NCBI GenBank assembly: GCA_963170155.1
Contig: CAUJGP010000024.1
Location: forward strand, 310,001-374,000
From: Bdellovibrionota bacterium
GTDB taxonomy: Bacteria; Bdellovibrionota; Bdellovibrionia; Bdellovibrionales; Bdellovibrionaceae
Reading direction: 5' to 3'
Length of the DNA: 64,000 bases
Shown: piece by piece, positions 1 through 64,000 of the stretch
Layout of the letters: each line of letters opens with the position of its first letter
Numbering within the stretch: position 1 is the first letter of the stretch
Position numbers and translations under genes: made by a program
Notes under the pieces: model-generated
Seen by the model: only the letters and a program-made list of their open reading frames with translations
Databases searched by the model: none
What the model was told of the DNA's origin: nothing

Positions 1-521
1 TAGTAAACGGTTTTGTCTTTACCCGCTTCTTGAACGATACTATCCAATCTTCCATTGACGATGAAGTCAGGCCCTTTTTGATTGCCAGGACCTTTCTTGG
101 TGTCGGATGAAACCCGGCCGCTATTTTGGTATTCATACTCTTGATCGATATCCCCACGAGCTTCTTTGTCAATAAAAGAGAGCTTTCCTGATTTCATGAG
201 TTCCACGCGAACCATATCCATAATGGATTGAGTATCAATATGTTCGGAGGTTTTATTTTGTAATTGGGTGACCATGACAATGGGGCGGCTTTTGGCGCCT
301 GAAACAATTGGATGAGCAACGAGGCTTGAAACCATGGTTTTTACGGTTTCTTGCATGTCACTTTCTGACCATTCATCAGTGAGCAAATTCGTGTTCTCTA
401 TGTTTTTGTCATAACTGCCTTTTACAAAAGCTTTTGGACCGCAACTTATTAAAAAAGAACAACCCAATGATGCCACAATAAATAAATATAATTTAATTTT
501 ATGATTAAAAGCTGGTTTCAT
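1..521 (-). CDS. LpoB-like lipoprotein, 3' end outside window
   Basis: A reading frame stays open from ATG 521 to the left edge, so at least 173 codons are present and the C-terminus is missing. The N-terminus has a basic start, a hydrophobic stretch and a lipobox LISC with the lipid-accepting Cys at about residue 27. The mature part contains a VMVTQLQNKTSEHIDT-like segment followed by a strand with FIDKEARGDI and later DFIVNGRLDSI, the pattern of the LpoB/YcfM family, outer-membrane lipoproteins that activate penicillin-binding proteins. The family call rests on these segments. Whether it activates a PBP here is inferred. Its start lies head to head with the small RadC-like gene. Confidence 0.75.
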   Translation of the reverse strand, partial: MKPAFNHKIKLYLFIVASLGCSFLISCGPKAFVKGSYDKNIENTNLLTDEWSESDMQETVKTMVSSLVAHPIVSGAKSRPIVMVTQLQNKTSEHIDTQSIMDMVRVELMKSGKLSFIDKEARGDIDQEYEYQNSGRVSSDTKKGPGNQKGPDFIVNGRLDSIVQEAGKDKTVY

Positions 522-660
522 GAAGACCTCCAAAAAGTGTAAATTCACCTTAATTTTCAATTATTCATGGACGAAGTTTAGACCGCAATCCGCATCACGT
601 CACTCAAATCTATTTTATGAGGCATTGATTTGGGGATTTTCTTTGCAAGAGATCATCTTC

Positions 661-1053
661 ATGAAAGATGAAAGAATTAAAATAGTGTCTAGCTCCTGGG
701 CCCATCATGTTTTGAAAAAAAACATGTGTCAGGACGTTGAAGAGCTTTGGTGTCTAGCTCTTGGACCTAGCTTAGATCTCATTGCGATCCAGATGATTTT
801 TAGAGGTACCGTGGATGCTTGTCTTGTTCATCCAAGAGATATTTTTCGCTTTGCCTGTCTTCAGAATGCTTCGCAACTAATCATTGCTCATAATCATCCA
901 AGTGGTGATTTGACTCCATCCAAACAGGATATTGAATTCACTCATCGAATGATCAAGTTAGGTCAGATGATGGAAATTCTGGTTTTGGATCATTTAATCC
1001 TTACAAAAAAACATTATTTAAGCTTGGTTGAGTCTGGTTTATTGGATTTATGA
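661..1053 (+). CDS. Short RadC/JAB-domain protein
   Basis: About 130 residues containing the JAB/JAMM metal-binding motif HNHPSGDLTPSKQD (His-x-His ... Ser-x2-Asp) and the preceding FRGTVDACLVHPRDIFR block that are typical of RadC/UPF0758. Full-length RadC proteins are about 220 residues with an N-terminal helix-hairpin-helix half; that half is absent, so this is the stand-alone catalytic domain form. The frame is open from an ATG at 520, but the upstream 47 codons look unconserved and overlap the divergent lipoprotein start, so the ATG at 661 is preferred. No clear ribosome site precedes either. RadC function is unsettled; the old DNA-repair role has been withdrawn for E. coli. Confidence 0.72.
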   Translation: MKDERIKIVSSSWAHHVLKKNMCQDVEELWCLALGPSLDLIAIQMIFRGTVDACLVHPRDIFRFACLQNASQLIIAHNHPSGDLTPSKQDIEFTHRMIKLGQMMEILVLDHLILTKKHYLSLVESGLLDL

Positions 1054-1058
1054 AGAAT

Positions 1059-1661
1059 TTAACGGTTTGGAATGGCGTTAGGATCAAAAATACTAGGTTC
1101 GTTTTTCTTAATGATTTTTTTGACGCTTTTAACCTTATACTCATCATCAATTTCTACAAGATAACCTTCTTCCCTTGCCTTTTGGATAATAGAGTCGGCT
1201 AAAGAACGTTTGTAATCTTCGCTTTGCATTTTTTGAGCAATACCATCGACGATTTCATCTTGAATTTTTTCGCTTAAGCTTCGCTTGATTGAGGTCGATT
1301 GCAGGTAGTTTCTCAGGTCTTTTCCCACAAGTTCATTAATGGAGTCTTGATCGAAACTGATAGGAAGATCATCAAAATTATAAACAGGATTAACCCGTGG
1401 CGTTTGATAAATGGAAGGGGCGGTGAGGATATTAAGGTTTTCCGCATTTCTTTTTTCAATTTCCTGCCGATCATAAACTTCCCTCAAATGTTTATTGATC
1501 AAGTCGAGGGGTTTTGCCGAAGGATCTCCTTTTAGATTGGTAGATTCCTCTGGTACCCAAATAGAATCAGTTGAATCAAAACTAACGATAGCCAAAATTA
1601 AAAAGAAGAGCCCTGACAAAAATAAGGCAATGGCTGTATCTCGAGTCAATCCATTCTTCAT
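1059..1661 (-). CDS. Hypothetical membrane-anchored protein
   Basis: 200 residues with one N-terminal hydrophobic segment (about residues 11-30) and then a long charged, mostly helical tail, as expected for a single-pass inner-membrane protein with a periplasmic domain. I do not recognise a family. Its ATG overlaps the stop of the upstream gene by four bases (ATGA), so the two small proteins are probably translated together at the end of the lpt-rpoN transcript. A tail of alternating charge (EKIQDEIVDGIAQKMQSED and similar) hints at helical pairing. Confidence 0.6.
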   Translation of the reverse strand: MKNGLTRDTAIALFLSGLFFLILAIVSFDSTDSIWVPEESTNLKGDPSAKPLDLINKHLREVYDRQEIEKRNAENLNILTAPSIYQTPRVNPVYNFDDLPISFDQDSINELVGKDLRNYLQSTSIKRSLSEKIQDEIVDGIAQKMQSEDYKRSLADSIIQKAREEGYLVEIDDEYKVKSVKKIIKKNEPSIFDPNAIPNR

Positions 1662-2221
1662 TCCCAGGATTCCTTTGAAAAAGTCCCTAAGATTCCTTCT
1701 GGGATATCAAAGGATTTCATCAGTTCGTATTTTTGTACGACAGGGTTATACTTTATGATATCCAGGCTTGCGACAAAATCATAGTTGTAACTGGGTATAA
1801 TGAGTTCTAAATAGGGATCATCGTCCAGATTGGCGACGGCTAAATTGGTGGCTTCTCCCATAAAACTAACATATCCATCAATGGTTCCGGGCAACTCTAT
1901 TGTTTGCAATAATTGATAAGAACTGCTTTGAAGAGTATCAACTAGTTCCTCAGGCACTGCAGTAGAATAAAGCTCAATGTATAAATTTCCTTTTTCGCTA
2001 ACTTTAAAAACAGAGATCGGGTTTCCTGTTCGCTCTAAGTCTTCAACCAGAGTAGCTAAAATTTTTCGGTCAGATCCCCAAATCATGGAGCGGAGTTGAT
2101 GCCGCCAATGGGGAAGAAAAAAAGCAGATAATAAAATAAATAGAAGAACTCCTAAAATAAAAGAGAACACTTTAAAAGTTGAAAAAGTTGATAAGCGCGC
2201 TTTGCGAAGGATCATTTCCAT
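1658..2221 (-). CDS. Hypothetical membrane protein with FG-GAP-like segment
   Basis: 187 residues with a single transmembrane helix near residues 15-38 and a periplasmic region. The segment NLAVANLDDDPYLELIIPSY resembles an FG-GAP/VCBS calcium-binding repeat (an acidic NLDDD loop followed by a strand), but only one such unit is visible, so the similarity is weak. It starts seven bases after the rpoN stop and overlaps the next gene by four bases, placing it in the rpoN operon. Function unknown; the membrane topology is the only firm statement. Confidence 0.6.
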   Translation of the reverse strand: MEMILRKARLSTFSTFKVFSFILGVLLFILLSAFFLPHWRHQLRSMIWGSDRKILATLVEDLERTGNPISVFKVSEKGNLYIELYSTAVPEELVDTLQSSSYQLLQTIELPGTIDGYVSFMGEATNLAVANLDDDPYLELIIPSYNYDFVASLDIIKYNPVVQKYELMKSFDIPEGILGTFSKESWE

Positions 2222-2227
2222 TCTAAT

Positions 2228-3667
2228 TTAGAAAACTTTCTTGCGTCGGCTAGACGGTTGAATGCGTAAAACATCTCTGTATTTTGCGACTGTTCTTCGG
2301 GCAATGACTAAGCCCTCTTTTTTTAGAAGATCCACAATTTGTTGGTCTGACAGGGGTTTTTTTGGATCTTCTTTGTTAACCATATCTTTTATTTTTAACT
2401 TCACTGCTTCGCTGGCGAGAGAGTCTCCTTCAGAACTACTGATTCCTGAATTGAAAAAATATTTTAACTCAAAAATTCCTTGGGGTGTATGTACGTATTT
2501 GCTGGACGTAACTCTGGATACTGTCGACTCATGCATTCCAATGTCTTCTGCAATATCCCTTAAAATCATTGGTTTTAAAAATGCGGGGCCTTTGTCAAAA
2601 AAGTCTTTTTGGTATTTTACAATGCTTTCTGAAACCTTAAAAATAGTTCGATTTCTTTGGTGAATCGACTTAATCAACCAAATGGCTGATCGCAATTTGT
2701 CTTGAATATAGTCATGAGCTTTAGGATCATTTTTTTTAGATTCTCCGGAGTTTTTCATGACATTTTTATATAAATTAGAGACACGCAGTCGAGGGAGGCC
2801 GTCTTCATTGAGAGAGACTAAATAGTCATCGCCGACCTTATAGATATAAACATCTGGGGTGACGTAATGGACGTCATGAATAGCATAACTACGGCCAGGC
2901 TTAGGTTCCATAGAATAAATAATTTTACAGAGTTCATGCACATCGCCTACAGGAATTTCCATGGTTTTGGCAATAGCATCAAAATGTTTTTTTTCCAGAT
3001 CTTTGAGGTGATTTTGAATCAACTGGACCAGATCGTGCGTGTCTTCTTCCAAATGCTTTGCTTGAATGATCAGGCACTCTTTCAAATCTCGAGCACCGAC
3101 GCCGGGAGGATCAAATTCTTGCACGAAGGGGAGGATTTCTTCTAAATCTTGAACAGTGACATTCTCATCTTCAGCAATTTGGTCAAAAGAAGTTTTAATG
3201 TAACCATCATCATCAACATAATTAACTAAAATGGTTGCCATTAGTTCTTCTTCATCATTGAAACCGGCCATTTTAACTTGCCACTGTAAATAATCATGAA
3301 GTGTTTGCTGAGTGGGCATGACATTTTCATAATTCATGATTTCATCAGAGTTAACGTGGTTGTTTTGCATCAATGGTTTAGAGCTGGCTTCGTAATAATT
3401 TTCCCAGTTAAAATCATCCTCACGTCGTAAATCATCTTGAGAGGATTCCTGTGTTTTTTCTATTTCTGTGGCAGCTTCTTTAGTAGCTTTGAGATCATCC
3501 TCTTTGAGTTCCATAACTTCTTCTAGAATAGGATTTTCTTCTAATTCTTTACGGACAGCAGACTCAAGTTCCATGCGTGAGAGTTGGAGTAGTTTGATGG
3601 CCTGTTGTAATTGAGGTGTCATCCTCAATGTTTGTTGCATACTAAGAGACTGACTGAGCTTGGCCAT
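2228..3667 (-). CDS. rpoN: RNA polymerase sigma-54 factor
   Basis: 479 residues, normal for RpoN. Residues 1-50 are the Gln/Leu-rich activator-interacting region (SLSMQQTLRMTPQLQQAIKL). It is followed by an acidic linker, the core-binding region, the promoter-binding helix-turn-helix (around HESTVSRVTSSKYV) and, at about 456-465, the RpoN box ARRTVAKYRD that reads the -24 element. It lies 12 bases downstream of lptB, the same lptB-rpoN order as in E. coli. Sigma-54 only initiates with an AAA+ activator. A matching NtrC-type activator is encoded at 10120-11661, and two good -24/-12 sequences lie at 11901 and 56706. Confidence 0.97.
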   Translation of the reverse strand: MAKLSQSLSMQQTLRMTPQLQQAIKLLQLSRMELESAVRKELEENPILEEVMELKEDDLKATKEAATEIEKTQESSQDDLRREDDFNWENYYEASSKPLMQNNHVNSDEIMNYENVMPTQQTLHDYLQWQVKMAGFNDEEELMATILVNYVDDDGYIKTSFDQIAEDENVTVQDLEEILPFVQEFDPPGVGARDLKECLIIQAKHLEEDTHDLVQLIQNHLKDLEKKHFDAIAKTMEIPVGDVHELCKIIYSMEPKPGRSYAIHDVHYVTPDVYIYKVGDDYLVSLNEDGLPRLRVSNLYKNVMKNSGESKKNDPKAHDYIQDKLRSAIWLIKSIHQRNRTIFKVSESIVKYQKDFFDKGPAFLKPMILRDIAEDIGMHESTVSRVTSSKYVHTPQGIFELKYFFNSGISSSEGDSLASEAVKLKIKDMVNKEDPKKPLSDQQIVDLLKKEGLVIARRTVAKYRDVLRIQPSSRRKKVF

Positions 3668-3679
3668 GTTAGCCCTTTC

Positions 3680-4402
3680 CTATAGCTTAAAATTCTCTCC
3701 AAGGTAGTATTTCTTGGCTATTTCACTTTCTGTGACGACCAATGGAGTTCCTTCTACTTGAATTCTACCATCTTTTAGCAAATATGCATAATCACAAATT
3801 CCCAAAGTCTCACGAACGTTGTGGTCTGTAATTAAAATCCCAATATTTCTGGACTTTAGTGTACGAATAATATTTTGGATATCATTGACTGCAATGGGGT
3901 CAATTCCGGCGAAAGGTTCATCCAGCAATAAAAATTTTGGAGCTCCAGCCAAAGCCCTTGCAATTTCAACTCTTCGACGCTCTCCGCCGGATAATGAATA
4001 ACCTAAACTATTTTTGATGTGTTCAATACTAAAGTCCTTTAACAATTCTTCGAGGCGTTCTCTTCTCCGAGCACTGGAATAGCCCTGGGCTTCGAGGGCG
4101 ACCATGATATTTTCAGCGACAGAAAGTTTTCTAAAAATACTAGGTTCTTGAGCTAAATAACTTAATCCTCGTCGGGCGCGTTGATACATTGGCAATTTCG
4201 TCATTTCTTCATCATCAAGGATGATTTGACCATTTTCGGGGCTAACGATGCCCACAACCATGTAGAAACTTGTAGTTTTTCCAGCTCCGTTTGGGCCCAA
4301 TAAACCCACCACTTGTCCCGATTCAATTTTGAAGTTTACATCGCTCACGACTTGTCTTTTTTTATAGGATTTTGCAAGGTGAGTGGCTGATAACAAACTC
4401 AT
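3680..4402 (-). CDS. lptB: LPS export ABC transporter ATPase LptB
   Basis: 240 residues. Walker [10 protein letters not shown] (36-44), Q-loop region LAQEPSIF, signature [15 protein letters not shown] (136-150), Walker B FLLLDEP with the catalytic Glu (about 162) and the H-loop His in ILITDHNV. This is the cytoplasmic ATPase that, with LptF and LptG, pulls LPS from the inner membrane. Its ATG overlaps the stop of the LptC/LptA-like gene by four bases and rpoN follows, so the proteins are co-translated. lptF and lptG are not in the window. Confidence 0.95.
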
Positions 4403-5385
4403 GGAGCCTCCTCCTTTAGATTGGATGGCCGATCTTCTTTCATTTTCGCATTGATGCCCTCAATTTTCACTCTTTTTCCATTATCATACAAAATTATTTC
4501 TTCACCTTCCAGCTCATCAGCACCTTGAACAATTTTGGGAGAGCCTTTGAGAATATAGCGATCGTCAGAGAGATCAATTTCAAGGTTTTCTGCACTTGCT
4601 TTTTTTTCAATATCTGAAACCTGAACTCCTCCATTGACAATGATAGAGCGAGGAATATCTCCTCCTTTAGGGTAAGCAAATAGCGCTTCAGGCCCTTGAA
4701 TCGAAAAAGTATCGTAGTAAATTTTAACGTGATGATAAAAACGAATCATATTTGATTTTCCACTGAGTTGGGCTTTTTTACTTTGGATTTTAATATTTTT
4801 TCCATTGGACATCTGTCGATCTGCGATCACATCAGATTCAATGTTCATAAGACTATTTTCCAAGTAAGTAGTAATGCCGCGTCCTTGAAGGCGAAGCCTT
4901 TGCCCGGCTTTATCTTTAGGGCCTTTTAATCGTAAAACTTCTGGTGCATTTAATTGTTTGGTAGTGGAACGATAATGTATTGATGAGGTTACGAACTCAT
5001 AACCATTTGAAGACAATGTTGATACATCACCTAAAATATCCATATCCTTTGATGTCACATCAATTTGTCCACGCTGTCCTTGAACTACGTAGGTGTCACC
5101 TGTTCTAGCATAAAAAATGACTTTTACTTTTGAAAGGTTCCAGATGCCTTGCCCTAAAAACCCTTCGGCCGTTTCTGCAAAAAGTTCCCATTCTTTTGAA
5201 GAACCTAAGCCTTCTACCAAATGCACCCGTTCCATTTTTTGATCTGCAGAGTGATCAAAAATATTTTTAACTCCTGCGGAAACAGATTCTTTTTTATCGA
5301 TATACTTTGAACCCAACAATAGGATTTCAACAAATAATATTGATAATAAAATGTAAAATAAACTTTTGTTAATGGATCGAGACAT
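4399..5385 (-). CDS. LPS transport protein, LptC fused to LptA-like domain
   Basis: 328 residues: an N-terminal membrane anchor (about 8-25), then an LptC-like domain to roughly residue 190 (pattern [11 protein letters not shown] ... [11 protein letters not shown] ... [15 protein letters not shown]). A second beta-jellyroll region to the end has LptA-like strands ([38 protein letters not shown]). Free-standing LptC is about 190 and LptA about 185 residues, so the length fits both joined. It lies directly before lptB, where lptC and lptA normally sit as two genes, and no separate lptA is present here. The periplasmic bridge may therefore be built covalently on the membrane anchor. The domain split is read by eye. 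Confidence 0.8.
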
Positions 5386-5397
5386 CTTTTTTTGTTT

Positions 5398-6531
5398 CTA
5401 TCTTCGTTGCTTTACTTTTCGGCCTTTTACTTTATTAAAATCAATAAATTTAAAACTCGGATCAAACCCTAAGTCCATGGTCATGGCGAATTGAATTCTT
5501 CGGTCCTCATCTTGCCCAGGATATTCTCCAATCTCAACACCATAATAAGCCACATCCAGCTGAAACAGAAAAAAATCCAAAGAAGCACCTAGAGTGTAAT
5601 ATCCTTGGCTAAATCCCCCCCTCACATCAATTAAAGGCAGGTCTAGTTCTAAGCCCATATGCAATTTCTTGCCCAAAGGTTCTTTTGGCGTCTCAATATG
5701 TTTATAGTCAATAGCAGCAGTCAGGGCAAAAACTTTAAGATCAAATCCAGCAGCAACACCGAGTATTTTCTCTTCTGCAATGTTCGGTGGTTTTTGAATT
5801 CCAGCTTCTTTTAAAAAAGTGGTTCCTCCAACATCTTTCCATACACCAGAAATCACAGGATTAAATGGGGCGGGGATTTCCCAAACAATTCCCAGATCAG
5901 CACCGTAGCCATTTCCTCGGCGATTGAAACTACTTTCGATATTTGTTGTTTGGCCATCCAGAAAACTTGAAATACCGATTTGCTCTCGTGTTCCCATGCG
6001 GGTGATTTTCTTGGCCGTAAATCCAAGATAAGCGGAAGGCGCAATGGTGAAGGAACCACCGACGACTAAACCATAATCATTGAGGTAATTAATATCGAAA
6101 TAAGGTAAAATAGGGTTTTTAAGTTCAAATCCCATGGAACCAGAGTCGTAAACAGCAATACCAAAGTGAGGCATATAGAGATTGATTTTTCCACCTAGGC
6201 CTAGCCAAATGCGTTGCCCAAAATAATCTGCAAAACGATCAATACCAGTGGCGCTTGAATCGGCGATGGTTTGAGCGGATTGCAGGGCATTTTCTCCATT
6301 GATTCCTGTGTTTAAGTTGAAAACAGTGAGATTGATCCCTTTTACCCTTCCTAATGCTGCGGGATTGTAAAATAGGGCATCTCCATCATTGACCACAGCT
6401 GTGTAAGCGTTTCCCATTCCTAGAGCACGAATGGATTGAGCATATTCAAAAAGTTCCGCACTCCATACGCTGCCACTGTTCAAAAATAAATAAATAAATA
6501 AATATATTTCATAAACATATTTATTTTTCAT
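5398..6531 (-). CDS. Outer-membrane barrel protein, PorV/UPF0164-like
   Basis: 377 residues with a signal peptide cleaved near SVWSA-ELFEY and then SIRALGMGNAYTAVVNDGDALFYNPAALG, the typical N-terminus of PorV/UPF0164 and FadL-related outer-membrane barrels (Gly-rich, 'NPAGL/NPAAL' motif). Alternating hydrophobic strands follow to the end. It overlaps the upstream lipoprotein gene by four bases and precedes lptCA-lptB, so it belongs to an envelope transcript. Substrate unknown. A short basic tail (KVKGRKVKQRR) after the last strand is unusual, because barrels normally end on an aromatic residue. Confidence 0.75.
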   Translation of the reverse strand: MKNKYVYEIYLFIYLFLNSGSVWSAELFEYAQSIRALGMGNAYTAVVNDGDALFYNPAALGRVKGINLTVFNLNTGINGENALQSAQTIADSSATGIDRFADYFGQRIWLGLGGKINLYMPHFGIAVYDSGSMGFELKNPILPYFDINYLNDYGLVVGGSFTIAPSAYLGFTAKKITRMGTREQIGISSFLDGQTTNIESSFNRRGNGYGADLGIVWEIPAPFNPVISGVWKDVGGTTFLKEAGIQKPPNIAEEKILGVAAGFDLKVFALTAAIDYKHIETPKEPLGKKLHMGLELDLPLIDVRGGFSQGYYTLGASLDFFLFQLDVAYYGVEIGEYPGQDEDRRIQFAMTMDLGFDPSFKFIDFNKVKGRKVKQRR

Positions 6532-7427
6532 GGGCAGCAGGTATCCAAATCAGGATGGCCTGGAAGATCACAGCTGCCAATACCCAAGATATCGATGCTT
6601 AATAAATCTCTGTAGGTATCAACAAGTTCAGATTTATCTGCCAGATCAATATCAGACGGATCGAGAATAACGCACTTGGTGTCTGGTACGAGATCGCATA
6701 TTTGACCTATAACAGTCTTTACGGTGTTTAAAGTATTTTCCACGTCGCTACCGTTTCCCATCAACGAAGAAATATTTTCGAAAAAAAGACCGAATCCCGT
6801 AGCGACTTCGATAATTTCATCGTCGGTGAAATTAGCTTCATTGTTAGTGCAAGAGTCAAACCCCCCATCGGTGATTCCATCCCCTAGGGCATCGGCTCCG
6901 TCAACGTCAGATTTTGTTCTTAAGATAGAACCCATTTTAGCCATGGATAAAATAGCCATCACCATGTTGACTTCTTTTTTGCCAGCCATCGCGGTTAAGC
7001 GTAGTGCCTCGGTGGCTCCAATTTCTTTGAGTTTTTTTTCCGCTAAAATGCAATAAGAAGGAGTGGTGGCTCTATTTGTAAAGGACCCTCTGAGGTATTT
7101 AAAAAAAGTATTAGGGGGATCCAAATTGGCTTGAGAAATATTATTAAAGAAAGGAATAAATTCCATACCACAGGCTCCCGCGTAGGCGCTTGCAAAAGTC
7201 ACGCGAACGTCATTATTGGCGGCGAAGCCTGGTTCAAGTTCGATCAAATCCTCGATAGCTTTTAAGTATTCACCGTTCGTAATTTTTTTACGAGCGGAAT
7301 AAAGATAAGCTTCATTGGTGTCTTTGGGTGTCATGGGCTCTAAAAAATTGGCGCATTGAAACTGAGTCAATGACATCAGAATAATGAGTCCATGCATCCA
7401 TCGACGTTGAATTTTTTTTCTTATCAT
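6528..7427 (-). CDS. Hypothetical secreted or lipid-anchored protein with TPR-like repeat
   Basis: The ATG at 7427 gives 299 residues; an upstream TTG at 7469 keeps the frame open but is a poor start. The N-terminus is basic, then hydrophobic, ending ...LIILMSLTQFQCANF, which could be a non-canonical lipobox with Cys near residue 25. A helix pair, ARKKITNGEYLKAIEDLIELEPGF shortened here to its key features (Gly-Glu-Tyr, Ala-Ile, Pro-Gly-Phe), resembles a tetratricopeptide unit. Several Cys residues near the C-terminus (ending DTCCP) could form disulfides outside the cytoplasm. Family unknown. It is translationally coupled to the outer-membrane protein downstream. Confidence 0.6.
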   Translation of the reverse strand: MIRKKIQRRWMHGLIILMSLTQFQCANFLEPMTPKDTNEAYLYSARKKITNGEYLKAIEDLIELEPGFAANNDVRVTFASAYAGACGMEFIPFFNNISQANLDPPNTFFKYLRGSFTNRATTPSYCILAEKKLKEIGATEALRLTAMAGKKEVNMVMAILSMAKMGSILRTKSDVDGADALGDGITDGGFDSCTNNEANFTDDEIIEVATGFGLFFENISSLMGNGSDVENTLNTVKTVIGQICDLVPDTKCVILDPSDIDLADKSELVDTYRDLLSIDILGIGSCDLPGHPDLDTCCP

Positions 7428-7461
7428 AAGAAATAAGATAACTTTTAAAAAAGCAGTAAGT

Positions 7462-7500
7462 AAGTCCAAATATCAGATTTTCAATTCGCTTTTTGGACTT
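7462..7500. repeat. 9-bp inverted repeat upstream of the lipoprotein gene
   Basis: AAGTCCAAA at 7462-7470 and TTTGGACTT at 7492-7500 are perfect inverted copies separated by 21 bases. They lie 35 bases upstream of the ATG at 7427 on the minus strand, inside the probable leader of the envelope operon. The structure could be an operator or leader hairpin. A T-rich run follows about ten bases after it in the minus direction, so a leaky terminator is also possible. Confidence 0.35.
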
Positions 7501-7577
7501 AAGACAAGTAGAGAGCATGAATCGTCAGTTTAAAAATTCGCATTTTTAGAACTATATCTGGGGATAATCAATGCAGG

Positions 7578-9032
7578 TTAGACGAGTCGTTTAGGATCAA
7601 GTTGCTTTTCAAGCTCAGCGCGGTCTATTTGAGTTAGTTCAGCGGCGACATCTAATAAAGCTCGATTTTGAGAGTATGCTTGATGAGCAATTTCTGCTGC
7701 CTTTTCATAACCAATAATTGGATTCAATGCTGTGACCAAAATAGGATTTTTGTTGAGATCACTTTGAATTTTTATTTCGTTCACAGTAAAATCCAAAACT
7801 CCTTTTTGAACGAGGGCTTGGCTTGAGCAGCCTATTAAGCTGATACTTTGCAAGATATTATAGGCAATGATGGGTAACATGGTATTTAATTGAAAGTTGC
7901 CGGACTGCCCGGCAATAGTGATGCTAGTGTCGTTACCAATAACTTGAGAGGCGGCCATCATGACGGCTTCAGGGATAACAGGATTAACTTTACCAGGCAT
8001 AATACTGCTTCCGGCCTGAAGTGCTTTGAGTTTGATTTCGCCGAGACCAAACAGGGGACCACTATTCATCCAACGAAGGTCATTGGAGATTTTCATTAAA
8101 CTCACAGCAATTACTTTTAGTTGTCCTGACAGCTCCACGATGGCATCTTGCGAGCTCAGACTTTCAAAATAAGAATTATTTGGTACAAAAGGAATTCCCG
8201 TTTCTTCCCTTAAGGTTTGTGCAAAGAGCTTTCCAAAATTAGGATGAGTATTAACGCCTGTGCCGACAGCGGCACCTCCTTGAGCTATTTTATAGATTCG
8301 TGGCATAGATGAGCAGACTCGATCAATTCCATTTCGAATTTGACAGGCCCACCCTCCCAATTCTTGGCTCATACGGAGAGGCATGGCATCCATTAGATGT
8401 GTGCGACCTGTTTTTATGATGGGTTCAAGTTGCTTCGCTTTATCTTCAATAGCTTGAGCAAGTTGTTTTAAATGCGGTAGGAGAAAGTAGTGACAACGCA
8501 AGGCCGCGCTCAGATGAATGGCTGTTGGGATTACGTCATTACTGCTTTGACCTAAATTGACGTGGTCGTTAGGGCTCACTTTTTTATTCAATTTAAGAGA
8601 TGCAAATTTTGCCAGGATTTCATTGATATTCATATTAGTGCTAGTGCCGGACCCGGTTTGAAATACATCAATAGGAAATTGGTCGAGAAACTGTCCTTCA
8701 ATAATTCGTTGTGCTCCATCCATAATGGCGGCACCAATATCATGATCAAGGCAGCCCAAACGCCCATTGATTTGGGCTGCCACTTTTTTGATAAGAGCGA
8801 GGGCAATCAAGAACTCTTTAGGCATACGAAGATTGCTAAAATTAAAATTATTGATGGCTCTTTGTGTATTGACGCCATACATGGCTTTTTGGGGTACTTT
8901 TATTTCCCCTAAAAAATCTGCTTCAATACGATATCCCTCTTCCGAAGAAAAGCTGCTTTTATTCAGAAATGAATCTGGATTCAAGCTCATCATTTTTTTA
9001 ATCGTTGACTCTGACATTTGAATCCTTGTCAT
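7578..9032 (-). CDS. fumC: Fumarate hydratase class II
   Basis: 484 residues, slightly longer than usual (about 460). It carries QTGSGTSTNMNINEI, the substrate-binding TGRTHLMDAMPLRMSQE, and the superfamily signature GSSIMPGKVNPV with the mobile catalytic Ser loop. These features fit FumC, the iron-free fumarase of the TCA cycle (fumarate to malate); aspartase is the main alternative, but the first block reads more like FumC. About 40 extra residues precede the conserved core (VPQKAMYGVNTQRAI). The ATG overlaps the stop of the 83-aa gene upstream by four bases. Confidence 0.92.
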   Translation of the reverse strand: MTRIQMSESTIKKMMSLNPDSFLNKSSFSSEEGYRIEADFLGEIKVPQKAMYGVNTQRAINNFNFSNLRMPKEFLIALALIKKVAAQINGRLGCLDHDIGAAIMDGAQRIIEGQFLDQFPIDVFQTGSGTSTNMNINEILAKFASLKLNKKVSPNDHVNLGQSSNDVIPTAIHLSAALRCHYFLLPHLKQLAQAIEDKAKQLEPIIKTGRTHLMDAMPLRMSQELGGWACQIRNGIDRVCSSMPRIYKIAQGGAAVGTGVNTHPNFGKLFAQTLREETGIPFVPNNSYFESLSSQDAIVELSGQLKVIAVSLMKISNDLRWMNSGPLFGLGEIKLKALQAGSSIMPGKVNPVIPEAVMMAASQVIGNDTSITIAGQSGNFQLNTMLPIIAYNILQSISLIGCSSQALVQKGVLDFTVNEIKIQSDLNKNPILVTALNPIIGYEKAAEIAHQAYSQNRALLDVAAELTQIDRAELEKQLDPKRLV

Positions 9033-9280
9033 TTACTGGAGGCGACGATCACTTCTCCCTCAACAAACGAGACTCCATCAATATCATAATGTTGCTCACG
9101 ATCAGCCTTTTCTTGAAATAAGGCCTGCAATGGGCAATCACATTGATCTGTTGACGATAATTCAACAGAATCTCCCGTTGAAGCGATAGTCACTTTAATT
9201 ACTTCAGTTTGCTTTAGGCCTCGGTTGGATTTTTTTTCTTTTGGCTGTTTAGTAGAAATATAATTTTTTTTTGTTTCCAT
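9029..9280 (-). CDS. Small hypothetical protein with CDC motif
   Basis: 83 residues from the ATG at 9280, chosen because AAGGAGGATCACTT gives a near-ideal ribosome site just before it; the frame is open for 11 codons further. The N-terminal half is Lys-rich and probably disordered. The C-terminal half (VKVTIASTGDSVELSS then DQCDCPL and YDIDGVSFVEGEVIVAS) looks like a small beta fold with a Cys-Asp-Cys pair. No family recognised. It is translationally coupled to fumC (4-base overlap), which suggests linked expression. Confidence 0.65.
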   Translation of the reverse strand: METKKNYISTKQPKEKKSNRGLKQTEVIKVTIASTGDSVELSSTDQCDCPLQALFQEKADREQHYDIDGVSFVEGEVIVASSK

Positions 9281-9455
9281 AAGTGATCCTCCTTTTAAGG
9301 AAAAAATAACCACTTTTCAAATCTTATAGTACTCTCTATAAAACACATTGACGATCAAAGAAAAAAGAAGAGACAACAAAACACATTTTTCAATTTAAAA
9401 ACTTTTTATCTGCCTTATACAGTTCCAATTTTTAAGGCCTAGTTTTATTTATTGG

Positions 9456-9469
9456 GGGCTCAAAAGCCC
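9456..9469. terminator. Short GC stem-loop after DUF4399 gene
   Basis: GGGCT at 9456-9460 pairs with AGCCC at 9465-9469 around a four-base loop, in an otherwise AT-rich gap between the DUF4399 gene and the 83-aa gene (both leftward). No clear U-run follows in the leftward direction, so it is a weak terminator candidate. Confidence 0.3.
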
Positions 9470-9504
9470 TCTTTGCATTCAACGATCATGAATAAGAGTT
9501 AATA

Positions 9505-9927
9505 TTATTTATTTTTTTTAACTTCTATGTTAATTGTACTCGACATTTCTTTGCCATATGAGCGGTGCGCAAAGTCAGCAAATTGTAGCGTCAAAGTGTG
9601 CTTTCCAGGGCTTAGCGTGATTTCAGTTTCAGATTGGCTATTTCCGTAGTGTAGATGTTGAGTGTCTGTGGGAATAACTTGGTTTTTTTCGATATGTTTT
9701 TTATCAATGAGAATATGATGGTGACCGCATTTTTCATCTTTGGTTTCAATATTAGCCGGACACACTTTCATTCCTTGGACTTGCATCTTAACTTTAAAGG
9801 TTTCGTTGACAACTTCTCCATTTTTTGGCTCCAGAAAACTCACATTTGATGTCGCTGCGTAGCTGAACTGACACAACAATGTTAAACCTAAAGCAATCTT
9901 AGTTATTTTTTGCAAAGAACCATTCAT
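9505..9927 (-). CDS. DUF4399 periplasmic protein
   Basis: 140 residues with a signal peptide (basic start, hydrophobic core, cleavage near SYAAT). The mature part has the DUF4399 layout: VSFLEPKNGEVVNETFKVKM, a Gly-His-His-His (GHHHILID) cluster, then HLHYGNSQSETEITLSPGKHTLTLQF. The clustered His residues suggest metal binding, which is not shown for this protein. It stands alone, with a Fur-like sequence about 15 bases before the start codon. Function of the family is unknown. Confidence 0.8.
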   Translation of the reverse strand: MNGSLQKITKIALGLTLLCQFSYAATSNVSFLEPKNGEVVNETFKVKMQVQGMKVCPANIETKDEKCGHHHILIDKKHIEKNQVIPTDTQHLHYGNSQSETEITLSPGKHTLTLQFADFAHRSYGKEMSSTINIEVKKNK

Positions 9928-9941
9928 AGATGTCTCCCTAA

Positions 9942-9956
9942 TGCTAATGATTATAT
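9942..9956 (-). promoter_or_regulatory. Fur-box-like sequence upstream of DUF4399 gene
   Basis: TGCTAATGATTATAT matches 11 of 14 fixed positions of the 7-1-7 Fur consensus TGATAATnATTATCA. It lies 15 bases upstream of the ATG at 9927. The surrounding DNA is very AT-rich, so a chance match is possible; the His-rich product makes metal control plausible. Confidence 0.35.
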
Positions 9957-10119
9957 TTATTTCTTGGTTTAATTTACTAAATCAACCAAAATAAATTTTA
10001 GTTGATTGTTTGGAATGGAGTCAATGGCTTGAAATAATTATTTAGAAATAATAACAATTAAAAAAATCGAATCTTATTAAGATGCTGATTCGTTGAGCTA
10101 TGAAGTCATTGGTAAGATA

Positions 10120-11661
10120 TCAAGAGAGTTCGGAATAATCTTTAGCGTTAATTCCGTATTTTTCAATTTTGCGAAGGAGTGTTTTTTTGGGAATATTGGC
10201 GTGCAGGGCTGTTTGATTTATTCTGCCTCTGAAAGCTTTCAGAGCTCTGATAATGAAATCTCTTTCAAATGCTTCTTTTTGTAGGTTAAAATCAAAAGCT
10301 GGATCTGCAATTGAAGATTCGCTTGCTTCATTGTCTTCAAAATCTTTTTCTTCGATAGAGTGAATGGATTCTTGAAAATCCACATTGGCTAATTGATTTT
10401 GAACGAGAGGTTCACCGTTGGTATGAATATGAGTCGTTTCATTTTTATTGGAATTAAAAGAAGATTGCCAATCTTTCAATTCGATTCCTACAGCTTGAAG
10501 AAGAGTTTCAGGTAAAGATGTAATGGTAATCTGGTGGGAGCTCTCCATGACAAAAGCGTGTTCTATGACATTTTCTAGTTCGCGGATATTTCCAGGCCAA
10601 TCATAACGAGTCAGAACTTGCATTGCTGCTGGATCAACCCCGGTCACTCGTTTTCCATGCACTTGATTAAATTTTCTTACGAACATATTAATCATCACTG
10701 GGATATCACTGCGGCGTTCGCTGAGCGGCGGTAGAAAAATAGGTATGACGTTCAACCGGTAGAATAAATCTTCCCTAAAAGTGCCTTGTTTAATCATGGT
10801 TTCAAGGGGCCTGTTGGTGGCGGCAATGATCCGAACATTCGTTTGAATCTCTCGAAGAGAACCAACGGGCGTGAAAATTTTCTCTTGTAAAACGCGAAGT
10901 AACTTTACTTGCATGTGAAGTGGTAAATCACCGACTTCGTCGAGAAAAAGTGTTCCGCCTTCTGCATATTGAAATTTTCCGATTTTTCTCTGGTCTGCCC
11001 CTGTGAAAGATCCTTTTTCATGACCAAAGAATTCTGATTCAAACAAGTTTTCAGGAACCGCGGAACAGTTGACCGCAACGAACTTTTCATCTTTTCGGGT
11101 AGAGTTGAAGTGAATAGCTTTGGCGACGACTTCTTTGCCAGTTCCAGAGGCTCCACGAATCAAAGCCGGCGTATCCACTTTAGAAACTCTCTCAATAATA
11201 GAAAAAACCTTCTGCATCTGAGCCGTATTGCCAATAATTTTTTTGCCTTGCTCCATAAGAACAGGAGCCGAAGCCGCGACATTAAAAATCAAGCGATGTG
11301 CTTCAAGGGCTTTTTCTAAGATTTGAAGAAGGTCATCGCCACTGATGGGCTTTGCCAAGTAGTTGTAGGCCCCATCCTTCACTGCCTGGACAGCGCAATC
11401 AATGGTTGCAAAAGCTGTCATAATCAAAACTATAGTTTCTGGATTTAAAGCTTTAATTTGTTTTAAGGCTTCAAGACCTGAAAGCCTGGGCATATCAACA
11501 TCGAGAATAATCACATCAAAAGATTGTTTTTTTACTTTCTCTAAAGCATCGAGGCCGTCAAAAGCTTGTTCAACTTCATATTCGCGAGCGCTAGCAAGGA
11601 CTCCTTGCAGGGCTTTTCTAAGGCCTTCGTCATCATCAACGACTAACACTCTTAACGACAT
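10120..11661 (-). CDS. NtrC-family sigma-54 response regulator
   Basis: 513 residues in three parts. A receiver domain (acidic pair near 10-11, phospho-acceptor Asp54 in ILDVDMP, K104 in AKPI) is followed by an AAA+ domain with Walker A GASGTGKE (170-177), the sigma-54 contact loop GSFTGA (217-222; Ser replaces Ala of the usual GAFTGA, a known variant) and Walker B LFLDEV. After a long acidic linker (about 390-465) comes a Fis-type helix-turn-helix (RGRINQTALHANIPKKTLLRKI). It lies divergent from the radical SAM operon, whose upstream region carries a -24/-12 sequence, and the CHASE2 kinase in that operon is the nearest candidate partner. That pairing is inference. Confidence 0.93.
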   Translation of the reverse strand: MSLRVLVVDDDEGLRKALQGVLASAREYEVEQAFDGLDALEKVKKQSFDVIILDVDMPRLSGLEALKQIKALNPETIVLIMTAFATIDCAVQAVKDGAYNYLAKPISGDDLLQILEKALEAHRLIFNVAASAPVLMEQGKKIIGNTAQMQKVFSIIERVSKVDTPALIRGASGTGKEVVAKAIHFNSTRKDEKFVAVNCSAVPENLFESEFFGHEKGSFTGADQRKIGKFQYAEGGTLFLDEVGDLPLHMQVKLLRVLQEKIFTPVGSLREIQTNVRIIAATNRPLETMIKQGTFREDLFYRLNVIPIFLPPLSERRSDIPVMINMFVRKFNQVHGKRVTGVDPAAMQVLTRYDWPGNIRELENVIEHAFVMESSHQITITSLPETLLQAVGIELKDWQSSFNSNKNETTHIHTNGEPLVQNQLANVDFQESIHSIEEKDFEDNEASESSIADPAFDFNLQKEAFERDFIIRALKAFRGRINQTALHANIPKKTLLRKIEKYGINAKDYSELS

Positions 11662-11899
11662 GGTCCTCCTGTGGCTCTAGTACCCTAAAATTTCCTGCAG
11701 GATAGTAATAACTCATTGTATAAAAATAACAAGAGTAAAGAGCTAAATTGCTGTATTTCAAGTAAAATTAACAAGGTCTTAAAAGGTTCTAAATAAAAAT
11801 TACACGCTGAGTACGAATCAAGTCATTGATATTTTTACTCTTAATAAATCAACAAAATTGAATTAGTGTCATCTTGGGGTTAATTTTGTCAATTTAAAA

Positions 11900-11915
11900 A
11901 GGCATCTGTTTTGCA
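11900..11915 (+). promoter_or_regulatory. Sigma-54 -24/-12 promoter before radical SAM operon
   Basis: AGGCATCTGTTTTGCA has the invariant GG (11901-11902) and GC (11913-11914) separated by exactly ten bases, and keeps GGCA and TTGCA of the consensus TGGCAC-N5-TTGCA. Transcription would start near 11926, just before a GGAGG at 11931 and the ATG at 11949. This makes 11949 the likely start of the radical SAM gene; an ATG at 11916 would sit inside the promoter. The divergent neighbour is a sigma-54 activator. Confidence 0.65.
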
Positions 11916-11948
11916 ATGTGGATAGAGATTGGAGGTCAAGGCGCCAAT

Positions 11949-13289
11949 ATGACACTGCTGCAATACGAAAATATTTCTATTTTTAAGTTAAGCACAGGAG
12001 AAGTACTTGGGTTTCACAATGAAAACCTAGAGGTCGCTCGGTTGAGTCCCAGTGTGTGGGATGCTGCACAAAGCTCTAAAAATGAAGAAGAACCAGTTTC
12101 TGAAGAAATTTTGGAGCTTAAGGTTTGGTCTGAGTCTGTGAATGCAAACGTCAAGAGAGCTGTCGTTAATCAAAAAGTCAAAACTCTAACGATAAATACT
12201 ACGCAGTTATGCAATTTAAAATGTACGTATTGTGCAGCAGGAGGTGATGGAACCTATGGAGCTCCAACTGTTAAGATCGATTTAAAAAAGGGTTTGCCTC
12301 AGTTAGAGTGGTTAATGTCTCGCTGTCTTCCTGGGGAGCGTTTTCAGATTAATTTTCTAGGAGGAGAGCCTCTCCTTTATCCAGATGTCATTCGTGAAGT
12401 GGCTGAAGGCGCTGCGGAATTGGCTCAACAATTTCAAGTAGCATTGCGGTTTGCTGTTGTAACCAATGGAACGCTTCTTTTTATGCCAAAAGTACTAGAC
12501 CTTTTAAAAGAATTTAGAATGGCAGTGACGGTCAGTGTGGATGGGCCACCAAAAGTTCAAGATCATTTTAGACCTAAAAAAACGCCCTCGAATACAAATG
12601 GAGGATCTAGCGCTGATCTTGAAAGGGGGCTAATCGAATTAGGTAAAATTAAAAATCGATTGCCTAGTATTGGTTTAGCGGCTGTTTTTCACCGTGATTA
12701 TACTCAGGTCTTAGAAACTTATCGCTATTTTTTAAAGTGGGAATTCGATTTTTATGAATTTAACTATTCACATACAGATTATGATATCGAAGGGAGTCGG
12801 AGTTTTAGCAAGGAGCTGGAAAAAGTAGCTCAATTTGCCGATGCTCTTGGGGGTGAAGAAGAGCTCCGTAAAGTAAGGGGTTTTGACAGTATTTTAAACA
12901 GATTTGATGAGCAAGTGAAGTTAGAGAACTTCTGTGGTTCTGGTAAATCACTTTTATCTATGGATGCAAAGGGAGATCTTTATGCTTGTCCCTGGGATAT
13001 TAATGATAAATCTATGAAGCTTGAAGGGTCTCCTGCGCTCTCTAAGGTTCATGAAAAATATACAAATCACTTGAGCTTTTATGAATCTCCTCAGATCGAC
13101 AAATTAGCCTGTAATCGTTGCTGGGCCAAATTTGTCTGTGGGGGGGGGTGTAATTATGTCCATAAAGCAGGGTCTAAGGAACCGGCGGAAAAAGTGGATC
13201 CTATTTTTTGTGAGCGAACTCAAAGCTTGATAGTTACTATGGTTATGTATTATGAAAAATATAGGAGGGTTTCTAATGAAACACATTAA
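11949..13289 (+). CDS. Radical SAM/SPASM peptide-maturase-like enzyme
   Basis: 446 residues from ATG 11949 (see the promoter at 11901; the frame is also open from 11916). Order: a short N-terminal domain (about 1-75) that could hold a peptide-recognition fold; the 4Fe-4S radical SAM motif CNLKCTYC (Cys 88, 92, 95) with LGGEPLLYPD as the SAM-binding GGE; a TIM-barrel region; and a C-terminal SPASM domain with clustered Cys (NFCGSG, ACPWDI, CNRC, CGGGCNY, FCERT) for auxiliary clusters. SPASM enzymes commonly modify small peptides or proteins. The gene overlaps by 14 bases a 61-codon gene with a strong ribosome site, an obvious candidate partner. Substrate and product are unknown. Confidence 0.88.
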   Translation: MTLLQYENISIFKLSTGEVLGFHNENLEVARLSPSVWDAAQSSKNEEEPVSEEILELKVWSESVNANVKRAVVNQKVKTLTINTTQLCNLKCTYCAAGGDGTYGAPTVKIDLKKGLPQLEWLMSRCLPGERFQINFLGGEPLLYPDVIREVAEGAAELAQQFQVALRFAVVTNGTLLFMPKVLDLLKEFRMAVTVSVDGPPKVQDHFRPKKTPSNTNGGSSADLERGLIELGKIKNRLPSIGLAAVFHRDYTQVLETYRYFLKWEFDFYEFNYSHTDYDIEGSRSFSKELEKVAQFADALGGEEELRKVRGFDSILNRFDEQVKLENFCGSGKSLLSMDAKGDLYACPWDINDKSMKLEGSPALSKVHEKYTNHLSFYESPQIDKLACNRCWAKFVCGGGCNYVHKAGSKEPAEKVDPIFCERTQSLIVTMVMYYEKYRRVSNETH

Positions 13290-13461
13290 GGTCTGTAAGC
13301 CTCGTCCTCAATACCATCAAAAAGAAGAAAAGGCCGAGATTAGTCATGCCAATAATAAACCCACGGACGTAAAAAGGGAGAGTTCAGAAAAAAATTTAAG
13401 ATTTCTGAATGAAGGCCTCGGCTGCGTGCCCATTGGAAATCTCGTTGGGCGTGATATTTAA
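13276..13461 (+). CDS. 61-aa peptide, possible radical SAM substrate
   Basis: The ATG at 13276 is preceded by AGGAGGG six bases upstream, one of the best ribosome sites in the window, and lies inside the last codons of the radical SAM gene. The product has a charged, Lys/Glu/Asn-rich first two thirds and a short Gly-rich end (GLGCVPIGNLVG), with only two Cys (7 and 50). A leader-like polar part followed by a small core is the layout of ribosomally made, post-translationally modified peptides. I match it to no known precursor family. Its stop overlaps the start region of the kinase gene. Real translation is likely; the substrate role is inference. Confidence 0.6.
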   Translation: MKHIKVCKPRPQYHQKEEKAEISHANNKPTDVKRESSEKNLRFLNEGLGCVPIGNLVGRDI

Positions 13462-15301
13462 GGCTTTAAAATACTTTAAAAAAATTGATTTTTTAAGATG
13501 CATCAGGTGGGTGTTGGCAGCGGGAATCGCTGCCGTTTTGGTTTACCTGCCCCTCGATTTTTTCGAATTTTACCTTTATGATTTAAGGGTAGAGTTAAGA
13601 CCCACTTCTTCCATCAGTCCACAGATTGAAACCGTTTATATTAACCCGTCGTCAGTGCAAGCCTTTAAAGGGATGCCAGCCTTTAAAGAGCATATCCAAT
13701 TTTTAAAAAATCTTCAGAGTGAAAAACCTAAAGCTCTTATTTACTTAATAAATCCCAGTGAGCTTGAAGGAAACGATGCGGATAAAGCATTATTTGTAAA
13801 ACTGTCGGAATCTTTTCAAAATTTTTATTATCTTAGCAACACCGATGATTTGATGATGCGTGGAGAAGTTGGAAAGTTGGATTTACCAGGCCTTTTAAAA
13901 GATATTCGCGTTTTAACGGGGCCCATCACCTATGATTTAAAGGTTTTTGCTCAAGATGGAGTTACACGAAGAATGATGTTAACTTATCAGGGTAATATTC
14001 TATTTCATCCTTTTATCGTGAGCCAGTTAATACCAGAAAGGGCTCAGCCTAAAAATATTCGAGGGCATTTTGATTTTTATGATTCAGAGCAAACGTATAT
14101 TGATATGGCTCCTGCGGGTTCGTTTGCTAAAATTCCTTTTGTAGATATTGTCCGCGATAATTTCACAAAAGGAAAATTCACGGATAAAATTATTCTTATA
14201 GGGACAGACCTTGGCAAAAGCACAAAAGAATATATAAAAACATCTTATTCCAGAAGTGTTACGGCGATGACGGTAACCGAAGCTCACGCCAATATGTTGA
14301 ATACACTTATTCAAAACTCGGCTCCAAAATCTGTACCGCCTTGGGTTGATACGATTATATTATTAGTCATGGTCATTTTATCGGTGGAGGTGGTTTTGGC
14401 CATGAAACCACTTCGTGGTATATTTGTTCTGGGTTTCACTCTATTTGTTTTCACTCTTGGGTCTATTATCGCTTTTTGGTTTTTTGGTTTTTGGATCAAG
14501 ATGGCTCATCCTATTTTAGGCGTATTCATTTCGTATTATTTTTTAATCCCTTACCGATTGATTATGGAAAACCGAAAAAGTTGGGAGCTGTCTCAAAAAA
14601 ATAAGCTTTTAACTCAAGTCGAAGAATTAAAAACAAACTTTATTGGCATGATGTCTCATGATTTAAAAACCCCATTGGCTCGAATACAGGGAATGATCGA
14701 AGTAGTAAGTCGGGATAAAAATCCATTGAGTGAGGAGCAAAAAACAGCAATTAAATCCATCCGAAGATCCACCGAGGATTTACTCAACTTTATCAGCACA
14801 ATTCTGAATTTTAGTCGCTTAGAGAGCGAAGGGGCTCATCTCAACCTAAAGTCTAAAGACATCAATATTTTGATTAATGAAGTTGTTGCGAAGTGCGAAG
14901 ATTTGGCACAAATTAAAACTATTAAAATTATAACGGAGCTAGAGCCTCTATTTAGCCTTAAGTTAGACCCCGATTTGATGCGACAAGTGATATTAAATTT
15001 AGTTGAAAATGCTATCAAATATAGTCCTGTAGGAACAGAAGTCAAAATCAAGTCTGAAGAAAAAGACGGTAAAGTACTGGTCTCTATTATAGACCAAGGG
15101 GCAGGGATTTCAAAGGACGAGCTTCCTCGCTTATTCATGAAATTTTTTAGAAGCCGAAATGCTAAAAGCTCTTCAGTGAAAGGGTCAGGCTTAGGTCTTT
15201 ATCTTTCGAAATATTTTGTAGAACTTCATAAAGGTCAGTTAACGGTCTTAAGTGAGGAGAACAAAGGATCTATTTTCACGATTGAACTTCCTTTGGCCTG
15301 A
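13409..15301 (+). CDS. CHASE2-domain membrane histidine kinase
   Basis: 630 residues from ATG 13409; a GTG at 13451, overlapping the peptide's stop, is an equally plausible start. N-terminal transmembrane helix, then an extracytoplasmic CHASE2 domain (about 60-300; the FTDKIILIGTDLG and EAHANMLNTL segments are typical), three transmembrane helices (about 305-385), HisKA with the phospho-acceptor His417 in MMSHDLKTP, and an HATPase domain (NLVENAIKYSP, GAGISKDELP, GSGLGLYLSK). CHASE2 senses unknown external signals. No receiver domain is attached and none follows in the operon; the divergent NtrC-type regulator is the closest candidate partner. Confidence 0.9.
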   Translation: MKASAACPLEISLGVIFKALKYFKKIDFLRCIRWVLAAGIAAVLVYLPLDFFEFYLYDLRVELRPTSSISPQIETVYINPSSVQAFKGMPAFKEHIQFLKNLQSEKPKALIYLINPSELEGNDADKALFVKLSESFQNFYYLSNTDDLMMRGEVGKLDLPGLLKDIRVLTGPITYDLKVFAQDGVTRRMMLTYQGNILFHPFIVSQLIPERAQPKNIRGHFDFYDSEQTYIDMAPAGSFAKIPFVDIVRDNFTKGKFTDKIILIGTDLGKSTKEYIKTSYSRSVTAMTVTEAHANMLNTLIQNSAPKSVPPWVDTIILLVMVILSVEVVLAMKPLRGIFVLGFTLFVFTLGSIIAFWFFGFWIKMAHPILGVFISYYFLIPYRLIMENRKSWELSQKNKLLTQVEELKTNFIGMMSHDLKTPLARIQGMIEVVSRDKNPLSEEQKTAIKSIRRSTEDLLNFISTILNFSRLESEGAHLNLKSKDINILINEVVAKCEDLAQIKTIKIITELEPLFSLKLDPDLMRQVILNLVENAIKYSPVGTEVKIKSEEKDGKVLVSIIDQGAGISKDELPRLFMKFFRSRNAKSSSVKGSGLGLYLSKYFVELHKGQLTVLSEENKGSIFTIELPLA

Positions 15302-15508
15302 TCGTATCAATCACTCAAACCGTTTCATTTGATAAGATTCGATTATTAATGATTATTGTGGTTATGTTCTTTCTATCAAGAGAATATTTACAAGCGAATT
15401 CAAATTGTATATTCTGGTAAGAATTAAGTTTTATTATTGCTGAATGAATCAATGGAAAAAATAACAACAGTAATGATGAGTTTATGATACTTAAATTTTA
15501 GAGATGGT

Positions 15509-15889
15509 ATGATTTTTAAATTATTGTATATTTTCTTAGGTTGGATTTTTTTCTTATTAGGAGTTATTGGCATTTTTTTACCACTGTTGCCAACAACACC
15601 ATTTTTACTTTTGGCCGGTTTTTGTTTTTCAAAAGGATCAAAAAAATTTCATGCATGGCTTATAAATCATAAATACTTTGGCCCACCAATCAATGATTGG
15701 AAATCCCAAGGAGTTATTCGCATTCAGCATAAATGCTTGGCTACTCTGATGTTAACAATAAGCGCTGTTTTTATATTTCCAAAGCAACAAATTCCTTTAA
15801 TAGGAAAAATAAGCTTCGCTGTTATTGCTTGTGGTGTTTTGTTGTTTATTTGGTCTAGGCCCAGTCTGCCTAGCGATAAACTAAAATAA
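15509..15889 (+). CDS. YbaN/DUF454 family membrane protein
   Basis: 126 residues with three hydrophobic segments. The motif GIFLPLLPTTPFLLLAGFCFSKGS followed by FHAWLINHKYFGPPINDW (each shown in part) is diagnostic of the YbaN/DUF454 family. These are small inner-membrane proteins of unknown function. It stands alone between the kinase and the VOC gene, with about 200 bases of AT-rich DNA upstream in which I see no clear signal. Confidence 0.88.
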   Translation: MIFKLLYIFLGWIFFLLGVIGIFLPLLPTTPFLLLAGFCFSKGSKKFHAWLINHKYFGPPINDWKSQGVIRIQHKCLATLMLTISAVFIFPKQQIPLIGKISFAVIACGVLLFIWSRPSLPSDKLK

Positions 15890-16015
15890 TAAAAGCAAGT
15901 GAATCTCTCGCACTGCACCTTTGAAGAAATAAACATATTATAGTTATTAGTTACAGTGATAGAATTAAAAAAATTCTGAACATTACTTTTATGAACATCA
16001 AGAGGAGAAAAGCTT

Positions 16016-16453
16016 ATGGCAAGAACGAGTACCTATTTAAATTTTCCAAGCAACACTGAAAAAGCATTTCTTTTTTATCAATCGATTTTTGGAGGAGAAT
16101 TCATCGGTGGAATTAATCGTTTTGGGGATGTGCCAGCTCAACCTAATCAACCACCACTTTCGGAGGCAGACAAAAAATTAGTGATGCATATTGAATTAGC
16201 GATTACGGGTGGGCATGTTTTAATGGGAACGGACGCTCCTGAATCCATGGGCTTTAAAGTTTTGTATGGAAACAACATGTATATTAACTTGGAGCCAGAT
16301 ACCAGAATTGAAACGGAGAGATTGTTTACTGCTTTATCTAGGAACGGTAAGGTTGAAATGCCTTTGCAGGATATGTTTTGGGGAGCTTATTATGGTTCCT
16401 GTGCGGATCAATTTGGTGTTCATTGGATGTTTAATTGCGTTAATAAAAAATAA
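16016..16453 (+). CDS. PhnB-like VOC family protein
   Basis: 145 residues with the vicinal-oxygen-chelate fold seen in PhnB/YjdN-like proteins: TYLNFPSNTEKAFLFYQSIFGGEF at the start (opening strand and helix, shown in part) and DMFWGAYYGSCADQFGVHWMFN at the end. A strong ribosome site (AGGAGAAAAGCTT) precedes the ATG. These proteins often act on small reactive compounds, but the substrate cannot be told. It forms a two-gene unit with the SRPBCC protein 18 bases downstream; the same pairing is common in stress-type loci. Confidence 0.85.
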   Translation: MARTSTYLNFPSNTEKAFLFYQSIFGGEFIGGINRFGDVPAQPNQPPLSEADKKLVMHIELAITGGHVLMGTDAPESMGFKVLYGNNMYINLEPDTRIETERLFTALSRNGKVEMPLQDMFWGAYYGSCADQFGVHWMFNCVNKK

Positions 16454-16471
16454 AAATAAGGAGATTGCACC

Positions 16472-16960
16472 ATGACCAATAATATAAAATTAAATCCAAA
16501 ATTAGATTTAGTTTTTGAGCGAACAACATCTTTGTCACCAGAGCAAATTTGGCAAGGATGGACTCACCCACCAACTTTAATGAAATGGTTTTGTCCCAGG
16601 CCTTGGAAGGTGATTGATTGTAAAATGGATCTTTATCCAGGAGGGCAGTTCTATAGTGTCATGCAATCGCCGGAGGGACAAGGCTTTCCAAATCATGGGG
16701 TTTATTTGGAGGTAGTAGAGAATAAAAAATTAATTTGGACGAACTCAATGATTGAGGGGTACAGGCCTGTTCATTGTCTTCCTGGAGAATTTCATTTTAC
16801 GGCAACACTTTTGATCTCCAAGCTGGATAAAGGAACTCACTATAAGGCTATCGTAGCCCATGCTGATGAAGATGGATATGATAAGCACGTCAAAATGGGA
16901 TTTCAAGAGGGTTGGGGAAAGGCATTTGAACAACTAGAAGAGGTCTTTAACGTTAAGTAA
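16472..16960 (+). CDS. AHSA1/SRPBCC-domain protein
   Basis: 162 residues of the AHSA1 branch of the SRPBCC (START-like) fold: FERTTSLSPEQIWQGWTHP, LMKWFCPRPW, DLYPGGQFYSVM and the C-terminal amphipathic helix GFQEGWGKAFEQLEEVF. The fold makes a deep hydrophobic ligand pocket; ligand unknown. GGAG before the ATG and an 18-base gap to the VOC gene indicate a two-gene operon. Confidence 0.85.
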   Translation: MTNNIKLNPKLDLVFERTTSLSPEQIWQGWTHPPTLMKWFCPRPWKVIDCKMDLYPGGQFYSVMQSPEGQGFPNHGVYLEVVENKKLIWTNSMIEGYRPVHCLPGEFHFTATLLISKLDKGTHYKAIVAHADEDGYDKHVKMGFQEGWGKAFEQLEEVFNVK

Positions 16961-17075
16961 AATCATTATTTTTGCCATGGGTTTCTTAACTTATGAGCGG
17001 GCTCCTTGGTTTTATTTTTTAGTATCCAAAATAGATTAATGATTTTGAAACGATCAAGGGCATAAGGTGATTTTG

Positions 17076-18806
17076 TTAACGAGGTTCTAGTTCTGATATT
17101 TTGGAGAGATTTTTCTTGGAACTGGTTAAAAGTTCTTTCGCATGAGCAAGCGATGTGGAAGTAATTTTTTCGCCGGAGATCAGGCGTGCGATTTCGCGGA
17201 TACGATCTTGACCTTCTAAAAAATTAATTTCCATGTGAACAGATTTGCCTGTTGGTGATTTTTGAATACAAAAATGGTGATCACCAACAGCGGCAACTTG
17301 GGGTAAATGAGTGACGCAAATAACCTGCTGTCCTGTGCTGATTTGGTGAAGTTTGCGAGCCACTTTATTGGCGGTTACTCCGCTAACTCCTGTGTCAACT
17401 TCATCAAAGAGATAGGTTCGTGGAAAAGTAGATGTGCCTAAGACACATTTTAGTGAGAGTAGAATTCGACTTAATTCGCCTCCCGATGAGACTTTTACTA
17501 AGGGACGAGGTGGATCTTGGGGTGAGGTTTGACTGAGAAACTCCACCTCTGTCATTCCGGAGGCCTGGGGTGTTGATAAGGCTTGAATGTGAACATGAAA
17601 AGTCACGCCTTTCATGTTAAGGTCTTTCAGGTGAGTGTTTACTTTCTCGGTCAATTTTTTGATCACTGACTGTCGAATTGCATGAAGCTTTGTTCCTTCT
17701 GTTGAAATTCGATTCATTAATTCATTTTGTTTCTTTGTAAGTGCTTGGATTAAAGACTCTGAGTTTTGAATTTCTTGGATTTCATTTTCGATTTCATGCA
17801 GGGACCTTTGGAGATCTTCAAATTGAGGACCATATTTTTTTTGGAGTTTTCTCCAGTTGCTGAGTTTTTCTTCTAAAGACTCGGCATCTTCGTGATCGTT
17901 ATTAAGTTCTTCCAAGATCTTGTTTAAATCAAAATGAGTGTCCTGAATGATATTTAGTGCTTGATGGATGGAGTTGAGTTTTTCGTGAAGGCGTGCATCT
18001 AGAGGTGAAAACTCTTGGCCTTTTTGCATTATTTTTTGCAAGCGTAGAATCACAGAATCATCATCGTCTTCCAGAGAAGTGAGAATGGAATGTAAATACT
18101 GTAATAATTTTTGTTTGCTTTTTAATTTTTTGACTTTGAGTTCCAACTCAATATCTTCGCCTTGCTTGAGTGGGCATTGTTGAATTTCATCTCTTTGAAA
18201 AAGAAGGAAATCAAGGCGCTGTGAGCCTGTTTGGCTTTTATTTTGCAGAGCTTTAAGAGATTCTTCATTTTTAATGAATTCACCCCAGAGCGTTTCATAG
18301 TGATTTCGAAGAGGCCAGGATTGCGCATACTGATCTAATAGATCGAGATGATAATTTTTTGAAAGTAAATTTTTGTTTTCATGTTGCCCGGTGAGTTCAA
18401 TAAGGGGTGCATTTTTGCCTGCGACTTCGATGAGTGGTGCCACAATGTCGCGTAAAACAGCAAGAGTGCTGAGGCATGAATTTAAATAAACTTTATTTTT
18501 ATCTCCAGGGCCAATAATACGACGAACAATGAGCTCCTGATCCTGAAGGGGGATATCAAGGGATTGTAAATGGAGTGCAATATCAGGGCGTAGCGTGAGA
18601 TCAAATCGGCCTTCAATTTGTGACTGGGTCGAGCCCGTTCGAATAAATTCACTGGAAGCTTTGGCGCCCATGAGAAGAGATAATGAGCGAAGGAGAACGG
18701 ATTTTCCAGCCCCCGTTTCTCCACTGATAATATTGAGTCCTTGCTTGAATTGAATGTTTAATTTTTCAATGATAGCAAATTGATTCACATTCAATTCGGT
18801 AAGCAT
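17076..18806 (-). CDS. recN: DNA repair protein RecN
   Basis: 576 residues, normal length. SMC-like layout: Walker A GETGAGKSVLL (29-39) at the N-terminus, a long central coiled coil, then the ABC signature VSSGGELSRILLSLK and Walker B TYLFDEVDTGVSG near the C-terminus, followed by QVICVTHLPQVAAVGDHHF. RecN acts early in double-strand break repair. It is the last gene of a tight leftward group prlC-nadK-recN; nadK ends two bases upstream, and a nadK-recN neighbourhood is common in proteobacteria. Confidence 0.96.
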   Translation of the reverse strand: MLTELNVNQFAIIEKLNIQFKQGLNIISGETGAGKSVLLRSLSLLMGAKASSEFIRTGSTQSQIEGRFDLTLRPDIALHLQSLDIPLQDQELIVRRIIGPGDKNKVYLNSCLSTLAVLRDIVAPLIEVAGKNAPLIELTGQHENKNLLSKNYHLDLLDQYAQSWPLRNHYETLWGEFIKNEESLKALQNKSQTGSQRLDFLLFQRDEIQQCPLKQGEDIELELKVKKLKSKQKLLQYLHSILTSLEDDDDSVILRLQKIMQKGQEFSPLDARLHEKLNSIHQALNIIQDTHFDLNKILEELNNDHEDAESLEEKLSNWRKLQKKYGPQFEDLQRSLHEIENEIQEIQNSESLIQALTKKQNELMNRISTEGTKLHAIRQSVIKKLTEKVNTHLKDLNMKGVTFHVHIQALSTPQASGMTEVEFLSQTSPQDPPRPLVKVSSGGELSRILLSLKCVLGTSTFPRTYLFDEVDTGVSGVTANKVARKLHQISTGQQVICVTHLPQVAAVGDHHFCIQKSPTGKSVHMEINFLEGQDRIREIARLISGEKITSTSLAHAKELLTSSKKNLSKISELEPR

Positions 18807-18808
18807 GT

Positions 18809-19690
18809 TTAGTTCCTTTCTCCAAAACTTAATTTGTCACGCATCAGCTCGTAAAAATTATATCCTGTGGGTTGAACCATCCAATGGGGTTGAGGGTGTT
18901 TTGCTACTTTTAAAAGGGACTGTTGATTTAATTTAGCACACATTTGACCGTCAATCACAACATGAGCTGATTCACAGTGACCTTGAAGTTGAATATGAAG
19001 CTCTTTTGTATCAGGAAATATCAATGGTCGACTCGTGAGGCTATGAGGAGCAACAGACGTGGCAATAAAACAGTTTGAGTCAGGATGCACAATAGGCCCT
19101 CCTGCAGCCAGATTGTACGCAGTGCTGCCTGTAGGAGTCGCGAGCACTAGCCCATCCGCTTTGACGGAACTGACATGTCGTTGATCCATCCCCAGTTTTA
19201 AATCAATGAGATGACTTGATGGACCTCTTTCAATAACGACATCGTTGAGCGCTTGCCATTTTTGAAGCGGTTTTCGGGGTTGTTGAAGAGTGATTGACAT
19301 TTGCACTCTGGGGAGAAGATCACCGTTCTTGCCCTTGAGAAGGGGAGGAAGAGCTTGATAGAGACTCTCCAGGCGAAGGGGGGTCAAGAAACCCAACGAT
19401 CCAAGGTTGACACCGAGAATGGGAATGGGACGCCCGCCGAGAAGTCGAATGGCGCGGAGGTAGGTTCCGTCTCCGCCCAGAATAATTACGAGCTCCACAG
19501 AATCAAAATCTTTATCTGATTTCATAAGAGGAGCTCCCGGAATGGGCTTTTGAGAGGGGCCAGTTAAAGGCTTGTAATGATGTTTTTTGAGCCATTGAAC
19601 AAGTTTTTTTGAGGCCTCGAGAGCTGATGTGGTCTCTGGTCTATAAACAAGAGCTATTTGAGCTTTGTTGGAGATATTCAGTTTCGCCAT
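18809..19690 (-). CDS. nadK: NAD kinase
   Basis: 293 residues. GGDGT (72-76) with LVIILGGDGTYLRAIR, NLGSLGFLTP, and the ATPTGSTAYNLAAGGPIVHP block are the signature of ATP-NAD kinase, which makes NADP from NAD. The ATG overlaps the last bases of prlC (TAATG), so the genes are translationally coupled, and recN follows after two bases. Confidence 0.95.
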   Translation of the reverse strand: MAKLNISNKAQIALVYRPETTSALEASKKLVQWLKKHHYKPLTGPSQKPIPGAPLMKSDKDFDSVELVIILGGDGTYLRAIRLLGGRPIPILGVNLGSLGFLTPLRLESLYQALPPLLKGKNGDLLPRVQMSITLQQPRKPLQKWQALNDVVIERGPSSHLIDLKLGMDQRHVSSVKADGLVLATPTGSTAYNLAAGGPIVHPDSNCFIATSVAPHSLTSRPLIFPDTKELHIQLQGHCESAHVVIDGQMCAKLNQQSLLKVAKHPQPHWMVQPTGYNFYELMRDKLSFGERN

Positions 19691-21732
19691 TAAAGGAGGC
19701 CCTCGCGTCTTAGCAAAGCCTGGTGGTCCGGCTCTCGACCGCGAAACTTCTTATAAATATCCATGGGATGCTCTGTGCCACCACGAGAGAGAATATGCTC
19801 TTTGAATTTTCGGCCCACTTCTTGATTGAATAATCCTTTTTCTTTAAAATATTCAAAGGCATCGGCATCTAAAACTTCTGCCCATTTGTAACTGTAATAT
19901 CCCGCAGAATATCCTCCTGCAAATATATGAGAGAAATGAGAGCTGAGACAAGTCCCCTCAATCCACGGAAGGAGGCGCGTTTTTTCTGTGGCTGATTTTT
20001 CAAATTCAATCAGAGATTGAATTTGGTCAGGATTTGTAGAGTGCCATGCCATGTCCAAGTAACAAAAAGTCAGTTGCCGGAGAGAAAAATATCCGATTTG
20101 GAATAAGCTGGCATCGTTCATTTTTTTCACCAGTTCCTGGGGCAAAGGCTGTCCTGTGACATAGTGGTGGGCAAAAAGATTGAGGCTTTCTTGATGATCA
20201 ATCCAGTTTTCCATGATTTGAGAAGGCAGTTCCACAAAATCCCAATACACATTGGCTCCGCTAAGTGAGTGATAGCGGCATTGAGAGAGCATCATGTGCA
20301 GGGCATGACCAAACTCATGGAACAAAGTGCTGACTTCATCAAAAGTCAGCAGGGATGGCTTTGAAGACGTAGGCTCTGTAAAATTACAAACAATAGCGAC
20401 ATGAGGCCTGTGTAAAGCGCCTTTGTATAAGCCTTGTTCTCGAAGGGTTGTGGCCCATGCGCCGCTTTTTTTGGTTTCTCGTGGAAAAAGATCGGCATAA
20501 AACAAGGCAACATAATCGTTGGTTTTAGCATCCCTGACCTCATATACTTTGACATCAGGGTGATAGGTTTCAACATTATTGGCCGGCTGGAATTTCAATT
20601 CAAAAAGTTTTTCTGCATGATCAAAGATCCCTTGAATACACTTTTCTAAAGGAAAATAAGCTCTTAGTTCTTCGCTGTTAAAATGATATTTTTGCTCTTT
20701 TAATTTTTCTGTATAAAAAGCATAGTCCCAGGGCATGAGTTCTTCATTCGATCCATCAAAACTTTTCTTAAAGTCTTTGAGTTCTGCAATGTCACTTTCG
20801 GCAGCTTGGCGGTAAGACGCATACAGGGAGCTCAAGAAAGACATTACTTTTTCGGGAGTTTGAGCCATTCGCTCTTCAAGGACAAAATGTGCATGAGTTT
20901 GATATCCTAGCAGTTGAGCACGTTTGTTTCGAAGCTGCACGATCTTTAAAATATTTTTTTGATTATCATAATCGTCTTGGAAACACTTTGTATTGTAAGC
21001 GAGCCACATTTTTTCTCTTAATTTTCGATTTGTGGCATATTGAATGAAAGGAACAAAGCTAGGGTATTGGAGATTAAAAATCCATGCGTGAGACATCCCT
21101 TTGGCTTGTGCCAGGGCCTTCGCAGATTCTTTAGCTCCTTCCGGAAGACCACTTAAATCTTTCTCGTCAGTAATGACGAGTTCGAATTTATTTGTCGCTT
21201 TCAGAACATTTTCAGAAAAAGCCGGGGCCAAAGAAGAAAGGTCTTGGTCGATGGCGCGAAGTTGATTCTTTTGTTCTTCGCTGAGAAGAGCGCCATTGCG
21301 AACAAAATCACGATATTGTTTTTCAAGCAAACGAGATTCTTCGGTATTGAGACTTAACTGCGAACGATTTTCATAGAGAGTTTTAATTTTTTCAAAAAGG
21401 ATAGGATCAAGGCTGATATCACTACCAAAGGTTGCTAATTTGGAAGCTATTTCTTGAGCTAAAGCATGAATTTCATCGGGGCCTTCCGCACTATAAAGAT
21501 AATGAAAAATTCCAGAAACTCGCTCGACTTCCTCCGCAGCGATCTCTAAGCCCTCGGAAATTTTCTTAAAAGAAAGTGGCTCTGAAACGGATTTAATCTG
21601 GGAAATATTTTTTTGAGCTATTGCGATGGCTTGATCCAAGGCTGGCACGAAATGCTCAGACTTAATTTTTGAAAAGTGAACGGCTTGATCAAATAGGGAA
21701 CTTTCTGCAAAAAGGGGATTTATTGGGTTCAT
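19690..21732 (-). CDS. prlC: M3-family oligopeptidase (oligopeptidase A type)
   Basis: 680 residues, the usual size for oligopeptidase A. The zinc motif HEFGH is at about residue 470 in [13 protein letters not shown], with the third ligand Glu further on in the NWIDH region. The C-terminal [20 protein letters not shown] block is typical of the M3A subfamily. Cytoplasmic; it cleaves short peptides, including signal-peptide remnants, so it would process what the Opp importer at 56.8-62.8 kb brings in. First gene of prlC-nadK-recN and divergent from acs. Confidence 0.93.
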
Positions 21733-21939
21733 GAATACTCCTTGTATAAACTCACCAAACTAACAGAGACAGAGATTTTAATCAAAAATTTTCGGATTCT
21801 TGTCGAGAAAAACTTATTTGACGGAGCACAGAATTCAACTCAAGGTGATAAAGAGAGTATTTTAATAAGAGGCTCAAGGCAGCTTCTTTTTATGGTATTT
21901 ATGGTCTTGAGTAAATACAGAAATCGGAAAGGGATGGAT

Positions 21940-23895
21940 ATGACAAACCTCAAAAAAGATATTATCAAGCCAGAAAAGAAATTTGTTGAGAAAGCTCTTG
22001 TTAATTGGGACCAATACGTAAAAATGTATCAAGAATCCATTGAGAAACCGCTAGAATTTTGGGCGAAGCACGCCCAGAGACTCCATTGGGAGCGAGCTTG
22101 GACATCAGTAAAAGAAGTCTCTTTTCATTCACCAGTTAAAGTGGAATGGTTTAAGGGGGGAAAGTTAAATGCCAGTTATAATTGTTTAGATCGGCATCTT
22201 GACCAACATCAACAGAAAGTGGCTATGATTTTTGAACCGGATAACCCTTCCGAGGCATCCCAATTGATTACTTACCAGAAAGCTTATGAGGAAGTGAATT
22301 TGATGGCGAACACTCTCAAAAAATTGGGGGTGAAAAAGGGAGATCGCGTGACGGTTTATATGCCTATGATTCCTGAGGCTGTTTATGCCATGCTGGCTTG
22401 CGCTCGCATAGGGGCTATCCACTCTCTAGTCTTTGGGGGGTTTTCTTCGGATTCCATTCGTGATCGTATTTTGGATTGTGGCTCTCAACATGTGATTACA
22501 GCTGATGAAGGTGTTCGTGGAGGTAAGTTCATCCCACTTAAAAAAAATATGGACGAGGCCCTTGAGCAGTGTCCTGGAGTGGAATCAGTTTTGTTAATTC
22601 GCCGCACGGGGAATCCTGTAAATTTTAAACAAGGTCGAGATCATTGGTGGCATGAAATAAAAAAATCCGTAGAACATTATTGTATTCCTGAGCCGATGGA
22701 TGCTGAAGATCCGCTTTTTATTTTATATACATCGGGCTCAACGAATAAACCCAAGGCTGTTTTGCACAGCACGGGAGGATATCTAGTTTACACCTCCATG
22801 ACTCATGAGTTGGTTTTTGATTGTAAACCTGATGATATTTATTGGTGTACGGCCGATGTTGGATGGGTGACAGGACATAGTTATATTGTTTATGGCCCTT
22901 TTGCAAATGGAGCTACAACTGTCTTGTTTGAAGGAATTCCCAGTTATCCGACTTCATCTCGTTTTTGGGAAGTGGTGGATAAGCACAAAGTCACTATTTT
23001 TTATACGGCACCAACCGCCTTGCGGGCATTGATGCGTGAAGGGGATTCCATAGTTCAAAAAACATCTCGGCAGTCGTTGCGACTGTTGGGCAGCGTGGGT
23101 GAGCCTATCAATCCAGAGGCCTGGTTATGGTTCCATCGAGTTGTGGGAGAGGAGCGTTGCCCCATTGTGGATACTTGGTGGCAGACGGAAACGGGAGGTA
23201 TCTTGATTTCGCCGTTACCAGGCGCCACTCCTTTAAAGCCAGGGTCAGCCACCTTGCCTTTTTTTGGTGTAAAACCCGTCATTTTAACTCTCGAAGGGGA
23301 GAAGATTCCTGATGGGGAGCCTTGTGAGGGGGTTTTATGTTTGGAAGATTCGTGGCCCGGGCAAATGAAAACGGTTTACAAAGATCATGAGCGCTTTGAG
23401 CAAACTTATTTTTCTCAATACAAAGGTTATTATTTTACGGGTGATGGTTGTCGGCGGGATGAAGATGGTTACTATTGGATTACGGGACGGGTGGATGATG
23501 TTTTGAATGTCTCTGGGCATAGATTGGGGACCGCTGAGATCGAAAGCGCTTTAGTCGCTCACCCATCAGTGGCTGAAGCTGCTGTTGTTGGTTATCCTCA
23601 TGATATTAAGGGCCAGGGGATTTATTGTTTTGTGACTCTGAAAAAAGAAGTGGTTCCTTCTGAGAAATTAAAAGAAGATCTTGTTCGTTGGGTACGCAAA
23701 GAAATCAGCCCCATTGCAACTCCTGATCGTCTTCAATTTGCCCCAGGTCTGCCAAAAACTCGTTCTGGAAAAATAATGCGACGGATTTTAAGAAAAATCG
23801 CTGAAAAGAACTTTGGAGCTCTTGGAGATCTTTCAACCCTATCAGATGTAGCCGTTATTGAAGACTTGATTCATAACGCTCAGGCGCTTGAATAA
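21940..23895 (+). CDS. acs: Acetyl-CoA synthetase
   Basis: The frame is open from 21742, but the ATG at 21940 has GGAAAGGG six bases before it and gives 651 residues, the family's standard length. Features: [13 protein letters not shown] (ATP-binding P-loop), [45 protein letters not shown] (key residues shown within family pattern) and [10 protein letters not shown] with the catalytic, acetylation-regulated Lys. It activates acetate to acetyl-CoA. Monocistronic by spacing, divergent from prlC. Confidence 0.95.
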
Positions 23896-23947
23896 GTTGA
23901 TGATGGCTCAAAGGTCTATTTCGTGACAGCGTATCATTGACTGTTAA

Positions 23948-23962
23948 TGAGAGAGATTCTCA
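23948..23962 (+). promoter_or_regulatory. Fur-box-like sequence before feoAB
   Basis: TGAGAGAGATTCTCA is a near-palindrome that matches 10 of 14 fixed positions of the 7-1-7 Fur consensus (TGATAATnATTATCA); its TTCTCA half is common in strong Fur sites. It lies 107 bases upstream of feoA, where iron-dependent repression of ferrous iron uptake is expected. Confidence 0.5.
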
Positions 23963-24068
23963 ATTAGCTTTCTTCAATTTAAGAAAAAGGACAAAGGTTT
24001 GGATCTCTTGCTAAGATAAGATATTTTATTAAGAGTTCTCTGAAGGTAATTTGAGTGGCGAGGCATGA

Positions 24069-24299
24069 ATGGAAAAAACATTGCGTCCATTTTCCAATGG
24101 AAAGAAAATCAAATTAGATCAAATCATAGGTGATTCTGACACTGTTGAAAGATTAATTGATATGGGTTTTCACCCCGGAATTGAAATTGAAGTTATTAAT
24201 AAAATGGTCAATGGAGGCCCATATATACTTCGTATTCAATCTGGTTTTATAGCTCTTCGTGAAGAAGAAGTCGCTTGTCTAAAGGTGGTTGGATTATGA
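24069..24299 (+). CDS. feoA: Ferrous iron transport protein FeoA
   Basis: 76 residues with the SH3-like FeoA fold: a variable start, then DSDTVERLIDMGFHPGIEIEVINK and GGPYILRIQSGFIALREEEVACLKV, close to the family pattern (RLxxMGxxPGxxv ... v.i.g..ialr..ea..i.v). It is a small cytoplasmic partner of FeoB. It overlaps feoB by four bases (ATGA), so the two are made together. Confidence 0.92.
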   Translation: MEKTLRPFSNGKKIKLDQIIGDSDTVERLIDMGFHPGIEIEVINKMVNGGPYILRIQSGFIALREEEVACLKVVGL

Positions 24300-26200
24300 A
24301 TTCGCAAGTTGTGGCTTTGGTCGGTTCACCCAATTCTGGAAAAACAACTTTATTTAATTGGTTAACCAATCGTAAATATAAAACAGTCAATTATCCTGGG
24401 GCCACTGTAGACTATGCTGTCGCTCATATCGCTCCACAATGGGGTTCTGACATTGAAATCATAGATACTCCTGGAATTTATTCATTATCCCCTAAGAGTG
24501 AAGACGAAGAGGTGACTTATCGGGTTTTATTTCACTCTGCTTCATGGGGTTCTATTCAAACCGTAGTTGTGGTTGTAGATGGAACACAGATGGCTCGGCA
24601 TTTGACACTCGTGTCGCAACTTTTAGCCTGTGGTTTTAAAGTGGTCGTTGCATTGACTATGTCAGATTTAATTCGCAAAGCAGGCCAAGAAATAGATGTT
24701 CAGTTGCTTTCTCGCGAGCTCGCGTGCCCAGTTGTATTAATTGATGGTTTGTTGGGAGGGGGCGTTCAGGATTTAGTAAAGACCATTGATACAAGCATAA
24801 AAAGTTTTGCTCAAATCGAGAGTCAAAGCGAGAGCGTTCCTGCTATTAAGCCTTTTTTTGAAGATCAACAAAGTCATTTTGAATTTTTGCAAAAAATGGA
24901 AGCCCTCTCTGCTCGCGTGCTGATAGATAAAACCTTGGCAAAGGATAAAAACCAAACGCTATTACAACGCACTCGGCAGGTGGACCGCTGGGCTTTGCAT
25001 CCTATTTTAGGTCTCGGATTCTTTATTTTAATTATGTCTTTTTTATTTACGGCTATTTTCTTTATTGCCAGCCCTTTTATGGATGCTATTGACTCTTTGT
25101 TCTTAGTCTTGGCTGCCGCTGTTGTTTCAGTAGGAACGGAGGGTTCTCTTTTATCCGACTTTGTTGGCAATGGCATTGTGTCTAGTTTTGGAGCCGTTTT
25201 AGTTTTTGTACCGCAAATTTTTATTCTTTTTCTATTGTTAGGTTTTTTAGAGTCTACAGGTTATTTAGCTCGTGCAGCGACTTTGATCGACAAACCTTTC
25301 TCTCATTTTGGTTTGAGCGGTCGATCTTTTGTTCCGATCATGTCGGGGTTTGCCTGTGCTGTTCCTGCCATTATGGCAACAAGGAACATTAGTTCTAAAC
25401 GAGATCGCTTTATCACTATGATGGTTATTCCTCTCATGACGTGCTCCGCACGGTTGCCGGTGTATTCGCTTTTATTGGCATTTTTATTGCGTGGGCGTCC
25501 CGCTTGGCAAGCAGGTGTTAGTTTAGCACTCTTATATGTAGGAGGTTTGTTTGTTGGGGCTTTGGTGGCGCAATTCCTCCATCGCTTTGTTAAAAAAGGA
25601 AAAAATTCTTTTTTTATGATGGAGCTTCCTTTGTACCGTCGGCCTCGATTGAGCGTTGTTCTGGATTCAGCTTGGACTAAAACTTTGGGTTATGTGAAGC
25701 GAGCGGGCCCTCCCATTTTTATTTTCGCTCTTTTGGTTTGGGTGGGCACAACGTTCCCAAATTATAAAGCTGACAATGAGCAAGTAAAATTAGAAACAAG
25801 CTATGCAGGACAGCTCGGTCGTACCATTGAACCTGTTTTCACTCCCATGGGGGTCGATTGGAGAGTGGGCGTGAGTTTGATCTCTGCCTTTGCGGCTCGT
25901 GAGGTCTTTGCAAGTTCTTTAGCTGTCATTTTTAATGTTACAGCTGAGGATGATACAAGCTTGCAAGCGGGTCTTTTAGACTCCATGAGAGAGGCTAAAG
26001 ATGCCCGTGGTGCGCCGATTTTCACGACAGGCTCGGTGATAGGGCTTTTGATTTTTGTGATGGTGGCTTTGCAGTGTACGTCTACGACAGCGATGGTTAT
26101 TCGTGAAACAGGAAAAGTTTCTTGGGCCCTTATTCAATTAATTGCGTTTAATTTGCTCGCTTATATCATGGCTGTTGGAGCATTTCGGTTATGGAGTTAA
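24296..26200 (+). CDS. feoB: Ferrous iron transporter FeoB with atypical G4/G5 motifs
   Basis: The ATG at 24296 overlaps the feoA stop; 634 residues, shorter than E. coli FeoB (773) but within family range. The N-terminal G domain has G1 GSPNSGKTT (10-18), G2 Thr in NYPGATVDY and G3 DTPGIYSLSP. The G4 position reads TMSD (121-124) instead of NMxD, and the G5 region reads IDGLLGGG instead of TSAxxGxG. The membrane part carries the two Gate domains (LGFLESTGYLARAA; MSGFACAVPAIMATRN; LISAFAAREVFASSLAVIF). It imports Fe(II). The changes in the guanine-recognition motifs could alter nucleotide specificity. Confidence 0.93.
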   Translation: MNSQVVALVGSPNSGKTTLFNWLTNRKYKTVNYPGATVDYAVAHIAPQWGSDIEIIDTPGIYSLSPKSEDEEVTYRVLFHSASWGSIQTVVVVVDGTQMARHLTLVSQLLACGFKVVVALTMSDLIRKAGQEIDVQLLSRELACPVVLIDGLLGGGVQDLVKTIDTSIKSFAQIESQSESVPAIKPFFEDQQSHFEFLQKMEALSARVLIDKTLAKDKNQTLLQRTRQVDRWALHPILGLGFFILIMSFLFTAIFFIASPFMDAIDSLFLVLAAAVVSVGTEGSLLSDFVGNGIVSSFGAVLVFVPQIFILFLLLGFLESTGYLARAATLIDKPFSHFGLSGRSFVPIMSGFACAVPAIMATRNISSKRDRFITMMVIPLMTCSARLPVYSLLLAFLLRGRPAWQAGVSLALLYVGGLFVGALVAQFLHRFVKKGKNSFFMMELPLYRRPRLSVVLDSAWTKTLGYVKRAGPPIFIFALLVWVGTTFPNYKADNEQVKLETSYAGQLGRTIEPVFTPMGVDWRVGVSLISAFAAREVFASSLAVIFNVTAEDDTSLQAGLLDSMREAKDARGAPIFTTGSVIGLLIFVMVALQCTSTTAMVIRETGKVSWALIQLIAFNLLAYIMAVGAFRLWS

Positions 26201-26244
26201 TGGTCGTTATCAGGAACAGTAGCAGAACGAGGGCAGGCTGAGTT

Positions 26245-26955
26245 GTGGATTTGACTCTGAAGCCGATTGCTATCATTGAATCTTGTTATCGTGATCGTTT
26301 TGCCATTCCAAGACAACCACTCTTAGTGGAGGACGCATGGTCTTTCATTAAAATGATCCCAAACCTTCAACCTGAGTTGAGTCTTCAGGGACTCGAAGGG
26401 TATTCTCACCTATGGGTGATCTTCGGTTTTCACCTGAATCAAGAGTCTTCAAAATTCCATGCCAAGGTTCATCCTCCGCGGCTGGAGGGCAAAAGCATGG
26501 GTTTATTTGCGACACGAACTCCTCATCGTCCCAATCCTCTTGGTCTTTCTTTGGTTCGAATTCATAAGGTAGAAAAAACGGGCCTTGAAATTTTAGGCGG
26601 CGATTTTGCGGATGGAACTCCTGTTTATGATATCAAGCCTTATATTCCAGAGGTTGAATCAATCCCACAAGCAAAGGGAGGATGGTCTTCTTTGGAGGCT
26701 TCCAATGAAAAAAAAATTGTTCGTTTTGAAAGTGAAGAGTTGAAGGCGCGAATCCTTGAATGGGGATGCTTGATGGCTCAAGAAAATATGATTCGTTTAA
26801 TTTCTCAAACTCTTGAAAATGATCCTCGCCCCTTGGTTTATAGAGAGGCGGGCCGAGGTTATAAAGAAATTCATGCCTTTAGATTATTTAATGGAGACAT
26901 TCACTTCCGTGAAGTTGCGGGTGAGCTTGTTGTTTGCGACTTAATCATTCTTTAA
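26245..26955 (+). CDS. trmO: tRNA N6-methyltransferase TrmO (TsaA/YaeB)
   Basis: 236 residues from a GTG start with GAGGGCAGG upstream. TsaA-like fold: IAIIESCYRDRFAIPRQ at the start, LEGYSHLWVIFGFHLN, the SAM-binding FATRTPHRPNPLGLSLVRI and YDIKPYIPEVES. In E. coli TrmO methylates the t6A37 base of threonine tRNA. A C-terminal extension of about 80 residues (RPLVYREAGRGYKEIHAFRLF...) is the second domain typical of bacterial members. Likely its own transcript, 45 bases after feoB. Confidence 0.9.
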   Translation: MDLTLKPIAIIESCYRDRFAIPRQPLLVEDAWSFIKMIPNLQPELSLQGLEGYSHLWVIFGFHLNQESSKFHAKVHPPRLEGKSMGLFATRTPHRPNPLGLSLVRIHKVEKTGLEILGGDFADGTPVYDIKPYIPEVESIPQAKGGWSSLEASNEKKIVRFESEELKARILEWGCLMAQENMIRLISQTLENDPRPLVYREAGRGYKEIHAFRLFNGDIHFREVAGELVVCDLIIL

Positions 26956-27069
26956 TTGAGATATAGTCAATGAATGGGGCAATCCTAGTTCATTAAAGAG
27001 GCTCATCAAAGCGACAAGTTATTTCTCATTCAGTGAGTTGCCATACTGACAAAATCGTTTATGGGAGTG

Positions 27070-27561
27070 TTATTTTAAGCTTTTAAAAGATGACGTGAAA
27101 TCCTTTGCCATGACTGTTTTGCGCCCATCTTGGCGAGCTTCATGAATAGCATCATCGCAGAGTCTACGAATAAAGTGGCTGAGAATTTCAGCGACATCAC
27201 CAGAAGTGTTCATTTCAGATTTTTCGCGAATGTAGTTTTTCATTTTTGAAACGACAATAAGAACATCATCATCCGAGGAGGAAGATTTTGCTGGAATGGG
27301 TGTGGGTATTTTATGAATTGTTGATGGAGTGTTCCCATGGGAGTTTAGCGTTGCTGTATGGGCTTCTTGAGTGGGAGCTTTTTTTTCAATAGCGCCAGCG
27401 CTTCGGTGCTTTGCGCCTGGGAGGTGTCTTTCAAAACAGTGCAGTGAGCAGAATACATAACCCGTTCTAGTTCCTTGGCAGGTTGAGACACTGCATTCAT
27501 AATACTGTGTTGAAAAAGAAATCTCTTTTTTGCAACTGCTGCAGGTTCGCCAATAATTCAT
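27070..27561 (-). CDS. Zinc-finger protein with C-terminal histone fold
   Basis: 163 residues. Residues 1-53 hold eight potential zinc ligands (Cys 7, 10, 23, 28, 38, 42 and His 46, 52), the spacing of a cross-brace, ZZ/MYND-like double zinc finger. A low-complexity Ser/Thr/Pro linker follows. Residues about 98-163 read as a histone fold: VSKMKNYIREK, then SGDVAEILSHFIRRLCDDAI, then EARQDGRKTVMAKDF, whose GRKTV-x-AxDF matches the archaeal-histone R-T pair and loop. Bdellovibrio is known to carry bacterial histones, one of them longer with an extra domain; this looks like that type. Domain calls are by eye. GGGAG precedes the ATG; hpt lies 43 bases upstream of it in the leftward direction's next gene. 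Confidence 0.75.
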   Translation of the reverse strand: MNYWRTCSSCKKEISFSTQYYECSVSTCQGTRTGYVFCSLHCFERHLPGAKHRSAGAIEKKAPTQEAHTATLNSHGNTPSTIHKIPTPIPAKSSSSDDDVLIVVSKMKNYIREKSEMNTSGDVAEILSHFIRRLCDDAIHEARQDGRKTVMAKDFTSSFKSLK

Positions 27562-27604
27562 AGTTAGCTCCCTCTTTTATGGGTGGAATCTAAAGAGCCA
27601 AGAT

Positions 27605-28123
27605 TTAATTTTTGAAAGAATAGATGTCTGGGTAGTTTCGGCCTTTTTCCGAGCTATCCATCCCATATCCAATCACATAGCGATCATCGATTGTTTTTCC
27701 AATGTAGTCTGGGCGAAGAGGGAGTTCTCGGCGGGCGGGCTTGTCCAGAAGGGTAACAATTTTAAGAGAAGCTGGAGAAGATGCGAGGAGACGCGTTTTA
27801 AGAAAATTTAATGTTCTTCCCGTATCGATGATTTCTTCAACGACGATGACGTGTTTACCTGTGATGTTTTGTCCGATGTCTTTTATGATCTTGATAGCTC
27901 CGCCCTTTTCTACGGATGATAAATGGACAAAATCGATTTGTTGCGGGAGATGGACTTCTCTCGAGAGATCGGAGACAAAGTGAATGGAACCCCTTAGCGG
28001 GCATATAAATAAAATTTCCTTGTCTTGATAATCATACTCGATTTGTTTTGCTAGTTTTTTGACTATTTCTTTTATTTCAGAAGAGTTCATAAAAACTACA
28101 AGTTCAGATTTGTTAAAGCTCAT
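27605..28123 (-). CDS. hpt: Hypoxanthine phosphoribosyltransferase
   Basis: 172 residues, normal length. The PRPP-binding motif VIVVEEIIDTGRTL and the CPLRGSIHFVSDL loop are typical, as is the C-terminal RPDYIGKTIDDRYVIGYGMD segment. It salvages hypoxanthine (and guanine) to the nucleotide, which together with apt at 62.9 kb gives purine salvage. GGAG before the ATG. It lies in a leftward group with the TPR gene, 11 bases away. Confidence 0.92.
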   Translation of the reverse strand: MSFNKSELVVFMNSSEIKEIVKKLAKQIEYDYQDKEILFICPLRGSIHFVSDLSREVHLPQQIDFVHLSSVEKGGAIKIIKDIGQNITGKHVIVVEEIIDTGRTLNFLKTRLLASSPASLKIVTLLDKPARRELPLRPDYIGKTIDDRYVIGYGMDSSEKGRNYPDIYSFKN

Positions 28124-28134
28124 AAAACGCTCCG

Positions 28135-28863
28135 TTAAAAAAGTTCTGACAGACGCGAAGTCTGTGCCATTTTTAAATTTCTGGTTGCTTCAGGATTTCG
28201 AGGATCCAATTCGATAACGGACTCCCATTGATGAACTGCTTCCGCCACTTTATTAGATTCGAAAAGAAGTGAAGCTAATTTATTCCGTCCTGGAATAAAG
28301 TGTGGAAAATCTTTAACCGCATTTTTGAGCTCTCGAACCGCTTTCTCTTTTTTACCAAGTTTGAGATAACATTCAGCCATAGAAAGTAACACTTTGTGTT
28401 TACGATGGCTGAGGCTCAAGGCTTTTTGTAGGTGTTCGAGAGCTTCTTCATAGCGTTGACATTGAATCAATAGGTCTGCCAATTCTTCAAATTTTGCGGC
28501 GATTTTATCATTCACTGAGGCATCAGGTTTACGATTTTTTCTTTCAAGAAGGCTTTGAGCCTCTAGAAAAACTTTCTTACCTTCTTCATAACGGCCTAAA
28601 TCATTGAGAATGATTGACAGGCCGACGCTGGCATCGGTGTAGTAAGGGTCAATTTCCAGGGCACGTTTAAAAGTTTTGATGGCTTTATTAAATTGTCCGT
28701 TACTATAAAAAATCGTTGCTAACATTTGGTAAATTTCAGGAATTTTATCGTTCTTCGGAAGAATTTGCGTAATGAGCGTTTGCGTGGCCTTATAGTCCCC
28801 CGCAATGAACTTTTCTCGAGCTAGTTGAAGCAAATCCTGTACTTCACCAGATAACGCGGCCAT
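28135..28863 (-). CDS. TPR-repeat protein
   Basis: 242 residues made almost wholly of tetratricopeptide repeats (about five to six units; for example AIKTFKRALEIDPYYTDA and ALEHLQKALSLSHRKHK with the usual Ala/Gly/Pro pattern). No signal peptide, so probably cytoplasmic. A clear ribosome site AAAGGAGATGGA precedes the ATG. TPR proteins are scaffolds; partner unknown. It lies between bamD and hpt. Confidence 0.85.
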   Translation of the reverse strand: MAALSGEVQDLLQLAREKFIAGDYKATQTLITQILPKNDKIPEIYQMLATIFYSNGQFNKAIKTFKRALEIDPYYTDASVGLSIILNDLGRYEEGKKVFLEAQSLLERKNRKPDASVNDKIAAKFEELADLLIQCQRYEEALEHLQKALSLSHRKHKVLLSMAECYLKLGKKEKAVRELKNAVKDFPHFIPGRNKLASLLFESNKVAEAVHQWESVIELDPRNPEATRNLKMAQTSRLSELF

Positions 28864-28927
28864 TCCATCTCCTTTATTTTCTCACCATAGAGATCAAGAG
28901 TTTTTCAGTGCATCTTTTCCTATTAAC

Positions 28928-29674
28928 TCATGGGAGATATGAGCTTGTCACCTTTTCCAGTTCTTTTGAGTTGGGAAAGTCCTGGTTTAATAAATTGAGG
29001 TATTTCTGCGACAAATCATTTTTATTTAATCTGGCCGCTGCAAAGCTGGCACGCGCGAGAGCCCTTTCTTCGTAACCCAGTCCTTTATGATTTAGGAGGA
29101 CACCTTCTACCCGGATGAGAGCACTCTCCCAGTGTCGTTTTTTCAGGTAAAAATTAGCAATATAAAGCTCTTTTTCTGTGAGTTTTTTCAGGCATTCGAG
29201 CCGTTTCTCCTTGGCCTCAGCGACATACTCAGAGTTTGGAAATTGAGTGATTAATTCGGAAAAAGTATCGATCGCTGATTGAGAAATTGCTAAATCTCGG
29301 TCAATGGATTCAGGAATTTGACGATAAATGCTCATAGCCAGTTTATAAATAACGAAAGGAGTTTTGGGGTGTTTAGGGTGAAGATCCCTAAATAATTGAT
29401 AAGCAACTTGGGCTTCAGCAAAGTTTTCTTCGTTGTAAGACACATCGGCTGCGGCAAGCTCGGCATCAGTGGCTAGTTTGGAGTAGGGAAATTTATTTCG
29501 AACCTCTTGGAATTTTGCAATGGCTTCTTCTGTACGGCCATTTTTTTCAAGCTCCTGAGCTCTCGCAAAAAGAGTTTCTGCTGTTTCGGGTTCTTTTTTA
29601 TCAGCCGAAGAACAGCTGATCATCGTAAGAGAAATAAACACAGTAAAAATTGATAAAGCCCTAAACATATTCAA
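28928..29674 (-). CDS. bamD: Outer-membrane assembly lipoprotein BamD
   Basis: 248 residues. Signal peptide with lipobox MISC (Cys near residue 21), then ETAETLFARAQELEKNGRTEEAIAKFQEVRNKFPYS (partial: TPR 1), AAADVSYNEENFAEAQVAYQLFRDLHP and the rest of the five-TPR BamD/YfiO layout, including ELYIANFYLKKRHWESAL. BamD is the essential lipoprotein partner of BamA that inserts beta-barrels. Length matches E. coli BamD (245). Confidence 0.92.
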   Translation of the reverse strand: MNMFRALSIFTVFISLTMISCSSADKKEPETAETLFARAQELEKNGRTEEAIAKFQEVRNKFPYSKLATDAELAAADVSYNEENFAEAQVAYQLFRDLHPKHPKTPFVIYKLAMSIYRQIPESIDRDLAISQSAIDTFSELITQFPNSEYVAEAKEKRLECLKKLTEKELYIANFYLKKRHWESALIRVEGVLLNHKGLGYEERALARASFAAARLNKNDLSQKYLNLLNQDFPNSKELEKVTSSYLP

Positions 29675-29774
29675 AAAAACCTTTCTAAAGCGTGAAAACG
29701 AAGTTTTATGCTTACCAATAAAAGCGCTAAATTTTCCAGCAGTCCACTAAAAAATTCAATTCGTGGTGATCTCG

Positions 29775-30827
29775 TTAATTCGAGTGGTTTGCATACTTAT
29801 AAAAGGCTGTAATTAAAACTTTAATGGCACTGGCTAAGGGAATAGAGATAATCATTCCAAAAATGCCCATCATTTGACCACCAAGAATAACAGCAAGCAC
29901 AACAACCACCGGGTGAAGATCTACGATTTTAGCGACAAGAAGAGGAACAAGCAGGACTCCATCAAAAATTTGCGATCCCACATTGATCAAAATAATGGGA
30001 ATGAAATCCGGTCGCAGTTCCGGAGAGATGAGGCAGAGAGCCAATTGTGGAAGTGCGGCGATCACTGGACCAACGTAAGGGATCAGACTGAGAATCCCTG
30101 TGATCAGCGAAAAAATAAGAGAGTAGGGAAAGTCGATCAGGCTTAGACCAATGTACATAAAAGCAGAAATTAAAGCCGTTTCAATGAGGCGTGCTCGAAT
30201 GAATTGACCCATTTGGACATTAATGGAGTGATTCACTGTAATAATAAGTTCGAAAAGATGATTGGGAACAATTTTTAAAAATTTTCGGTATAAGACATCT
30301 CCTTCATAGAGAAGAAAAAAGGCAAAGAAGGGAGTCAAAAGCAAAACGGTGATAGATGAGGTCAGTAGCACGGGGATTTTAGCGAAAAAATTAGAAATAG
30401 CGTTTAATAAATAGTGTTGTGTGGAATCAACCATTGAGTTTTGACCCATTTCTTGGAGCAAGGGGTGAGTCCTACTTTCCCATTGAGCGGCTAATTCCTT
30501 CATTCTGCTCACGTACTCAGGCATTTGGATTTTTAATGTTTCAACTTGTTCGTTCAGAAGAGGAACAACCCATAAGATGAATAAAAAAATCAGAAACCCA
30601 AACAATAAAAACGGAATCGAGGAAGCTAGGGTTCTTGGCAGACCTTTTTCTTCTAGTTTAATCACCATTGGTTCCATGAGGTAATAGATGACAAAGGCTA
30701 GTACCGTGGAAACCATAAAGTCGGGCAAGTAGATGAGGACACCAAGGATTAATAAGTGAAAACCAATAAAAAAGCCTGTTTTAAGATAGCGCTCACGTAA
30801 AATAAGATTTGCTGTAGTGGGTTTCAT
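29775..30827 (-). CDS. AI-2E/PerM-family membrane protein
   Basis: 350 residues with about eight transmembrane helices in the PerM/YdiK pattern: two N-terminal helices, a helical soluble segment (LNEQVETLKIQMPEYVSRM), then ALISAFMYIGLSLIDFP, LITGILSLIPYVGPVIAALP and VVLAVILGGQMMGIFGMIISIPLAS, all typical. The family includes transporters of unclear or varied substrates, so the AI-2 label should not be taken literally. It starts inside the end of the cyclic-nucleotide-binding gene (35-base overlap) with AAAGGGAAACG before the ATG, so the two are co-translated. Confidence 0.9.
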   Translation of the reverse strand: MKPTTANLILRERYLKTGFFIGFHLLILGVLIYLPDFMVSTVLAFVIYYLMEPMVIKLEEKGLPRTLASSIPFLLFGFLIFLFILWVVPLLNEQVETLKIQMPEYVSRMKELAAQWESRTHPLLQEMGQNSMVDSTQHYLLNAISNFFAKIPVLLTSSITVLLLTPFFAFFLLYEGDVLYRKFLKIVPNHLFELIITVNHSINVQMGQFIRARLIETALISAFMYIGLSLIDFPYSLIFSLITGILSLIPYVGPVIAALPQLALCLISPELRPDFIPIILINVGSQIFDGVLLVPLLVAKIVDLHPVVVVLAVILGGQMMGIFGMIISIPLASAIKVLITAFYKYANHSN

Positions 30828-31377
30828 CGTTTCCCTTTCGTCCCAATTCCTTCTTTAAATTTTCATTTTCAGAAATAAGTGAAATAATTTGTTTATTGGT
30901 TTCTCTGAGCCGGGTTCCGAGGACTTCTCCGAGGCGGAATAGGATTTTGTTTCCAGCCGTAGGATTGCTTTTTATGAGTTGCAGAAGATCGGGATAGAAG
31001 AATCCAAGAAGCTCACTGTCTTCTCGCGCAACAACAGTGGCGCTGCGCTTTCCTCCCTCAATCACTAAGGCAGATTCTCCAAAAAAATCACCTGTAAAGA
31101 GGCGAGTGATCAAAGATTGTTTCATTTCTTGGTTTTCTGAGGCTTCATCTAAAAAAATATTAACACTTCCGCTGGCAATAAGATACATGCCAACGCCCCC
31201 ATCCCCTTGGCGGAACACTGTTTCGCCAGCACGGAAGCTTCTGGGATTTATGATTTTTTCAATGGTTTCAATTTCATGGTTTTTTAAATCCGTAAAGATA
31301 ATGGTTTCTTTGAGAAGATGAGCAATCTTGCTTTGAGATGAATTCTTCCTAAATAAATTTTCCCAAAGCACCTTCAT
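30793..31377 (-). CDS. Cyclic-nucleotide-binding domain protein
   Basis: The ATG at 31377 has AAGGAGGATTC directly before it, giving 194 residues; the frame is open for 12 codons upstream. It contains one cNMP-binding beta-roll (RSFRAGETVFRQGDGGVGMYLIASGSVNIF, in part) with the phosphate-binding cassette GDFFGESALVIEGGKRSATVVA. No DNA-binding domain is present, so it is not a CRP-type regulator; a short coiled tail follows (LISENENLKKELG). It could sense cAMP or cGMP, possibly for the PerM protein it overlaps. The window also encodes a class-III cyclase at 46.6 kb. Confidence 0.85.
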   Translation of the reverse strand: MKVLWENLFRKNSSQSKIAHLLKETIIFTDLKNHEIETIEKIINPRSFRAGETVFRQGDGGVGMYLIASGSVNIFLDEASENQEMKQSLITRLFTGDFFGESALVIEGGKRSATVVAREDSELLGFFYPDLLQLIKSNPTAGNKILFRLGEVLGTRLRETNKQIISLISENENLKKELGRKGNDETHYSKSYFT

Positions 31378-31557
31378 TGAATCCTCCTTAATCTGTATAA
31401 CAAGAATTATCACAACAATGTAAATGACCCTGAAAGAGGGATTTTTTAAAATTAAATATAGTCCCAGAGTTTATTTTTTTGTCTCATAAAATCTTCTCGA
31501 ATAGCTTGGTTGTTTTCGATCTTTAAGTAATTGCCTTGCCTGTTCATATTGTGTCGC

Positions 31558-32328
31558 CTAACGAAATCCTTGAGGAGTTAAAATAAGCAAATCATTTTTT
31601 GCGACCCAACCCAAGGGCTTTTCATTGTATCGAACGAGTAGCCAGTCATGATAGGAGTCCTTGATGATCACCAGAGCACCCTCTGGAATCTGTGCTAGCT
31701 CTGCAGCATCAGGTAACGGACCTGATCGTAAAATGGAAATACCAGATTGGATGATGCTCCCTTGTTGATCCAGAGATACTTGGATTTTAAGTAGTAAGAT
31801 AAAGCTTATCAGAACCCAAAGGGAGCCTAAAGTCCAGTGGGTGAATCGCCACGGAGGGATGGGTTGAGATTTCCATTGAGCACGACGTCGTGCCCGATAG
31901 AGCTTTGTCAGGATAACCAAGGTTATGAGAGTGAAAACCCAGTGGATGCTTAGAATTTCTGGTAATACAAAGTGACGACCAATTTTATCATTAAAAAGAC
32001 CCAGAAGAGAGTCTGGCTGCTCAAAACCTTTCGATTTTAATTGAAATTGAAGGTATTCAAGTGCTTGTTTTGTTCCTGGGTGCCTAGGCGCTAGTAATTG
32101 AGCCTCTCTTAGATAAGCAATGGCTAGTCCAGTTTGCTTTTTATTGATAAATTCAAGGCCTTTATTGAAAAAGAGGGCAGGATTTGTGGAATCTATTTGT
32201 AAGGCTTCTGTCCTAAAAGAAGGGGTTGATGGGTCTTGATTCATAACACTCGGTGACGAAGCCTGAACTCGATGAAAAAAACAAAAAAATAGGATATAAA
32301 AAAAATAGTCGTATTTTAGTTTAGTCAT
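31558..32328 (-). CDS. TPR and SH3 domain membrane protein, BatE-like
   Basis: 256 residues: signal peptide, a TPR unit (NPALFFNKGLEFINKKQTGLAIAYLREAQLL, in part), two transmembrane helices (around residues 125-145 and 165-185), then a C-terminal bacterial SH3 domain (LPDAAELAQIPEGALVIIKD ... HDWLLVRYNEKPLGWVAKNDL). This order matches BatE of the aerotolerance operons, but no batA-D genes are in the window. It stands alone, 137 bases from the divergent aminotransferase operon. Confidence 0.78.
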   Translation of the reverse strand: MTKLKYDYFFYILFFCFFHRVQASSPSVMNQDPSTPSFRTEALQIDSTNPALFFNKGLEFINKKQTGLAIAYLREAQLLAPRHPGTKQALEYLQFQLKSKGFEQPDSLLGLFNDKIGRHFVLPEILSIHWVFTLITLVILTKLYRARRRAQWKSQPIPPWRFTHWTLGSLWVLISFILLLKIQVSLDQQGSIIQSGISILRSGPLPDAAELAQIPEGALVIIKDSYHDWLLVRYNEKPLGWVAKNDLLILTPQGFR

Positions 32329-32465
32329 GGAGTGAATATTCCTAAATTGAATTTTGGCATTTCAACTCAATAAACTAAATTAGAAAAATTTAGTGGTCAA
32401 GGTACTAAGCTAACAATAGAATATGGAATAACTGAAGAAATAGATATTCACCAAAGAGGAATTGT

Positions 32466-33848
32466 ATGAAAAAAACAATTGGATCCGATATTTTGCAATC
32501 AGAAAAAATCAATAAACTTGTTAAAGAATTAGCCCACGAGGTTCATGAGAAGAACCGTCAGATTCAAGGCGTTAAAGACCCTGATCCGGAGCTGGTGAAT
32601 GAAGCTGAAAATAAAAGAAACCACATTAGTCAGTTAAGAGGAAGACCTTTATATCACCCCTATATTGGATCAAGGGCTGGTTATGGACCTTATGTGGAAT
32701 TAGAAGATGGCAGTATTAAGTTAGACCTAATCAATGGAATTGGTATTCACCTGATGGGACATGGACACCCTGACTTGATTGAAACCGCGATTAGAGCTTC
32801 TTTGAGCGATATCGTGATGCAAGGGAATCTACAGCCTAATGCCGAATATGTGGCATTGACCGACAGCTTGGTTAAATTAGCTGGTAAACAAAGTCGATTA
32901 AAGCATGCATGGTTAGCGACTTGCGGTACAATGGCTAATGAAAATGCATTGAAGATGGCCAGGCAAAAAAACTCACCAGCAAAATTAGTTGTTGCTTTTA
33001 GTGATGCTTTTGCAGGTCGTTCTACAATGATGGCGGAGATTACAGACAATCCTGCTTATAGGGTTGGACTTCCTACTTATAATGAAGTTCTCCGGTTGCC
33101 TTTTTGTGGCCCTCGCTCAGGTCAAGAATGTCATGAGCAGACCTTGAGAAAGTTGAAAGAATATTACGAGCAACATGAAAAAAATATTGCTTGTATGGTT
33201 TTTGAGCCCATGCAGGGGGAAGGTGGTTTTAAATACGGGACTCGGGAGTTTCTATTGCCACTTTTGCAATTCTGTCGTGAGAAGAAGATTGCGATATGGG
33301 TGGATGAAGTTCAGACCTTCACGCGAACAGGGCAGCTCTTTGCATTTGAAACATTAGGCATTGGTGATTATGTGGATATCTGTACGATTGCGAAGACAGC
33401 CCAAGTGGGTGCCACTCTTTATACGGAAGAGTATAATCCTCAACCAGGTCTTGTTGCGGGAACTTTTTCAGGTTCTACGGTGTCTTTAGCTGTAGGGCAG
33501 GAAATTCTGAGAATTTTGACGGAGGAGGGTTATTTGGGACCTGAAGGTAAAATCCGAAAAATTCATGAGAGCTTTGTTGGGATGTTGAATTCTTTGTCGA
33601 ATGGTTCCTGCAGAGGGCTTCTCGCAGATGCCGGTGGGTTGGGATTGATGGTGGCTGTGACTCCTTATGATGGGACTAAGCAAAAAACAGAAGCGTTGAT
33701 TAAAAGATTATATAAAAACAACTTGATTGCCTTTAGCTGTGGAAAAGATCCTTGTCGCGTTCGATTTTTGATTCCCGCAACCATAGATGAAAAAGCTATT
33801 ATGGTTGCAAAAAATATTATTGAAAAATCGGTTTTAGAGGGACAATAA
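32466..33848 (+). CDS. Class-III aminotransferase of a succinylornithine-type pathway
   Basis: 460 residues, PLP fold type I, class III: ATCGTMANENALKMAR (phosphate cup), EPMQGEGGF, IWVDEVQTFTRTG with the Asp that contacts the PLP nitrogen, and a Lys in CTIAKTAQVGATLY at the Schiff-base position. The KTAQV form is closer to lysine 6-aminotransferase-like members than to ArgD/AstC (SKALGGG). It is followed by an M20 hydrolase, astA and astD, so it probably does the succinylornithine transaminase step. First gene of the operon; AAGAGGAATT before the ATG. Confidence 0.82.
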   Translation: MKKTIGSDILQSEKINKLVKELAHEVHEKNRQIQGVKDPDPELVNEAENKRNHISQLRGRPLYHPYIGSRAGYGPYVELEDGSIKLDLINGIGIHLMGHGHPDLIETAIRASLSDIVMQGNLQPNAEYVALTDSLVKLAGKQSRLKHAWLATCGTMANENALKMARQKNSPAKLVVAFSDAFAGRSTMMAEITDNPAYRVGLPTYNEVLRLPFCGPRSGQECHEQTLRKLKEYYEQHEKNIACMVFEPMQGEGGFKYGTREFLLPLLQFCREKKIAIWVDEVQTFTRTGQLFAFETLGIGDYVDICTIAKTAQVGATLYTEEYNPQPGLVAGTFSGSTVSLAVGQEILRILTEEGYLGPEGKIRKIHESFVGMLNSLSNGSCRGLLADAGGLGLMVAVTPYDGTKQKTEALIKRLYKNNLIAFSCGKDPCRVRFLIPATIDEKAIMVAKNIIEKSVLEGQ

Positions 33849-33851
33849 AAG

Positions 33852-35216
33852 TTGTCATTAATAGAGTTATGTCGCCAATTTATTGGAATTGATACATCAC
33901 CGCAGTCAGGGACTCGAGAGGCAGCGCTTTGGCTTCAAAAGTTGGCGCTGGATTATGAAATGCAAGTTGATTTGCAAGAGGATAGCCTCAACGGTCTCGA
34001 ACAAGCCAATGTTTTCATTCGTCGTAATGGTCCTTTTGCTGGACCTTATGTTCCCCGTTCAGAAGAGTTTCTGCTTTTGAGTCACTTTGATACCGCGGAC
34101 CCTGGGTCTCCTTCATTGTGGACAGAAAATATGCTCAATCCTTTTCATGCTATCATCAAGGATGGGAAACTTTATGGTTTGGGAGCCTGTGAAGCGAAAA
34201 TTGACTTGATTTGCAAAATTGAGGCTTTGAAAAGTTTTCCCAAAGATCAAACGTGGAAAGTGATACCCGTGGTGGTGGGAACATTTGGTGAAGAGCTTGG
34301 GATGCATGGACTCTTGCGCGCGATAAGAAAAAACAAGTTTTCGGCTAAATACGCATTAGTGGGCGAGCCTTCTCGCCACAGATTAGTGTATGCAGGAAAA
34401 GGGTACGCTATTTTGGATTTTTACATTCCTTTTTCGAAAGAAGAAAAAAATTATCGCATTGAGCACAACCTTTTGGAAAGTGTGAGTACTCAGTCAAAAT
34501 TCTTCAAAGGTAAGGCGACGCATTCTTCGCAAGGCTCGGGAATTGAAAATGCGATCAATAAGGCCTTGGAATATTTATTTCAAATTCCAGAGGGCGTGGT
34601 CATCATGGAAATCGAAGGAGGTTCTAATCACAACCTAGTGGCAAGCCATGCAACGCTTGAAATCGATGTTAATGCGGGTGTGGTGGATCCGATGGTTAAA
34701 AAACTAAGGTTTATTTACAGCAAGATGCAAGAAATCAGATCTGACTTCTTGATGAATGATGACTCTGAGTTTACACCTGGGCATCCAACTCTCAACCTTG
34801 GCCTTATTAAATCCCATGAAGACCATGTGCATATTACGGTGGCGTGCCGATTTCCTCCCTCTATCAGTGACCAAGAGTACAGCTCCTGGCTTTTAAAGAT
34901 TCAAGCCGCTGCAATGCAAATAGGAGGAGAATGCCGACTGTCGGATTATAGGAGACCTTATCGTACCGACCTCAATTCAGACTTTGCTAAAACTTGTATG
35001 AATGTTCTGTCAGCTGTCCATGAAAAATCAGAATGTGTAACTTTGCCAAACTGCACAGAAATGACTTTGTTGGAGCGAAAAGGTATCGTGAGTTTGGGTT
35101 TTGGTGCTGGAACTCGCGAGGATAGCCCCAGTTTCAGCAATCAGTTCGTAGCCATTCAGGATCTGGAAAAAAGTGTCGAATTCTATCGTTCTATTATTGA
35201 AAGAGTGTGTTTATGA
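33852..35216 (+). CDS. M20-family deacylase with altered metal ligands
   Basis: 454 residues from a TTG start three bases after the aminotransferase stop (GAGGG upstream). M20 layout: LLLSHFDTADPG (first His/Asp), FGEELGMHG (catalytic Glu pair), GEPSRHRLVYAGKG, and a dimerisation insert with NHNLVASHATLEIDVN. The bridging-Asp motif, usually GxGxxDxKG, reads GLGACEAKID, so Glu replaces Asp. The C-terminal His of ArgE-like enzymes seems to be Ser/Phe (EDSPSFSN). By position it should remove succinate from succinylglutamate, in place of AstE. Activity with these ligands is uncertain. Confidence 0.78.
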   Translation: MSLIELCRQFIGIDTSPQSGTREAALWLQKLALDYEMQVDLQEDSLNGLEQANVFIRRNGPFAGPYVPRSEEFLLLSHFDTADPGSPSLWTENMLNPFHAIIKDGKLYGLGACEAKIDLICKIEALKSFPKDQTWKVIPVVVGTFGEELGMHGLLRAIRKNKFSAKYALVGEPSRHRLVYAGKGYAILDFYIPFSKEEKNYRIEHNLLESVSTQSKFFKGKATHSSQGSGIENAINKALEYLFQIPEGVVIMEIEGGSNHNLVASHATLEIDVNAGVVDPMVKKLRFIYSKMQEIRSDFLMNDDSEFTPGHPTLNLGLIKSHEDHVHITVACRFPPSISDQEYSSWLLKIQAAAMQIGGECRLSDYRRPYRTDLNSDFAKTCMNVLSAVHEKSECVTLPNCTEMTLLERKGIVSLGFGAGTREDSPSFSNQFVAIQDLEKSVEFYRSIIERVCL

Positions 35217-36229
35217 GTTTTATTTTAAGAAGTGTTAAGCCTGAGGATTTGAATGCTTTAGTGGATTTAGCAAAGCAATTTAATTTATTAAATCTACCTG
35301 GAGATCGAAAAGTACTCAGTGAAAAAATTGAGAGAAGCGTGACTTCTTTTAGCGGAGGGCTTTCCAAAAATGAATCGGAGTATCTTTTTGTCGTAGAGGA
35401 TGTTGAAGAGAACCTCATTGTTGGTAGTTCTCTGATTTTGCCAAAACATGGAACAGATGAAGTGCCGCATACCTTTTTCAAGGTTTTGAAAAAGAATCAT
35501 TACAGTGAAGATTTGGGAATTGGATTTATTCATCAGGTTTTGAGATTTCAAATGGATACTGACGGACCGACAGAAGTTGGTGGTCTTCTCGTTGACAAGG
35601 CTTATCGCAGACGCCCAGAAAAATTAGGTCGTCAAATCAGTTTTGTACGGTTCAATTATATTGGATTGTTTCCGGAACGCTTTGAGGACCGTTTGTTGTG
35701 CGAACTGACGCCGCCTCTGACCGAAGAGGGACGTAGTGAGTTTTGGGAGGCTTTGGGGCGGCGATTTACAGGACTTCCCTACCAAGAGGCCGATTTATTA
35801 AGTCAGAGTCACAAAGAGTTCATACAAAGTTTATTTCCTGAAGAAGATATTTATCTTTGTCTTTTGGATACGAAAGCGCGAACTGTTGTCGGACGTGTGG
35901 GTGAGAGCACCAAACCCGCTCAATATTTGTTGGAGAGTATTGGGTTTCATTATTTAGAAGAAGTTGATCCTTTCGATGGAGGCCCTCATTATGGAGCCAA
36001 AGTTCAAGATCTTCTTCCAATTAAGCATGGAAAAACACTGAGGGTTGCGGAGTGGAAAGATTCTAATTTTAAAAATGCAGGGTTGGTCGGTGTGCAACGT
36101 GATCAATACTGTTGCGTACAAACTCCCTATGAAGTCAGGGGCGATGAAGTGGGTCTTCCCTTAGCAACGAAAAAATTACTGGATATTGACAATGACGAAA
36201 TGGTGTATGTAACGCCTACGAAATTTTAA
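35213..36229 (+). CDS. astA: Arginine/ornithine N-succinyltransferase
   Basis: The ATG at 35213 overlaps the upstream stop (ATGA); a GTG six bases earlier is less likely. 338 residues, near the 344 of E. coli AstA. AstA-type GNAT features: IVGSSLILPKHG, GGLLVDKAYRRRPEKLGRQISFVRF (in part), FERDRLLCEL-like FEDRLLCELTPP, FPEEDIYLCLL and ESIGFHYLEEVDPFDGGPHYGA. It transfers succinyl from succinyl-CoA to arginine or ornithine, the first step of the AST pathway. With no astB in the operon, ornithine is the likelier substrate (inference). Confidence 0.93.
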   Translation: MSFILRSVKPEDLNALVDLAKQFNLLNLPGDRKVLSEKIERSVTSFSGGLSKNESEYLFVVEDVEENLIVGSSLILPKHGTDEVPHTFFKVLKKNHYSEDLGIGFIHQVLRFQMDTDGPTEVGGLLVDKAYRRRPEKLGRQISFVRFNYIGLFPERFEDRLLCELTPPLTEEGRSEFWEALGRRFTGLPYQEADLLSQSHKEFIQSLFPEEDIYLCLLDTKARTVVGRVGESTKPAQYLLESIGFHYLEEVDPFDGGPHYGAKVQDLLPIKHGKTLRVAEWKDSNFKNAGLVGVQRDQYCCVQTPYEVRGDEVGLPLATKKLLDIDNDEMVYVTPTKF

Positions 36230-36276
36230 GTAAGCACAACAATGGATTTTAAGAATGATATAGAAAGAGAGAGGGT

Positions 36277-37809
36277 ATGATGGCCACCAAATACGAACTT
36301 AAATATCTGGGTGATTATATTCATGGTTCCTTTGTGATATCCGAAGAGCAAAGTGGGTTGATCACGGATAAAAGCCCGGCGGATTTAAACGATCATATTA
36401 TGGATGTTCCTTTCTCGTATGATAATATTGATAAGGCTTGTTACCACGCAAAAGCGGAATTTCCCAAGTGGGCTCGTCAATCGCAAAAAGAGCGAAATGA
36501 ATATCTTCATCGTTTAAAGGAGTTATTTATTAACCATGAGTCAGAAATGGCGGAGGCGATTTCTCGGGATACAGGTAAGCCTCTTTGGGAGTCTTTGACA
36601 GAAGCGAAAGCTTTAAGCCAAAAAATTGATATTACATTGAATCATTCTATGTCTCTTGTGGCGGAAGAAAGAATTTCAAATGCTCTTCCCGGGGTTGAAG
36701 GAGTTGTTCGCTATAAGGCTCGAGGTGTAATGGCTGTTTTAGGTCCTTTTAATTTTCCAGCTCATTTGCCGAATGGACATATTATCCCGGCACTGGCTTT
36801 AGGGAATACGGTAGTTTTTAAGCCATCAGAACACACGCCTGCAGTGGGACAGCTTTATGCACAGATTGTTCACAAAGCGGGGTTTCCAAAAGGAGTGTTT
36901 AATCTTGTGCAAGGAGATGGCGAGTGCGGAAAAAAACTGGTGATAAATGAAAATGTGAGTGGCATTTTATTCACTGGAAGCTACGATGTTGGACTTAGAA
37001 TTAAACAAGAAACATTGACTCATTATTGGAAAATTTTGGCTCTGGAGATGGGAGGTAAAAACGCCACGGTGATTTGGGACGATGCTGATTTGGATAAAGC
37101 AGTGTATGAAACACTCGTTGGAGCCTTCATGACTTCTGGACAAAGGTGCTCCTGCACAAGTCGTGTTATTTTACATGACAAAATTGCTCAAGAATTCACA
37201 GATCGTTTTTATGAGGCAGCAAAGAAAATTTCTATTGGTCATTGGCAAGACAATGCTTTTATGGGGCCTTTGATTAATGCTCAATCTGTCGAAAAATACT
37301 TACGCTTTCAAGAAATCGCGAAACGTGAAAATTGTGAGAGCTTGATGAGAGGAAAAGTTTTAGATTTAAAGCACAAAGGGTATTACGTTACGCCCAGTAT
37401 TTATTTAGTGAGTGAGTATAATGAAAAATCCGTGTATCAAAAAAGCGAGATTTTTGGACCAAATGTTGCTATTTACACGAGTTCTGATTTTGACGAAGCC
37501 ATGAATATTGTGAACTCAACGGGTTATGGCCTAGTCATGTCTTTGTTTTCTAAAAGTAAAGCTCTTTATGAGGATGCTGTCTTTAAATCCAATGTGGGTT
37601 TGCTTAACTGGAATCGGACGACGAACGGAGCGAGTTCAAAGCTTCCTTTCGGAGGAACAGGCAAGTCTGGCAATGATCGTCCTTCCGCCCATTTTGCCGT
37701 TCAGTATTGTTCTGTACCCATGGCTAATTTAGAGGATCCGACTCCATTTGATTCTAATAAAATTCTCCCTGGTTTGAATTATGAAACAAACAATGAGTTT
37801 CGTAGATGA
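36277..37809 (+). CDS. astD: Succinylglutamate semialdehyde dehydrogenase
   Basis: 510 residues. NAD-dependent aldehyde dehydrogenase: LGPFNFPAHLPNGHIIPAL, ILFTGSYDVG, LALEMGGKNATV (catalytic Glu) and SGQRCSCTSRVIL (catalytic Cys). These blocks fit AstD better than other aldehyde dehydrogenases, and the place after astA agrees. GAGAGAGGG precedes ATGATG, so either ATG may be used. It oxidises succinylglutamate semialdehyde to succinylglutamate. The stop overlaps mltG by four bases. Confidence 0.93.
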   Translation: MMATKYELKYLGDYIHGSFVISEEQSGLITDKSPADLNDHIMDVPFSYDNIDKACYHAKAEFPKWARQSQKERNEYLHRLKELFINHESEMAEAISRDTGKPLWESLTEAKALSQKIDITLNHSMSLVAEERISNALPGVEGVVRYKARGVMAVLGPFNFPAHLPNGHIIPALALGNTVVFKPSEHTPAVGQLYAQIVHKAGFPKGVFNLVQGDGECGKKLVINENVSGILFTGSYDVGLRIKQETLTHYWKILALEMGGKNATVIWDDADLDKAVYETLVGAFMTSGQRCSCTSRVILHDKIAQEFTDRFYEAAKKISIGHWQDNAFMGPLINAQSVEKYLRFQEIAKRENCESLMRGKVLDLKHKGYYVTPSIYLVSEYNEKSVYQKSEIFGPNVAIYTSSDFDEAMNIVNSTGYGLVMSLFSKSKALYEDAVFKSNVGLLNWNRTTNGASSKLPFGGTGKSGNDRPSAHFAVQYCSVPMANLEDPTPFDSNKILPGLNYETNNEFRR

Positions 37810-38885
37810 AGTGGTTTTTAACTTTTTCCATTTTTATTGTTGGTTTGGGTGCGGGATTGCTTTTTTATGCCAATTTCAGTTATTATAAAAAATCTTTAGG
37901 GCATGGCGAGATCACGGAAATTTTTGAAGTGCGAATGGGTGAATCCTTTACATCCATCAGCCAGAGATTAGAAGAAAAAAAATTAATCAATCGACCATGG
38001 TTTTTGAATATTTTAGCTCGCTTCTATGGTTTAAGGTCTAAAGTAAGAGCGGGGGAATATCTCTTGAAGGATAACATGAGTCCCTATGAGATTCTTAAAA
38101 CTCTATCGGAAGGTAAAAGCCTCACTCATCCATTTATGATTTATGAGGGGCTTAATTCCTATGAGATCGCCAGTCAGTTCGAAACGTATGGATTCGGAAC
38201 AAAGGAAGATTTTTTAAAGGTGTGTCGCGATCAAGAGTTTTTAACTAAAACTCTCGGAGAGAAAACCCCTCATTGTGAGGGATATTTATTTCCAGAAACT
38301 TATCATTTTGAGCGCCGAACTACGGCTCGTCAAATGATCGAGACTATGTTGCGAACTTTCAATAAAAATTATGTCCTTGTAGCCAAGGGAAGGAATCTAG
38401 GTGGATGGACTCGACATCAGATTATCACCTTTGCGAGCATTATAGAGAAAGAAACGGGAGCTGAGTTTGAGCGGCCCATTATCGCCTCTGTTTTTTATAA
38501 TCGTCTTCGTAAGGGGATGAGGCTTCAAACCGATCCAACTGTTCAGTATGGGGTTTTGGCGGAAACAGGTGTTTTTCCTCAAAATATAACTAAAAAAGAT
38601 TTATTAAGACCCACTCCCTACAATACTTATACAAGAGTGGGGTTTCCTCCAGGACCGATTTCTAATCCGGGCGTTGAGGCAATTAGGGCCGTTTTTGAAC
38701 CTGATCAAACGAAATTTCTTTTTTTCGTCAGTAAAAACGATGGAACCCATGTTTTTAGTGAAACCTATGAAGAGCATAATAAAGCCGTGCGGGCTTTTCA
38801 ATTGGATGCCAAAGCTCGCGAAGGTAAATCTTGGCGTATGCTAAGAGAGAAAACCAATAAACCTCTTCATCCAAAAAAAAGATGA
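37806..38885 (+). CDS. mltG: Endolytic peptidoglycan transglycosylase MltG
   Basis: 359 residues. N-terminal transmembrane helix, then a LysM-like region (MGESFTSISQRLEEKKLI), and the YceG catalytic domain with EGYLFPETYHF, ITFASIIEKETG (catalytic Glu), NRLRKGMRLQTDPTVQYG and TYTRVGFPPGPISNPG. It cuts nascent glycan strands near the inner membrane and sets their length. It overlaps astD, so it is translated from the amino-acid catabolic operon, an unusual position; mltG normally follows pabC or precedes tmk. Confidence 0.94.
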   Translation: MKWFLTFSIFIVGLGAGLLFYANFSYYKKSLGHGEITEIFEVRMGESFTSISQRLEEKKLINRPWFLNILARFYGLRSKVRAGEYLLKDNMSPYEILKTLSEGKSLTHPFMIYEGLNSYEIASQFETYGFGTKEDFLKVCRDQEFLTKTLGEKTPHCEGYLFPETYHFERRTTARQMIETMLRTFNKNYVLVAKGRNLGGWTRHQIITFASIIEKETGAEFERPIIASVFYNRLRKGMRLQTDPTVQYGVLAETGVFPQNITKKDLLRPTPYNTYTRVGFPPGPISNPGVEAIRAVFEPDQTKFLFFVSKNDGTHVFSETYEEHNKAVRAFQLDAKAREGKSWRMLREKTNKPLHPKKR

Positions 38886-38964
38886 AAATTCTTGATTTTA
38901 ATTCTTAAAAGAACCAAAACAGAAAAGCCGTATTAGTATTGTCGCAGAGATTCATCATGCCAAT

Positions 38965-38996
38965 GATGCCAATTAAAGGTTCCTTTAATTGGCATC
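38965..38996. promoter_or_regulatory. 15-bp perfect inverted repeat before sulfide operon
   Basis: GATGCCAATTAAAGG (38965-38979) and CCTTTAATTGGCATC (38982-38996) are perfect inverted copies with a 2-base spacer, 40 bases before the ATG of the persulfide dioxygenase gene. A partial copy, CATGCCAATGATG, lies just upstream. No T-run follows, so an operator for a dimeric regulator is more likely than a terminator. No regulator gene lies next to it. Confidence 0.5.
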
Positions 38997-39036
38997 GACA
39001 AAAAAATCATTTATTGGTATCACAGGGGGTTCTTAT

Positions 39037-40104
39037 ATGAAATCAGAGATTATTTTTTATCAACTCTTTGAGGCAAACTCGTCCACATATACCTACATCA
39101 TAGCAGATCGTCATAGCAAAGAAGCTGCTGTTATTGATCCCGTACTTGATACCGTTGATCGTGATTTGAAACTGATTGATGAGTTAGGTCTTCAGCTCCT
39201 TTATATTTTTGATACTCATATTCATGCTGATCATATTACGGGGGCAGGCGAGATTCGAAAACGTACCAAAGCTAAAACAGTGGTCAGTAAAAATGCTGAT
39301 GTTGCTTGCATTGACATTTCTGTCGAAGAGGGACAAGAGTTTTTATTAGGAAACAAGCGCATTCAAGTGATAGCAACACCAGGGCACACGGATACTTGTG
39401 TGAGCTATTTTTTTGAAGGTATGGTTTTCACTGGGGATGCGTTGCTGATTCGAGGTTGCGGAAGAACTGATTTTCAACAAGGCTCTTCTGCGAAATTGTA
39501 TGAAAGTGTGCATGAAAAACTTTTCAAGCTTCCTGAAGATACAATTGTTTATCCGGCTCACGATTATCGAGGGCAAACAGCTTCCACCATAGGTTTGGAA
39601 AAGAAATTCAATCCTCGGTTGGGAGCTTCTAAAAACAAAGAGGAGTTTATTAAAATAATGTCTGAATTAAAATTAGAAAATCCAAAAAAAATTCATGAAG
39701 CCGTCCCCGCCAATTTAGCTTGTGGAGGATCTCATAACTCTAGAAAGCTCCAGTCTCGAATGGTAGATGGGATTCCAGAAATCACATGTGAAGAGGTTTT
39801 CACTCAACTTCCTCATGGTTTAGCCCAGGCCGTTAAGTTAATAGATGTTCGACAGCCTGGAGAATTTAACAATGAATATGGACACATTGCGGGAGCAAAA
39901 TTAGTGACCCTGGGACCAGAGTTGACGCATTTTCTTGAAAAAGAAGGGAGCCCTCAGGATGAGATTGTATTTATATGTCGAAGTGGGGGGCGCTCTGGAG
40001 CTGCGACAGCGGAGAGTCTTCGATTGGGATATTCGTCAGTTATGAATATGGTTGGTGGAATGATTCGGTGGAGTGAGCTTGGTTATCCAGTTGAGAGAGA
40101 TTGA
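39037..40104 (+). CDS. ETHE1-like persulfide dioxygenase fused to rhodanese
   Basis: The ATG at 39037 has AGGGGG upstream; 355 residues (the frame is open 16 codons further, through the inverted repeat). N-terminal metallo-beta-lactamase domain with HIHADH, TPGHTDT, FTGDALLIRGCGRTDFQ and YPAHDYRG, the single-iron persulfide dioxygenase set. C-terminal rhodanese domain (from about 250) with LIDVRQPGEF and the active-site loop CRSGGRS. Such fusions oxidise glutathione persulfide to sulfite and handle thiosulfate. It leads an operon with two YeeE/YedE half-transporters. Confidence 0.92.
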   Translation: MKSEIIFYQLFEANSSTYTYIIADRHSKEAAVIDPVLDTVDRDLKLIDELGLQLLYIFDTHIHADHITGAGEIRKRTKAKTVVSKNADVACIDISVEEGQEFLLGNKRIQVIATPGHTDTCVSYFFEGMVFTGDALLIRGCGRTDFQQGSSAKLYESVHEKLFKLPEDTIVYPAHDYRGQTASTIGLEKKFNPRLGASKNKEEFIKIMSELKLENPKKIHEAVPANLACGGSHNSRKLQSRMVDGIPEITCEEVFTQLPHGLAQAVKLIDVRQPGEFNNEYGHIAGAKLVTLGPELTHFLEKEGSPQDEIVFICRSGGRSGAATAESLRLGYSSVMNMVGGMIRWSELGYPVERD

Positions 40105-40152
40105 TAAGATCAACTCAAAGGTAAACGACGCTCTTGATGAGGAGAATACTTG

Positions 40153-40566
40153 ATGTTTATGCAACCGGATTGGGTCAATGCGTTGTTAGGTGGAATGCTG
40201 ATCGGGGTTTCAGTGTCTTTAATGCTGTGGTGGAATGGACGAGTGACTGGAATTAGTGGAATTATCAACGGAGTATTCACCGCAGTCAAAGAAGAGAGGT
40301 TGTGGAGAGGGCTGTTTTTGGCAGGTCTTATTTTTGGAGGACTAGCTTTAAAAATTGTGCATCCTAATGCGTTTTCTGGCGAACTCCCCACGGGAGCCGG
40401 AATAACAGTTATCGCTGGTTTATTGGTTGGCTTTGGTACCGTTCTCGGAAGTGGTTGTACGAGTGGCCATGGAGTTTGTGGAATCAGTCGTCTTTCTCCT
40501 CGTTCTCTTCTTGCCACGCTTGTGTTTATGATTGCCGGAATAATAACCGTGGCTCTTCTTCGCTGA
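40153..40566 (+). CDS. YeeE/YedE-family half-protein, first
   Basis: 137 residues from ATG 40153 (GGAG eight bases before; a TTG just upstream is less likely). Four hydrophobic segments; NALLGGMLIGVSVSLMLWWNG, a conserved G-SGCTSGHGVCGISRLSPRS block with two Cys, typical of YeeE/YedE (DUF395) proteins. Related proteins carry sulfur species such as thiosulfate across the inner membrane. It is half of the fold; the other half is the next gene. It follows the dioxygenase by 48 bases. Confidence 0.88.
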   Translation: MFMQPDWVNALLGGMLIGVSVSLMLWWNGRVTGISGIINGVFTAVKEERLWRGLFLAGLIFGGLALKIVHPNAFSGELPTGAGITVIAGLLVGFGTVLGSGCTSGHGVCGISRLSPRSLLATLVFMIAGIITVALLR

Positions 40567-40609
40567 TGAATCGGTGCTTGGACAGCGATTCATTGAGAGG
40601 ATTTTTATT

Positions 40610-41038
40610 ATGAAACAAAATTTTACAGTGTTTATTGTTGGGTTTTTATTTGCAATGGGTCTTGGACTTTCAGGAATGACTCAGCCTCAAAAAGTCGTTG
40701 GATTTTTGGATTTATGGGGAAATTGGGATCCTTCGCTAATGTTTGTGATGATAGGAGCTATAGGTGTACATTTTATTGCTTATAAAATTATACGAAAAAG
40801 AATCACGCCTCTTTGGTCAGAAGAATGGCATGTTCCAATCAAAAAAGACATTACGCCGGCTTTGATATCAGGCGCTTTTATTTTTGGAATTGGTTGGGGA
40901 CTGGCTGGTTTTTGCCCTGGTCCCGCAGTCGTTTCTCTTGCCAGTTTTCAGGTAAAACCAATACTGTTTGTTGTAAGCATGCTATTGGGAATGTTTTTAT
41001 TTAGAATTATAGATCAGAAACTTAAAATAAAAAAATAA
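40610..41038 (+). CDS. YeeE/YedE-family half-protein, second
   Basis: 142 residues from ATG 40610 (GAGAGG upstream). Four hydrophobic segments, GLGLSGMTQPQKVVGFLDLWGNWDPSL and GWGLAGFCPGPAVVSLASF, the pattern of the PmpB-like half of YeeE/YedE, with one Cys in the pore motif. Works with the preceding gene as a split sulfur transporter. Ends the sulfide-handling operon; the next gene is a broken glyoxalase on the other strand. Confidence 0.88.
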   Translation: MKQNFTVFIVGFLFAMGLGLSGMTQPQKVVGFLDLWGNWDPSLMFVMIGAIGVHFIAYKIIRKRITPLWSEEWHVPIKKDITPALISGAFIFGIGWGLAGFCPGPAVVSLASFQVKPILFVVSMLLGMFLFRIIDQKLKIKK

Positions 41039-41042
41039 ACTC

Positions 41043-41162
41043 TTATTGGTACATACAGGCCGATGTGTCATCAGAAAACTGATTGCTCTGTTTAAATCCA
41101 ACGGCTTCATAAAAGACCTTCGACTTGGCGAGATCTTTTACGGATAAATTGACAAAAATCAT
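41043..41162 (-). pseudogene. Truncated VOC/glyoxalase gene
   Basis: From ATG 41162 only 39 codons remain: MIFVNLSVKDLAKSKVFYEAVGF and ACMYQ then stop. This is the first beta-alpha unit of a VOC-family protein, which normally runs to about 125-130 residues; nothing resembling the rest is found to the left, where the rightward YeeE/YedE gene ends four bases away. No good ribosome site. It is a gene remnant at the edge of a stretch of turnover (41.04-43.05 kb). Confidence 0.65.
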
Positions 41163-41670
41163 TGTGGTTGTTGATTCATTTCTATTTCCTTTCGTTGCGT
41201 TACACGCTTTAATGCTTTTTACAAAAATTCTTGAAGAAAATTTAATAAAGGAAAGCAAAGGCCATGAGTTAGTTGCTCTACAGAAACCAGATCATTAGTG
41301 AAATTGTTAAACTTGCCAAAATGGTGGAGGCTACACCAAGGTACAAGAACTAGGCGGGCCAACGATTTCACAGGCTTACAAACTCTCCTGGGAACGTGAA
41401 TACCTCGATTTAAAAAATGAGACAGAAGCTAAAATTGTCGCTTTCATAATCGTAAGTAGATTCAACTATCCGTAGCGTCTTTATACATTTAATTCATATC
41501 GAGAACTCCATACCTCTTAAGCAGGGGCCTCTGAAAAAATAGAATAGGAATTTATAAATTGTGAAATCTAGAAACCCAAGAAGGATAAATGCCTTTCAAT
41601 TGAGCAATCCAGAGAGCGAGAGGGCTTTGTTGATTCTAAAATCATAAGTTATTTCAGGTATTTATTAAAT
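41163..41670. other. Non-coding or degraded stretch
   Basis: About 500 bases with no convincing gene. A short open stretch around 41350-41470 on the plus strand (reading like GGPTISQAYKLSWEREYLDL) is interrupted upstream and matches nothing I recognise. It may be the remains of a lost gene. It separates the glyoxalase remnant from the palindrome before the DUF4143 ATPase. Confidence 0.4.
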
Positions 41671-41721
41671 CATATAACATAGTGGTAAAAATACATTGTA
41701 TTTTTACCACTATGTTATATG
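41671..41721. repeat. 51-bp palindrome before DUF4143 ATPase
   Basis: Two 25-base arms (41671-41695 and 41697-41721) are perfect inverted copies around a single base; each arm contains ATAACATAGTGGTAAAAA. The right arm ends 20 bases before the GTG start at 41742. It could extrude as a cruciform or form a strong RNA hairpin. There is no T-run, so it is not an ordinary terminator. It might be an operator, a recombination site or the end of a mobile element. Confidence 0.85.
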
Positions 41722-41741
41722 CTTATTTAAGAGGTCAGTTT

Positions 41742-42896
41742 GTGATTAAACGAGTTTTAGGAAAGCAAATATCAAAGAGTCTTAAAAATCAAAAGTCCAT
41801 TTTACTTCTTGGCCCTCGCCAAACTGGAAAATCTACTTTAATTAAAGGACTTAATCCTGAGATTGAAATCAATCTTGCGCATCAACCAACATTTTTAGAA
41901 GTAGCGAAAAACCCCTCTTTTTTGGAGCAATATCTTAAAGCTCAGTGTCCTATGAGAGGAATTGTCTTTATTGATGAAGTCCAAAGAATTCCAAGTTTAT
42001 TAAATACGATTCAATATCTCATCGATAATAAGAAAGGTTATCAGTTTATATTAACAGGTTCTAGTGCCAGAAAATTGAAACGAGGAAAGGCTAATTTGCT
42101 TCCGGGGCGGCTTCATACTTATGAATTAGGCCCTATTGTAGCTAGTGAACTTGATTATCAAGCTCAAACTGATCACATGATGATTTATGGGTCACTTCCA
42201 GAAGCTATCACTGAGACCAATATTAAAGAGATAAAAAAACTTCTTAAATCTTATTCTATAACTTATCTTAATGAAGAAATAAAAGCTGAAGCCTTAACTA
42301 AGAATATAGAAGGTTTTACTCGCTTTCTTTTTCAAATCGCTAGTGATTCAACAAAGTTTCTGGATCTCACCAAGATTTCAAAATCTGTGGCGGTACCCAG
42401 GCAAACAGTGCAGCGCTTTTTTGAAATTCTTGAGGATACCTTATTAATTCGAAGAGTTGAGGCATATGCAAAAAGTGATAAAAGAAGACTTATTCAACAT
42501 CCTCGATTTTTTATTTTTGACAACGGTGTTTTAAATTCTCTTCTCAGAAACTTTACTCTTTCTGAAGATCGTAAAGGATATTTATTTGAAAATTTAATTT
42601 TTAATCAACTGGCAACGAGTCTGAGTTATAGTAATTATGACTATCGTCTTTCCAGTTATAGAACAGATGCTGGTGCCGAAGTGGATTTAATTTTAGAAAT
42701 AGAAAATGATATTTATGCCATAGAAATTAAATCAGGCTCCTTTAAAGAATCCGAGTTAAGTGGGTTAAGGAGTTTTAAAAAATTTATAGGTAAACCGATT
42801 AAGGAATTTGTAGTTATTCCTGAAGGTTTTTCTCGAGTTATTGGAGAAGCTAAAGTCTTACCATGGCAAGATTTGTTAAAGGAATTGAGATTATAA
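41742..42896 (+). CDS. AAA ATPase with DUF4143 domain
   Basis: 384 residues from GTG 41742 (GAGG seven bases before; an ATG at 41682 lies inside the palindrome). Walker A GPRQTGKST (24-32), Walker B GIVFIDEVQRIPSLL, sensor TGSSARKLKRG, a winged-helix segment (VPRQTVQRFFEIL) and a C-terminal DUF4143 nuclease-like region with AGAEVDLILE...YAIEIKSGSF, the D...E-x-K pattern of PD-(D/E)xK folds. This family is widespread, often mobile, and of unknown role. It stands alone between a palindrome and an IS remnant. Confidence 0.88.
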   Translation: MIKRVLGKQISKSLKNQKSILLLGPRQTGKSTLIKGLNPEIEINLAHQPTFLEVAKNPSFLEQYLKAQCPMRGIVFIDEVQRIPSLLNTIQYLIDNKKGYQFILTGSSARKLKRGKANLLPGRLHTYELGPIVASELDYQAQTDHMMIYGSLPEAITETNIKEIKKLLKSYSITYLNEEIKAEALTKNIEGFTRFLFQIASDSTKFLDLTKISKSVAVPRQTVQRFFEILEDTLLIRRVEAYAKSDKRRLIQHPRFFIFDNGVLNSLLRNFTLSEDRKGYLFENLIFNQLATSLSYSNYDYRLSSYRTDAGAEVDLILEIENDIYAIEIKSGSFKESELSGLRSFKKFIGKPIKEFVVIPEGFSRVIGEAKVLPWQDLLKELRL

Positions 42897-42904
42897 TTTT
42901 TCTT

Positions 42905-43042
42905 TAGGGCGTTTCCCTATTTTGGCTAATTGCATCGATGTCATTTTCCTATCTTGAGCTAGATGAGCGAGCACGCAAGATAAACAAGAGACTTATAATT
43001 GCGCGCGAGTTTTTCAAAACGAGCGGCGAGGGAAACGCCCTA
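42905..43042. mobile_element. Internally deleted IS5-type element (MITE-like)
   Basis: Perfect inverted ends GGGCGTTTCCCT (42907-42918) and AGGGAAACGCCC (43029-43040) enclose 134 bases and are flanked by a TA target duplication (42905-42906 and 43041-43042). Inside, the minus strand codes the C-terminus of an IS5-family transposase up to its natural stop. The rest of the transposase is gone, so the element can only move in trans. The right flanking TA plus the terminal C provide the stop codon of ddl. Confidence 0.8.
42959..43027 (-). pseudogene. IS5-family transposase C-terminal remnant
   Basis: Translation from 43027 gives AARFEKLARNYKSLVYLAC then SLI and a stop at 42959. The pattern RFEKLARNY...VxLA...I is the common C-terminus of IS5-family transposases. 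Only 22 codons remain, starting directly behind the right inverted end, so about nine tenths of the gene has been deleted. Confidence 0.75.
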
Positions 43043-44125
43043 GTACCAATTTGTTTTAAGGGTTTGATCTTTTTTATACTGCTCAAGTCCTAATTCAATT
43101 AATTGGCGAATAAGATTTGGATAACTTAATCCTGAGGCTTCCCACATCTTTGGATACATACTGATGTTTGTGAAACCAGGAAGTGTGTTGATTTCATTAA
43201 TTAGAACATCCTCTTTGTCAGTGACAAAAAAATCAATTCGCGCAAATCCTGTGCAGTTAAGAGCGGTATAAGCTTTTTTAGCCAAATGCTTTATTTGATT
43301 TATAACAGCCTTTGAAAGTGGTGCTGGAATGAGGCATTCCGCTCCTTGAGCATCCACGTACTTAGCATCATAAGAGTAGAATTCATGGTTTGAGCGAATT
43401 TCGCCGGGATCTGAAACCTCAGGAGAGCTGGCAAACCCTAAAACTGAAATTTCAATTTCTCTACCTGAAATAAATTTTTCAGCAAGAACTTTTGTATCGT
43501 AAGAGAAAGCATCTTGAAGCTTTATCAAAAACTCTGATTCTGTTTTAATTTTATGGACTCCCACCGAAGAACCGGCATTAGCCGGTTTAATAAAAAAGGG
43601 AAGGCCTAATTTTTCAACAAGTGTTTGAAAAGAAATTGGAGCCCATGGCTGAAGTAATTGGTAAGGGGCATTGGGAATGCCTGAGTGGGTAAAAATCTGT
43701 TTCATGATATCCTTATCCATTCCAGCCGCTGAGCTTAAGACAGAGCATCCCGTAAACGGAATATTAAGCATCTTTAAAAAACCCTGGATACAGCCATCTT
43801 CACCATAAGTTCCATGAAGAATGGGAAAGGCAATATCTACTTTAATAGTTTCATTTGTTTTATCGTTAATGAATTGACCTTGACCTTGATGGATAGAAAA
43901 TGAAAGTGGTTGTAACTGATGATCTAAGAGAGTGTTCTCTGTAATGGACGTGATGGTGTTCAGTGTCTTTACAAGATACCATTGACCACTTTTGCTGATC
44001 CCAATGATGGTCAAATCAAATTGAAGTGGGTCCATGGCAGCGGCGATATTCTTAGCGGAGTTGATAGATACTTCATGCTCTGCGGATCTTCCACCGCAGA
44101 GAAGGGCTACTTTAATTTTCTTCAT
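43040..44125 (-). CDS. ddl: D-alanine-D-alanine ligase
   Basis: 361 residues. ATP-grasp enzyme: VALLCGGRSAEHEVSINSA (N-terminal signature), ILHGTYGEDGCIQGFL, FIKPANAGSSVGVHKI and the metal-binding LINEINTLPGFTNISMYPKMW. Makes the D-Ala-D-Ala dipeptide for the peptidoglycan precursor, in the same pathway as mraY and murD at 53 kb. The TAG stop is formed by the target duplication and end of the IS5-type remnant, so the last residues (about KTNWY) or the original stop may have been changed by insertion. The core is intact. Confidence 0.94.
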   Translation of the reverse strand: MKKIKVALLCGGRSAEHEVSINSAKNIAAAMDPLQFDLTIIGISKSGQWYLVKTLNTITSITENTLLDHQLQPLSFSIHQGQGQFINDKTNETIKVDIAFPILHGTYGEDGCIQGFLKMLNIPFTGCSVLSSAAGMDKDIMKQIFTHSGIPNAPYQLLQPWAPISFQTLVEKLGLPFFIKPANAGSSVGVHKIKTESEFLIKLQDAFSYDTKVLAEKFISGREIEISVLGFASSPEVSDPGEIRSNHEFYSYDAKYVDAQGAECLIPAPLSKAVINQIKHLAKKAYTALNCTGFARIDFFVTDKEDVLINEINTLPGFTNISMYPKMWEASGLSYPNLIRQLIELGLEQYKKDQTLKTNWY

Positions 44126-44158
44126 GACCTTCCCTTTCCTTAGCGAAGCTTTTTGAAA

Positions 44159-44812
44159 TTATGCCATTTCGACTAATTCTTTGACAAGACCATTGATCCC
44201 TTTAAAAACTTTGGCGGGGTCAGTGTCATACATATAAGCGGGGGTTGTGACAATTTTATTGAGTCTATCAGTGATAAAATCATCAACAGGACAATCTATA
44301 TGTTGGGCTCCAGTTTTTTTAATCTCATTAGAAATTTCTTTGTTATTTCCAATGGTTACAGAGATATGGTGAGAGCCCAAAACAAGGGCGAGTAAGGTGG
44401 GGGCAATGCAAATAGCGCCAATGGGTTTACTGGCTTTGTGAAATGCGAGGATAGCATGCTCGATTTCGGGGAGAGCTTGGGCTTTGGCACCCTGATGAGC
44501 CCAATGAGATAGATGAGTCGCAGTTCCCGATCCTCCGGGAAATAAGAGAGCATCAAAGTTTTTTTCATCAAGAGTTTTTAGATTCAAAACTTTTCCTCTA
44601 GCAATGCGTGCTGATTCTTCAAGACAGTTTCGTTGGGATTGAGGCACTGGCTCACCAGTATTGTGATTAACTCCTACAAAGTTTATATCAGGAGCAAAAA
44701 CTGTAAACTGGGCATGAGTTTGGGCTAGAGCAATAAAGCATGAGACGGCTTCGGTAATTTCTGAGCCATCCAGATAACCACAACCAGAAAGAACTACAGC
44801 GACGCTTTTCAT
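44159..44812 (-). CDS. elbB: ElbB-type DJ-1/PfpI glyoxalase
   Basis: 217 residues, the usual length. DJ-1/PfpI superfamily: VVLSGCGYLDGSEITEAV, the acidic LLFPGGSGTATHLSHWA, and the nucleophile elbow GAICIAPTLLA with its Cys. The ElbB subfamily is marked by the YLDGSEI start and by NHNTGEPV. ElbB has weak glyoxalase activity in E. coli and was linked to isoprenoid synthesis; the in vivo role is open. A good ribosome site precedes the ATG. It is 33 bases upstream of ddl. Confidence 0.92.
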   Translation of the reverse strand: MKSVAVVLSGCGYLDGSEITEAVSCFIALAQTHAQFTVFAPDINFVGVNHNTGEPVPQSQRNCLEESARIARGKVLNLKTLDEKNFDALLFPGGSGTATHLSHWAHQGAKAQALPEIEHAILAFHKASKPIGAICIAPTLLALVLGSHHISVTIGNNKEISNEIKKTGAQHIDCPVDDFITDRLNKIVTTPAYMYDTDPAKVFKGINGLVKELVEMA

Positions 44813-45169
44813 GAGGATACCTCCTTATAAGTAAAGAATTTTTAACTTTTCAAATAGGCCCTTATATTCTTATAGTGCCTGATTAATAAAATCTAGCTTT
44901 GATTCAAAGGTTTGAAAGCAAAGAGAGACATAAAGAATAAGCAGAATGCCTCATTGTTACTATAAAATAAGCGTCAGTTTATTTTATGAAAGAAACATTG
45001 TCTTTGTTTGAGACACGCTTGTTTCAAGACCTTAGAGAGTTAGAAGAAGATGTATTGTTTTTTGTCAAAATTTTATGATTAATAAAAATGTTTTATGTAA
45101 AGACAATCAAGAAGTTAAGGAAATCAGGACAAAACCCGATAACTTTGGCATATTTATAAGGAGATTCAA
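44813..45169. other. Divergent intergenic region
   Basis: About 350 AT-rich bases between elbB (leftward) and the 168-aa gene (rightward), probably holding both promoters. The only other coding candidate is a 30-codon frame from ATG 44986 to TGA 45078 with no ribosome site, which I do not call as a gene. No clear -24/-12 element or palindrome. Confidence 0.5.
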
Positions 45170-45676
45170 ATGGATTCTTCAGAAATAGTTTTTCATGATG
45201 ATCAAGTACCCATACCACAACTTTATTTAGAAAATATTTCTGAACAGGAAATAATAAGAATAGCTGAATTTTTCTCTCTCAAAATTAAACAATTTCAGGA
45301 TGGCTTTTTGTTAGAAACAAAAAATCAATATTCAAACTTTAAGTTTTCTTATTTGGATTTATTCTTTACGGCTTTCTTTGTTTTTCTTCAAAAGAACTCT
45401 CAGGCGTCATTCTTTCTCCTTGAACAAAACATATTAAGAGAAGAGCTTGAACAACTTATCATAGGAAATGTTGCAAAGGAGACCTCAGTTGAGAGTCAAA
45501 TTAAAAATTGGAAGCAAGAAGGATGCCTGTTTTCGCTTTCAGGACTTGCTCAAGGAGCTTTATTCCAAGCTGGTCTTCTGCCATCAGTTTTAGAGCAAAG
45601 ACAAGATTTCAAATTGGATCAACTAAATACCATCTTAAACAATTATTTTAGGTTTAAAGCAGATAAGACAGCATAG
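45170..45676 (+). CDS. Hypothetical protein, possible carrier-like C-terminus
   Basis: 168 residues, no signal peptide. TAAGGAGATTCAA precedes the ATG, so translation is well supported. The protein is rich in Phe, Leu and Gln, with a hydrophobic stretch near residues 62-77 (LDLFFTAFFVFL) that is too short to be a sure membrane helix. No family recognised. It is followed within ten bases by the beta-helix membrane protein and the cyclase, so it belongs to that three-gene unit. Confidence 0.7.
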   Translation: MDSSEIVFHDDQVPIPQLYLENISEQEIIRIAEFFSLKIKQFQDGFLLETKNQYSNFKFSYLDLFFTAFFVFLQKNSQASFFLLEQNILREELEQLIIGNVAKETSVESQIKNWKQEGCLFSLSGLAQGALFQAGLLPSVLEQRQDFKLDQLNTILNNYFRFKADKTA

Positions 45677-45685
45677 GAGCTTGTT

Positions 45686-46585
45686 TTGTATAACTCATTA
45701 CCGATTTTTTTAAACTTAGTGATTTGGAGTGGTTCTTTTCTGATCGCTTTGACACCTGTCTTAGTATTTCAGCCGAATTCCCTTTTACAAAGCTACTTTT
45801 ATTTTGCTGTTGTACCAGTTCTTTTTATACTTTCATTTATTGGTCTTGCTGGTGGCTTAAGCCGATTAGGCCGGCGAGGCATTATTCGTGGAACATTTCC
45901 TCGTCAACCTTTTCATCCCATTTATTTATTGAGACGGATTTATGGAGTGTGCTGGACACAAGTCTATTATTTCAAGCCTCTCTATTCGGTGGCTTTAAGT
46001 ATTCCTCTTCTCAAAAAGTTATTATTTAGGGTATTTGGTTATAAATACAGTACAAATTTTGTTGTTTATCCAGATACCTGGATTCGGGATTTACCAGTTT
46101 TAAAGATTGGTGAGGGTGCTTATTTATCGAATCGAGCCACAATTGGCACAAATATTTGTCTCTCCGATGGAAATATCTTGGTTGATTCTGTTGAGGTTGA
46201 AGAGAAGGGATTGATTGGTCATTTAGCGGTATTAGCTCCTGGCGCTAAAATTGGTAAGAAGGCTGAAGTGGGTGTGAGTGCAACTATTGCGATTCGTACA
46301 ACACTCAAAGAAAATAGCAAAATTCATCCTTGTTGTATGATTAACCATGGTGCTGTTGTTGGGGAAGGAACAAAGATTGGAACAATGTCCTATGTTGGCG
46401 TCAAAACAATACTGGGGCCTCACCTGAATATTCCTGCAGGAGCAAATATTCCAGCAGGGATGGTTTTAATGAAGCAGGAAGAGGTTAATCAGTATTATAG
46501 TTCTGAGACGCAGTCTATTAAGGAGCATATAGCAGCTATTAGTGAAAAATTTCGAGGTGTCGCAGATTATGAATTTAAAGCATAA
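45686..46585 (+). CDS. Membrane protein with left-handed beta-helix (hexapeptide) domain
   Basis: 299 residues from a TTG start (AGGAG upstream). Two N-terminal transmembrane helices, a linker, then hexapeptide repeats (about 135-270: NRATIGTNICLSDGNILV, IGHLAVLAPGAKIGKKAEVG, NHGAVVGEGTKIGTMSYVG). The combination resembles the terminal domains of Pls-type peptide synthetases and membrane acyltransferase-like proteins rather than free LpxA-type enzymes. Substrate unknown. It overlaps the cyclase gene by 17 bases. Confidence 0.78.
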   Translation: MYNSLPIFLNLVIWSGSFLIALTPVLVFQPNSLLQSYFYFAVVPVLFILSFIGLAGGLSRLGRRGIIRGTFPRQPFHPIYLLRRIYGVCWTQVYYFKPLYSVALSIPLLKKLLFRVFGYKYSTNFVVYPDTWIRDLPVLKIGEGAYLSNRATIGTNICLSDGNILVDSVEVEEKGLIGHLAVLAPGAKIGKKAEVGVSATIAIRTTLKENSKIHPCCMINHGAVVGEGTKIGTMSYVGVKTILGPHLNIPAGANIPAGMVLMKQEEVNQYYSSETQSIKEHIAAISEKFRGVADYEFKA

Positions 46586-47960
46586 ATTGCGTGAACAGGA
46601 TGTTCATAAAATCAATAATGGAATCAATCAAGGTATTGTTGATAGAGCCTCTGATGCTTTATGGGTCATGGCTTTGTTATTTAGTGTTTATGGATTGATG
46701 AGCACAGGAATTATTTCAAAATATGATAGCAGTGTAACTATGTGGTCAAATACTTGGCCAAGAATCCTCTTTAATGGAATTCCTTTTGCAGTTCTGGCAT
46801 GGCTTCTTAAAAGACAGTCTTGGTCGTATGCACTCAGAATTTCTCTCTGGGCAGGTGTGCAACCGATTATTTTTGTATTTGCTTGTTGTATTTATGTTTG
46901 GCCTTTAATGATGGAGGGTCATACTGAACTTTATAAGTATTTTCATGCGGCGAATATGTTTGTCATTACCTTTGGGTTTATCTTTGTAGCGCCTTCCCCT
47001 CATTTTATGTTAGTTCATGTGGCTAGTTACACGATATTTTTTCTGGTGCCACTGCTTTTTATTGTTCAAGGAGACCGTAATCTTTATCTGATGATTGTGA
47101 ATGATTATTTGTGCATGACGATCGGAGCTTGTTTTGCGGGAAGGTTAACCTATCGTTTGAGAAGAAAAGTTTCTTTGATGGATGCTCAGATTAAATCAGA
47201 TTTAACTTCTATTGTGGGGGTTACTGTGGCTTCAGCGATCTATAACGATAGTCTTGAGAGGTTGAATGATAAAAAGGCCTTTGGATTGATTCTTTCTATG
47301 GATTTGAGAGGTTATACTCGATTTTTACATAGTATTCCTAAGGAAATTTCATCATCATTTATGAGAGAGTATCATTTTATGGTGAGTACTACTGTGGGAA
47401 AATTCAATGGATTTATTCATAAAACAGCGGGAGATAGTCATCTCGTTTCTTTTGGTCTTATGGATGAATCAGCCGATCTTTCTGACATTTCAGAATTACA
47501 AGGTGAGGTTGCAGAAGCTGAAAGCCGCAAAGTACAGTTTCTGGCTAGCAAAGCGACGCTCATGTTTGAAGAAATTGTTGATAAATTTGAAAAACTTAAA
47601 ATGCACTACGACATCTCTGAATATTTGAAAATGGGTGCAGCCTTAGCGGCTGGCCCCATTGAGATTCGCATTCAGGGCAATAAAAATTACCGACAAGAGG
47701 TTGATATTGAAGGCGATGCCATTGTTCGCAGTATGAGATTGGAATCTTATACCAAATTACTTATTAATAGAATCAATCCAGTGGGCTCTCTTCTGATTTT
47801 ATCTCCGGAACTCATTGAAGATTTGCAGGTGGAGGTTAGCTTTCATGTTTGGAATATTCGAGAAGGCGATCAATTCGTGAGAGATTACCCACAGTTTAAA
47901 CAGGTTTATTATAAGGCTTGGCTGCCAATGCAAATTCAATCAAAAAAACTCGTATCTTAA
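46569..47960 (+). CDS. Membrane class-III nucleotide cyclase
   Basis: The ATG at 46569 lies inside the previous gene; 463 residues. Six transmembrane helices (about 30-180) then a class-III cyclase domain: SMDLRGYTRF (first metal Asp), GFIHKTAGDSHLVSF (second metal Asp and the Lys that reads adenine) and EGDAIVRSMRLES. In the last motif the usual Asn (GDxVNxAxRL) is Val while the Arg is kept. The loss of the transition-state Asn could lower activity. It probably makes cAMP or cGMP in response to a membrane signal; a cNMP-binding protein is encoded at 30.8 kb. Confidence 0.85.
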   Translation: MNLKHKLREQDVHKINNGINQGIVDRASDALWVMALLFSVYGLMSTGIISKYDSSVTMWSNTWPRILFNGIPFAVLAWLLKRQSWSYALRISLWAGVQPIIFVFACCIYVWPLMMEGHTELYKYFHAANMFVITFGFIFVAPSPHFMLVHVASYTIFFLVPLLFIVQGDRNLYLMIVNDYLCMTIGACFAGRLTYRLRRKVSLMDAQIKSDLTSIVGVTVASAIYNDSLERLNDKKAFGLILSMDLRGYTRFLHSIPKEISSSFMREYHFMVSTTVGKFNGFIHKTAGDSHLVSFGLMDESADLSDISELQGEVAEAESRKVQFLASKATLMFEEIVDKFEKLKMHYDISEYLKMGAALAAGPIEIRIQGNKNYRQEVDIEGDAIVRSMRLESYTKLLINRINPVGSLLILSPELIEDLQVEVSFHVWNIREGDQFVRDYPQFKQVYYKAWLPMQIQSKKLVS

Positions 47961-48006
47961 AAGTATCAGTTCAATTAGTTCAAAAAGATAAAAAATTATG
48001 CTCTTT

Positions 48007-49128
48007 TCAATTTTTATGAGCATTAAGAATTAAGTCTTCTACAGGAAGCCTCTTGGTTCTCGGTGGATCGCCTTTTTCTTTAGGTTGTCCTACCCGAAAT
48101 AGCCAAAGGGGGGTCCAATCTCGTCCAATATGATATTCGTTGCGAAATAAAGAGGGAGCCTTTAAAAAATGCTGATGAAAATCAGGCAATAAAAAATTAA
48201 TTTTTTTTCCGCAAGTAATATCATAAGGGATTAAACTTGCTGAAGACAGAGGTTGCATAGACTGGTGAATAGAAGTTATGTACAACCAAACCCTCATCGC
48301 AAGCCGTCCCGTTTCTATGATAGATTGCCGATCTGTTTGCTTAACAAAAAAAGCCAGAGTTCCACCCATGTTTTTGAGTGAATCATGGCAGACAGTGTTC
48401 ACTTTGGCTTGAAACCCTAGTTTCCAAAGTTTTTTTGGAATACTGGGGTATTTAGCTACTAATTTTAAAAAAGGAATATCATACCATTTGAGCCCTAAGT
48501 TGTTCCATGGCATACCGTCATCACTTGTTTCGATATCTTTATTTGTTAGGCGAATCCAACGAAAGAGATCGATAACGATCTCTTCGTGGAGCCAAACCAT
48601 TTCATCGCTTCGTACAATGAATTTTCTAAATTCAGATGAGAGAGATGAAGAGTACGCAAGAGTGCAGTTTTCAAATGAATTCAGGGCCTGAAGATCTTTG
48701 ATGATTTTCTCCTGGAGAGGCTCTTTAAAATAAGGACGACGATCCGTACAACGTTTATATAAAAAATCGGCTAAATAATTTTTATTCGTTTGGCATTCAA
48801 TAAATTGTATTTTAACAAGAGCTTCATGATCAGGATTAGCATTTTGCAGTTCTATTTTTAATTGAAGATCTTGTTCTGAAGCAGAAATATCTAATGATTC
48901 TATTAAGGTCCCTAAGGATAAATAGGTGGCTGAATGATGCAAGTTAAAGGCGTGTTTACCCCTCTTTGAATCATTAAATATAAATAGTTGATTCTCATTA
49001 ATCTCAAATCGCCAAGGTTGGCAGTTGTCCCCTGTAGGACAGTAGCGAGATTTCTCCAGAAGATTTAAAATTTTTTGAGAGAGGGATCTATTTGAAGAGT
49101 CACTTGTTTGGAGTTGAATCGCAGACAT
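48007..49128 (-). CDS. Nitroreductase-superfamily protein, Acg-like
   Basis: 373 residues. SRYCPTGDNCQPWRFEI near the start is the flavin-binding segment of nitroreductases; DFLYKRCTDRRPYF and the later GRLAMRVWLYITSIHQSMQPLS are typical of the long, Acg-like branch, where two nitroreductase halves are joined and one is degenerate. Probably an FMN protein; substrate not predictable. It stands alone, convergent with the cyclase gene. Confidence 0.75.
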   Translation of the reverse strand: MSAIQLQTSDSSNRSLSQKILNLLEKSRYCPTGDNCQPWRFEINENQLFIFNDSKRGKHAFNLHHSATYLSLGTLIESLDISASEQDLQLKIELQNANPDHEALVKIQFIECQTNKNYLADFLYKRCTDRRPYFKEPLQEKIIKDLQALNSFENCTLAYSSSLSSEFRKFIVRSDEMVWLHEEIVIDLFRWIRLTNKDIETSDDGMPWNNLGLKWYDIPFLKLVAKYPSIPKKLWKLGFQAKVNTVCHDSLKNMGGTLAFFVKQTDRQSIIETGRLAMRVWLYITSIHQSMQPLSSASLIPYDITCGKKINFLLPDFHQHFLKAPSLFRNEYHIGRDWTPLWLFRVGQPKEKGDPPRTKRLPVEDLILNAHKN

Positions 49129-49605
49129 TAAAGAGCCTCCTGCTTTGGTAATGAGTCAATAGAACCAATCATTGATGAGATTATTTTACATAAATTCACT
49201 CAATTTCAAAATTTATGAAGTCACGAATAAAACTTTAATTGCTCAGATAATAGTGACCAAATATTAAGCTATGATTTATCTGGATCGAACGCAAGAAAAC
49301 GTTGTCAAGGGTAGAGTTTTAAAATCATATTCAGGACTTTATGATTATAGGAAAGAAGAATTTATCTGAATTTAATGTAACATAAAAATTGTTTATATGG
49401 AGCGTGATAAGCTTTTTTGTAAGTGAATGTCCTATTTGATTTTGCCCAGTTAACCCTAAGGTTTCTTCTGACTCTGGTGAAAAGTAGAGGAGATTTTTTG
49501 TTTAAACTTAAAGTAGGAGATTGCGGTCGAAGCTATATTTAGACATCCGGAAAGCTATATCGTTGCGCCTGCTTGATTTGAGTTTTCAAGCAGGCTCTGG
49601 TGTTT
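49129..49605. other. Long intergenic region
   Basis: About 480 AT-rich bases between the nitroreductase start and the end of the M28 peptidase gene, both leftward. Apart from the stem-loop at 49567-49595 I see no gene, RNA gene or repeat. The upstream part of the nitroreductase promoter must lie here. Confidence 0.5.
49567..49595. terminator. 10-bp stem-loop after M28 peptidase gene
   Basis: GCCTGCTTGA (49567-49576) and TCAAGCAGGC (49586-49595) pair perfectly around a nine-base loop, 10 bases beyond the peptidase stop. The leftward strand has no U-run after it, while the rightward strand has TGTTTTT seven bases on. It is a likely end signal for the peptidase transcript, imperfect as a classical terminator. 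Confidence 0.5.
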
Positions 49606-52554
49606 TTACTCCTTGAGGACGGGAGTAATTTTCAAATTAACAACGGAGTCCTTGCGTTTGACCTTGAGGTCAATTTCTGTGTTGGGTTTGATAGTTTGTA
49701 GGGCGTAAGTGAAATCATAAAGATTTTCTACTTTTTGGCCAGCAATTTCCACAATAATATCCTGTGGTTTTAAACCTGCTTTTTCCGCAGGACTTTTTTC
49801 AGATGTTCCAGAAATTTTTACTCCTTTGATGCTTTCTTGGGAGTAGTCGGGAATAGTTCCCAAGTAAACCCTGAACTTTCGGCCCAAAGATGAGTTATGA
49901 CTGCTTTCAACCATTTGATAATGGATGGGTTGTGCAGAGACCGTTGCAAGAACATCCTTCACCAAGGAGGTGATAAGGTTTAAACCAGAAAAATTTATTT
50001 TTTCTGGAGTGTCTAAAGGGGTATGGTATTCTTTGTGAGCACCAGTGAAAAAACTCAAAACAGGGGCTTTCGCCTCTACATAAAAACTAAGGGCATCTGT
50101 AGGTAAGTAGGGATCATCTTGAGCCACAAGGCTTAAATTATGTTGGCGGCCCATGGACTCAATAGAGGATCTCCATTCCTTCGCAGATCCTAACCCTTGA
50201 ACGTAAAGGACCTCTTTGAGACGACCAACCATATCCAGATTGAGATAGGCTTTGATTTTTTGTTGTGGGGAATATTTATAAAGTTCCTTTAAATAATTTT
50301 TAGAGCCGAGATTTCCTAACTCTTCCCCCGACCAAATCGCAAAAATAACATTTGTTTTGAGCAAGGTTTTATTTTTAGAAAAATAATGGGCGAGCTCTAA
50401 GACTGAGGCAACACCGCTGGCATTGTCATCAGCACCGAAGTGAACGCGGCTGGACATATCCGATGTTGCGAGTGAGACTCCTGGAATGCCAAGGCCTAGA
50501 TGATCTCCATGGGCGCCTACATAAATGGTATCTTTTGCTCCAGGGACTTGGAGAAGACCCAGAGTGTTTTGACCTGTGCTATGAATAGGACGAAGATCAA
50601 CAACACTTGTGATCAAGATTTTTTCAAGTTCAAAGCCTTCTTGAAAGCTCCCATCGTCCAAACTTTTTTGTAGAGATTCAAGATTACGGCCCACGGCTTT
50701 GAACAAATCTATTGCAATGGAGTCATGGAGATTAATAACAGGAAGGCTTGAATCACTCAAAGACCCTTCAAATTGAAACTTGGGAAGTTTTTGTTTATAG
50801 ATTGCTCTGGGGCCAGAAACAATCAGAAGGCCCTTAGCTCCTTCGTTTTTAGCAACAGTGACTTTGTGTTGAATGCGTGAATAGGTATTGAGATGGTAGC
50901 GGAATTCGTTGGCGACATCATTTGGAATATCCCTGAAGACAAGAACCCATTTTCCCTTAACATCAAGTCCTCTGTAAGAGTTATATTCTGCAAATTTTTC
51001 TGTAGCAGGTGCTACAAGTCCATAGCCGGCGAAAACCACGCCGGTATCTTTCAGCTCTCCCGAGCTAGAATAAGAAACAGGGTTCCAATCTGTTCCAAGC
51101 TCTAGTTTTTTATTTTTGAACTGAGATCCATTGAGGGTGAGAGAGTTTTTATTTCCCAGTTCCACATTGGAAAGAAAGTTGAACTCGTTAATATAATTTT
51201 TAGTCAAGGGCGGAGATTTGAGTCCCCATTTTTTGAAAAGTTTTGCAATTTCTGCTGTATATATTTTCTCTTGAGATGATCCCGTGAGGCGTCCTTGCAT
51301 AGATGTCGATGAGAGGTTATAAACAATATTTTTAAGATCAGAAGTGGAAATAGGAGGTGTTAATGAAGATGCAGCAAGGGGCTCAGGATCTAAGTTAAGA
51401 GCTCTTAGGGCCGCTGGATGATCCCAGTCGCCCATATAAATTTGTGATTCGCCTTTTTGATTTCGTTTCGTCCAGGCAATGCTTTCGCCGTTGGGGTGAA
51501 AAACAGGAAGACCATCAAAACCGTCCTCGTAAGTTACACGGATGGGTTCTTGTTTTCCTTCAGCATCTACAATGTAGAGTTCAAAATTTTGAAAACCAAG
51601 GACATTAGTAGTAAATATAATATATTTGCCAGAAGGATGAAAGTAAGGAGCCCATGACATGGCTTTGAAACGAGTCACTGGTTTTTGATCACTGCCATCC
51701 ACGTTCATGGTATAAATCTCCGCACTTCGCCCATCAGGGGTAAAGCGCCGCCACGTGATTTTTTTTCCATCATGACTGAAGAATGGGCCCCCATCGTAAC
51801 CCAGCGTGTTCGTGAGTTGGCGAACTTGAGATCCATCTGATTTCATGATGTAGATATCCATTAATAAAGAGCTATCCACTTCGAATTTCTTCTGAATTTC
51901 TTCGGTGAGTTTTGTAGAATAAGCAGCACGGTTAGAGGCAAAGACTATCCATTGACCATCGGGAGAATAGGCACCTTCAGCATCATAGCCCTTGATCGAT
52001 GTTAGATTTTTAAGTGCCCCTGTTTTAAGATCCTTTTCAAAAATATCATAATTTTCATCAAAGCTCCATGAGTACTTTTGTGAAGGTTGTTTTCTAAAAG
52101 CGAGTTCCGCTTTTACCTTGTCGTTGAAAAGCGGATCCAAGTGCGTGGAACTAAATAAAACTTTTTTATCGGAAGGGTGAATCCAGGCACAAGTGGTTTG
52201 GCCTTTTCCTGTGGAGATTAATTCTGTTTTGCCTGTTTTGAGATTCATTTTATAGATCTGATAAAAAGGATTTCCTTCGAACCGCTCACTTTGAAAAATT
52301 AATTCGGTACCATCTTTATTAAAATAGCCTTCTCCGGAACGAGGGCCTTCAAAAGTAATTTGTCGTACTTGTGAGATGAATGAAGACGTTGCTTCTTTTT
52401 TGGGATCTGATGTATTCGAAGGAGTAGTGTTTTGAGGGCTAGAATACCAAAAAAAAGCGAGAAGAGCCGGTGAAATAAGTATTAAGAGGAGGGAGTAAAA
52501 AAAACGAGTTGAAAAATGAGAGCGGTTTTGTGCGGATTTATTTTTGTTTAACAT
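49606..52554 (-). CDS. Membrane-anchored TolB-propeller, M28 peptidase and PDZ protein
   Basis: 982 residues. N-terminal transmembrane helix (about 17-36), a TolB/PD40 beta-propeller with repeats such as DAEGAYSPDGQWIVFASNR and DGGPFFSHDGKKITWRR (about 60-390), then a PA-type insert, then a zinc M28 aminopeptidase domain with all five ligands (AHGDHLGLG, ADDNASGVAS, WSGEELGNLG, LNLDMVGR, EYHTPLDT) and a C-terminal PDZ domain (KGVKISGTSEKSPAEKAGL, in part). It would trim peptides in the periplasm or outside. It stands alone; the peptides could then be imported by Opp. Confidence 0.9.
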   Translation of the reverse strand: MLNKNKSAQNRSHFSTRFFYSLLLILISPALLAFFWYSSPQNTTPSNTSDPKKEATSSFISQVRQITFEGPRSGEGYFNKDGTELIFQSERFEGNPFYQIYKMNLKTGKTELISTGKGQTTCAWIHPSDKKVLFSSTHLDPLFNDKVKAELAFRKQPSQKYSWSFDENYDIFEKDLKTGALKNLTSIKGYDAEGAYSPDGQWIVFASNRAAYSTKLTEEIQKKFEVDSSLLMDIYIMKSDGSQVRQLTNTLGYDGGPFFSHDGKKITWRRFTPDGRSAEIYTMNVDGSDQKPVTRFKAMSWAPYFHPSGKYIIFTTNVLGFQNFELYIVDAEGKQEPIRVTYEDGFDGLPVFHPNGESIAWTKRNQKGESQIYMGDWDHPAALRALNLDPEPLAASSLTPPISTSDLKNIVYNLSSTSMQGRLTGSSQEKIYTAEIAKLFKKWGLKSPPLTKNYINEFNFLSNVELGNKNSLTLNGSQFKNKKLELGTDWNPVSYSSSGELKDTGVVFAGYGLVAPATEKFAEYNSYRGLDVKGKWVLVFRDIPNDVANEFRYHLNTYSRIQHKVTVAKNEGAKGLLIVSGPRAIYKQKLPKFQFEGSLSDSSLPVINLHDSIAIDLFKAVGRNLESLQKSLDDGSFQEGFELEKILITSVVDLRPIHSTGQNTLGLLQVPGAKDTIYVGAHGDHLGLGIPGVSLATSDMSSRVHFGADDNASGVASVLELAHYFSKNKTLLKTNVIFAIWSGEELGNLGSKNYLKELYKYSPQQKIKAYLNLDMVGRLKEVLYVQGLGSAKEWRSSIESMGRQHNLSLVAQDDPYLPTDALSFYVEAKAPVLSFFTGAHKEYHTPLDTPEKINFSGLNLITSLVKDVLATVSAQPIHYQMVESSHNSSLGRKFRVYLGTIPDYSQESIKGVKISGTSEKSPAEKAGLKPQDIIVEIAGQKVENLYDFTYALQTIKPNTEIDLKVKRKDSVVNLKITPVLKE

Positions 52555-52783
52555 AGTAATTTGGATTCCTTACTTTTAACTTCAAAAATGAAAGAGTCGA
52601 TGGGGCCGATATTATTAGAAGCATTAATACTATTCACTTTTATCGGATCAAAGTTGTGCCCTCAAGCGAGACGAAACCGACATTCTGTAAGTTACGACTC
52701 AACGAGTGGGTAAAAACGAAGAGCAGGTAAAAGCAAACGGCATCAATAAGAGCACAAGTAGCTTATAGAGCGGAGGGGTGTCT

Positions 52784-52867
52784 ATGATTATTTCGCTTAG
52801 AAATTTTTCTAAAAATCGAAATAACTTCGTAATTTCAATAGGATATAATTTTTTTATGGACTTTTAG
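52784..52867 (+). CDS. Possible 27-aa leader peptide
   Basis: ATG 52784 is preceded by GGAGGGG five bases upstream, and the frame (starting MIISLRNFSKN, ending FFMDF) stops at 52867, 86 bases before mraY. The codons overlap a hairpin. A leader peptide or chance small frame are both possible; no similar sequence is known to me. Confidence 0.3.
   Translation: MIISLRNFSKNRNNFVISIGYNFFMDF
52788..52824. promoter_or_regulatory. Long imperfect hairpin in mraY leader
   Basis: TTATTTCG (52788-52795) pairs with CGAAATAA (52817-52824); the loop itself holds AGAAA and TTTCT (52799-52803 and 52806-52810), so the two stems could stack into one long hairpin. It lies about 130 bases before mraY, within the possible 27-aa frame, and might act as an attenuator. 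AT content makes chance pairing easier. Confidence 0.35.
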
Positions 52868-52952
52868 TCATGGGCTGTGTTATTCCCAGTAATATCGCAA
52901 CGAATTAAGCAAAAATAGAACATTCAAACTCATCACGTGAAAGACAGGACGC

Positions 52953-54029
52953 ATGCTTTACCAATGGCTTTACTCGCTCTCGAATGAATTTTCTCCTTTG
53001 AACATATTTAGATATATCACCTTTCGAACCTTTATCGCATTTTTTTCAGCCTTTTTCTTATGCTGGCTTTTGGGCCCCTACTTTATTCAACGACTACGAG
53101 GTCGGCAGCTAGGACAGCAAGTGAGAGATGATGGGCCTCAGTCTCATAAGAAAAAACAAGGAACTCCTACGATGGGTGGAGGCTTGATTTTATTAAGTAC
53201 TTTAATTCCTTGTCTTCTTTGGGTGAATGTAACAGATCCTTTTGTGTGGGGAACCTTAATAGTAACATGGGGGTTTGGAGCTATTGGTTACGTTGATGAT
53301 TATCTTAAGGTCAGTAAAAAAAATGCGAAAGGACTTTCGGGAAAAATCCGACTTCTTGGAGAGTTTTTAATTTCTGGAATCGTTGTGGCTTATCTTATTT
53401 ATAATGCCCATTTAGCCACGACATTACGGGCGCCTTTTGTGAAAGATTTTGTACTGGATTTAGGGCCTTGGTATATTATGTTTGCATCTTTGGTGATTGT
53501 GGGTACGGCTAATGCTGTTAATTTAACAGATGGATTAGATGGCTTAGCAATTGTACCTGTTATTGTTTGTGCAGGAACTTTAGCTTTATTTTCCTATGTT
53601 TCGGGTCACGCCCATATTGCTCAGTATTTACAGATTCCCTTTGTGGCAGGAGCCGGAGAGTTAACTCCTGTTGCGGCATCCTTTGTGGCCTCAGGTTTAG
53701 GTTTTTTATGGTTTAACACCTATCCGGCTCAAGTTTTCATGGGTGATGTTGGAAGCTTAAGCTTGGGAGGATTTATCGGTACTTTAGCGGTCATTACTCA
53801 AAATGAAATTTTAATGCTTATCTTGGGAGGCGTTTTTGTCGTAGAGGCCCTCTCTGTTATCACGCAGGTGATTTCTTTTAAAACAACCGGAAAAAGAATT
53901 TTTAAAATGGCTCCCATTCATCATCATTATGAACTCAAGGGTTTAGATGAAACAAAAATCATCGTTCGATTTTGGATTATTTCTATTTTGTTGGCTGTTT
54001 TAAGTTTAGCTACGCTCAAGCTCCGATAA
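52953..54029 (+). CDS. mraY: Phospho-MurNAc-pentapeptide transferase MraY
   Basis: 358 residues with ten transmembrane segments. [13 protein letters not shown] near residue 70, YVDDYLKV (first Asp pair), [26 protein letters not shown] and [12 protein letters not shown] are the standard MraY motifs. It makes lipid I from UDP-MurNAc-pentapeptide at the inner face of the membrane. murD follows at 83 bases, but the other dcw genes (murE, murF, ftsW, murG) are absent here. Confidence 0.96.
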
Positions 54030-54111
54030 CGATAAGTAGAGAGGGTTGGAAAGAAAGCCATTTGTTTTGTTAAGTGAAAAAAATGAATTTAAATAAAGGG
54101 GAAACGCAAAT

Positions 54112-55500
54112 ATGTTTCAGAATTTGTCAGAATTAAAAGATAAAAAAATACTTGTGGTTGGGTTGGGTAAAACAGGAGTTTCACTCACTAAACTGCTTGT
54201 GGAGCAAGGGGCTCAAGTCACGATCAGTGATCATAAAAGTAAGCCTGAATTATCGGGGACTGTTGAGCAGGTAGAAGGCTTGGGTGTGAAGCTCGATTTG
54301 GGAGGTCATAGTCCTAAAACTTTCTTGATCCAAGATTTGATTATCCTGAGTCCAGGTGTTCCTTCAAATTTGAAAATTTTTGATTATGCAACAGCACATG
54401 GGATTAAAATTACAAATGAGGCGGAATTTGTTTCTCAATTTATTAAAGAGCCTGTTGTCGCAGTCACGGGAACCAATGGAAAAACATCTGTAGCTCGTTT
54501 GGCCGAAGCTTTCTTAAAGGAATCAGGAATCGAGGTTTGGGTCGGGGGCAATAACTTTCAACCTTTGACCGAGTATTTGCGTTCTGAAGTTAAAGCAAAG
54601 GTCGTGATTGCTGAGATGTCTAGTTACATGCTTGAAAAGGTAGATACCTTCAACCCTGTGAACATTGTTTTTAGTAACTTGGCTGAGAACCATCTTGATC
54701 GTTATAAAAGCATGGAAGATTACATTAATGCTAAACGAAAAATATTTAAAAATACCAATCAAGCCACGACGAGCATTTTAAATGCAGATGATAATGCTGT
54801 CGTGGAATTAGCTCGAGATCCTATTGTTCAAAAGGGTCGAATTTTTTATTTTTCTCGAAAGACATCACTGGAGCCTCAGATTATGAATATTGGTGGTGCC
54901 GTGAATGTGGGAGATGAGATTCGAGTGCGAACAGGGCCTGAAATAGAATATTATTCCTCAAAAAATATAAAAATGCTGGGCAAGCATTCTATTGAAAATA
55001 TGATGGCGGCCATCCTGGTGGCTCGTGAGCATGGAGCCAATCATGATGCGATTCAAAAAGTGATGGATACCTTTAGTGGTTTGCCTCATCGACTGGAATA
55101 CATCCGTAAAGTGGGGGGTGTGCGTTTTTACAATGACTCCAAGGCGACGAATGTTCACGCTGTTTTAAGGGCCTTGGATGCTTTCAATGAGAATGTTATT
55201 TTGATTATGGGCGGAAAAGACACTAATTTGAGCTTTGAGGCTTTAAAGGGGCCAGTGAAAAGAAAGGTGAAAAGTCTTATTCTTGTGGGAGAAGCCAAAG
55301 AGCGTGTCAATCGAGATATTGGTGATTTTAGTGAGACTTTTTTGATTGGAACCTTTGAGGAAGCAGTGTTAATTGCATATCAGAAGTCGCGGATCAATGA
55401 TGTTGTTTTGTTGTCCCCGGGTTGTCCAAGTACTGATATGTTTGATAATTTTGAAGAACGGGGTGATTATTTTCGGGAAATCATCAATAAATTTCGATAA
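54112..55500 (+). CDS. murD: UDP-MurNAc-L-Ala-D-Glu ligase
   Basis: 462 residues. N-terminal Rossmann part (KDKKILVVGLGKTGVSLTKLL), Mur-ligase ATP-binding AVTGTNGKTSVARL, ENHLDRYKSMEDY, NDSKATNVHAVLRAL and the C-terminal LLSPGCPSTDMFDNFEERG, which is specific for MurD. Adds D-glutamate in the cytoplasmic part of peptidoglycan synthesis. AAAGGGGAAACGC before the ATG. It is directly followed by hppD, not by ftsW. Confidence 0.95.
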   Translation: MFQNLSELKDKKILVVGLGKTGVSLTKLLVEQGAQVTISDHKSKPELSGTVEQVEGLGVKLDLGGHSPKTFLIQDLIILSPGVPSNLKIFDYATAHGIKITNEAEFVSQFIKEPVVAVTGTNGKTSVARLAEAFLKESGIEVWVGGNNFQPLTEYLRSEVKAKVVIAEMSSYMLEKVDTFNPVNIVFSNLAENHLDRYKSMEDYINAKRKIFKNTNQATTSILNADDNAVVELARDPIVQKGRIFYFSRKTSLEPQIMNIGGAVNVGDEIRVRTGPEIEYYSSKNIKMLGKHSIENMMAAILVAREHGANHDAIQKVMDTFSGLPHRLEYIRKVGGVRFYNDSKATNVHAVLRALDAFNENVILIMGGKDTNLSFEALKGPVKRKVKSLILVGEAKERVNRDIGDFSETFLIGTFEEAVLIAYQKSRINDVVLLSPGCPSTDMFDNFEERGDYFREIINKFR

Positions 55501-55528
55501 GATAATTTAAGAGATAAGGAGAATCTTT

Positions 55529-56578
55529 ATGAATAATAATCCTGTTGGTTTGCAAGGGATCGAGTTTACTGAATTTGCATCCCCCAATCCTGAGATGCTA
55601 CATAAACTTTTTTGTGAATTTGGTTTTTCTAAGACCCATCGACATAAAACTCTTAAAGTAGATTTATATTCACAAAATGACATTCATTTTTTACTCAACC
55701 AAACCCCCTCTTCTTTTGCAACGGAGTTTAGTCAATCGCATGGTCCTAGTGTGAGCTCTATGGGGTGGAGGGTAGAAAATGCTCAAAAAGCCCTTAAGAT
55801 TGCTATAGAAAGAGGAGCTAGAGCTTGTCTTAATGGGGATCTCGTTGACCAAAAGGGGCAACATGTACCAGCGATTTATGGGATTGGCGATAGTTTGATT
55901 TATTTTATTGATCAATGGAACAGTCCGGATCTTTATAGTCAGCTGGGGTTTGTTCCTCATGAAAACCCTGTCGTTAACGAAGAGAAGGGTTTTTTGATGA
56001 TTGATCATTTAACTAACAATGTGCATCAGGGCACAATGGAGCATTGGTCGCAGTTTTATAAAAATATTTTTGGATTCACGGAGGTTCGATATTTTGATAT
56101 CCGCGGAGCAAAGACAGGTTTGACTTCGTATGCTCTTAAGTCACCTTGTGAGACTTTTTGCATTCCCATCAATGAGGGGACTGAAAAGAAGTCACAAATC
56201 AATGAATACTTAGAAGAATACAAGGGGCCGGGAGTTCAGCACATTGCTTTCTTAACAAAAGATATCTTAACTTCGTTAAGTAAGTTAAAGGGCTCCAACA
56301 TTCAGACTTTGGATATTGATGATGAATATTATCGTGAGATTTTTACAAAGTTTCCCCATGTGACTGAAGATCATAAAGCAATTCGAGACTTTAATGTTCT
56401 AGTGGATGGGGATGAGGATGGTTATTTACTTCAAATTTTCACAAAAAATATTATTGGCCCAATTTTTATAGAAATTATCCAAAGAAAAAATCACTACTCT
56501 TTTGGTGAAGGTAATTTTGGTGCTTTGTTTCGTTCCATAGAAAGAGATCAGCAGAAGCGGGGATACTTAGAGACATAA
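55529..56578 (+). CDS. hppD: 4-hydroxyphenylpyruvate dioxygenase
   Basis: 349 residues, bacterial HPPD length. Two VOC-type halves; iron ligands in DHLTNNVHQG (His), GPGVQHIAFLT (His) and GPIFIEIIQRKNHYSFGEGNFGALF (Glu; shown in part). AAGGAGAATC before the ATG. Converts 4-hydroxyphenylpyruvate to homogentisate in tyrosine breakdown. The rest of that route is not in the window. The gap from murD is 28 bases, so the two may share a transcript. Confidence 0.94.
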   Translation: MNNNPVGLQGIEFTEFASPNPEMLHKLFCEFGFSKTHRHKTLKVDLYSQNDIHFLLNQTPSSFATEFSQSHGPSVSSMGWRVENAQKALKIAIERGARACLNGDLVDQKGQHVPAIYGIGDSLIYFIDQWNSPDLYSQLGFVPHENPVVNEEKGFLMIDHLTNNVHQGTMEHWSQFYKNIFGFTEVRYFDIRGAKTGLTSYALKSPCETFCIPINEGTEKKSQINEYLEEYKGPGVQHIAFLTKDILTSLSKLKGSNIQTLDIDDEYYREIFTKFPHVTEDHKAIRDFNVLVDGDEDGYLLQIFTKNIIGPIFIEIIQRKNHYSFGEGNFGALFRSIERDQQKRGYLET

Positions 56579-56704
56579 ATGTGCGCTGACGATTGGTGAA
56601 TGATATTGAGGTGGCCTTATTCCTAAGATTTAAATGTCGTTAGAAAGAAGAGATCATCTTTTGTCGCGATGCATAATCGAGTGCCAAAAAGGCTCTAAAA
56701 ACAA

Positions 56705-56720
56705 TGGTACTAGCGTTGCA
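56705..56720 (+). promoter_or_regulatory. Sigma-54 -24/-12 promoter before opp operon
   Basis: TGGTACTAGCGTTGCA has the GG (56706-56707) and GC (56718-56719) pair separated by ten bases and differs from the consensus TGGCAC-N5-TTGCA at one fixed base (T for C). The start of transcription would lie near 56731, 50 bases before the oppA ATG. The -12 part is inside a short tandem repeat. Confidence 0.6.
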
Positions 56721-56733
56721 ATACGTTGCAATA
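56714..56733 (+). repeat. Tandem 10-bp repeat in oppA leader
   Basis: CGTTGCAATA occurs twice in direct tandem (56714-56723 and 56724-56733). The first copy carries the -12 TTGCA of the sigma-54-like promoter, so the second may give an alternative -12 or a control site. Confidence 0.5.
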
Positions 56734-56780
56734 GTTTCCATAAAAAGCTATTCATCGGAAACCAAATGGGAGGAGTAAAG

Positions 56781-58421
56781 ATGATGACTTCAAAAAAAAT
56801 GGGGATAGATTTTTTTTCTTTTGGTGTCAAATTGACTCTTGGTGTGGCACTGAGTCTTAGTTTTGTAAGTGAAAGTTCTTTCGCTAACACAAAGGCGCCG
56901 AAAACATTAACTTATGCTTTACTGACTGAGCCTCCCAATCTGGATTCTTCACAAGCCACTGATTCTGAAAGTTTTTTTATTGTTGGTCACACAATGGCCG
57001 GACTCACTCGATATGATGATAAGGGAAACATCCTTCCCGCTGTGGCTGAAAAATGGGAAATTAATGATAAGGGTGCCACTTTTTATTTAAGAAAAGATGC
57101 AAAATGGAGTGACGGCAAACCTGTGCAAGCTCAAGACTTTGTTTTCGCATGGAAACGAGCTTTAGATCCAAAAATCGCCAGTGAATATGCTTTTATTTTA
57201 TATCACATTAAAAACGGAGAGCAAATCAACCAAGGGAAGTTGCCTCTCAGCCAGTTGGGTGCTGTTGCAAAAGATCCACACACGTTAGTCGTGACATTTG
57301 AAAAACCATGTGGCTACTTCTTGGGGCTAACTTCATTTGCAACTTATTTACCTCTTCGAGAGGACTTTGTTACACAAAAGAAAGATAAGTATGCTTCATC
57401 TCCAGAAAATATGCTTTATAACGGTCCTTTTAAATTAACTAAGTGGATTCATGGTGCAAGCCTACGATTGGAAAAAAATGATAAGTATTGGGCTCAAGAT
57501 CAGATCCAGTTGGATGTGATTGATATCCCCTACATCACTCCAGATGCGAATGCGAGATTCAACCTCTTTAAAACTCAAAAAATAGATCTCATACAGGCTC
57601 TTTCTAAAGAGAGTTTGGCAAATGCTCAGAGAGAAAAATTCAAGCTTAAAAAGTTTTCTGATGGCACATTATTTTACATGCAGTTTAACTTCAAAAAAGG
57701 AAGACCTACTGCAAATAAAAATTTAAGATTGGCTATTCGGTCTGTGATAAATCCCACTGAATTCGTAAGTCGTGTTGTTTCTATTCCTGGAACTCAAGTA
57801 GGGGTGGGTTTGGTTCCTTCTTGGATGAAGGGGAATCAGCAAAGCTTTCGAAAAGAAAACCCTATCCCTGTTCCAAAACAGAACTTAGCTGCAGCTAAAG
57901 AATATATGGCAAAGGCGCGAAAAGAATTGGGTCAAACCACGCCGATCAGTTTAGTTTGGTTGACTGGGGATACAGCTCTTGCTGCGAGCGAGGCGGAGTA
58001 TTTTCAAAATCTATTTAAGACAGCTTTGGGAGTTGATTTAAAAATTGATAAGCAGATTTTTAAACAGCGTTTGTCTAAAATGCGAAGTGGTGATTTTGAT
58101 ATTGTTTCGGCAGGTTGGGGCCCTGATTATGCTGACCCCATGACTTTTGTTGATTTGTTTACATCTTGGAATGGCAATAACCACGGGGCGTGGTTTAACG
58201 ATCAATATGATAAGCACGTGCGAAATGCGATGAACTCTGTTGATACTAAATACAGAATGACAGAGATGGCGGCAGCAGAAAAAATCTTCATGGAAGAAGT
58301 TCCAATGATCGCGACTTATGAAAGAACAGTCATGTACACCCACTCAGATCGAATTGAAGGTGTCGTAAGACGAGTGATGGGTGCGGATCCTGATTTTACA
58401 AATGTAAGGATTAAAGAGTAG
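56781..58421 (+). CDS. oppA: Oligopeptide-binding protein OppA
   Basis: The ATG at 56781 (or the next, 56784) has GGGAGGAG upstream; 546 residues, normal for OppA. Signal peptide with cleavage near SSFANTK. SBP_bac_5 domain: TYALLTEPPNLDSSQATDSE, LRKDAKWSDGKPVQAQDFVFAWKRALDP, KKGRPTANKNLRLAIRSVI, and SGWGPDYADPMTFVDLF-type SAGWGPDYADPMTFVDLF. It captures oligopeptides in the periplasm and delivers them to OppBCDF. First gene of oppABCDF. Confidence 0.95.
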   Translation: MMTSKKMGIDFFSFGVKLTLGVALSLSFVSESSFANTKAPKTLTYALLTEPPNLDSSQATDSESFFIVGHTMAGLTRYDDKGNILPAVAEKWEINDKGATFYLRKDAKWSDGKPVQAQDFVFAWKRALDPKIASEYAFILYHIKNGEQINQGKLPLSQLGAVAKDPHTLVVTFEKPCGYFLGLTSFATYLPLREDFVTQKKDKYASSPENMLYNGPFKLTKWIHGASLRLEKNDKYWAQDQIQLDVIDIPYITPDANARFNLFKTQKIDLIQALSKESLANAQREKFKLKKFSDGTLFYMQFNFKKGRPTANKNLRLAIRSVINPTEFVSRVVSIPGTQVGVGLVPSWMKGNQQSFRKENPIPVPKQNLAAAKEYMAKARKELGQTTPISLVWLTGDTALAASEAEYFQNLFKTALGVDLKIDKQIFKQRLSKMRSGDFDIVSAGWGPDYADPMTFVDLFTSWNGNNHGAWFNDQYDKHVRNAMNSVDTKYRMTEMAAAEKIFMEEVPMIATYERTVMYTHSDRIEGVVRRVMGADPDFTNVRIKE

Positions 58422-58445
58422 GGCACAAAGGGTGCGGGGGTTCTT

Positions 58446-59384
58446 TTGTTATCTTATATTTTGAAAAGAATTTTTGTAGGTTTGATCACGGTTTTTACCA
58501 TTGCAACACTGACCTTTTTTGGAATGCATGCGGTTCCAGGGGACCCTTTGTTAAAAGGTAAAGTTGTGAATGAGGTTGTTCGAAAAAATTTGGAAGAAAA
58601 GTACGGCTTGGATAAACCTTTATTTGTTCAATATGGTACTTTTCTTACCAATATGATTAAAGGTGACTTTGGTCTTTCTTTTACTCAGCAAAATAGATCT
58701 GTGAACGATATTATACGAGAGCATTTTCCGATATCAGCGATCTTGGGGGCTTTGGCTATTATTGCCGCCGCTATCGGTGGGATTATTGGAGGAGCTATTG
58801 CTGCTGTTAAAAGAAATACAATGGCTGATCGAAGTATCATGTTGTTGGTTATCTTATTTGTTTCTGTTCCAAGTTTTGTTTTTGCGGCTCTTGGACAAGT
58901 TTTAATTGCTGAAATAAAAACGCGGGTGGGTGTAGAGCTGTTGCCTGTTGCGGGCTGGGGAACCTTTAAACACATGATTTTACCAAGCCTCATTTTAGGC
59001 TTGGGGACGATGGCTTTTTTAGCAAGGTTGATGCGCTCTTCAATGTTGGAAGTTGTTCACCAGGATTATATACGGACAGCGAAAGCAAAAGGGGTCTCCT
59101 CTCTGCAAATTTTTTTCCGACACCAATTGCGTAATGCTGTTTTGCCCGTTATCACTTTTTTAGGGCCGGCTGTAGCAGCAATTACGACGGGAGGATTCGT
59201 CGCCGAAATAGTTTTTGCCATTCCTGGATTGGGACGGTATTTTGTTCAAGCGGTACAGCAGCTTGATTACACTGTGATCATGGGACTCACTGTTTTTTAC
59301 GGAGCTTATCTTGTGTTCGTCGTGATTCTCGTTGATGTGATTTATGGATTCATTGATCCACGCATTCGGATTGCTGGCGCTTGA
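58446..59384 (+). CDS. oppB: Oligopeptide permease subunit OppB
   Basis: 312 residues from a TTG start behind GCGGGGG. Six transmembrane helices; HAVPGDPLL, EKYGLDKPLFVQY, and the EAA loop DYIRTAKAKGVSSLQIFFRHQLRNA, which docks on the ATPases. Forms the channel with OppC. The intergenic gap to oppA is 24 bases. Confidence 0.95.
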   Translation: MLSYILKRIFVGLITVFTIATLTFFGMHAVPGDPLLKGKVVNEVVRKNLEEKYGLDKPLFVQYGTFLTNMIKGDFGLSFTQQNRSVNDIIREHFPISAILGALAIIAAAIGGIIGGAIAAVKRNTMADRSIMLLVILFVSVPSFVFAALGQVLIAEIKTRVGVELLPVAGWGTFKHMILPSLILGLGTMAFLARLMRSSMLEVVHQDYIRTAKAKGVSSLQIFFRHQLRNAVLPVITFLGPAVAAITTGGFVAEIVFAIPGLGRYFVQAVQQLDYTVIMGLTVFYGAYLVFVVILVDVIYGFIDPRIRIAGA

Positions 59385-59397
59385 TATGGAAGTGAGC

Positions 59398-60840
59398 ATG
59401 CAAGAAGAAAAGGAAAGAGTTTTGACGACGCAAAATGAATTTTCGCAGGATTTATTCCAAAAACAAGTAAAATCTGTTCAAGAGAACCTTATCGTAAGGC
59501 CTTCGTTGTCTTATTGGCAGGATGCTTTAAGGCGATTCGCCGCAAACAAACAATCTTTATTTGCATTTTACCTCACTAATATCTTGATACTGTTTTCTTT
59601 TTTAGGGCCTTTTATTTGGACAAGAAATCCGTCTCATCAGGATTTAAATAGTCCATCGATGTCTCCTAATATGGGAAAACCTGCGGTGGTTGTGGATGAA
59701 TTAGCTCCCGTTATTCCTCTTTTTGCAGAGATTCCCGTGATTTCAACGACAGATGAGACCAGTGATTTAGTCACTGAGGAAAAGGCGATTGGGTCAGTTC
59801 AAAACTTTAAGGTCATTGGCTTTCCCACCACCCAGAACGTCGTGTTGGGTTGGGACTATGTTCCTGGAGCCTCAGGCTATGTTATTTACCGTAATGAAGT
59901 GAAGCCTGAGGATGGAGCACTCGGTATTCCTCTGGGTGATGTTATGGAAGGAAATCAAATTTCTTTTGAAGATGCTCAGAGCTTAGAAGCACGAGATTAC
60001 TTTTATGCCATTGTTCCCAAGGATGCTGATGGAATGGAGACAACTCATAATACCGTTTTGAAAGTACAGGTTATGACAGCGATCAGCGTTGATTCCGCTA
60101 AGTCTCTTGGGGTGAGTTCTGAGATAGGGACCCACGTCAGATTATCATCCTCACCTTTGGGAACAGATTCGTTAGGTCGTGATATTTTGGCAAGATTGAT
60201 GTCGGGAGGAAAGGTTTCTCTTTTTATTGGTATTTTTGCCGCTGTACTTTCTATCATATTCGGGATTATTTTGGGAGGTATTGCCGGTTTTTTTGGTGGG
60301 TTGGTTGACGATATGGTTATGCGGTTTACCGATCTCATTTCAGGTTTGCCATTTTTGCTTTGTATGATTTTATTAAAAGTAATCTTGAATGTGGGTCCTG
60401 GAGAGTCCGGAATTACAGCTCTGTTAATAAGCCTTGTTATTTTATCATGGACAGGAACAGCTCGGTTGGTCCGAGGGCAAATTCTTCAATTAAGAAATAG
60501 TGAATTTATACAAGCGGCCCGTATGATGGGAGCCAAGCCGGGATATCTTATTGTAAGGCATATGCTTCCTAATTTAATCGGGGTCATATTAGTGACTCTT
60601 ACTTTTCAAATTCCTTCTGCTATTTTTACAGAAGCTTTTCTCTCTTTCATTGGTTTAGGAGTGGCTTCTCCAGCAACATCTTGGGGAAGTATGTGTAATG
60701 AAGCCATTCAAAGTTTATTGACAAGGCCTTATGAGTTCTTTGCTCCAGCTGTTGTTATCAGTTTGACAGTTTTATCATTTAATTTACTAGGCGACGGTCT
60801 TCGCGATGCTCTTGATCCAAAACTGCGTTCTAACGAATAG
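59398..60840 (+). CDS. oppC: Oligopeptide permease subunit OppC with FN3-like insert
   Basis: 480 residues from ATG 59398 (GGAAG before it; another ATG at 59386), much longer than the usual 300. Helix 1 is at about 52-73, the remaining five helices and the EAA loop EFIQAARMMGAKPGYLIVRHMLPN are in the C-terminal half. Between helix 1 and the ALGTDSLGRDILARLMSG-type block (PLGTDSLGRDILARLMSG) lies about 200 extra residues. Residues 132-224 look like a fibronectin type III domain (VVLGWDYVPGASGYVIYRNE and ARDYFYAIVPKDADG). The insert would face the periplasm, next to OppA. Confidence 0.92.
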   Translation: MQEEKERVLTTQNEFSQDLFQKQVKSVQENLIVRPSLSYWQDALRRFAANKQSLFAFYLTNILILFSFLGPFIWTRNPSHQDLNSPSMSPNMGKPAVVVDELAPVIPLFAEIPVISTTDETSDLVTEEKAIGSVQNFKVIGFPTTQNVVLGWDYVPGASGYVIYRNEVKPEDGALGIPLGDVMEGNQISFEDAQSLEARDYFYAIVPKDADGMETTHNTVLKVQVMTAISVDSAKSLGVSSEIGTHVRLSSSPLGTDSLGRDILARLMSGGKVSLFIGIFAAVLSIIFGIILGGIAGFFGGLVDDMVMRFTDLISGLPFLLCMILLKVILNVGPGESGITALLISLVILSWTGTARLVRGQILQLRNSEFIQAARMMGAKPGYLIVRHMLPNLIGVILVTLTFQIPSAIFTEAFLSFIGLGVASPATSWGSMCNEAIQSLLTRPYEFFAPAVVISLTVLSFNLLGDGLRDALDPKLRSNE

Positions 60841-60855
60841 AAAGGGGTATTGCTG

Positions 60856-61842
60856 ATGTCTTCTTTACTTTCCATTCGAGGTTTAAAGGTTGAATTTTCA
60901 ACCTACGGTGGCACTGTTCAAGCTGTTCGTGGTGTTGATTTAGAGGTTCATAAAGGTAAAACTCTGGCTATTGTCGGAGAGTCGGGGTGTGGTAAATCGG
61001 TGACAGTTCAATCCATTCTTGGCCTGATTCCTTCTCCTCCTGGTCGCATTGTTTCGGGTTCTGCTCTCTTTAATGGAACAGAAATGATTGGAAAACCTGT
61101 CAATGAATTGAATAAGATTCGCGGAAAGCATATAGGCATGATTTTCCAAGATCCAATGACGTCGCTCAACCCTACGATGAAGGTTGGAGATCAGATCATG
61201 GAAACACTTTTAATTCATGGTCGGTATTCTAAAAGCGAAGCCAGGGCTCGCGCAATCAAGTTATTAGAAGATGTCCACATCTCAGAGGCGAAAAATCGTG
61301 TGGATCATTATCCCTTTCAGTTTTCAGGGGGAATGCGGCAAAGAGTGATGATCGCTATGGCCATTGCTTGTGAACCGGAATTACTGATTGCAGATGAACC
61401 AACAACAGCTTTGGATGTAACTATTCAATCTCAAATTTTACATTTACTGCGTGAATTACAGATTAAAAATAAAATGGGCTTGGTGATCATTACTCATGAT
61501 CTTGGTGTTGTGGCTAGAATGGCTGATAATGTCGCTGTTATGTATGCGGGTCAGGTCGTGGAGCATGGGACCGCTGAGGAAGTTTTTTATAAAAGCCTTC
61601 ATCCTTATACATTAGGATTAAAACAAGCTCTGCCGTCTCCTGCAATGGAGCGTTCTCAACTCATACCCATTGAGGGTGCCCCACCCGATTTGTTTTCGCC
61701 TCCGAGGGGTTGTGGTTTTTACGCTCGCTGTAAACAGGCCATGACAATTTGTAGTGATAATAACCCAAGGGAGTTCTATGAAGGTTCACATATGGGGCGC
61801 TGTTGGCTTCATCATCCTCAAGCAAAAGGAGTTGAAGTATGA
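60856..61842 (+). CDS. oppD: Oligopeptide ABC transporter ATPase OppD
   Basis: 328 residues from ATG 60856 (AAAGGGG eight bases before; a TTG six bases earlier is less likely). Walker [12 protein letters not shown]-loop [10 protein letters not shown], signature [14 protein letters not shown], Walker [13 protein letters not shown], and the C-terminal oligopeptide-transporter extension with Cys ([16 protein letters not shown]) that can bind an iron-sulfur cluster in related transporters. One of the two ATPases of the Opp importer. Confidence 0.95.
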
Positions 61843-62795
61843 CACCCTTGTTGGAGCTTCGGAATCTTAAAAAGCACTTTACAATTGCAAAAAATAAAAC
61901 TCTTCATGCTGTCGATGGCGTTAACCTGGAAATTTTTCCTAATGAAATTTTAGGTTTAGTAGGGGAGTCTGGCTGTGGAAAGTCGACACTGGGCCGAACT
62001 TTGGCGGGCCTTTACGAAAAAACAGCAGGAGAAGTATTTTATCGAGGGCAAAAGCTACCGCAAAAGTATCGTGTGAGCGACTTTGTTCATTTGTCTCGAG
62101 AAATTCAGATGATTTTTCAGGATCCTTACTCCTCTCTTAATCCACGAATGACGGTGCGAGAAATCATCGCCGAAGGACCTCGTTTAGCAGGAATGTGGAA
62201 GTCTACAGAAGTGACTACAAAGGTTAAGGAATGGTTAGAGCGAGTGGGTCTTGCTGCGGATCATGCTTCCCGTTATCCCCATGAATTTTCAGGAGGTCAG
62301 CGGCAGCGCTTAGGAATCGCACGAGCTCTTGCGATGGAGCCTAAGTTCGTTATTTGTGATGAACCCATTTCTGCTCTTGATGTTTCTATTCAAGCACAAA
62401 TCATAAACCTGTTGGCAGAACTTAAAGGTAAATTTGGCTTAACTTTGTTATTCATCGCTCATGATCTTTCTATGGTTCGGTATGTAAGCAATCGCATGGC
62501 TGTTATGTACTTGGGCTCTATTGTTGAGCTAGGTGAGAGTGATGACGTGTTTTTTTCGCCTAAGCATCCGTATACTCAACTTTTGGTGGGCTCTAATCCT
62601 GAACCTGATCCCATTAAAGAGAAGAATCGACCCTATGTTGATTTGCATGGAGAGATTCCAACTCCGGTTAACTTAGGAGTGGCTTGTCGTTTTGCTGGAC
62701 GTTGTCCCAAAGTAGGAGATCGCTGCCGAACAGAAACACCCCTTCTGAGGCCGGTGGGCAAAAATCATTTTGTTGCATGTCATTTTGTAGAATAG
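61839..62795 (+). CDS. oppF: Oligopeptide ABC transporter ATPase OppF
   Basis: 318 residues, overlapping oppD by four bases. Walker [26 protein letters not shown], signature [16 protein letters not shown], Walker [16 protein letters not shown], and the C-terminal [14 protein letters not shown] extension. Pairs with OppD. Last gene of the operon. Confidence 0.95.
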
Positions 62796-62923
62796 CATCT
62801 CTATTGGCCCAACAAAATAAGATCTTTTAGCGATGATCTTCAATGCTAGTGGATTAGCTACTGTTCATTTTAAAAGTATTGATTATTCGAGCCCAGTATA
62901 AGGCGACCCTTTAGGTCTTTTCT

Positions 62924-63421
62924 CTAGTATTCGATAAGATGCTTGATGGGATTTCCATTAAAAGTCATAGTGTTTAAATCTTTGAGATTAATGAGTGTTG
63001 CAACATCAATCACTTTAAAGCCAGCACGTTGTGCAACATTAATTGCGGCTTGAAGTGTTCCTCCTGTCGCAAGAACATCATCAATGATAACAATTGAGCC
63101 ATGGCCGGTTTGCATTTCAATGGTAGCTTGGCCATATTCGAGAGTGTAGCTTTCAGCGATTACAGGTGGTGGTAGTTTTCCGGCCTTACGAATAGGAAGA
63201 AAACCCTTCTTATGATAACATGACAGAAGCATTGCTAAAATAAAGCCTCGACTTTCAATGCCCGCAAAATAATCAACATTTTTCAGGTCAATATTTTCAA
63301 TGAGATGTTTCGCAATAAATTCCAATTTTATGGGATCAGCAAGGAGTGGCGAAACATCTCTAAATAAAATTCCTTTTTTTGGAAAATCAGGGAAATCTTT
63401 GATAAACGCTTTTAAATCCAT
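62924..63421 (-). CDS. apt: Adenine phosphoribosyltransferase
   Basis: 165 residues. DFPDFPKKGILFRDVSPLL at the start, GIESRGFILAMLL, KLPPPVIAESYTLEYG and the PRPP motif VIIDDVLATGGTL are typical of Apt, which salvages adenine to AMP. GAAAGGATAAAATT precedes the ATG. With hpt it gives purine salvage. Confidence 0.94.
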   Translation of the reverse strand: MDLKAFIKDFPDFPKKGILFRDVSPLLADPIKLEFIAKHLIENIDLKNVDYFAGIESRGFILAMLLSCYHKKGFLPIRKAGKLPPPVIAESYTLEYGQATIEMQTGHGSIVIIDDVLATGGTLQAAINVAQRAGFKVIDVATLINLKDLNTMTFNGNPIKHLIEY

Positions 63422-63463
63422 AATTTTATCCTTTCAATAATATTCACATTTATTAGATCACGG

Positions 63464-63483
63464 CTGCAGGTTATGACCTGCAG
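63464..63483. repeat. 8-bp stem-loop between cupin and apt genes
   Basis: CTGCAGGT (63464-63471) and ACCTGCAG (63476-63483) pair around a four-base loop. It lies after the cupin stop and before the apt start, both leftward. No U-run follows, so it is at most a weak end signal. Confidence 0.35.
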
Positions 63484-63522
63484 TCAGGGATGTCGCTTAT
63501 AAGCTGTTTTCTGATAAGAAGA

Positions 63523-63825
63523 TTAATAGGGATAGTGGGTATAGAGGGTGACCGCAACATCGTTTTGCGTGTAATAAGAATGTTTTGTGTTGGCTGGGAT
63601 TTCAATGCGATCGCCGGCTCTTAAAAGGAGTTGAGTCCCTGAGACATTGAGGAGAAGCTCTCCTTCAACGACAATTCGAATTTCTCCAAAGGGGTGTTTT
63701 TTTTCGACAACCCTTTGGTTTTTGAGGAAAGTTTCAACTGTAACGTCATGGCCCTCTGCTTGGAGGATATGACGAAGTCGGTCTATGCTTGGCGAAGAGG
63801 CTGCTTGCCATCTTGAGATTAGCAC
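63523..63825 (-). CDS. Small cupin-domain protein
   Basis: 100 residues from a GTG start with AAGGAGC before it. Cupin fold: KKHPFGEIRIVVEGELLLNV (first motif, with His and Glu), DRIEIPANTKHSYYTQND (second, with His). Short single-domain cupins bind a metal or small ligand; function unknown. Alone. Confidence 0.8.
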   Translation of the reverse strand: MLISRWQAASSPSIDRLRHILQAEGHDVTVETFLKNQRVVEKKHPFGEIRIVVEGELLLNVSGTQLLLRAGDRIEIPANTKHSYYTQNDVAVTLYTHYPY

Positions 63826-64000
63826 TTTGTGCTCCTTTTTTTTGAAACTTGATGTGGGCTAAACTTTAATCGTTTCAAAGTGGGATAAAAGACAATTAAT
63901 GTTTTTTATGAATAGAGATTAAAGTTAACAAGATTGAAAAGTCAAGATTTGAAATCAGAGTCAAAAAATTTTTAATAAAAAAAGCATAAATTTTTTAAAT
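63826..64000. other. AT-rich end of window
   Basis: No gene visible in the last 175 bases. It would hold the promoter of the cupin gene. A run of A and T-rich sequence at the edge limits any reading. Confidence 0.4.

Follow-up and report, generated by a model that had tools for sequence, protein, structure and literature searches.

A candidate radical SAM-modified peptide family encoded with a CHASE2/NtrC-type two-component system in Bdellovibrio and relatives

CteB, the maturase of SCIFF, is together with PapB and QhpD one of the thioether-forming maturases. The locus described here lies in a stretch of 64,000 nucleotides from a Bdellovibrionota bacterium (contig CAUJGP010000024.1, positions 310,001 to 374,000), hereafter called the window, and resembles the system of CteB and the SCIFF ranthipeptides in its radical SAM/SPASM fold, in a candidate N-terminal RRE-like domain (for which the matches here are weak), in the motif CxxCWAxxxCxGGC, common to CteB and the enzyme family, and in a short adjacent precursor with a core Cys. 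It differs in that one Cys is conserved where SCIFF has six, in its KHIKKxKP leader and in the CHASE2 kinase and NtrC-type regulator with which it is embedded; moreover, the enzyme of the window scores 107.9 bits against the NCBIfam SCIFF model, below the cut-off of 425. The PapB-family ranthipeptide maturases are also similar, their NCBIfam profile being the best or second best for all 42 members of the enzyme family, although the precursor here is without CX3D repeats and the enzyme of the window reaches 141 bits against a cut-off of 340. A regulatory role for a modified peptide has a precedent, since SCIFF ranthipeptides reportedly contribute to quorum sensing in clostridia (PMC8102284, citing Chen 2020).

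The locus shares with NtrC/PilR-type sigma-54 two-component systems the adjacency of kinase and regulator, a -24/-12 promoter and nearby palindromes. Unlike in those systems, the sensor is a CHASE2 domain, the operon holds a peptide and its maturase, and the genome has a PilS/PilR-like pair besides, as a separate paralog. The (C/G)TGTC half-sites of the palindrome recall PilR. The PilB/PilT/PilC/PilS/PilR-like cluster of this genome is adjoined by a second CHASE2 histidine kinase and by an NtrC-type regulator, the latter 53% identical to the window's (L220, G000:C23:194000-213000, positions 3832-7287, reverse strand). Agr-like peptide-pheromone systems likewise combine a short peptide, a processing enzyme, a membrane kinase and a regulator in one operon, here apparently autoregulated. 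The differences are that the enzyme and the kinase are unrelated to those of Agr, that no exporter is seen in the neighbourhood and that the kinase persists without the peptide, whose sensing is hypothetical here.

In the open-access literature we found no paper on a radical SAM RiPP of Bdellovibrio or on the CHASE2 kinase of this operon; the sequence-only reading of this DNA knew of no described system with this set of genes. As far as the literature and databases searched extend, the parts are of known kinds and the peptide family and the combination of genes are new.

Gene order and control region

Three genes of the forward strand overlap one another in the window. The first (11949..13289; Pfam Radical_SAM) encodes a radical SAM/SPASM peptide maturase of 446 aa, and its ATG at 11949 is preceded by GGAGG at about 11931; a longer version from 11916, given in the ORF listing, is unlikely to be used because that position lies at the promoter itself. 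The second (13276..13461) encodes the predicted precursor peptide of 61 aa (MKHIKVCKP...GLGCVPIGNLVGRDI), with a leader-like N-terminus and an invariant Cys50 in a C-X-P context. Its ATG stands 8 nt behind a GGAGG and the gene overlaps the first by 14 nt. The third (13409..15301) encodes a membrane histidine kinase with the Pfam domains CHASE2, HisKA and HATPase_c, an ortholog of which lies beside the peptide in 45 relatives; it has 630 aa if read from the ATG at 13409, a start that is uncertain and gives an overlap of 53 nt with the peptide gene, which the alternative GTG at 13448 would reduce to 14 nt. The coordinates first given for these genes proved right on re-check, as did their overlaps. 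The further claim that each gene has its own start region holds for the enzyme and the peptide and fails for the kinase, whose start region in the window has no clear Shine-Dalgarno sequence. The overlaps are not kept in relatives, where the spacing between peptide and kinase ranges from a 52-nt overlap to more than 100 nt and is mostly 0-35 nt.

Facing these genes on the reverse strand (10120..11661) is the gene for an NtrC-type sigma-54-dependent response regulator of 513 aa (Pfam Response_reg, Sigma54_activat and HTH_8). Of the relatives for which enough sequence is available, 43 out of 44 encode immediately 3' of the kinase a response regulator to which this protein is 55-67% identical over its full length; in the remaining one (L116) the regulator gene lies some kilobases further downstream. 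Since the facing regulator is the ortholog of the gene found 3' of the kinase elsewhere, the common operon is, judged by these comparisons, one of four genes (radical SAM enzyme, peptide, kinase and regulator), and the window holds a rearranged version in which the regulator was relocated and is divergent, while the first three genes were kept together. The gene order is conserved in related genomes, and cognate kinase and regulator, separated by the rearrangement in the window, are adjacent in the 43 relatives.

Many relatives have genes for IleRS, a Pro/Gln-rich protein, a penicillin-binding protein and an MBL-fold protein beside the operon, apparently as plain synteny. The three genes that follow the kinase in the window, of which the first is DUF454, show no conservation with the operon in relatives, and neither an exporter nor a leader peptidase is conserved in its neighbourhood among the relatives compared.

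A -24/-12 sequence had been noticed ahead of the operon, and a predicted sigma-54 promoter of the form GG-N10-GC is indeed present at 11900..11915 of the forward strand (AGGCATCTGTTTTGCA). Equivalent sites with a score of at least 12 occur in 42 of 46 distinct upstream regions of relatives (dinucleotide shuffles lead one to expect 7.8%) and with a score of at least 14 in 15 of the 46 (expected 0.17%). Some upstream regions contain a palindrome, GGTGTC-N5-GACACC, which scores at least 10 in 18% of regions against 0.03% of mononucleotide shuffles, an enrichment that is clearest in the outer families. It fits the dimer of a Fis-type activator and is a candidate regulator site. The copy in the window (GGCGCCAATATGACACT, 11940..11956, forward strand) is degenerate and overlaps the start of the enzyme gene, so that it is a weak, possible site; measured from where the -24 element starts, its centre lies 48 nt downstream. 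In ten loci including the window (a count that ignores kinship) the best copy of the palindrome, often degenerate, is found 46-49 nt downstream of the -24 element, a position which suggests control at the transcript start. A strict form of the pattern, searched in eight genomes, has this operon as its only place or as one of two. A global regulon drawn from the strong palindromes was accordingly rejected, the site being mostly limited to this operon.

Because a sigma-54 site and a palindrome lie near the operon promoter, these sites suggest that the operon is autoregulated through sigma-54 and its own two-component system. The proposal that the NtrC-type regulator closes the loop through sigma-54 thereby becomes probable: in 43 of 44 relatives the regulator gene comes fourth in the operon, and a sigma-54 site and a palindrome of regulator type are found nearby.

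Two genomes carry GGTGTC-N5-GACAC upstream of genes encoding homologous predicted outer-membrane proteins with no Pfam match (L213, 3024-4167; L214, 2963-4003). Among the homologs of these proteins the palindrome is only sporadic and sigma-54-like sites occur in many; the genome of the window has no homolog. The regulator may thus have this family as a second target and, given the same palindrome in two genomes, can have targets other than the operon.

The enzyme and its candidate substrate

Orthologs of the enzyme share 35-43% identity with it in most relatives. At an E-value of 1e-45 the enzyme was found in 82 of the 369 genomes of the phylum, practically as a single copy per genome: in 60 of the 66 genomes of the family, in 13 of a second family, in eight of a third and in one outlier. 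Six family genomes do not have it: in G007 it is clearly absent, whereas the remaining five are incomplete or, as in G198, break off within the kinase. An outlier genome, G301, belongs to another family of the phylum and has a distant homolog with about 23% identity (L197, G301:C81), its kinase-regulator pair lying at the end of a different contig (L198, G301:C80).

All the cysteines expected of a radical SAM/SPASM enzyme are present and invariant in 42 enzymes, namely those of the CX3CX2C cluster at 88-95 (C88, C92 and C95) and seven in the SPASM domain (329, 347, 388, 391, 397, 401 and 421). The AlphaFold model of the enzyme (pLDDT 89) has CteB as its best match among solved structures (Z 34.4, residues 7-439), followed by ChlB and anSMEcpe with Z 31-32, and the family profile also matches CteB best (E 2.6e-49). 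In NCBIfam, the PapB, nif11, QhpD and SCIFF maturase models are the best matches of all 42 members, and the enzyme of the window lies under every curated NCBIfam cut-off among the matches listed. In the model, residues 1 to about 62 form four strands followed by two helices, an RRE-like topology which makes this domain a candidate RRE (a PqqD-like leader-binding domain). Its best structural matches include the N-terminus of CteB (Z 4.3) and the RREs of lasso peptides (Z 3.2-3.9), but they are weak, as are the Foldseek hits obtained with the isolated domain (E 0.32). By profile and model, then, the enzyme most resembles the thioether-forming maturases CteB and PapB.

In relatives, a frame of about 30-60 aa stands right after the enzyme gene and combines a KHIKKxKP-like N-terminus, a variable linker of Gly, Pro, Ser and Lys and a C-terminal Cys, mostly as C-X-P; the B. 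bacteriovorus peptide has GEGCIPVR at its C-terminus. Leave-one-out profiles, trained on dissimilar peptides only, recovered the peptide after the enzyme in all 46 relatives and never on the opposite strand (0/46), which argues that the small frame is not due to chance; further loci beyond the 46 carry it as well. Cys is the only residue invariant in the 45 aligned peptides. The peptide of the window is longer than usual and has a weak score with the family profile (E 0.0019), which it matches as two fragments. Searches of genomes with this profile found one locus per genome, with a marginal second match in G033, and no model of Pfam or NCBIfam matches the peptide.

The Cys-peptide was not found in 21 kinase/regulator loci that lack the enzyme (19 in the class and two more distant); a borderline Lys-rich frame in one of the enzyme-less loci (L179) has no C-terminal Cys. 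As the peptide is found with the enzyme in 46 of 46 relatives and was not found where the kinase and regulator occur alone, it tracks the enzyme and not the kinase. A short co-occurring precursor gene with conserved leader and core is what a RiPP precursor and its maturase would display, and the peptide is likely to be the substrate of the enzyme, as the sequence-only reading had supposed. That reading would have failed had the frame been lost or shifted in relatives, or had the enzyme kept another conserved partner in its place; instead the frame follows the enzyme in every relative tested and its C-terminal Cys is conserved with it. The most likely modification, judged from the kinship and model of the enzyme, is a thioether from this Cys to a nearby residue, for which the alignment, with Cys as its sole invariant position, makes no acceptor evident.

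In a few enzyme-less genomes the stretch from a sigma-54 site to the CHASE2 kinase contains short frames that have no C-terminal Cys, are 25-56 aa long and are rich in Lys or in Gly/Pro (L178, where the frame spans -146 to -18 counted from the kinase; L181; L182; L184). They raise the question of whether they are remnants of the peptide or unmodified counterparts.

The two-component system and the role of the peptide

Our best reading is that the operon encodes a new RiPP family whose production depends on a sigma-54 two-component system and which perhaps acts back on that system. The enzyme would act on the adjacent peptide by way of the KHIKK-type leader, a step backed by the comparison of genomes, and by analogy with CteB, PapB and QhpD would modify the single invariant Cys of the C-terminal core, most likely to a thioether. 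The CHASE2 kinase would phosphorylate the NtrC-type regulator, which with sigma-54 would drive the operon from the -24/-12 site, as gene order and DNA sites suggest. In the least certain step the modified peptide would feed back on the two-component system: it might be exported as an autoinducer for the periplasmic CHASE2 domain to sense, or stay inside the cell as a modulator. We regard the whole, a Cys-modified, probably thioether-bearing RiPP within a self-regulating two-component operon and with peptide feedback, as having about an even chance of being correct. The narrower proposal that the modified peptide is a self-made ligand of the CHASE2 kinase in Bdellovibrio and relatives, forming a cell-cell or self-sensing circuit, is more doubtful.

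A CHASE2 kinase match was found in 290 of the 369 genomes of the phylum, far more widely than enzyme and peptide, and 19 examined loci of the class have the kinase/regulator pair without either. One of them, in G007 (L178), is nested among enzyme-bearing kinases in the kinase tree, so that enzyme and Cys-peptide were lost there and the pair retained. From this distribution the kinase/regulator pair appears to be the older core, in front of which the enzyme and peptide were placed as a separable cassette. It follows that the peptide is not an obligatory ligand of the kinase and would at most be an extra input; an obligatory contact is also disfavoured by the CHASE2 domain, in which no position separates the kinases with the peptide from those without it when the thresholds are set at 80% for one group and 35% for the other.

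These observations favour the strongest alternative, in which an old envelope-sensing two-component system merely switches on a RiPP with a target elsewhere (prey, a competitor, the envelope or a redox cofactor), with no action of the peptide on the kinase. The palindrome at the outer-membrane protein gene in two genomes, which makes other targets of the regulator possible, is in keeping with it. Against it stands the fixed place of the cassette immediately 5' of the CHASE2 kinase in about 55 loci from three families, some of which share little synteny otherwise, from which a functional tie between peptide and kinase can be argued, and the rearrangement in the window, where the regulator moved and enzyme, peptide and kinase stayed linked. 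We consider this output-only control a serious possibility, somewhat short of even, and nearly as likely as a peptide functionally tied to the kinase.

Very improbable by comparison is that the enzyme is an oxidase like the anaerobic sulfatase maturases, turning the Cys of a C-X-P-(X-R) core into formylglycine and yielding an aldehyde-bearing peptide. The cores CIPVR, CLPIR and CIPIR of many Bdellovibrio peptides do resemble the sulfatase motif CxPxR, and in fold anSMEcpe is one of the closest matches (Z 31); however, the Arg is missing from many peptides and the Pro from some, the CteB and PapB profiles score far better (2e-24 for anSMEcpe with the family profile), and the Asp after the SPASM Cys of anSMEcpe (PCD), which we take to be the catalytic base, aligns to Pro in the CPW motif of the family, for which reason this chemistry was rejected as the main reading. 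That the small ORF is no substrate and serves the kinase only as a leader, for translational coupling or regulation, is hardly credible and was rejected too, for although it lies between enzyme and kinase and overlaps the kinase in some genomes, and although short Cys-less ORFs precede the kinase in a few enzyme-less genomes, the peptide is conserved in amino-acid sequence at both ends, with the Cys invariant, and goes with the enzyme rather than with the kinase.

If the modified peptide is indeed a ligand of the kinase, it would be a first chemical input for a CHASE2 domain and part of a peptide-based circuit of predatory bacteria. To our knowledge, the ligands or inputs of CHASE2 domains are largely unknown and little is known of the chemical signalling of predatory bacteria. 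The peptide is a candidate signal or product in bacteria that prey on bacteria and, through the linked kinase, a concrete candidate ligand for a CHASE2 sensor domain. The operon occurs in nearly all genomes of the family examined, including B. bacteriovorus, and offers a new RiPP family with a minimal single-Cys core in a genetically tractable host.

Several Bdellovibrio and relatives have, beside the operon, a gene for another CHASE2-like kinase, some 605-745 aa in length. This kinase is encoded upstream of the radical SAM gene, on the opposite strand in L047, L111, L206 and L207 and on the same strand in L122 and L130.
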